Positions 1 through 22,479 of a stretch of 22,479 bases of DNA are shown one piece after another. Location of the stretch: positions 1-22,479 of the IMG/VR virus record IMGVR_UViG_3300021957_003578, one strand, 5' to 3'. The stretch comes from a virus. Each line of letters begins with the position of its first letter. Position 1 is the stretch's first letter. The translations under genes were made by a program, and so were the position numbers. The notes below the pieces were generated by a model, which had not been told where the DNA came from, searched no databases, and worked only from the letters and a program-made list of their open reading frames with translations.

Positions 1-218
1 TCGGTGGAGTTCAAAAACTCTATCAGTTTGACAATAAAATGGGTGCTAGTGTTATCAAACACGAACATAGTTATGGTGGTAAACTAGGGTTATGGGAGTT
101 AGCTGTATTAGACGGAGCTGGTAACATAGATTACTCAACATCAATTACAGATGATGTTCTAGGTAGACTAACTTGGAAAGAAGTAACTAACACACTTAGA
201 CAAATTCAAAGACTATGA
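1..218 (+). CDS. Hypothetical protein, 5'-truncated by the window edge
   Basis: The reading frame is open from base 3 to a TGA at 216-218, giving 71 C-terminal residues; the start lies outside the window. The visible part is Gly-rich with no motif I recognise (it begins GGVQKLYQFDNKMG and ends LRQIQRL). The next gene starts at 215 with an ATGA overlap, which supports this frame as translated. No function is proposed. Confidence 0.6.
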   Translation, partial: GGVQKLYQFDNKMGASVIKHEHSYGGKLGLWELAVLDGAGNIDYSTSITDDVLGRLTWKEVTNTLRQIQRL

Positions 219-436
219 AAAAAGAAGAACTCATAGAACTAATTGAGAACTTACATTCAGAAGATAAGTCAGGTTCAATAGAAGCTATTGTACATGATGT
301 TAATGGTGGTTCTTTTATATCAGACAGTATTAGATTAGATATGGACGGTGGTAGATTAATTGTATGTCAATTAAATAGTCCATGTTATGAAAGTAATAAA
401 AAGAATTGGCAACAGGAGTTGAATTTTAAAAGATGA
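215..436 (+). CDS. Hypothetical small acidic protein (73 aa)
   Basis: This ORF starts at an ATG that overlaps the previous stop (ATGA) and ends with another ATGA overlap with the next gene, so it looks translationally coupled on both sides. The N-terminus is a charged helix (MKKEELIELIENLHSE), followed by a segment that could form beta strands. I see no signal peptide, membrane segment or catalytic motif. It resembles the many small early proteins of T4-like phages, but I do not recognise the family. Confidence 0.7.
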   Translation: MKKEELIELIENLHSEDKSGSIEAIVHDVNGGSFISDSIRLDMDGGRLIVCQLNSPCYESNKKNWQQELNFKR

Positions 437-924
437 ATATATTTTACTTACATGAAGAACCTGAGATATGTGCTCAGATGCATAACGATAAACATTGTGT
501 TAAGATGATCTTAGAATCAGCTCAGATGTTATGTACAGCTCATAGAGCTTTAGATGGAAATGATAAATGTGATGGTTTGTTTATGTACAAACAAGCACAT
601 CTTAATCACCCAAGTACAAAATGGGTAAGAGAAAATGTCTACAACTATAAGTGGATGTTTAATTTATTCGAAGAACTTTGTGAAGAATATACATTTAGAT
701 ATGAAAAAATTCATACTACAGATTTAAAATTGAGAGAAGTTTTGAGAGAACCACCTCTCAAGATACCAATGATAAATCAAAGAAGAACAAACCCACCTCA
801 ATGTATGCCAGACGAATACAAGTCTACAGATACTATTGAAGCTTACAGAAATTATTATATGGGTGAGAAATCTCACTTTTGCGTCTGGAAAAACAGACCA
901 ACACCAACATGGTACACGAAATGA
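433..924 (+). CDS. Conserved phage protein of unknown function (163 aa)
   Basis: The protein opens with MNIFYLHEEPEICAQMHNDK, followed by a helix with a KMILESAQMLCTAHR core. An NHPSTKW segment lies near residue 60 and an R-x-T-P-x-W-Y end closes it. From memory, this architecture (MNIF..., DKH.VKM..E.AQ.L.TAHR, NHP...W) recurs in many tailed-phage genomes, where it is usually annotated as hypothetical. The conserved His, Asp and Glu residues suggest an enzyme, but I cannot assign a reaction. It starts and ends with ATGA overlaps, inside the same operon as the SET-domain gene. Confidence 0.75.
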   Translation: MNIFYLHEEPEICAQMHNDKHCVKMILESAQMLCTAHRALDGNDKCDGLFMYKQAHLNHPSTKWVRENVYNYKWMFNLFEELCEEYTFRYEKIHTTDLKLREVLREPPLKIPMINQRRTNPPQCMPDEYKSTDTIEAYRNYYMGEKSHFCVWKNRPTPTWYTK

Positions 925-1259
925 AAAAAGATTTTGGATCACATCACTACAGACCTCTGATACCAGAAGTCACAATTAAAGAATCAAAGATACATGGTTT
1001 GGGTCTCTATGCTACAGAAGACTTGAAAGCTGGTATCTTTATTGGTGAAACTCATATATGGGAGTCTAATAGACATGATTGGATCAGAACACCTCTTGGT
1101 GGTTTTATCAATCATTCAGACAATCCTAATTGTTTCATCAATAGAAATATTCATTATCATCATGGTGATCAAAGAGAATTATATACAATTAGACCTATCA
1201 AAAAAGATGAGGAGATAACAGTATTCTATACAGTAGGATATGATGATATCTTAAACTAA
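921..1259 (+). CDS. SET-domain protein, probable lysine methyltransferase (112 aa)
   Basis: The whole protein is a compact SET domain. It has an N-terminal KIHGLGLYATEDLKAG strand pair (S-x-I-x-G-x-G-L/F-x-A motif), a central GGFINHSDNPNC matching the SET NHS-x-x-PN cofactor/active-site motif, and a C-terminal ELYTIRPIKKDEEITVFY in place of the usual I..GEEL.YDY. Family members transfer methyl from S-adenosylmethionine to lysine side chains. The substrate, phage or host, cannot be read from sequence. No post-SET cysteine cluster is visible. I chose the ATG at 921 because it overlaps the upstream stop and precedes the domain directly; upstream in-frame codons lie inside the previous gene. The gene ends in a TAATG overlap with the next one. 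Confidence 0.85.
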   Translation: MKKDFGSHHYRPLIPEVTIKESKIHGLGLYATEDLKAGIFIGETHIWESNRHDWIRTPLGGFINHSDNPNCFINRNIHYHHGDQRELYTIRPIKKDEEITVFYTVGYDDILN

Positions 1260-1477
1260 TGACTAAGTGGCATGGTGGTAAAGGTTCTAAAAGAAGACCA
1301 GAGAAAAATTCAGAGTATCAAGATAATTGGGATATAATCTTTGGTAAGAAAAAACCAGATGTCAAAGTGAGAAAACAAACACCAGCACACGCTAAAACTC
1401 AAGTTCAAAAAGATAAAACAAAATACGACAGAAAGAAACTTGACAGGACAGCGAATGCTGATATAATAGATGTATGA
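1259..1477 (+). CDS. Small basic phage protein (72 aa)
   Basis: The protein is highly basic. It starts MTKWHGGKGSKRRPEKN, followed by a WDIIFGKKK segment and a lysine-rich, probably disordered tail. Proteins with the KWHGGKG-(S/D)-x-R-R and W-D-x-I-F-G signatures recur as small hypotheticals in T4-like phages (from memory). The charge suggests nucleic-acid or ribosome contact, which is inference only. It is linked by TAATG to the SET gene and by ATGA to the next one, so it is part of the same run. Confidence 0.75.
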   Translation: MTKWHGGKGSKRRPEKNSEYQDNWDIIFGKKKPDVKVRKQTPAHAKTQVQKDKTKYDRKKLDRTANADIIDV

Positions 1478-1794
1478 GTTTGAATTTATTTAGAAAAGAA
1501 AAAATTGACTATAAGTATTCAGAAGATAGAATTATCAAAGAACTTGATTTATATATCAAAAGTACATATGGTCAACATTACTCATCTAATAATTTTCAAG
1601 CAACCGAATTTATAATAGACGGTGGACATGGAGAAGGATTCTGTATCGGAAACATTCTCAAATATGCTCAACGCTATGGTAAAAAAGAAGGTTATAATCG
1701 TAAAGACTTAATGAAAGTTTTACATTATGGCATAATAGCACTTCATGTGCATGATTTAAATAATGGAGAAAGTGAATCAAATGAAACTAAGTGA
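1474..1794 (+). CDS. DUF3310-type protein (106 aa)
   Basis: The C-terminal half carries FCIGNILKYAQRYGKKEG, then KDLMKVLHYGIIAL. This is the pattern of the DUF3310 family (SaV-like proteins common in phages): a cofactor-like FxxGN-x-x-KY-x-x-R helix followed by a second amphipathic helix. The family is often loosely labelled nucleotide kinase in phage annotations, but no P-loop is present here, so I do not use that label. It starts with an ATGA overlap. Its last codons overlap the start of the gp45 gene and contain the ribosome-binding purines used by gp45. Confidence 0.75.
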   Translation: MSLNLFRKEKIDYKYSEDRIIKELDLYIKSTYGQHYSSNNFQATEFIIDGGHGEGFCIGNILKYAQRYGKKEGYNRKDLMKVLHYGIIALHVHDLNNGESESNETK

Positions 1795-2449
1795 TAACAC
1801 ACTAAAATTGTTGAATAATTTTTCAACAATCAATTCCGGGATTACAGTTAAGTCCGGTAATGAACTAACAACTGTATCAGCAATGAAGAATATCTTCGCG
1901 AAGGCAGTCGTAGACGAAACCTTTGAAACAGAACATTCAATCTATGATCTATCAGAATATCTAGGAGCAGTATCTTTGTTTGATACTCCGGACTTTGTAT
2001 TCAATGGTGAGTCAGTTAATGTTAATGAAGGAGATAATTCAGTAACTTACTACTACGCTGATCCTCAAATGGTTATATCACCACAGAAAGATATTACAAT
2101 GCCTGAACCTGAGATCAGTTTTGATCTTGATGAAGATGTACTCGGAGCTTTACTCAAAGCGTCGTCAGTACTATCATTGCCAGACATGGTACTTTCTAGT
2201 GACGGTACAACAGTTCAATTAACAGTCAAAGACAAAAAGAACGCGACATCTAATGTTTACAGTAGAACTGTAGCAGAGGGTAACGGATCAACTTTTGAAA
2301 TGTTCATGAGAATGGAAAACATTAAAGTTCTTAATGGTAATTATACAGTCTTTGTATCATCAAAAGGAATCGCTCACTTTACTAACAGGGATATCGCTGT
2401 AGAATACTTTATAGCTTTAGAACCTGATTCAACTTACAATGAATCTTAG
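1781..2449 (+). CDS. 45: Sliding clamp (DNA polymerase processivity factor), T4 gp45 homologue
   Basis: The protein begins MKLSDNTLKLLNNFSTINSG, aligning with T4 gp45 (MKLS...LLKNFATINSG). It ends with an ALEPDST segment like gp45's ALEADST. At 222 aa it has the usual gp45 length for a trimeric ring of two-domain clamp subunits. It tethers polymerase gp43 to DNA and in T4 also activates late transcription. I chose the ATG at 1781 over an in-frame ATG at 1763 because it restores the family N-terminus and has a GGAG ribosome site about 10 bases upstream. It overlaps the DUF3310 stop by 14 bases. The clamp-loader gene follows directly, as in T4. Confidence 0.93.
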   Translation: MKLSDNTLKLLNNFSTINSGITVKSGNELTTVSAMKNIFAKAVVDETFETEHSIYDLSEYLGAVSLFDTPDFVFNGESVNVNEGDNSVTYYYADPQMVISPQKDITMPEPEISFDLDEDVLGALLKASSVLSLPDMVLSSDGTTVQLTVKDKKNATSNVYSRTVAEGNGSTFEMFMRMENIKVLNGNYTVFVSSKGIAHFTNRDIAVEYFIALEPDSTYNES

Positions 2450-2451
2450 TA

Positions 2452-3390
2452 ATGAAAGAAGATTTTTTATGGGTTGAAAAATACAGACCACGAACTATTG
2501 ACGAATGTATTCTGCCGACAGAAACAAAGAAGATATTTCAAGATTTTGTAAATAACAAAGAAATACCAAACTTACTTTTATGTGGTACAGCAGGTGTAGG
2601 TAAAACTACAGTCGCGAAGGCTCTATGTAATGAATTAGACGCAGACTATGTAATGATCAATGGTTCAGAAGAAAGAAACATTGATACTCTCAGAGTTAAA
2701 ATTAAACAGTTCGCTTCTACAGTATCACTAGGTGGTGGTCCTAAGATTGTAATTCTTGATGAAGCAGATTATCTAAACCCTCAATCAACACAACCAGCTC
2801 TCAGAGGATTCATAGAAGAATTTTCTAAGAACTGTAGATTCATCTTTACTTGTAATTACAAGAATAGAATCATTTCACCGTTACATTCAAGATGTAGTGT
2901 TATTGATTTTACGATTGAATCTAGTCAGAAACCTCAGATCGCGGGTGGTATTTTTCAAAGAATACTACAAATTCTGAAAACAGAAAGTATTGAATACAAT
3001 GAACAAGTAGTTGTAGAATTAGTACAGAAGTTCTTTCCGGACTTTAGACGAGTTCTTAATGAATTACAGAAGTATTCAGCGTCTGGTAAGATTGATAGTG
3101 GAGTTCTCGCGAACTTAGATGATGAATCTTTACAAGAAGTATTAGGTTTTATTCGTGACAAAGAATTCTCAAAAATGAGAAAATGGGTAGCGCTAAATAT
3201 ACATAATGATCCACAAGCGATATACAGAAAAATATATGACGCGTTGTTTACTAGAATGGAAAACAGTAGTGTACCTCAAGCGATTATAATATTGAGTGAC
3301 TACACATATAAGTCAGCGTTTGTCGCTGATCAAGAAGTCAATATGGTAGCATGTATGACTGAATTAATGATGGAGTGTAAATTAAATTGA
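2452..3390 (+). CDS. 44: Clamp loader large subunit, AAA+ ATPase, T4 gp44 homologue
   Basis: This is a 312-residue AAA+ ATPase close to the T4 gp44 length. The N-terminal WVEKYRPRTIDE box is diagnostic of clamp-loader/RFC subunits. Walker A is GTAGVGKT (45-52), Walker B IVILDEAD (99-106), sensor 1 FTCN (132-135), and the arginine finger lies in HSRC (Arg147). With gp62 it forms a pentamer that opens and loads gp45 onto primer-template junctions using ATP. In T4, gene 62 follows immediately. Here queD follows through a TTGA overlap and gp62 lies about 5 kb further on, so the T4 gene order is interrupted. Confidence 0.95.
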   Translation: MKEDFLWVEKYRPRTIDECILPTETKKIFQDFVNNKEIPNLLLCGTAGVGKTTVAKALCNELDADYVMINGSEERNIDTLRVKIKQFASTVSLGGGPKIVILDEADYLNPQSTQPALRGFIEEFSKNCRFIFTCNYKNRIISPLHSRCSVIDFTIESSQKPQIAGGIFQRILQILKTESIEYNEQVVVELVQKFFPDFRRVLNELQKYSASGKIDSGVLANLDDESLQEVLGFIRDKEFSKMRKWVALNIHNDPQAIYRKIYDALFTRMENSSVPQAIIILSDYTYKSAFVADQEVNMVACMTELMMECKLN

Positions 3391-3851
3391 AATATAGAGA
3401 AAGAACAGAACTAAGACCATATAGAGTTGTAAAAACATATGGTAATGAAACAGGTCATTCATGTGCTTTCAGACAATGGAGAGCTAACTCACATTGTAAT
3501 TTGATTCACGGATACGCGTTAGGATTCGAAATAACATTTGAATCTTCAACATTGAATGAACAGAATTGGGTTATTGATTTCGGTGATCTAGGATTACTAA
3601 AGAAATATCTAAAAGAAACTTTTGATCATACAACTGTAATAGCTCAAGATGATCCTGAGTATGAAACATTTTTGATGTTAGATAATCTTAATCTAATTGA
3701 CTTAAGAGTAATAGACAATGTAGGTTGTGAAGCTTTCGCTGAGGAAGTATTTAACTTTTGTCAACTACATTTCGAAGACGATAGAGTCAAAGTAAGATCG
3801 GTAAAAGTATTTGAACACGGGAGTAACAGTGCTGTATTCGGAAATTTTTAA
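3387..3851 (+). CDS. queD: QueD-like 6-carboxy-tetrahydropterin synthase
   Basis: A 154-residue member of the 6-pyruvoyl-tetrahydropterin synthase/QueD fold. Visible motifs are SHCNLIHGYAL (nucleophilic Cys37 region and His41), a VIDFGDL strand, a FDHTT motif with the catalytic Asp-His pair, and a terminal KVFEHGSNSAVF with the substrate-anchoring Glu. It converts dihydroneopterin triphosphate from FolE to 6-carboxy-tetrahydropterin. Canonical QueD has HGH as zinc ligands; here the second His is replaced by Tyr (HGY), so the metal site is variant. The start is TTG at 3387, overlapping the gp44 stop (TTGA). No in-frame ATG lies near the N-terminus, and a GGAG sits upstream. Confidence 0.88.
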   Translation: MKYRERTELRPYRVVKTYGNETGHSCAFRQWRANSHCNLIHGYALGFEITFESSTLNEQNWVIDFGDLGLLKKYLKETFDHTTVIAQDDPEYETFLMLDNLNLIDLRVIDNVGCEAFAEEVFNFCQLHFEDDRVKVRSVKVFEHGSNSAVFGNF

Positions 3852-4674
3852 GAGTATTCAAGGTGAAGGTCACTACACAGGTGTACCAACAACTTGGTTG
3901 AGATTCTTTGGTTGTAATTTAGAGTGTAATGGATTCGGACAAGATGATCCGACTGATCCGTCAACATATAAATTACCATACAAAGATTTTGATCTTATTG
4001 ATGTAAAAAATGTAGAAGATTTACCTGTATGGAAATATGGTTGTGATTCATCTTATTCTTGGAGTAAGAAGTTCGCGAAGATTCAAAAAAATGAAAGTTG
4101 TGAAGAAGTCGCGAAAAGACTTTATGATCAAATGTATAATGAAAATACACATATAGCTTTTACTGGTGGTGAACCATTAATGAAAGCTGCTCAGAAGAAT
4201 ACAGTAAAGATTTTAGAAGAAATGGATAGACTGCTTGGTCGTAAAAGATTTACTAACATTACATGGGAGTCAAATGGTACAAGACCGTTGGATTCTATTC
4301 TTCATAACTATCTTCAAAGTATAGAACATACAACAGAGTTTTTCTTTTCAGTCAGTCCGAAATTATGGAGTGTTGCTGGTGAGAAAGAAGGTATTCAACC
4401 AGAGATAGTGAAACAATATCATGATCTATCAGAAGTTGGACAATTAAAATTTGTATGTAATGGTACAGACGAAGCTTGGGACGAGATTGAAGATTCAATC
4501 TTGAAGTTTAGAAAAGTGGGTGTTAATTATCCGATATGGATAATGCCTGTAGGAGCGACAGAAGAATCTCAAGATGAAGTCGCGAAAGAAATAACAATAC
4601 AAACAATGGATAGAGGATACAATGTATCAGCTAGAGTTCATTGTTACATTTTTGGAAATCAGATAGGAACATGA
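3829..4674 (+). CDS. queE: QueE, 7-carboxy-7-deazaguanine synthase (radical SAM)
   Basis: The N-terminal FKSIQGEGHYTG box is the QueE signature, followed by the radical-SAM region with RFFGCNLEC and, much later, KYGCDSSYSW. The [4Fe-4S] cysteines are therefore C29, C33 and C72, a C-x3-C-x38-C spacing. The classic C-x3-C-x2-C loop is broken by an insertion rich in Asp, Pro and Tyr. FTGGEPLM is the SAM-binding GGEP motif. The enzyme turns 6-carboxy-tetrahydropterin into 7-carboxy-7-deazaguanine. I prefer a GTG start at 3829, which has GGGAG five bases upstream and places LYSEIFKSIQGEG at the usual distance. A TTG at 3811 is the alternative. It overlaps queD by 23 bases. Confidence 0.9.
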   Translation: MLYSEIFKSIQGEGHYTGVPTTWLRFFGCNLECNGFGQDDPTDPSTYKLPYKDFDLIDVKNVEDLPVWKYGCDSSYSWSKKFAKIQKNESCEEVAKRLYDQMYNENTHIAFTGGEPLMKAAQKNTVKILEEMDRLLGRKRFTNITWESNGTRPLDSILHNYLQSIEHTTEFFFSVSPKLWSVAGEKEGIQPEIVKQYHDLSEVGQLKFVCNGTDEAWDEIEDSILKFRKVGVNYPIWIMPVGATEESQDEVAKEITIQTMDRGYNVSARVHCYIFGNQIGT

Positions 4675-4922
4675 TAGGAATACCAGACATTATAGGATTG
4701 ATTGGAGTTGTATTACTAATTAGTACATACGCGTTACTTCAATTTGATAGAATTGATCCGAAAGGATTTTGGTATAGTTTTAACAATATGATTGTAGCGA
4801 TACTTGTAACAGTAAGTTTATTATATAATTGGAATTTAGCTAGTATGGTAATCGAAGTGTTTTGGTTTTCATTGAGTGTATATGGTTTACATAAATTTTA
4901 TAAAATGAGGAAAGTGACATGA
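4671..4922 (+). CDS. Small integral membrane protein, CBU_0592-like (83 aa)
   Basis: Three hydrophobic segments span roughly residues 4-22, 33-52 and 55-75, with a conserved-looking SLYNW turn and a final VYGLHKFYKMRK. The layout resembles the small bacterial CBU_0592-type membrane domain (GxxGVxLxxxxY start, hydrophobic core, xYGL+K end); this assignment is from memory. I chose the ATG at 4671 (ATGA overlap with the queE stop) instead of an upstream in-frame ATG inside queE. It sits between queE and queC, so a role near the deazaguanine pathway, for instance precursor passage, is possible but unproven. Confidence 0.75.
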   Translation: MIGIPDIIGLIGVVLLISTYALLQFDRIDPKGFWYSFNNMIVAILVTVSLLYNWNLASMVIEVFWFSLSVYGLHKFYKMRKVT

Positions 4923-5071
4923 TACAAAAAGTAAAAGATCATATTGAACTATGTAGATGTAATTGGAAAACACTATTCGTAGGTAGTTTTGTAATGCACT
5001 TCTTTTTTGATTGGATAGTATTAGGAGTAGGTGTTTTAATCGGAATGCACATAGGACATACACATGGCTAA
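4919..5071 (+). CDS. Small membrane protein with His-rich tail (50 aa)
   Basis: The ATG at 4919 overlaps the previous stop (ATGA) and the reading frame ends at 5071, inside the start of queC. The protein has a polar N-terminal helix with two Cys (LCRCNW), one or two hydrophobic stretches (around 18-44) and a C-terminal GMHIGHTHG that could bind a metal. No family is recognised. The coupled overlaps on both sides are the main argument that it is translated. Confidence 0.6.
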   Translation: MIQKVKDHIELCRCNWKTLFVGSFVMHFFFDWIVLGVGVLIGMHIGHTHG

Positions 5072-5834
5072 TATGATAACAAAAGGTAAAGAACAAGTCA
5101 GAGGTAAATCTGTACTTCTCTTTAGTGGTGGACAAGACAGTCTTATAATTAATCACTTGATGAAACCTGATGTACTTTTAAACATTAGTATGAATTCTAA
5201 TTATGATAAGACTGAAAGAAAAACTTTTGATTCAATCGGTATTGATGAATCGAAGTTAGTCAATCTTGATGATGTAATTGACTTGGGTATTTTTGAAAGG
5301 GACGACGCGATCATTCCAAACAGAAACGCTCATCTTACATTACTAGCTTCTCATTTCGGAGAAACTATATGGTTAGGTTCTGTACATGGGGATAGATCGT
5401 TTGATAAAGACGAAAAGTTTTACACTAGAATGGAAGACTTATTAAATCATATGTGGCAAGCTCAACATTGGACAGAAGAACGAAGATTTACTATTAGTTC
5501 ACCGTTCAAAGATAGAACTAAAACTGATTTAGTAAATGAATATCTTACTTTCGGTGGTAATCAATTATATCTTCTAACATCTTACTCATGTTATGAAGGT
5601 GAAGAACAACATTGTGGTCAATGTAAAGCTTGTTTTAGAAAATGGGTTTCACTTGAAAACAATGCAATAGATACTCGCGGGTATTGGAAAAATGAACCAT
5701 GGGATTCACCATGGTTAGAGAATGTATTGACTTCAATCTATAACGGTGGTTATAGAGGAAAAGAAGATACTGATATTATTAATGCTTTGGATAAGAGTCC
5801 GAGGTATTTTGACTTAGACAAATATAAATTATAA
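5064..5834 (+). CDS. queC: QueC, 7-cyano-7-deazaguanine (preQ0) synthase
   Basis: This 256-residue PP-loop ATPase has the SGGQDS nucleotide motif at 21-26 and a PNRNAHLTLLAS segment around 85-96, corresponding to the QueC PGRN region. A zinc site follows at C176, C184, C187 and C190 (SCYEGEEQHCGQCKAC). QueC converts 7-carboxy-7-deazaguanine plus ammonia to preQ0 with ATP. There is no fused amidotransferase domain of the kind associated with archaeosine-type products. The start at 5064 overlaps the small membrane gene by eight bases. No QueF (preQ0 reductase) gene is visible in the window, so preQ0 or a derivative made elsewhere would be the product used for DNA modification. Confidence 0.9.
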   Translation: MANMITKGKEQVRGKSVLLFSGGQDSLIINHLMKPDVLLNISMNSNYDKTERKTFDSIGIDESKLVNLDDVIDLGIFERDDAIIPNRNAHLTLLASHFGETIWLGSVHGDRSFDKDEKFYTRMEDLLNHMWQAQHWTEERRFTISSPFKDRTKTDLVNEYLTFGGNQLYLLTSYSCYEGEEQHCGQCKACFRKWVSLENNAIDTRGYWKNEPWDSPWLENVLTSIYNGGYRGKEDTDIINALDKSPRYFDLDKYKL

Positions 5835-5848
5835 CGGAGACACAATTT

Positions 5849-6508
5849 ATGAAAACAGATAAAAAATTAGGTAAAGAAGTACAAGAGTACTTGATTAAGA
5901 AAGGTGTAGAAACACCAATAGTAGAAAGTAAACTCAATGAACAAGAAAGAATTGAGTTAATAGAAGACAATATGGAGACTATTATTGATGTACTAGGTTT
6001 AGATCGTGAAGACGATTCAATAGGTGGTACAGCGAATAGAGTCGCGAAGATGTATGTTAGTGAATTATGTTTTGGTCTATCTTATAGTAGATTTCCGAAG
6101 ATATCAGTATTTGAAAATAAGATGAACTATGATTCAATGGTAATACAAAAAGATATTACTTTTCATTCATTATGTGAACATCACTTTGTAAATTTCAATG
6201 GTATGGCTCAAGTAGCTTACATACCGAATGGTAAAGTCATTGGACTTTCTAAGTTAAACAGAGTTGTTAATTTCTTCGCGAGAAGACCTCAAGTTCAAGA
6301 AAGATTGAATGAACAGATATACTTCGCTTTACAATATGTACTTGGTACAGACGATATAGCAGTATTAGTAGAGGCAGAACATTTATGTGTTAAGTCAAGA
6401 GGTATCGGAGATCAGAACTCAGGTATGACAACTTCTAAATTAGGTGGAGCGTTCTTTGAAGACGGTAGACTCAGATCAGAGTTTATGCAACTAGCGAATA
6501 AATCATGA
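5849..6508 (+). CDS. folE: GTP cyclohydrolase I (FolE)
   Basis: A 219-residue protein with all family hallmarks: GGTANRVAKMY (59-69), the zinc and active-site motif SLCEHHF (Cys109, His112), LSKLNRVVNFFARRPQVQERL-type helix around 133-153, and HLCVKSRGIGDQNSGMTT with the second zinc Cys180. It converts GTP to dihydroneopterin triphosphate, the first step of the deazaguanine pathway and of folate synthesis. Here the neighbours queD, queE, queC and a DpdA-like gene make deazaguanine the likely purpose. It has its own GGAG ribosome site about ten bases before the ATG and overlaps the next gene by ATGA. Confidence 0.95.
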   Translation: MKTDKKLGKEVQEYLIKKGVETPIVESKLNEQERIELIEDNMETIIDVLGLDREDDSIGGTANRVAKMYVSELCFGLSYSRFPKISVFENKMNYDSMVIQKDITFHSLCEHHFVNFNGMAQVAYIPNGKVIGLSKLNRVVNFFARRPQVQERLNEQIYFALQYVLGTDDIAVLVEAEHLCVKSRGIGDQNSGMTTSKLGGAFFEDGRLRSEFMQLANKS

Positions 6509-7791
6509 ATTTAGAATATGTAATATCCGGATTAACTATGGGGATTGATGATCTTTATTATAATCCGAAAGTCGCTGCTCCTTATATTCATCACATGAAT
6601 CAAAAGATTTCAGACATGAATAATAAGTATGATGATCAGAATATGTCTATTTTGTTCAACGCTTTGACAGAAAGAAGACATGGTATAACTATGAATGAAA
6701 CAATGGGTGATTCATGGCATCGTATCTTCGCTGACTCTGGTGGGTTACAACTCGCGAGAACACCGACTAAAAACAATGCAGAGACTAGAGACGCGATCTA
6801 CAGACATCAAGCTCAGTATTCTGATGTAGCAATGATCTTTGATGAAATACCGATTGAATATGATCTGTCTCAGACAGGTGGTAATTCAATGAAAGCGGCG
6901 TTAACAGGTCGAAGATTTGTTCGTGATGATGTTATCAAGACAGCAGAAGCGACAAGAGACAATGTAAAGAGACAAATAGAAGTATTCAAAGAAATGGGTT
7001 CTAACACAAAAGTTATGTTGATTTCACAAGGTCAAGATGTAGATTCTTGGAGACAATATATTGAGACAATTTGTCAAGGATTAGATGATGAAGAAATAGA
7101 ACAAATGTGTACAGGTATATGTTTGGGTTCACAATGTAATGGTAATCATTTCGCTCATAGAATGGAAATGATTTATTCATCAAGAGAATATCAAGTACCT
7201 GATTCATTGAGAAAGAATATTCATTTACTTGGAGTCGGTAATCCGAACGCGTTGATGCCTTTTATTGTATCACCTGATTACTTTGATTATATTGAAAACT
7301 TATCTTATGATTCAAGTTCACACGCTTCATCATGGTTCTTTTCAAGATACAGAGATAAGAATTATAATCAGATAACACTAGAAGCACCGTTCAGAACTAA
7401 AAGATTATTATCAGACATTGTTCAAAATGATTTGAAACCTGTGATTGATGATATTATAAATGATCATAGAGAAGCTTTCGCTGAGTATGGTGTTAGTGAT
7501 TCAGATTTTATTATTAATGAATCAACAAAATGGTCTATACATAATGTAGAAAAAGATCGTAAGTTTATTCGACCTGGTGGTGAAGACGCTTACAGATTAT
7601 TAGTATGGTATTGGGTTACAAATACAGTTCAACATTTTATGGACGAGATCAATAGAAGACAACAGAATCCTGTAGATGAAACTGGTTTATCTACAATTAC
7701 TTCTTATGATGAATTTACAAGAAATTGGTTACCTCGACAAAGAGCACCACAAAAAGTACCAGAATATTGGCCAACGAGGTTAGATGTATGA
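6505..7791 (+). CDS. dpdA: DpdA-like DNA-guanine transglycosylase (TGT superfamily)
   Basis: The 428-residue protein has the order of motifs of queuine tRNA-ribosyltransferases in diverged form. These are ADSGGLQ with Asp77 (TGT DSGGFQ), IFDEIP at 111-116, LISQGQD at 173-178 (TGT VQG), GICLGSQCNG at 204-213, HLLGVGNP at 240-247, and YDSSSHAS with Asp269 in the position of the TGT nucleophile (FDxxxPTR). The tRNA-enzyme PTR and the zinc-binding cysteine site are not apparent. This fits DpdA enzymes, which exchange guanine in DNA for a 7-deazaguanine, better than a true tRNA enzyme. Its place directly after folE in a queD-queE-queC-folE run supports DNA hypermodification that protects against host nucleases. 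Confidence 0.85.
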   Translation: MNLEYVISGLTMGIDDLYYNPKVAAPYIHHMNQKISDMNNKYDDQNMSILFNALTERRHGITMNETMGDSWHRIFADSGGLQLARTPTKNNAETRDAIYRHQAQYSDVAMIFDEIPIEYDLSQTGGNSMKAALTGRRFVRDDVIKTAEATRDNVKRQIEVFKEMGSNTKVMLISQGQDVDSWRQYIETICQGLDDEEIEQMCTGICLGSQCNGNHFAHRMEMIYSSREYQVPDSLRKNIHLLGVGNPNALMPFIVSPDYFDYIENLSYDSSSHASSWFFSRYRDKNYNQITLEAPFRTKRLLSDIVQNDLKPVIDDIINDHREAFAEYGVSDSDFIINESTKWSIHNVEKDRKFIRPGGEDAYRLLVWYWVTNTVQHFMDEINRRQQNPVDETGLSTITSYDEFTRNWLPRQRAPQKVPEYWPTRLDV

Positions 7792-7910
7792 AAATTAAAA
7801 TAGAAATAGAAGTAGATACTTCAACAGATTTAGATGAAAGAGACGCGTTGTTAGATTTATTAACAACTGTTAAAGAACAACTTATGGGTGAATACTATGA
7901 AGAAGATTGA
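7788..7910 (+). CDS. Small acidic hypothetical protein (40 aa)
   Basis: The ATG at 7788 overlaps the dpdA stop (ATGA). The peptide starts with an alternating charged strand, MKIKIEIEVDTST, followed by an acidic amphipathic helix ending EYYEED. Its last codons overlap the phosphoribosyltransferase start by 14 bases. No family is recognised. Coupled overlaps at both ends support translation. Confidence 0.55.
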   Translation: MKIKIEIEVDTSTDLDERDALLDLLTTVKEQLMGEYYEED

Positions 7911-8367
7911 TAATAAAACTTATTACACCTGGTCTGAATACGCTAAAGATATTAGAGCTACAGATTGGATTAAATGTGATCATGTTATTGGTATCTATCG
8001 AGGTAGTCTAGGTATGGCTTCTCATATATCTAATATAAGAGGTGTACCTATGTCAATTATAGGACTTCAAACAAGAGACGGAAATGATAAAGATCCTATT
8101 TGGATGCATAACGCGTTACCAGAAGTATCGATAGGCGAATACGCTGAGGGTATGAATATATTAATAGTAGATGATATATACGACACAGGAACAACAATGA
8201 ATAAAGTTATAGACTTTGTTAAAAAACAACGAACTAAACCATCACCGATGCCTAATGTACTTGGTTATTGTTTATTCGGTCATGATAACTCAGACAATAT
8301 AGTCTATACTCATGAACATGATGGCTCTTGGATTGTATTTCCTTGGGAGTATCATGAATCCGTTTGA
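7897..8367 (+). CDS. Type I phosphoribosyltransferase, probably purine (xanthine/guanine/hypoxanthine) type
   Basis: The 156-residue protein carries the PRPP-binding loop ILIVDDIYDTGTT near residues 88-100, an early VIGIYRGSLGMA loop, and a C-terminal SWIVFPWEYHE. The FPWE ending is typical of xanthine-guanine type purine phosphoribosyltransferases. Such enzymes join a purine base to PRPP to give a nucleotide. It lies within the interruption between gp44 and gp62, after dpdA, so it may salvage guanine released by transglycosylation or supply guanine nucleotide for FolE. Both ideas are inference. I prefer the ATG at 7897 to an in-frame GTG at 7888. Confidence 0.85.
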   Translation: MKKIDNKTYYTWSEYAKDIRATDWIKCDHVIGIYRGSLGMASHISNIRGVPMSIIGLQTRDGNDKDPIWMHNALPEVSIGEYAEGMNILIVDDIYDTGTTMNKVIDFVKKQRTKPSPMPNVLGYCLFGHDNSDNIVYTHEHDGSWIVFPWEYHESV

Positions 8368-8728
8368 GTTTGTAAATTCAGTAACATACACTAAAAAAGA
8401 CATTATGACTGATATTAATGAGAGGGAGTACGCTCCGTTTCTTGTTAATAGATCAATATCTTATCATCAAGATTGTGTACTATACGCGAATGAAATGAAT
8501 CGTAGATTCGACATTTCTCATAAGTTACAATATCATTATTTACTAAATACCATTAGAAAAAGAAAAAGGTTCGCTAAATGGAGTAAACCTGAACTAGCAG
8601 ACGAATTGAAAGTCGTTATGGATTACTATGTAGTATCCCGAGAAAAGGCAGAAGAATATATAACTTTACTTACAAATAGAGAGATCGGGATTCTTAAAAC
8701 AAGAATGAATAAAGGTGGTATGAGATGA
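8354..8728 (+). CDS. 62: Clamp loader small subunit, T4 gp62 homologue
   Basis: The protein starts MNPFEFVNSVTYTKKDI and contains FLVNRSISYHQDCVLYANEMN, then a KRKRFAKWSKPE segment that aligns with the gp62 GKRYGKWAK motif. At 124 aa it is shorter than T4 gp62 (187 aa), but I recall marine T4-like phages carrying this compact form. gp62 is the non-ATPase clamp-loader subunit that joins four gp44 subunits. I chose the ATG at 8354, which has GGGAG five bases upstream and overlaps the phosphoribosyltransferase end by 14 bases, rather than an in-frame ATG at 8312 that lies deep in that gene. RegA follows by ATGA overlap, as in T4 order. Confidence 0.88.
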   Translation: MNPFEFVNSVTYTKKDIMTDINEREYAPFLVNRSISYHQDCVLYANEMNRRFDISHKLQYHYLLNTIRKRKRFAKWSKPELADELKVVMDYYVVSREKAEEYITLLTNREIGILKTRMNKGGMR

Positions 8729-9123
8729 GTTATGACATAGATAATATGTTAGAGATATCATTCAACGAGAATGATGATTTCCTCAAAATCAGAGAAACAT
8801 TAACAAGAATAGGAGTAGCTTCGAGAAAAGATCGTACGCTATATCAGTCTTGTCATATACTTCACAAAAGAAGTAAATATTATCTTGTACACTTCAAAGA
8901 ACTATTCGCTTTAGATGGTAAAGAATCATCAATTTCTGAAAATGACATAGCTAGAAGAAACGCTATAGCTAGACTATTAGAAGAATGGAAACTACTAAAG
9001 ATTGTCAAACCAGAACAAGCTTCAACACCATTGGCTCCGATGAGTCAGATCAAAGTATTACCTCATAAAGAAAAAAACGAATGGAGTCTTGTTGCTAAGT
9101 ATAACATTGGAGTAGCCAAATAG
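8725..9123 (+). CDS. regA: RegA translational repressor
   Basis: A 132-residue homologue of T4 RegA. DDFLKIRETLTRIGVASRKD corresponds to the T4 DFLKVKETLTRMGIANNKD segment, and TLYQSCHILHKRSKYYLVHF matches a second highly conserved block, followed by ARRNAIARLLEEW and a final WSLVAKYNIG. RegA binds the initiation regions of early phage mRNAs, including its own and those of gp44 and gp45, and blocks ribosome access. It overlaps gp62 by ATGA. In T4, DNA polymerase gene 43 follows regA directly; here it is about 12 kb away. Confidence 0.95.
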   Translation: MSYDIDNMLEISFNENDDFLKIRETLTRIGVASRKDRTLYQSCHILHKRSKYYLVHFKELFALDGKESSISENDIARRNAIARLLEEWKLLKIVKPEQASTPLAPMSQIKVLPHKEKNEWSLVAKYNIGVAK

Positions 9124-10502
9124 TGATAAAACAATTCGGTTCATTCTTACAAGAAGCCAAAGATTCAGAAAAATATAAACTATTACTCATATCAACTGAA
9201 ATGGGTGATAAAGCTATTACTGCTGAACGAATGGAAGAAGAAGCTAAAAAATTAGGTTATGACTATTACATAACTAAAATGGAAGGTACATTTATTCGTA
9301 AGTCAGACGATGGTGTCTGGACAGTACACAAAGAAGATGATGATAAAGGATTTGTTGTAAGTCCGTCAGATACAGTATGTTTTATTCGTGGTACACCTGA
9401 AAGAGATAGTTATTTAGACTTAGTATCTCAATTAGAAAGAGCTGGTATATGTGTAGTCAATAGTAGAGAATGTATGGAGTTAGCTTCAGATAAGTATCGT
9501 ACATATTTAAGACTACAAGAATACGGACTCAATCAACCAAAAACAGTTCTATTACCTAAATCTGATATCATAGAGAAAGCTGTTGAAGAATTAGATACAA
9601 AATTTCCAATCATTATGAAGACTCTTAGAGGTTCTAAAGGTGTTGGTGTTTTATTTATTGAATCAGAAAGAGCTCTTCAATCAATCGTACAATTATTATT
9701 TAAACAAGATAAACAATCAGATTTATTAATTCAAGAATATATTAAAACAGAGTTTGATGTTAGAGTATTAGTTCTTGGTGGTAAGATCATAGCTACAATG
9801 CGTCGAGATGTATTAGAAGGTGATTTCAGAAGTAACTATTCACAAGGTGCAGAAGTTACTACATACGATTTAACAGAGTTAGAAATAGAACAATGTCTAA
9901 GAGCAGCTAAAGCTATCGGTGGTTCATTTACAGCTGTAGATTTTATACCTTCGAAGAATCCGGAAAGTAAAGAACCTTATATATTAGAAGTTAATACTTC
10001 ACCTGGTACAGAGGGTATTGAGAAAGCGAACGATAAGAATATTGTCAAAGAAGTAATAGAATATTTTAATGATAAGTCTTTAAGATATACAACACCTTCA
10101 GAGTGTGGTTGGGAAGAAATTGTTGAACTCGGACACTTTGGATTAGTCACAGCCAAGTTCGATACAGGTAATTATAAATATCCTGTAATGCATGCAGAAG
10201 ATATCGAAGTTAAAGGTAATAAAGTAACATTCAATAACGGACACAAAACAATCACTACTAAAGTCAAAGGTAAATATACTTCTGTTACAGGTGGTGGTGA
10301 AGACGAAAGATTACTCATAGAAGATGAATTCGTATTTGCTGGTAAAAACTATGGTATCGTTGAGTTCGGATTAGACGATAGAAGTAGAATGGGTACAGAT
10401 GTACTCCTCAATAGAAAGATTATGTCGCGGTTAAATGTCATTGTTAACCCACAAAGAAAGTATGTAGTCACTACAAAATTCACAAAAAAAGTTCAAGATT
10501 AG
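9123..10502 (+). CDS. RimK-like ATP-grasp ligase fused to a retropepsin-like (RimB/DUF785-type) domain
   Basis: Residues about 20-310 form a RimK-type ATP-grasp enzyme: INSR-like VVNSRECMELASDKYRT, FPIIMKTLRGSKGVGV with the ATP-binding lysine, LIQEYI, DVRVLVLGGKI, the Mg-binding ILEVNTSPG, and GIEKA. RimK enzymes add amino acids such as glutamate to a protein C-terminus. Residues about 329-452 resemble the ATP-dependent zinc protease/RimB family. Here GWEEIVEL leads into a KFDTGN aspartyl motif (347-349), followed by TGGGEDERLLI and a DRSRMGTDVLLNRKIM block. The two functions are normally separate genes in bacteria; here they are one 459-residue chain. The start is GTG at 9123 overlapping the regA stop, with GGAG ten bases upstream. 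Confidence 0.85.
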   Translation: MIKQFGSFLQEAKDSEKYKLLLISTEMGDKAITAERMEEEAKKLGYDYYITKMEGTFIRKSDDGVWTVHKEDDDKGFVVSPSDTVCFIRGTPERDSYLDLVSQLERAGICVVNSRECMELASDKYRTYLRLQEYGLNQPKTVLLPKSDIIEKAVEELDTKFPIIMKTLRGSKGVGVLFIESERALQSIVQLLFKQDKQSDLLIQEYIKTEFDVRVLVLGGKIIATMRRDVLEGDFRSNYSQGAEVTTYDLTELEIEQCLRAAKAIGGSFTAVDFIPSKNPESKEPYILEVNTSPGTEGIEKANDKNIVKEVIEYFNDKSLRYTTPSECGWEEIVELGHFGLVTAKFDTGNYKYPVMHAEDIEVKGNKVTFNNGHKTITTKVKGKYTSVTGGGEDERLLIEDEFVFAGKNYGIVEFGLDDRSRMGTDVLLNRKIMSRLNVIVNPQRKYVVTTKFTKKVQD

Positions 10503-10505
10503 TCA

Positions 10506-10521
10506 AAAACTGTTATAAATA
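10506..10521 (+). promoter_or_regulatory. T4-type late promoter
   Basis: TATAAATA at 10514-10521 equals the T4 late promoter consensus and sits in the gap after the RimK-like gene. Together with the preceding eight bases it forms a 16-base string (AAAACTGTTATAAATA) repeated exactly at 18936-18951, which argues for function. It would drive the small membrane gene at 10549 and the Fe-S carrier gene. Confidence 0.75.
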
Positions 10522-10548
10522 CTATAGCAAACCAAAAAAGGAGAAAAT

Positions 10549-10710
10549 ATGGTAGATTTCATTAAGGCTCGATTAGCCGAAAGAACATCATGGGACGGTA
10601 TTGCTATTTGTGGAATGTCACTTTTAGTAATCTGTGCAGCACCTCTTGTCAAATTATTGGCATGGCCTGCTTTAGTTTATGGACTTTGGACAATCTATTC
10701 AGAAGAATAA
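10549..10710 (+). CDS. Small membrane protein (53 aa)
   Basis: The ATG follows an AAGGAG ribosome site by six bases and lies about 28 bases after a late-promoter motif. The peptide is MVDFIKARLAERTSWDG, then a hydrophobic stretch from about residue 18 to 48 that can cross the membrane once or twice, ending YSEE. The next gene starts GTG directly after the TAA, implying coupling. It is unrecognised; holin-like size and late expression are compatible with a membrane role, but I do not claim holin function. Confidence 0.7.
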   Translation: MVDFIKARLAERTSWDGIAICGMSLLVICAAPLVKLLAWPALVYGLWTIYSEE

Positions 10711-11034
10711 GTGATTGTTGAGTTGACAGACGAAGCAATAGTCAAGCTTCAAGAAAAGACAAACTCTAACTCAAATAAGAACATTCGTATCGGAGTTAAG
10801 GGTAGTGGTTGTAGCGGTTACGCGTATGAATTTGATTTTTTACGAGGAGAACCCGAAGAAGACGATTTTGAATTAAACTACGGTGAATTCAGTCTCTGGA
10901 TCAATCAACCTTCAGTTGCCTATTTAGACGGCATGACTCTTGATTATCAATATCAAGGTATCAACGAAGGATTTACATTTATCAATCCAAACGCGAAAGC
11001 GTATTGTGGTTGTGGTGAGTCTTTTACAATATAA
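10711..11034 (+). CDS. A-type iron-sulfur carrier (IscA/HesB/ErpA family)
   Basis: The 107-residue protein has the three conserved cysteines of A-type carriers: GSGCSGYAYEF near residue 33 and the C-terminal NPNAKAYCGCGESF. It would bind or pass on [2Fe-2S] or [4Fe-4S] clusters during Fe-S protein maturation. Phage copies are known in marine T4-like phages (from memory). A phage client in this window could be the radical-SAM QueE. The start is GTG at 10711, one codon after the upstream TAA, with the family N-terminus (VELTDEAIVKLQE) directly following. A terminator hairpin follows the stop. Confidence 0.92.
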   Translation: MIVELTDEAIVKLQEKTNSNSNKNIRIGVKGSGCSGYAYEFDFLRGEPEEDDFELNYGEFSLWINQPSVAYLDGMTLDYQYQGINEGFTFINPNAKAYCGCGESFTI

Positions 11035-11037
11035 ATA
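11030..11037 (+). promoter_or_regulatory. Possible late promoter motif at the end of the Fe-S carrier gene
   Basis: TATAAATA overlaps the stop codon of the Fe-S carrier gene. It matches the late consensus, but transcription from it would meet the terminator at 11053-11080 almost at once, so it is probably chance or a minor start. Confidence 0.25.
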
Positions 11038-11052
11038 GTTAAGATTATGACG

Positions 11053-11080
11053 AAAGGGTTCCTTCTAGGAACCCTTTTTT
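11053..11080 (+). terminator. Strong intrinsic terminator
   Basis: A perfect 10-bp stem (AAAGGGTTCC with GGAACCCTTT) closes a five-base loop, and the downstream arm ends in a run of six T, of which the last three lie beyond the stem. It separates the RimK-like/Fe-S operon from the curli-like operon. Confidence 0.9.
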
Positions 11081-11081
11081 G

Positions 11082-11089
11082 TATAAATA
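11082..11089 (+). promoter_or_regulatory. T4-type late promoter of the curli-like operon
   Basis: TATAAATA lies two bases after the terminator and 22 bases before the first ATG of the operon, a good late-promoter geometry. No other promoter is visible before 17651, so it probably drives all eight genes from 11112 onward. Confidence 0.75.
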
Positions 11090-11111
11090 CTAGTGTAGAA
11101 ATGGAGATTGC

Positions 11112-11405
11112 ATGGAAATATTTGAACTGATAATGGAAGTTGGAGCTCCCGTAGCGGGTGCTTTAGTGATGGGTTATTTCATATTCTTAATACTAAAACA
11201 GATTTTAGGTGGTTTAGTTGATTCAATTAGTACACTTACAATGTTTTGTAAGAGTTTAGAGACAAGAGTTAGTACAATGAATAACGAAATGATCAAGATA
11301 GACTTGTTAGTAAGTAGTTCTTTAGAACTTACTCCTCCGATTGACCGTGTAGCTAGAGCTAGTAACTTCGTAGAAGACGGTAAAATTGATGCTAGGAGAG
11401 ACTAA
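11112..11405 (+). CDS. Membrane-anchored coiled-coil protein A (97 aa)
   Basis: One transmembrane helix (about residues 10-33, containing VMGYFIF) is followed by a helical stretch with heptad-like spacing (residues 38-72) and a polar tail. A GGAG ribosome site lies five bases upstream of the ATG. It is similar in layout and in several positions to the next gene product: G-x-P-(hydrophobic)-MGYFI, then L..R...+..-MI.., so the two look like diverged tandem copies. As the first gene of the curli-like operon it may be an inner-membrane accessory; the function is unknown. Confidence 0.8.
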   Translation: MEIFELIMEVGAPVAGALVMGYFIFLILKQILGGLVDSISTLTMFCKSLETRVSTMNNEMIKIDLLVSSSLELTPPIDRVARASNFVEDGKIDARRD

Positions 11406-11707
11406 TGCCTGATTTAATTGAAACCGATCCTACGATTGTACAACTAATTAATGACTATGGATTCCCAATCATACTTGCCGTTGGTATGGGATATTTCATA
11501 TACTATGTTTGGCAATTTATTTCAAACGAATTAGAACCTGAGATTGAAAAGATGCATTTTCAATTAATTAGATTAATAGATCAAGTAAGAATGCTTGATC
11601 AAGACATGATTAGATTACAACAAAAGGTTAATGTTGTATTAGAATATAGAGAAAGACAGAAATTTTTAGAAGAAAACGAAGTCCCTGTAGAACGAAAGAA
11701 GAAATGA
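11405..11707 (+). CDS. Membrane-anchored coiled-coil protein B (100 aa)
   Basis: An N-terminal polar segment is followed by one transmembrane helix (about 19-40, with VGMGYFIYYVW), then a coiled-coil-like helix (about 42-80, LIRLIDQVRMLDQDMIRLQQKV) and a basic end. It starts within a TAATG overlap with protein A and ends with an ATGA overlap with csgF. Similar one-helix proteins with an MIRL-type coil occur in marine T4-like phages (from memory, unnamed). Its position just before csgF suggests a partner role in secretion or an inner-membrane scaffold. Confidence 0.8.
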   Translation: MPDLIETDPTIVQLINDYGFPIILAVGMGYFIYYVWQFISNELEPEIEKMHFQLIRLIDQVRMLDQDMIRLQQKVNVVLEYRERQKFLEENEVPVERKKK

Positions 11708-12276
11708 AAAATCTTATAGATAAAATATTACACACGAAATTTCATATAGCTTGGCCTTTCGGTATATTGGGTGTATTAATAGTAATTTTAATAAGTATAC
11801 TTAGTACAGAGATACGAGCTGATGAACTAACACATAAATTTAAGAGTCCAAGTTTCAGTGGTATTAGTACATCATCTCATTATTTGACGATTGAGAACCA
11901 AGAAAAGTCAAGACGAGATGCTATACAAAAAGACATAGAATCAGCTATATTGGCCGCTCAGAGAGAAGCTGAGAATACTACAATGGCTAAGTTCATGAGG
12001 AATTTAGAAAGTAGAATATATTCACAACTCTCAAAACAGTTAGTAGAATCATTATTTAAACAATGTGATTTAACAATAGATCCAGCGTGTGTACAAGCTA
12101 CATTTGGTAGTTTTGCTTTAGAAGGTAATACAATATCATATCAAAAGACAGCATGTGACACGACAACAATGGAAGGTTGTGTCTTAGGAGAAGAAGTTAT
12201 TGTATTAACGATTATTGATGAAGACGGAACTGAAACAATAATAACAATACCAATAGGTAACGGTACATTTGGGTAG
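11704..12276 (+). CDS. csgF: CsgF-like curli assembly factor
   Basis: A long signal/anchor (residues about 17-34) leads to a likely cleavage after IRA, then DELTHKFKSPSFSG. This matches the mature N-terminus of CsgF (TFQFRNPNFGG), the part that inserts into the CsgG channel as a second constriction. A helical middle (residues 60-115) and a C-terminal beta segment with VIVLTIIDEDGTETIITI complete the usual CsgF plan, in a protein longer (190 aa) than E. coli CsgF (138 aa). Extra features are two cysteine pairs (C-x7-C in CDLTIDPAC and CDTTTMEGC), absent from the E. coli protein. It directly precedes csgG. Confidence 0.82.
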   Translation: MKNLIDKILHTKFHIAWPFGILGVLIVILISILSTEIRADELTHKFKSPSFSGISTSSHYLTIENQEKSRRDAIQKDIESAILAAQREAENTTMAKFMRNLESRIYSQLSKQLVESLFKQCDLTIDPACVQATFGSFALEGNTISYQKTACDTTTMEGCVLGEEVIVLTIIDEDGTETIITIPIGNGTFG

Positions 12277-12281
12277 TGAGT

Positions 12282-13199
12282 ATGTTTAGAAATTTATTTC
12301 TAATATCTCTACTAGGGTTAATGGCTAGTTGTGCTTCTGTAGTACCATTAAATGGTATTGGAGATGAGAACTGTTTAAAAATGGTAGAGTGTGTTGAAGC
12401 ACCGATAACTGTAGAGTTACCGACACATAAGAAATTATTAAATCTACCACCCGCTACAGAAAAACCTGTTATAGCAGTTTATAAGTTTTTAGATAAAACA
12501 GGTCAAAGAAAACAGAAAGGTGACGCTGCTATGTTTAGTACAGCAGTATCACAAGGTGCTGAAACAATGTTAATAGATGCATTGAAAACAGCTGGAGATG
12601 GAAATTGGTTTAGAGTAGTTGAGAGAGTCGGAATAGATCACTTAACTAGAGAAAGACAAATAGTAAGATCAACTAGAGAAGCTTATCAAGACGAAACAAA
12701 GTTAGCTCCTATGTTGTTCGCTGGAATTATTCTTGAAGGTGGGATTATTGGGTATGATACCAATATTGAAACTGGAGGGAGAGGAGCGAGGTATCTCGGT
12801 GTAGGTAGTCAACAAGCCTATCGTAGAGATATAGTAACCGTTCATCTAAGAGCCGTAAGTGTTCTAACAGGTGAAATTTTGTTAAATGTACAGACATCAA
12901 AGACGATTTTATCGGTCGCTCAAGGTTATGATGTTTTTAGATTTGTTGAATTAGATACCCAACTTGTAGAAATAGAAGATGGTATGACCGAGAATGAGAG
13001 TGTAACCAGAAGTGTAAGATCAACGATTGAAGCTGCTGTTTACGAATTAATTCTTCAAGGAGATGAAAGAGGTTTCTGGTCTATTAGATGGCCAGTTAAT
13101 GATGAAATGATTAAAGACGAAGTTCGTGAAATCATGGAAGAAGTTGAAATCATTGTAGTTGAAGAAGAAGAAAAAGAAATAAAGAGGAAAAACAAATGA
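12282..13199 (+). CDS. csgG: CsgG-like outer-membrane curli secretion channel (lipoprotein)
   Basis: A lipoprotein signal (MFRNLFLISLLGLMASC, Cys17 as lipidation site) precedes a CsgG domain that aligns with E. coli CsgG over its length. Matching segments are VAVYKFLDKTGQRK (VSVYNIQDETGQFK), FSTAVSQGAETMLIDALK, WFRVVERVGIDHLTRERQIVR, EGGIIGYDTNIETGG-GARYLG (EGSIIGYESNVKSGGVGARYFG), TGEILLNVQTSKTILS and VFRF. CsgG forms a nonameric beta-barrel that exports unfolded curlin subunits from the periplasm. At 305 aa it has an extra acidic/lysine-rich C-terminus (residues about 270-305) and a C-x5-C pair after the lipid cysteine. I prefer ATG 12282; GTG 12276 is possible. Confidence 0.93.
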   Translation: MFRNLFLISLLGLMASCASVVPLNGIGDENCLKMVECVEAPITVELPTHKKLLNLPPATEKPVIAVYKFLDKTGQRKQKGDAAMFSTAVSQGAETMLIDALKTAGDGNWFRVVERVGIDHLTRERQIVRSTREAYQDETKLAPMLFAGIILEGGIIGYDTNIETGGRGARYLGVGSQQAYRRDIVTVHLRAVSVLTGEILLNVQTSKTILSVAQGYDVFRFVELDTQLVEIEDGMTENESVTRSVRSTIEAAVYELILQGDERGFWSIRWPVNDEMIKDEVREIMEEVEIIVVEEEEKEIKRKNK

Positions 13200-13924
13200 A
13201 GATAATAAATAAATTATTATTCTTTACATTATTAACACCGACATTATTATTCGCTGCAGCGACTACTGATAATGAAATCAAACTTGATCAGATTGGTGAT
13301 ACTCTTACATTAACGATTGATCAGATTGGTTATGGTAACAAAATCTGTGGTACAATATCTAGTGGTATTTGTGGAACAGCTATGGTAATTACTGGTACAA
13401 CTAATACAATTAACATGGATATGATAGGAAACTTGAACCAAATATATGGTCCAATGATTCTTGATCAATCTACTTATAGTGTCAACTTGACAGGTAGTAG
13501 TAATATTTGGGATCAGACTATTGGAGCTTCAGGTTCAGCTGACTCATCAAACTTGTTAGCAACTTGGTCAGGTAGTTCAAATACTATGAACTTAGATTGG
13601 GGAGCAGCTCAATCTTCTGAAAGACTAGATTTTGATTTAGATGTTACAGGTAGTTCTAATGTATTTTCAACTGTTATTGAAGTTGACGATGCTAGATATG
13701 ATGTAGATGTAACAGGTAGTTCAAATGATGTTAATACAAGTATGACTGATGGAGCGTATCATAAAATTGATTTAGAATTAATTCAATCTAGTGGTAATAT
13801 TGATATTGTTCAAAGTTCAGGAACATGCCCTAGTGGTGTAAGTTCGTGTCATAGTGAAATAATAGCGGACTTTGATAGTGAAAATGCTACGATTAATATT
13901 AAACAAAAAGATACTGGCGATTAA
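13196..13924 (+). CDS. Curlin-repeat secreted protein 1 (CsgA/CsgB-like)
   Basis: A Sec signal peptide (MKIINKLLFFTLLTPTLLFAA) is followed by a Ser/Thr/Asn/Gly/Asp-rich chain with degenerate repeats. The clearest are IKLDQIGDTLTLTIDQIGYGN and INMDMIGNLNQIYG, with the curlin Q-I-G-x-x-N spacing. Later repeats use TGSSN instead (VNLTGSSN, DVTGSSN twice). This pattern predicts a stacked strand-turn-strand amyloid fold. Cysteine pairs occur in CGTISSGIC and CPSGVSSC. It follows csgG by ATGA overlap with a GAGG ribosome site, and is the likely first substrate of the channel. Major subunit versus nucleator cannot be decided. Confidence 0.85.
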   Translation: MKIINKLLFFTLLTPTLLFAAATTDNEIKLDQIGDTLTLTIDQIGYGNKICGTISSGICGTAMVITGTTNTINMDMIGNLNQIYGPMILDQSTYSVNLTGSSNIWDQTIGASGSADSSNLLATWSGSSNTMNLDWGAAQSSERLDFDLDVTGSSNVFSTVIEVDDARYDVDVTGSSNDVNTSMTDGAYHKIDLELIQSSGNIDIVQSSGTCPSGVSSCHSEIIADFDSENATINIKQKDTGD

Positions 13925-15044
13925 TCTTTGTCTATTAACTACTTTAGTATACGCTAACGATATAGGTAATATTACTGAACACAATGGTAGTTCAGGTATA
14001 GTAAGAGATTCTGGTGAAACTGTAGAAGGTGGAGTTGGAGAAGATATATTCTTCAAAGATTCTATTGAAACAGCTCAAGGTAGAATGAATATCAAGTTTA
14101 TTGATGAAACAAACTTGAAACTTACAGAGCATACAGAAGTAGTTATAGACGAATATTATTTTGATCCTGATCCTTCAAAGTCTAAAATGACTATGAAGTT
14201 TATATCAGGTACAGCTAGATTCACAACAGGTAGACTAGGATTAGTACCGAAAGAGAATATAGTAATAACAACACCAACAGCGACGATTGGGGTTAGAGGT
14301 ACAAGTTTTACAACTAGTGTTGATGAACTTGGTAGAAGTTTAGTAATACTTTTACCAGAAACAGAATGTACAATAGACGGTGATTGTTCTCCGTCAGGTG
14401 AAATAACAGTTACGAATGAAGGTGGCGTAGTTGTTTTGAATGAAGCGTTTCAGGCTACAATGGTGTCAAGTATGTCTACACCACCAGTACAACCTGTAAC
14501 ATTAGATAACATTATGAATTTAGATTCAATAGACAATATGTTTATTGTTTCACCACCAGCCGAAGTTAAAGAAGCTGAAAATGAAGAAGCTAATTCTCGC
14601 GATGATAGTTCTGACAGTCTCTTAGACTTCAACGATTTAGATATAGATTTCTTAGCAGAAGATTGGGACGACGGTGGAGAAGATTTAGAATTTAATGAAT
14701 TAGATATGGACTTGTTAGATGTAGATTTCTTACAAGATGTTTTAAAACTATTTGAAGAAGTAAATATTCTAAAACAAAAACAGAGAGACAAAGCTGGTGC
14801 TGGTGATACTTCTGGTACAATTATTGGAACAGCGTTAGGATTTGATAAAACTACTCAGTACAATACAATCATAGATGAAGCTTCAGGACAGATATGGTTT
14901 TATAGAGAAGTAAATGGAATCATAGATATAAGAGTACCAATAGAACAAGGTACAAAAATAGAGAGTAATAATGAAGGTGTACAAAATTCAATTATTGTTA
15001 ATGACGGCGATAGTGTCGTTATTATCATTAAACAGTCTGGCTGA
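13884..15044 (+). CDS. FecR-domain secreted protein with acidic C-terminal region
   Basis: A signal peptide (MLRLILNKKILAINLCLL..VYA, cleavage near 24) precedes a FecR domain, residues about 45-165. It contains EDIFFKDSIETAQGRMNIKF, the LKLTEHTEVVID strand, an ISGTARFTTG segment and the hallmark TPTATIGVRGTSF at 130-142. A cysteine pair (CTIDGDC) follows. Residues 235-290 are strikingly acidic with LD/FN repeats, and the C-terminus is a small beta-rich stretch. In bacteria FecR-domain proteins often neighbour CHASE2 cyclases, as here. The first 41 bases overlap curlin 1 in another frame; the signal peptide supports the ATG at 13884 (TTG 13872 possible). Confidence 0.85.
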   Translation: MLRLILNKKILAINLCLLTTLVYANDIGNITEHNGSSGIVRDSGETVEGGVGEDIFFKDSIETAQGRMNIKFIDETNLKLTEHTEVVIDEYYFDPDPSKSKMTMKFISGTARFTTGRLGLVPKENIVITTPTATIGVRGTSFTTSVDELGRSLVILLPETECTIDGDCSPSGEITVTNEGGVVVLNEAFQATMVSSMSTPPVQPVTLDNIMNLDSIDNMFIVSPPAEVKEAENEEANSRDDSSDSLLDFNDLDIDFLAEDWDDGGEDLEFNELDMDLLDVDFLQDVLKLFEEVNILKQKQRDKAGAGDTSGTIIGTALGFDKTTQYNTIIDEASGQIWFYREVNGIIDIRVPIEQGTKIESNNEGVQNSIIVNDGDSVVIIIKQSG

Positions 15045-15786
15045 TCCTAATCATATTCATTTAGATCAAGTCGCTGGTGGTGCTAGTGATAATTTAAATC
15101 TAAATATTGAACAAATCGGTCATGACAACTTGATTAGATTTTCTTTTAATCACAATAACAATACTGTTAATCTTTTACAATTAGGAGATGGAAATTATAT
15201 TGGGTATACTGATGCTTGGGGTTCAGGATATAGTTGGGGTGGTGATTTAGACGGACTAAGAAATAATATGGATATTCGTCAAAAGTGTTCAACTTCAAGT
15301 TGTAATGATAACGATTTTCAATTTCATGTTTGGGGTGATGATAATGTAGTTAAGTTTGGACAAGGATATTCTCTCAACGATAGTACAAGTCCAACATGGA
15401 GTTATGACAGCAACGAACCTGGTGGCAACTTTGTTAGATTAGATATTCATGGTAATAATAATACATTCATCGGAAGTCAAAAGATGGATACATCTGGTAT
15501 TCAACATTCTATTACAGCTAACATCTATACAAACGATAACGAAGTATACGCTAGACAAGCACAGAACGGAAATAAAACATTAACACTTACAATTAGAAAT
15601 TCAAATGGTAATGATGTATCTGTTAATCAAAGAGACAACGGAACTCATACCGCTACAGTAGATTTATTAGGAACACAACCAACAGACTTAACTTTAGTTC
15701 AAAAAGGAAATACTAACCAATCATATACTTTATCTCAAAATTGTGTAACTGTTGGTGGGTGTACAATTAGTGTAACTCAACAATGA
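14971..15786 (+). CDS. Curlin-repeat secreted protein 2
   Basis: A signal peptide (MKVYKIQLLLMTAIVSLLSL..LA, cleavage before DPNH) is followed by repeats such as LNLNIEQIGHDNLI, VNLLQLGDGNYI, VRLDIHGNNNTFI, VSVNQRDNG and LTLVQKGNTNQ. They share the curlin Q/N spacing and end SVTQQ. Cysteine pairs are CSTSSC and CVTVGGC. The middle (residues 70-130) carries Trp/Gly-rich loops not usual in CsgA. It overlaps the FecR gene by 74 bases in a different frame: the ATG at 14971 has AGAG upstream and the overlap encodes the whole signal peptide. It is a probable second substrate of the CsgG channel. Confidence 0.85.
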   Translation: MKVYKIQLLLMTAIVSLLSLNSLADPNHIHLDQVAGGASDNLNLNIEQIGHDNLIRFSFNHNNNTVNLLQLGDGNYIGYTDAWGSGYSWGGDLDGLRNNMDIRQKCSTSSCNDNDFQFHVWGDDNVVKFGQGYSLNDSTSPTWSYDSNEPGGNFVRLDIHGNNNTFIGSQKMDTSGIQHSITANIYTNDNEVYARQAQNGNKTLTLTIRNSNGNDVSVNQRDNGTHTATVDLLGTQPTDLTLVQKGNTNQSYTLSQNCVTVGGCTISVTQQ

Positions 15787-17651
15787 AATTAACTTCAATA
15801 TGGACTTGTATCATAGTCCTTCTTGGTTTAGTTAGTCTAAGAATCTATGATCCAAGTATAGTAGAACAACTCAGAGTAATCAATTTCGATTATTATCAGA
15901 AGTCTGAACCTCAAGTACAAAACGAATCAATAGTTCTTATTGATATCGGAGAACAATCTTTAGAGACATTCGGTCAATGGCCTTTTCCACGACAACAGTT
16001 CGCTCAGTTAATATCTGATTTAAGAAACAGTAATGCTGGTATCATTGGATTCACAACTATGTTCGCTGATGAAGATAGATTTGGTGGTGATCTTGTTTTT
16101 GACTCTTGGATTAAAGATAATGGTATTGTCATGTCATCTACAACTTCAACGAAGGGCTTAGAGAGTATTGCTCCTCATGTAGGAACTGCAACTTTAGGTA
16201 ATGGTGATGCTAATACCTTTGCATATAAGTACAAGTCAGTTGTAAATAATATTTTCTCAAAAAGCTCTGATGGGGCCGGTATGTTATCGTCATCTCCTGA
16301 AGTCGATGGTTCAGTTCGAAGAATACCATTAGTTATCTCAGTAGAAGATAAACTCTATCCAAGTTTTGGTATGGAAGTTGTTCGAGTAATGTCTGGTAAG
16401 AAATCATATACAATGAAAGTAGAAGAAACAGGTATTGAGAACATGAGAATCCCACCATATGAACCTGTAGTAACAGATTATACAGGTTCAATCTATGTAG
16501 ATTGGTCTAATACTTTTGAGAGATATGAGTATGGAGATGTTCAAGGTGAATGGGATAGAACAACAGATTTTCAAGGTAAGACAGTTTTGATTGGAGTAAC
16601 TGCGGAAGGGATATCACCATTAGTAACTACACCAATGGGATTGAAATACCCTCATGATATACAAGCTTCAGTAATTCATACTCTAACAGGTGGTAAACAG
16701 ATTACCAGACCTCAATCCATTCTGTTGGTAGAGGTATGTCTACTGTTTTTCGTGGGACTTCTACTTCTCCTATCCGTTTATTATCTACCGATATGGTTAT
16801 CAGCTGTCGTATTCGGTGGGAGTGTAGTCGGCGTTGTCGCTGGTGGGTTTGAAGCTTTCGCTTACGGAATGTTGTTCGATTTCTCATACGGACTTATCCT
16901 GTTTATACTTCTATTTAGTCATTCGAGCTTTAACAACTTCTATATTAATTTCAAATTAAAACAACAAATTCAAGGTCAGTTCGGAAACTATATATCACCA
17001 GAGTATGTTGATATGATTGTCAAAGATCCAAGTCTAATGAAACTCGGTGGTGAAAGAAAAGAGATGAGTTTTATGTTCGCTGATATTGTAGGATTTACAC
17101 CGATCTCAGAGAGTTATATGGAGAAAGATGATCCAGAAGGATTAGTAGAATTGATCAATGAGTTCTTAGATAAAATGACAAAGATTGTATTGAAGAATGG
17201 TGGTACTATTGATAAGTACATGGGTGATTGTATCATGGCTTTCTGGAACGCTCCAATTCCATGTGAAAATCACGCTGAGATGGCTGTTAAAACATCAATA
17301 GAAATAGAACTTCTAGGTGATGAACTAGAAGAAAAGATGAAAGACATGGGATTACCAAGAGTCAAGTTTGGTACAGGTGTAAACACAGGTGTCTGTATCG
17401 TAGGTAATATGGGTTCAGAAAGTAGAATGGACTATAGTGTTGTCGGTGATGCTGTTAACTTAGGTGCTAGATTAGAAGCTCAAACAAGACAAGAAGATAC
17501 ACCGATCATTGTATCTGAATTTACATACAACGAATGTCCTGATATATCATTCTCAGCTTTGGGTGAAGTTAAAGTAAAAGGTAAAGAACAACCTGTCAAA
17601 ATGTACGCGCCTTTAATTGAAGGTGAAGTTCGTAAGTTATATAAAGACTAA
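15783..17651 (+). CDS. CHASE2-domain class III adenylate/guanylate cyclase
   Basis: The 622-residue protein starts with one membrane helix (about 7-20), then a CHASE2 extracytoplasmic domain (about 25-310: VLIDIGEQSLETFGQWPFPR, GSVRRIPLVI, GKTVLIGVTA). Three membrane helices span 312-380, and a class III cyclase domain covers about 425-605. Catalytic residues are present: metal-binding Asp434 (FADIVGFT) and Asp482 (YMGDCIMAFW), Lys478, Asp556 (VVGDAVNLGARLE), Asn559 and Arg563. The Lys and Asp base-reading pair suggests ATP, giving cAMP. A short linker joins membrane and cyclase, and there is no HAMP domain. It follows curlin 2 by ATGA overlap and closes the operon, so its CHASE2 domain would share the periplasm with the FecR protein and the curlins. 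Confidence 0.93.
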   Translation: MKLTSIWTCIIVLLGLVSLRIYDPSIVEQLRVINFDYYQKSEPQVQNESIVLIDIGEQSLETFGQWPFPRQQFAQLISDLRNSNAGIIGFTTMFADEDRFGGDLVFDSWIKDNGIVMSSTTSTKGLESIAPHVGTATLGNGDANTFAYKYKSVVNNIFSKSSDGAGMLSSSPEVDGSVRRIPLVISVEDKLYPSFGMEVVRVMSGKKSYTMKVEETGIENMRIPPYEPVVTDYTGSIYVDWSNTFERYEYGDVQGEWDRTTDFQGKTVLIGVTAEGISPLVTTPMGLKYPHDIQASVIHTLTGGKQITRPQSILLVEVCLLFFVGLLLLLSVYYLPIWLSAVVFGGSVVGVVAGGFEAFAYGMLFDFSYGLILFILLFSHSSFNNFYINFKLKQQIQGQFGNYISPEYVDMIVKDPSLMKLGGERKEMSFMFADIVGFTPISESYMEKDDPEGLVELINEFLDKMTKIVLKNGGTIDKYMGDCIMAFWNAPIPCENHAEMAVKTSIEIELLGDELEEKMKDMGLPRVKFGTGVNTGVCIVGNMGSESRMDYSVVGDAVNLGARLEAQTRQEDTPIIVSEFTYNECPDISFSALGEVKVKGKEQPVKMYAPLIEGEVRKLYKD

Positions 17652-17685
17652 GTAACAGTCTTCCAAATTTTCTGTAATCTTCCTG

Positions 17686-17711
17686 CTTTCATCATCTTAT
17701 GAAAGTTTTTA
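17686..17711 (+). terminator. Intrinsic terminator after the curli-like operon
   Basis: A 7-bp stem (CTTTCAT with ATGAAAG) around a six-base loop is followed by TTTTTA. It lies 35 bases after the cyclase stop and ends the late operon. The stem is A/T-rich, so its strength is moderate. Confidence 0.6.
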
Positions 17712-17745
17712 TAGTATTTTCTTAAATATTTCATATAGTTATTTA

Positions 17746-17764
17746 TGTCACATAACTGTCACAT
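17746..17764 (+). repeat. Direct repeat TGTCACAT upstream of an early promoter
   Basis: Two exact copies of TGTCACAT start at 17746 and 17757, 11 bases apart (about one helical turn), ending at the -35 box of the promoter at 17765. The spacing suits two molecules of an activator bound on one DNA face. The binding protein is unknown. Confidence 0.45.
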
Positions 17765-17794
17765 TTGACACCACGGGTACACTTTTTGTATAAT
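17765..17794 (+). promoter_or_regulatory. Sigma70-type promoter P1
   Basis: TTGACA (17765-17770) and TATAAT (17789-17794) with an 18-base spacer match the host sigma70 consensus at all twelve positions. The spacer begins CCACGGGTACA, nearly the same as in promoter P2. The similarity continues from the -35 to about 17806, so the two are copies of one element. A CCRCGG operator directly after the -35 is likely. Confidence 0.8.
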
Positions 17795-17839
17795 ATACAT
17801 AATGAAGTTGAATCTTGATAAGTGGTTGGTTGGTTGAAG

Positions 17840-17962
17840 ATGATAAACGGACATGGAAATGCTGGACCGCGGTCTGGTTGGGAAGTGATGAACACAACTT
17901 CGCGAGGAGGCCTTACCTCATTAAAAAAGCTGAGAGATGAAATTGGGTGTAAAAACCCATGA
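17840..17962 (+). CDS. Possible 40-aa peptide gene between twin promoters
   Basis: The ATG at 17840 opens a 40-codon frame (starts MINGHGNAGPRSGWEVMN, ends DEIGCKNP) about 40 bases after the P1 start point. It is preceded by a possible 11-codon leader frame at 17802-17837. No clear ribosome site is present. The region is richer in G+C and in codons such as CCG, CGG and CGA than its surroundings, and contains a 10-bp palindrome (GACCGCGGTC, 17865-17874) and a TGGGT/ACCCA hairpin (about 17945-17959). It may therefore be a regulatory RNA or operator region instead of a gene. No family is recognised. Confidence 0.35.
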   Translation: MINGHGNAGPRSGWEVMNTTSRGGLTSLKKLRDEIGCKNP

Positions 17963-17968
17963 ATATAG

Positions 17969-17998
17969 TTGATACCGCGGGTACATTTTTGTTATACT
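17969..17998 (+). promoter_or_regulatory. Sigma70-type promoter P2
   Basis: TTGATA (17969-17974) and TATACT (17993-17998) have an 18-base spacer that starts CCGCGGGTACA. The element copies P1 through ACATAATGAA (to 18012). It drives the gene at 18028, which has TAAGGA upstream of its ATG. An 8-base palindrome ATGTACAT lies just after the -10. Confidence 0.75.
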
Positions 17999-18027
17999 AT
18001 GTACATAATGAAAAATAAGGAAAATAA

Positions 18028-18210
18028 ATGAGTTGTCAACATAACGAGATATTACAAGAAAACATCTTAATGAGTGTCTTACATATGGATAAAGTTCAAA
18101 TTGAAGATGAATTAGGACTACCTGTTTCAGAGATGAATACTATGGACTATGATACATTAGTCGATAAATTAGTTGAAAAGAGATTCGAAGAAGACCCAAG
18201 ACAAGCATGA
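18028..18210 (+). CDS. Hypothetical small acidic protein (60 aa)
   Basis: The first gene after promoter P2, with a TAAGGA ribosome site seven bases before the ATG. The protein is helical and acidic (ending KRFEEDPRQA), with a CQHNE start and no catalytic motif. It overlaps the next gene by ATGA. Its place directly behind a host-type promoter suggests early expression. Family not recognised. Confidence 0.75.
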   Translation: MSCQHNEILQENILMSVLHMDKVQIEDELGLPVSEMNTMDYDTLVDKLVEKRFEEDPRQA

Positions 18211-18782
18211 ACAGAGCTGAGTTTATAGAAAAAGAAAATGATCTATTACAATGGATTAAAACTAATCAGAATCTCAATGGTTTTGTAGGTGATATCTATG
18301 ATCAAATTTGTAAGAACAAACCTCTTTCACCTAGACAAATTGAAGGTGTTAGACGAACAATGGTGTATACAAAAAAGAAAGCGAAACAAGATAAGTTAAG
18401 AGAAAGTAATAAAAACATACTTCCAGGTGGAGTTTATGTTGGTACAGAAAAGAAACGATATGATATGACTCTTAAGTATATGAGTAACTATGAAACAAGA
18501 CGAGGGTTTACAGTTCATAATTTTATGAATAAAGAAGGTGCTCAGTTAATGTGTTTCGCTGATATTACACAAATAAGAGTAGATCATGACTTTACTAAAG
18601 GTCCTGATGGAGCTCCACATATATTAAGTGAAGGTGATGTTTTCACTTGTAGGGCTACAGTTAATCGTCATTCAATCAATGACTTTGATCCAAACAACAA
18701 ATTCAAACAAACAGTTTTAAATCGAATCAAGTACAAAAAGTATATTGGTAATAAACAACATTTAGAAGAAGGAAATTTATGA
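18207..18782 (+). CDS. Conserved phage protein, possible OB-fold-like C-terminus (191 aa)
   Basis: Residues 1-65 form a helical region with LSPRQIEGVRRTMVYTKKKAK, which resembles a zinc-free version of the helix-rich N-terminus of phage DNA-associated proteins. Residues about 75-180 are beta-rich (MTLKYMSNYETRRGFTVHNF, VFTCRATVNRHSIND, then KQTVLNRIKYKKY), with a pattern reminiscent of the small OB-like modules in marine T4-like phages that end F.ATVK.H...KQT.LNRV. A nucleic-acid-binding role is a guess. It is coupled by ATGA overlaps on both sides. Confidence 0.7.
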   Translation: MNRAEFIEKENDLLQWIKTNQNLNGFVGDIYDQICKNKPLSPRQIEGVRRTMVYTKKKAKQDKLRESNKNILPGGVYVGTEKKRYDMTLKYMSNYETRRGFTVHNFMNKEGAQLMCFADITQIRVDHDFTKGPDGAPHILSEGDVFTCRATVNRHSINDFDPNNKFKQTVLNRIKYKKYIGNKQHLEEGNL

Positions 18783-18934
18783 GTGCTATACCTATTAGGT
18801 TAGAACCTAAATCTTTAACCAAGAGAATCTTTTTTCTTAGACAAGCTATGAATAGAGCTCAAGACCCAGAGATGAAAAAACTTTGGGAGTCTAAAAAAGA
18901 TGAACTAATGGTTAAGTATATGAAAAACAGTTAA
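18779..18934 (+). CDS. Small basic hypothetical protein (51 aa)
   Basis: The ATG at 18779 overlaps the previous stop (ATGA), with AGAAGGA a few bases upstream. The peptide begins MSAIPIRLEPKSLTKRIFF and continues as a charged helix to YMKNS. It has no membrane segment or motif. A late-promoter motif begins two bases after its stop codon. Confidence 0.65.
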   Translation: MSAIPIRLEPKSLTKRIFFLRQAMNRAQDPEMKKLWESKKDELMVKYMKNS

Positions 18935-18935
18935 T

Positions 18936-18951
18936 AAAACTGTTATAAATA
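18936..18951 (+). promoter_or_regulatory. T4-type late promoter
   Basis: TATAAATA at 18944-18951, preceded by AAAACTGT, repeats the 16-base string at 10506-10521 exactly. It points at a gene-free stretch holding a candidate small RNA and then the Hsp20 gene. Confidence 0.75.
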
Positions 18952-18956
18952 TAATT

Positions 18957-19056
18957 AGAGAAAGAGACTTTAGTGTCATTAATTTAGCGATTAGTACGAG
19001 CTTTGATAAGTCTCTTGATCTACAATGGAATCGCCGATTATCGGGATTCTTATTTT
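18957..19056 (+). ncRNA. Candidate small structured RNA or structured leader of hsp20
   Basis: About 100 bases without an ORF lie between a late promoter and a terminator-like hairpin. A perfect 9-bp inverted repeat (AAGAGACTT at 18962-18970 with AAGTCTCTT at 19008-19016) would close a 37-base loop, and the terminator stem at 19028-19049 follows. The result would be a two-hairpin transcript. It could instead be an attenuating leader for hsp20. No known RNA family is recognised. Confidence 0.4.
19028..19056 (+). terminator. Terminator or attenuator before hsp20
   Basis: GAATC-CCGA pairs with TCGG-GATTC (one bulged G, three-base loop), giving a 9-bp stem followed by TTATTTT. It stands 27 bases before the hsp20 start and only six bases before the TTGCTTAACA spacer that precedes AAGGAGGT. 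Confidence 0.65.
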
Positions 19057-19082
19057 AACCTTGCTTAACAAAGGAGGTCACA

Positions 19083-19538
19083 ATGACTATTAATGAGCAA
19101 ATCTGGAGAGATTTATCTCCATTCACAGTCGGCTTTGATAATGTATTCAATTCATTAGACAGAGTTCGATCAATCCCACAATCTAATTATCCACCTTACA
19201 ATATTCGTAAAGGTAAAGTAGAAGATACTTTTCTTATCGAATTAGCTGTAGCTGGTTTTAGTGAAGATGATTTAACTATTTCAGTTAAAGAAAATAATCT
19301 TACTATTACAGGTGACATAGGTGATAAAGATAATGGATTTATACATCAAGGAATCTCACAACGAAAATTCAACAGGAACTTTGTTCTAGCAGAAGATGTA
19401 GTTGTCAAAGGTTCGGATCTTTCAAATGGTATTCTAACGATTTATGCTGAAAGAGTAGTTCCAGAAGAAAAGAAAGCTAGAACTATTGAAATTGGTGAAC
19501 TAAAGAAAACAGAAAAGAAACAATTCTTATCTGAATAA
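19083..19538 (+). CDS. hsp20: Small heat-shock protein, Hsp20/IbpA type
   Basis: The 151-residue protein contains an alpha-crystallin domain (about 40-135). IELAVAGFSEDDLTISVKENNLTITG is followed by FIHQGISQRKFNRNFVLAEDV, close to IbpA ([20 protein letters not shown]), then LSNGILTIYAERVVPEEKKARTIEI with the final beta strand. An IXI-like C-terminal anchor is not evident. The chaperone holds unfolding proteins and in phages may assist late protein folding. It is a common gene of marine T4-like phages (from memory). A near-perfect AAGGAGGT ribosome site is present, and a terminator follows. Confidence 0.93.
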   Translation: MTINEQIWRDLSPFTVGFDNVFNSLDRVRSIPQSNYPPYNIRKGKVEDTFLIELAVAGFSEDDLTISVKENNLTITGDIGDKDNGFIHQGISQRKFNRNFVLAEDVVVKGSDLSNGILTIYAERVVPEEKKARTIEIGELKKTEKKQFLSE

Positions 19539-19551
19539 ATAGTATTTGTGT

Positions 19552-19584
19552 TGAGGTGTCGAAAAACTTGACACCTCAGCTTTT
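19552..19584 (+). terminator. Intrinsic terminator of hsp20
   Basis: A perfect 9-bp stem, TGAGGTGTC with GACACCTCA, around a nine-base A-rich loop is followed by GCTTTT. The 3' arm contains part of the -35 box of the next promoter, so terminator and promoter overlap. Confidence 0.8.
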
Positions 19585-19595
19585 GCTGTTATAAT
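19568..19595 (+). promoter_or_regulatory. Sigma70-type promoter before the AT-hook gene
   Basis: TTGACA (19568-19573) and TATAAT (19590-19595) are separated by 16 bases and match the consensus fully. The transcript would begin near 19602 and lead into the gene at 19649, which has AGGAGA before its ATG. Confidence 0.8.
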
Positions 19596-19648
19596 AGATA
19601 GTATGTTTAGAAAAATAAACAATTTAATAATCAATTAGGAGAAATATA

Positions 19649-19879
19649 ATGGGAATTTGGAATAGATTCGTAAACTTCATGGTTGGTGAACCTTCTGGTG
19701 AAAGAGCTAGAGATAGTAAAGGTAAGTTTGTCGCTGATGATAAATCTACACCTAGTACTAACGAAGCTTACAAAGATGGAAGAACACCTACTAAGAAAGT
19801 GAGAAAGACAGCTGTTAAGAAAACACCAGCTAAGAGAGGTCGTGGAAGACCTAAAGGCTCTAAAAATAAACCAAAATGA
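19649..19879 (+). CDS. Small basic AT-hook-like protein (76 aa)
   Basis: The N-terminus (MGIWNRFVNFMVGEPSGERA, then DSKGKFVADD) precedes a lysine-rich tail ending KRGRGRPKGSKNKPK. The GRGRPKGSK core is the AT-hook minor-groove-binding motif, and the upstream TKKVRKTAVKKTPAK resembles histone H1-type tails. A role in binding A+T-rich DNA (phage or host nucleoid) is inferred. It has its own consensus host-type promoter, implying early expression, and overlaps the next gene by ATGA. Confidence 0.8.
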   Translation: MGIWNRFVNFMVGEPSGERARDSKGKFVADDKSTPSTNEAYKDGRTPTKKVRKTAVKKTPAKRGRGRPKGSKNKPK

Positions 19880-20049
19880 AGTCGATAGGACTTATACAAG
19901 TCGTAGCTTCTTTGTTCGGACTATTTGTAGTAACAAGTCTTTTAGTAGGATATGATATGTCTTATATATTTGATACTTTAAATACAACAACAGGATTTTT
20001 CGGGTTGTTAGTATTTGTAGCTTTACTTGGTTATGCCGAAAATAGATAA
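19876..20049 (+). CDS. Small membrane protein (57 aa)
   Basis: The ATG at 19876 overlaps the AT-hook gene stop (ATGA). The peptide has two hydrophobic segments (about 5-26 and 40-54) joined by a short polar loop with a DTLNTTT turn, ending AENR. It overlaps the next gene by 17 bases. Two-helix size is compatible with a holin or a membrane accessory two genes upstream of the lysozyme, but nothing in the sequence proves this. Confidence 0.65.
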   Translation: MKSIGLIQVVASLFGLFVVTSLLVGYDMSYIFDTLNTTTGFFGLLVFVALLGYAENR

Positions 20050-20362
20050 AGAACTAAATACTCATTATCCGTTATTCGATAGTGGTCTCTATACAGAGGT
20101 TGTACATCAAAACGGAGAAAGAGCAATTAAGATTCTTACTGGTAATTATAAAGATGTAATTTATCAATATGGTAAAATAAATCTAATACCTAGAGAAGAA
20201 TCAGAAGAACCTACTGTAGATTTTGAAAGAGCAGTGAGGTCTTGTCCAGAAGAAATGAAAGATTCAATTTCTGAGGATGAAACATTTAATCAACTTATGG
20301 GAAATATTCTCATAGAATTACTAGCCAATCAAGGGTTAGAGGAATTAAAAAATGGAATATAG
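20033..20362 (+). CDS. Conserved phage hypothetical protein (109 aa)
   Basis: The protein begins MPKIDKELNTHYPLFDSGLY, with a beta-rich middle (ERAIKILTGNYKDVIYQYGKI) and an acidic helical C-terminal half. It starts inside the previous gene and ends inside the lysozyme gene (11-base overlap). An in-frame TTG lies at 20027, but the ATG at 20033 is preferred. I do not recognise the family. Its position next to lysozyme may indicate joint expression. Confidence 0.7.
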   Translation: MPKIDKELNTHYPLFDSGLYTEVVHQNGERAIKILTGNYKDVIYQYGKINLIPREESEEPTVDFERAVRSCPEEMKDSISEDETFNQLMGNILIELLANQGLEELKNGI

Positions 20363-20807
20363 TAACGAGTTTATGGTTCGATTGAAAGACGAAGTGTCAG
20401 CTGATGAAGGAGTTGTACTTGAAGTATACTTAGATCATCTAGGTTATCCAACAGTCGGTGTCGGACATTTAATCTTAGAAAGTGATCCTGAGTACGGAGA
20501 AGGTACAGGGTTTAAAATCACTCAAACAAGATGTGATGAATTATTTTATCAAGATATTAGAAATGTTTTAAATGATTGTGAAGGTCATTTATCAGAATGG
20601 GCTACATATCCAGAAGAAGTAAAACTGATCGTCGCTAACATGGCTTTTAATCTAGGTATTACTAGACTTAAAAAGTTCAAGATGATGTTCTCAGCACTCA
20701 ATGAAGGTAATTGGGTAGAAGCATCAGTACAAGGATTGGATTCTAAGTGGGCGAAACAAGTCTACAATAGAGCCCATAGATTAATGGATAGACTCAGGTC
20801 TATCTAA
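20352..20807 (+). CDS. e: T4-type lysozyme (GH24 endolysin)
   Basis: The 151-residue protein carries DEGVVLEVYLDHLGYPTVGVGH. This aligns with T4 lysozyme around its catalytic triad and gives Glu19, Asp28 and Thr34 with the same spacings (9 and 6) as T4 Glu11, Asp20 and Thr26. The C-terminal VANMAFNLGITRLKKFKMMFSAL and the SKW...YNRAHRLMD segment match the T4 INMVFQMGETGVAGF and SRW...NRAKR regions. It cleaves the glycan strands of peptidoglycan. No signal peptide is visible, so it needs a holin. The start overlaps the previous gene by 11 bases. Confidence 0.93.
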   Translation: MEYSNEFMVRLKDEVSADEGVVLEVYLDHLGYPTVGVGHLILESDPEYGEGTGFKITQTRCDELFYQDIRNVLNDCEGHLSEWATYPEEVKLIVANMAFNLGITRLKKFKMMFSALNEGNWVEASVQGLDSKWAKQVYNRAHRLMDRLRSI

Positions 20808-20822
20808 CATTAAGGATATATT

Positions 20823-21044
20823 ATGAATATAGATAAACAATTAAGAGAAGCTCTTATATTAAGATATCAAGGTGAAGTAGCATCAGCGAAAGCTAATATT
20901 ACTATCTACATGAATAACTCAGTAGGAATCGGAGAACATTCTGATCTTGTTGGAGCTATTGATGAACAACTTGACAAACTAACTACAGCAGAAGAAAAAC
21001 TTCAAGCTGTTGAGAAACACTTTGTACCACAAAAAGTAGTTTGA
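20823..21044 (+). CDS. Conserved small phage protein (73 aa)
   Basis: The protein is largely helical: ALILRYQGEVASAKANITIYMNN, then VGIGEHSDLVGAIDEQLDKL and a second helix to VEKHF. The YMNNSVGIGEHSDLV segment resembles a hypothetical protein that recurs in T4-like cyanophages and related marine phages (from memory). Function unknown. It has a weak AAGGAT ribosome site, and its stop overlaps the denV TTG start (TTGA). Confidence 0.75.
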   Translation: MNIDKQLREALILRYQGEVASAKANITIYMNNSVGIGEHSDLVGAIDEQLDKLTTAEEKLQAVEKHFVPQKVV

Positions 21045-21451
21045 CAAGAATAAACATATTACCTGTAGAAGAACTAACAGATCAACATTTAATGGCAGAG
21101 TATCGAGAGATATTCATGATCGGTTCAGCTCTTCAAAAATCACTATCATCGCACAAGTGGGATAAGAAAAGAATACCTAAAGAACTAACTTTGGGTACAG
21201 GTCATGTTATGTTCTTCTATGACAAAGGTAAATATCTTTATAATAGATACGAACAAATAAAAGAAGAACTAACTAAAAGAAACTTTAAATTAGATAAGAC
21301 ACGCTTATTTAAAGTGACACAATTTCCAACAGAGTATTATAATGATTGGAAACCTAGCGATAGAGATTACGCTATACTCAGAAAAAGAATCGAAGAAAGA
21401 ATAAAACAAAAACCTGAATGGTATAGACATAATGGCAAAACGCTGTTATAA
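21041..21451 (+). CDS. denV: Endonuclease V, pyrimidine dimer DNA glycosylase/AP lyase (DenV)
   Basis: The N-terminus [20 protein letters not shown] matches T4 DenV ([20 protein letters not shown]) closely. It keeps Thr2, whose free amine attacks the damaged sugar after Met removal, and Glu23. [16 protein letters not shown] matches the T4 LGAGHVTFFYDKLEFL block, and the C-terminal [10 protein letters not shown] matches RPTWYKYYGK. The enzyme excises cyclobutane pyrimidine dimers, useful in sunlit water. The start is TTG at 21041: there is no ATG before residue 18, and only the TTG gives the catalytic N-terminus. It is 136 aa, against 138 in T4. Confidence 0.95.
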   Translation: [136 protein letters not shown]

Positions 21452-21459
21452 TAAATTAT

Positions 21460-22479
21460 ATGCATTATTACACTAACATCAAAAGATACAAAGACTTAAT
21501 ACTCGCGAGAGGTGTTAAGAACGGAGAGAAGTATATCAAAAGAATGAAATACGAACCGACTTTGTATATCCCTACAAACAAAGAAACACCTCATAAATCA
21601 ATAGCAGGTGAGTATCTACAATCGAAGAAGTTTAGTTCTCCGAGTCAAGCAAGACATTGGAAGAAACAATATGACAATACAGGTATAGATATTCATGGTC
21701 TTGAACAATGGGAGTATACTTATATCGCTGAGACATATCCTTCTGATATAGATTTCGACATTAAGAACATTAACATACTCAACATTGATATTGAGTGTGA
21801 ATGTGAAAATGGATTTCCGGAACCGACAGAAGCAGAAGAAAAAGTCAACGCGATTACTATGAAACTTTTCGGACATAAAGAAACTCATGTAATCGGTACT
21901 GATAATTTTGATTACAAGAATGATGATCCGAATGTGATTTATCATAAGACAAGACATGAAAAAGAATTACTCTTAGAGTTCATGAGAATATGGGACGAAC
22001 TAGAACCTGACATCATTACAGGTTGGAATGTAGAGACTTTCGATATCGCGTATCTTGTTAATCGTATCTGGAAACTATTTGATTGGGATACAGTTCGTAA
22101 GTTATCACCTCATGAATTGATTACATCAAGAGAATGGTTGTACATGGGTCAAAAGAAAATGATCTCATACAACATAGCAGGGATTGCGATTCTTGACTAT
22201 CTTGAAATGTATAAAAAGTTTACATACATTACAAGAGAAACATATCGATTAGATCATATAGCAGAAGTTGAATTGGGTAAAAAGAAAATTGATTACTCAG
22301 AGTTCGGAGCGATGCATCTATTCTACAGAAATGATTATCAAAAGTTCTTAGACTATAATATCAGAGATACAGAACTTGTTGAACAACTAGACGACAAACT
22401 ACAACTCATGGAGTTGGTTATCACTATGGCATATCAAGCGAAGTGTAATTTCGAAGATGTATTCGGATCAGTTCGATAT
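21460..22479 (+). CDS. 43: DNA polymerase gp43, family B (N-terminal and exonuclease part; truncated by window end)
   Basis: The frame is open from ATG 21460 to the window end (340 codons). It matches T4 gp43: the N-terminal part reads YEPTLYIPTNKE (T4 YLPTMFRHCKEE), and the 3'-5' exonuclease motifs are present. Exo I is NIDIEC with Asp110 and Glu112, Exo II TGWNVETFD with Asp194, and Exo III YNIRD with Tyr299 and Asp303. ILDYLEMYKKFTY matches ILDYLDLYKKFAF. The polymerase palm motifs lie beyond the window. The gene lies about 12 kb after regA instead of directly behind it. No clear ribosome site precedes the ATG, which may mean weak or RegA-controlled initiation. Confidence 0.93.
   Translation, partial: MHYYTNIKRYKDLILARGVKNGEKYIKRMKYEPTLYIPTNKETPHKSIAGEYLQSKKFSSPSQARHWKKQYDNTGIDIHGLEQWEYTYIAETYPSDIDFDIKNINILNIDIECECENGFPEPTEAEEKVNAITMKLFGHKETHVIGTDNFDYKNDDPNVIYHKTRHEKELLLEFMRIWDELEPDIITGWNVETFDIAYLVNRIWKLFDWDTVRKLSPHELITSREWLYMGQKKMISYNIAGIAILDYLEMYKKFTYITRETYRLDHIAEVELGKKKIDYSEFGAMHLFYRNDYQKFLDYNIRDTELVEQLDDKLQLMELVITMAYQAKCNFEDVFGSVRY

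Follow-up and report, generated by a model that had tools for sequence, protein, structure and literature searches.

The window analysed here is the whole of a 22.5-kb stretch of viral DNA (22,479 nt; virus record IMGVR_UViG_3300021957_003578) that encodes a T4-type clamp loader and RegA. Among its nearest named relatives are Methylophilales phage Melnitz, to which the clamp loader matches at 59%, and Pelagibacter phage HTVC008M, to which the cyclase described below matches at 41%; because these relatives are distant, we infer a SAR11-like host only provisionally. A curli-like operon occupies positions 11704-17651 and comprises genes for CsgF, CsgG, two curlin-repeat-like proteins (recognised by eye), a FecR-domain protein and, as its last member, a CHASE2 adenylate/guanylate cyclase. 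Curli genes in phages have already been described (PMC7029224, PMC9004378), and the cyclase and FecR members of such operons receive little comment in the portions of those papers available to us. Elsewhere in the window, genes for QueD-like, QueE-like and QueC proteins and GTP cyclohydrolase I (3387-7791) adjoin the gene for a 428-aa protein, a member of phrog_10773 that lacks a Pfam match and by eye resembles tRNA-guanine transglycosylase-like DNA-modifying enzymes; together these genes suggest 7-deazaguanine modification of DNA. A SET-domain protein, unusual for a phage, is encoded at 879-1259 (Pfam E 1.6e-12).

The island studied here lies between the cyclase gene, which ends at 17651, and two small genes that are followed by an Hsp20 gene (Table 1). 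An earlier note had described it as a pair of promoters sharing a CCRCGG operator-like element, and had overlooked the conservation and structure of the DNA that separates them.

Table 1. Predicted features of the island and of the genes downstream of it
Feature	Position	Strand	Basis or remark
Pho-box-like element ATGTCAC-ATAA-CTGTCAC, two 7-bp units, 11-bp period	17745-17762	+	repeat search; adjoins first -35
First promoter: TTGACA 17765-17770, ACCACGGGTACA element, TATAAT 17789-17794	17765-17794	+	motif and promoter scan
Predicted structured noncoding RNA, ~163 nt	17801-17963	+	covariation, covariance model, alignments
Helix P0, GAAGU 17804-17808 with ACUUC 17897-17901, closing a multibranch domain	17804-17901	+	pair counting
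Helix P1, AUCUU 17812-17816 with AAGAU 17837-17841, loop with GUUGGUUG repeats	17812-17841	+	pair counting
Open frame of 40 aa inside the RNA	17840-17962	+	open in 16/17 sequences, stop in L062
Helix P2, CUGGAC-CGCG-GUCUGG, containing the third CCGCGG and the palindrome	17862-17877	+	alignment, pair counting
Helix P3, GAGG with CCUC around invariant loop AGGCCUUA	17904-17919	+	alignment, pair counting
Near-invariant unpaired stretch AUUAAAAAAGCUGAGAGAUGAAAU	17920-17943	+	alignment
Helix P4, UGGG with CCCA, loop variable in length and sequence	17944-17959	+	alignment, pair counting
Second promoter: TTGATA 17969-17974, ACCGCGGGTACA element, TATACT 17993-17998	17969-17998	+	motif and promoter scan
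Two small genes, 60 aa and 191 aa, predicted to be served by the second promoter	18028-18782	+	window ORFs
Hsp20 gene, 3' of the two small genes	19083-19538	+	gene annotation

Results

The sequence TTGAYACCRCGGGTACA occurs exactly twice in the window, at 17765 and 17969, 204 bp apart, and the element said to be shared by the two promoters is present at both (TTGACACCACGGGTACA and TTGATACCGCGGGTACA, respectively). Both are good sigma70-type promoters, as had been proposed, reading TTGACA-18-TATAAT (12/12) and TTGATA-18-TATACT (10/12), with transcript starts predicted near 17801 and near 18005. The motif claims of the earlier note likewise held: with up to three mismatches the window contains two matches to TTGAYACCRCGGGTACA where 0.05 is expected, CCGCGG is found twice against an expectation of 0.11, CCRCGG is confined in the 22.5 kb to positions 17771, 17867 and 17975, and the palindrome GACCGCGGTC lies at 17865-17874. 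On these figures a chance origin of the motifs was rejected.

Copies of the motif in related viruses, for which the note had proposed a search and whose absence it had named as counting against its reading, proved abundant, the exact motif being present in 51 stretches of other viral contigs. Sites were collected from the window and loci L001-L070 (minus L052 and L053, which are copies of the window) with at most two mismatches, the selection bearing on the first 17 positions only. The 79 distinct sites so obtained share a -10 box that had not been selected for (T98 A97 T96 A94 M96 T96), and their start region is conserved around ACATAATGAA. Because the aligned copies carry this unselected TATAMT box, the CCRCGG word is, by the alignment, part of a lineage-specific promoter consensus, TTGAnACCRCnGGTACAcTTTT-n2-TATAMT, rather than an operator specific to the island. 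The fifth position of CCRCGG is variable (G 55%, A 30%), and the true word is therefore ACCRCnGGTACA. Both window promoters fit this class, having TTGAnA, the ACCRCnGGTACA block, TATAMT and an 18-bp spacer. A matrix built from such sites found 71 distinct sites in 533 kb, training sites included and L060 and L061 left out, and none in the reversed sequence; for 49 of the 71 an open frame starts within 250 nt downstream. Among 80 loci from more distant cyclase-bearing phages there were 45 loose matches to the motif, of which 39 were listed, and by eye these lacked the -10 box; several of those phages instead have GTTTACA-like -35 boxes with GGTATAAT (by eye). Since the distant matches listed are without a -10 box and several of those phages show another type of -35, the promoter class is, by this comparison, lineage-specific.

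The 204-bp spacing of the promoter pair recurs in L004, L006, L030 and L039. Promoters of this class also stand in tandem, 146-252 bp apart and without the RNA described below, in L010, L014, L023, L034, L035 and L042. The transcript start region of these promoters (17801-17835 in the window) often reads AATGAA, which in most copies of the RNA opens a leaderless frame of 11 codons (by eye; MKLNLDKWLVG for the window).

These alignments bear on the proposal of a switch for early genes in which a repressor would occupy CCRCGG in the two promoters and in the palindrome. The element does lie inside the promoter spacer and is strongly conserved, and some factor may read ACCRCnGGTACA. Against an operator, however, the word belongs to the consensus at 79 distinct and mostly single-promoter sites, and the copy at the palindrome sits at the apex of an RNA hairpin of variable size (P2), where CCGCGG is present in 8 of 17 sequences and lost or altered in the other 9 with hairpin pairing kept. 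Moreover, both promoters point the same way, and the island therefore does not have the shape of a divergent switch. What stands of the original reading is the pair of promoters with an extended element; we consider a repressor-operator switch very unlikely.

The block between the promoters was traced through related contigs. A conserved inner word was found in 23 contigs, and a second word added L062. A covariance model (R1) matched 25 of 69 sources, the window and 24 contigs, at E < 1e-17; L052 and L053 were excluded from this and the other scripted counts. Two of the matches (L003, L017) are cut by the contig end, and these were left out of alignments A1 and A3 together with six exact duplicates (L004, L039, L030, L036, L058, L056), leaving 17 distinct full-length sequences in A3.

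In these 17 sequences five helices comprise standard pairs in 98.5% of 393 cells, and two-sided changes occur at 10 of the 24 pairs (28 cells). None of 500 shuffles reached the observed pairing and covariation values, and 0-2 two-sided pairs remained when the partner was displaced by 1-3 columns. Such changes affect three of the five pairs in P0 and three of five in P1; P3 exists in three forms (GAGG/CCUC, GUCG/CGAC and GUGG/CCAC) around a loop that includes the self-complementary AGGCCU, and P4 retains UGGG/CCCA apart from two exceptions in the last pair. P2 varies in size, and five sequences have it reduced to CU-GAAA-GG or CC-GAAA-GG. Run by itself, RNAalifold proposes P0, P1, P3 and P4, which were first found in this way; P2 was drawn manually using the very sequences later counted, which biases the count in its favour. 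An alternative three-pair hairpin offered by RNAalifold (columns 57-59 with 65-67) competes with P2 and fits all 17 sequences without a two-sided change, and P2 was therefore retained; the two may possibly represent a structural switch.

Folding energies of single sequences were ordinary relative to shuffles (z from -1.3 to +1.1 across the 17; -1.17 for the window), and the minimum-energy structures contained 0 to 15 of the 24 (or 21) consensus pairs. Except for L062 the RNA sequences are close kin, and on a tree of the downstream proteins some states recur in a manner explicable by recombination; the number of independent covariation events is therefore uncertain. With recombination as a caution, compensatory changes exceed the controls, and the block looks like a structured noncoding RNA.

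The block also contains an open frame, and an mRNA for a small protein of about 40-60 aa, structured by chance, could account for its conservation either alone or besides an RNA function. The frame is open in 16 of the 17 sequences, and the linker and P2 change in length by amounts that together make multiples of three. On the other hand, L062 has an in-frame TAG in its only long open frame and retains the helices, the reading frame of the middle segment differs from phage to phage, and length variation in P4 disregards the frame. In a gap-free block of 69 nt the codon variants are 5 synonymous and 11 nonsynonymous, with no synonymous excess and no better than in other frames, and inspection by eye revealed no good ribosome-binding site. 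The 40-aa frame is thus more likely not a gene, and we regard the small-protein explanation as unlikely.

A structured noncoding RNA, our preferred reading of the block, has a constant setting in the lineage. Every full copy has a promoter in front of it, the RNA stands just before the o18207 and Hsp20 genes, and in nearly all copies it is directly upstream of this conserved operon on the same strand. The upstream neighbours in L015, L022 and L059 are genes other than the curli operon, and the RNA is therefore independent of that operon. Where the curli operon would stand, these three contigs encode a large protein rich in Glu and Gln and a small one that is membrane-like.

When Hsp20, rather than the RNA, served as the anchor of a scan, 37 loci were obtained. 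Eighteen of these have 78% identity or more and 1,000 nt or more of upstream sequence; 11 of the 18 carry the RNA (two of them cut) and seven do not (L220, L229, L230, L234, L235, L236, L237). In L230 both promoters are kept, 65 bp apart, and the body of the RNA between them is missing. Eight Hsp20 loci at 48-50% identity have neither the RNA nor the promoter motif upstream of Hsp20. All 80 cyclase-anchored loci were without the RNA by two models (a single R1 match, E 1.4, was discarded), and of the named phage genomes HTVC008M gave no match and Melnitz a best match of E 0.4 only. By this distribution the RNA is accessory.

The divergent copy in L062, the most informative of the relatives, belongs to a phage whose cyclase is 38% identical to that of the window. 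Its RNA shows new compensated pairs in P0, P1 and P2 and is preceded by a different -35/-10 region, with a GTTTACA-like -35 box and GGTATAAT (by eye; a simple promoter scan gave no score). A strong terminator (GGGGGGAAACCCCC and a T run) starts about 25 nt past the RNA, at the end of a gene block, an arrangement that fits a free-standing RNA gene. These observations bear on whether the RNA might instead be a cis-acting leader, a riboswitch or attenuator, of the downstream operon. Its position immediately upstream of that operon on the same strand would suit a leader, as would the finding that no terminator follows the RNA on the + strand of the window. However, transcription from the second promoter, which lies right after the RNA, would leave the RNA out, a terminator and the end of the gene block follow the RNA in L062, and the operon of L230 keeps both promoters without the RNA. 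A leader function is accordingly quite unlikely in our judgement.

The same distribution might be expected of an element acting as DNA, such as a protein-binding array or a mobile insertion, and the clean-looking absence in L230 would agree with this. In contrast, G-U pairs make up 27 of 387 paired cells on the promoter-sense strand, compensatory changes occur in helices with long loops, each full copy is preceded by a promoter, and the L062 copy is followed by a terminator. A DNA-level element is, in view of these features, extremely improbable.

The earlier note had also pointed to a direct repeat at helical spacing upstream of the first promoter. The TGTCACA pair is exact (17746-17763), and TGTCACAT recurs in related phages. 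Its two 7-bp units are CTGTCAT-like and have an 11-bp period, which is the layout of a Pho box; upstream DNA of E. coli pstS, used as a yardstick, has CTGTCATAAAACTGTCAT and ATATAACTGTCAC in the same layout. In the 80 cyclase loci, TGT[CA]ACA pairs within 60 bp comprised 12 distinct cases at 11 bp and at most one at any other spacing. With a looser unit, 1.78 Mb of related phages contained 30 pairs at 11 bp and 0-15 at each of 20 other gaps, and the reversed unit gave a single pair. A Pho-box-like site lies within 110 nt upstream of 8 of the 17 RNA copies, six of them at exactly -56; in L008 the upstream sequence is limited to 54 nt. We read TGTCACAT in the window as a candidate PhoB site. Repeats of TGTCACA or TGTAACA phased at 11 bp are also seen between genes of related phages (L220, L234, L090, L094, L096, L110), sometimes as tandem arrays and sometimes upstream of early-type promoters.

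The RNA had no credible counterpart in the collections searched. Rfam 15 at gathering score returned no match in the whole window, E-value scans of four members gave weak matches alone, far below gathering scores, and a known RNA family was rejected on these scans. ARAGORN found no tmRNA or tRNA gene in the window, and blastn against 50,697 phage records gave no match. The sole match from one pattern scan of 84,980 bacterial species genomes, L071, was judged a chance match because the seed words alone agree. A search for more distant phage homologues with the GUUGGUUG pattern added 48 loci to the set, and no homologue was among them (best E 0.012, no conserved core by eye).

Discussion

We consider it probable that the island is a cassette consisting of a promoter, a small structured RNA gene and a second promoter, with both promoters belonging to a lineage-specific sigma70-type class. 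The promoter class, the covariation, the synteny and the pattern of presence and absence on which this rests are all read from sequence comparisons. The first promoter would direct synthesis, early in infection, of a noncoding RNA of about 163 nt with five conserved helices, and the second would restart transcription for the genes that follow. Our best guess is a trans-acting RNA that serves early on as a regulator or decoy. Partners might be bound at the P1 loop with its GUUGGUUG repeats, at the AGGCCU of the P3 loop and at the unpaired AAAAAAGCUGAGAGAUGAAA stretch, all strongly conserved, and two copies of the RNA may pair with each other through the invariant AGGCCU. PhoB, the phosphate regulator of the host, might boost the first promoter in part of the lineage, perhaps under phosphate stress. 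The fullest form of this proposal, the first member of an undescribed class of accessory phage regulatory RNA that is expressed early, raised by PhoB, dimerised by an AGGCCU kissing loop and directed in trans at RNA of the host or of rival phages, is a speculative one, and we consider it unlikely as a whole.

In the literature consulted, including the available portions of PMC7029224, PMC9004378, PMC10976474 and PMC4796936, we did not find the RNA or the promoter element described, which does not prove that no description exists. We take the RNA to be a new phage family, noncoding and accompanied by a promoter class of its own. Structured RNAs of phages that infect abundant ocean bacteria have been little catalogued, and known methods for middle and late promoters are reported, in the part of the source available, to have failed on pelagimyophages (PMC7029224). 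The analysis yields a covariance model that defines the RNA family, a promoter motif of the lineage that lends itself to immediate mapping, and a natural relative without the RNA, and it suggests that phosphate stress of the host may be connected with the expression of phage genes.

The window repeat resembles the E. coli Pho box in its two 7-bp units, 11-bp period and A/T-rich gap. PhoB control of cyanophage genes has been reported, and the cyanobacterial Pho box, as given in the accessible text (PMC10976474), has a consensus different from that of the window repeat, at which PhoB may bind.

Phage phi29 pRNA and other phage small RNAs carry loops that could pair between copies, and the present RNA is likewise a small phage RNA with loops potentially pairing between copies; nothing here points to a role in packaging. 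Melnitz encodes a tmRNA and a glutamine riboswitch, and from the part of that report available these are, like the RNA of the window, structured RNAs of a marine T4-like phage placed right after an early promoter (PMC9004378). Unlike them, the window RNA has no Rfam or ARAGORN match, and it is absent from the Melnitz genome.

T4-type sigma70 early promoters are read by host RNA polymerase through their -35 and -10 boxes and have conserved words beyond the hexamers. The promoters of this lineage resemble them in both respects, and are distinguished by TTGAnACCRCnGGTACA where related curli phages and L062 by eye show GTTTACA-like boxes with GGTATAAT. In the MotA-dependent middle promoters of T4, a conserved word is located upstream of a sigma70 -10 box. 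The MotA box is quoted, in the text available, as TGCTTtA and as replacing the -35 (PMC9004378); by eye none lies upstream of either -10 box in the window, where TTGACA and TTGATA stand instead, and the lineage element thus differs from it in sequence and retains the TTGA of the -35.
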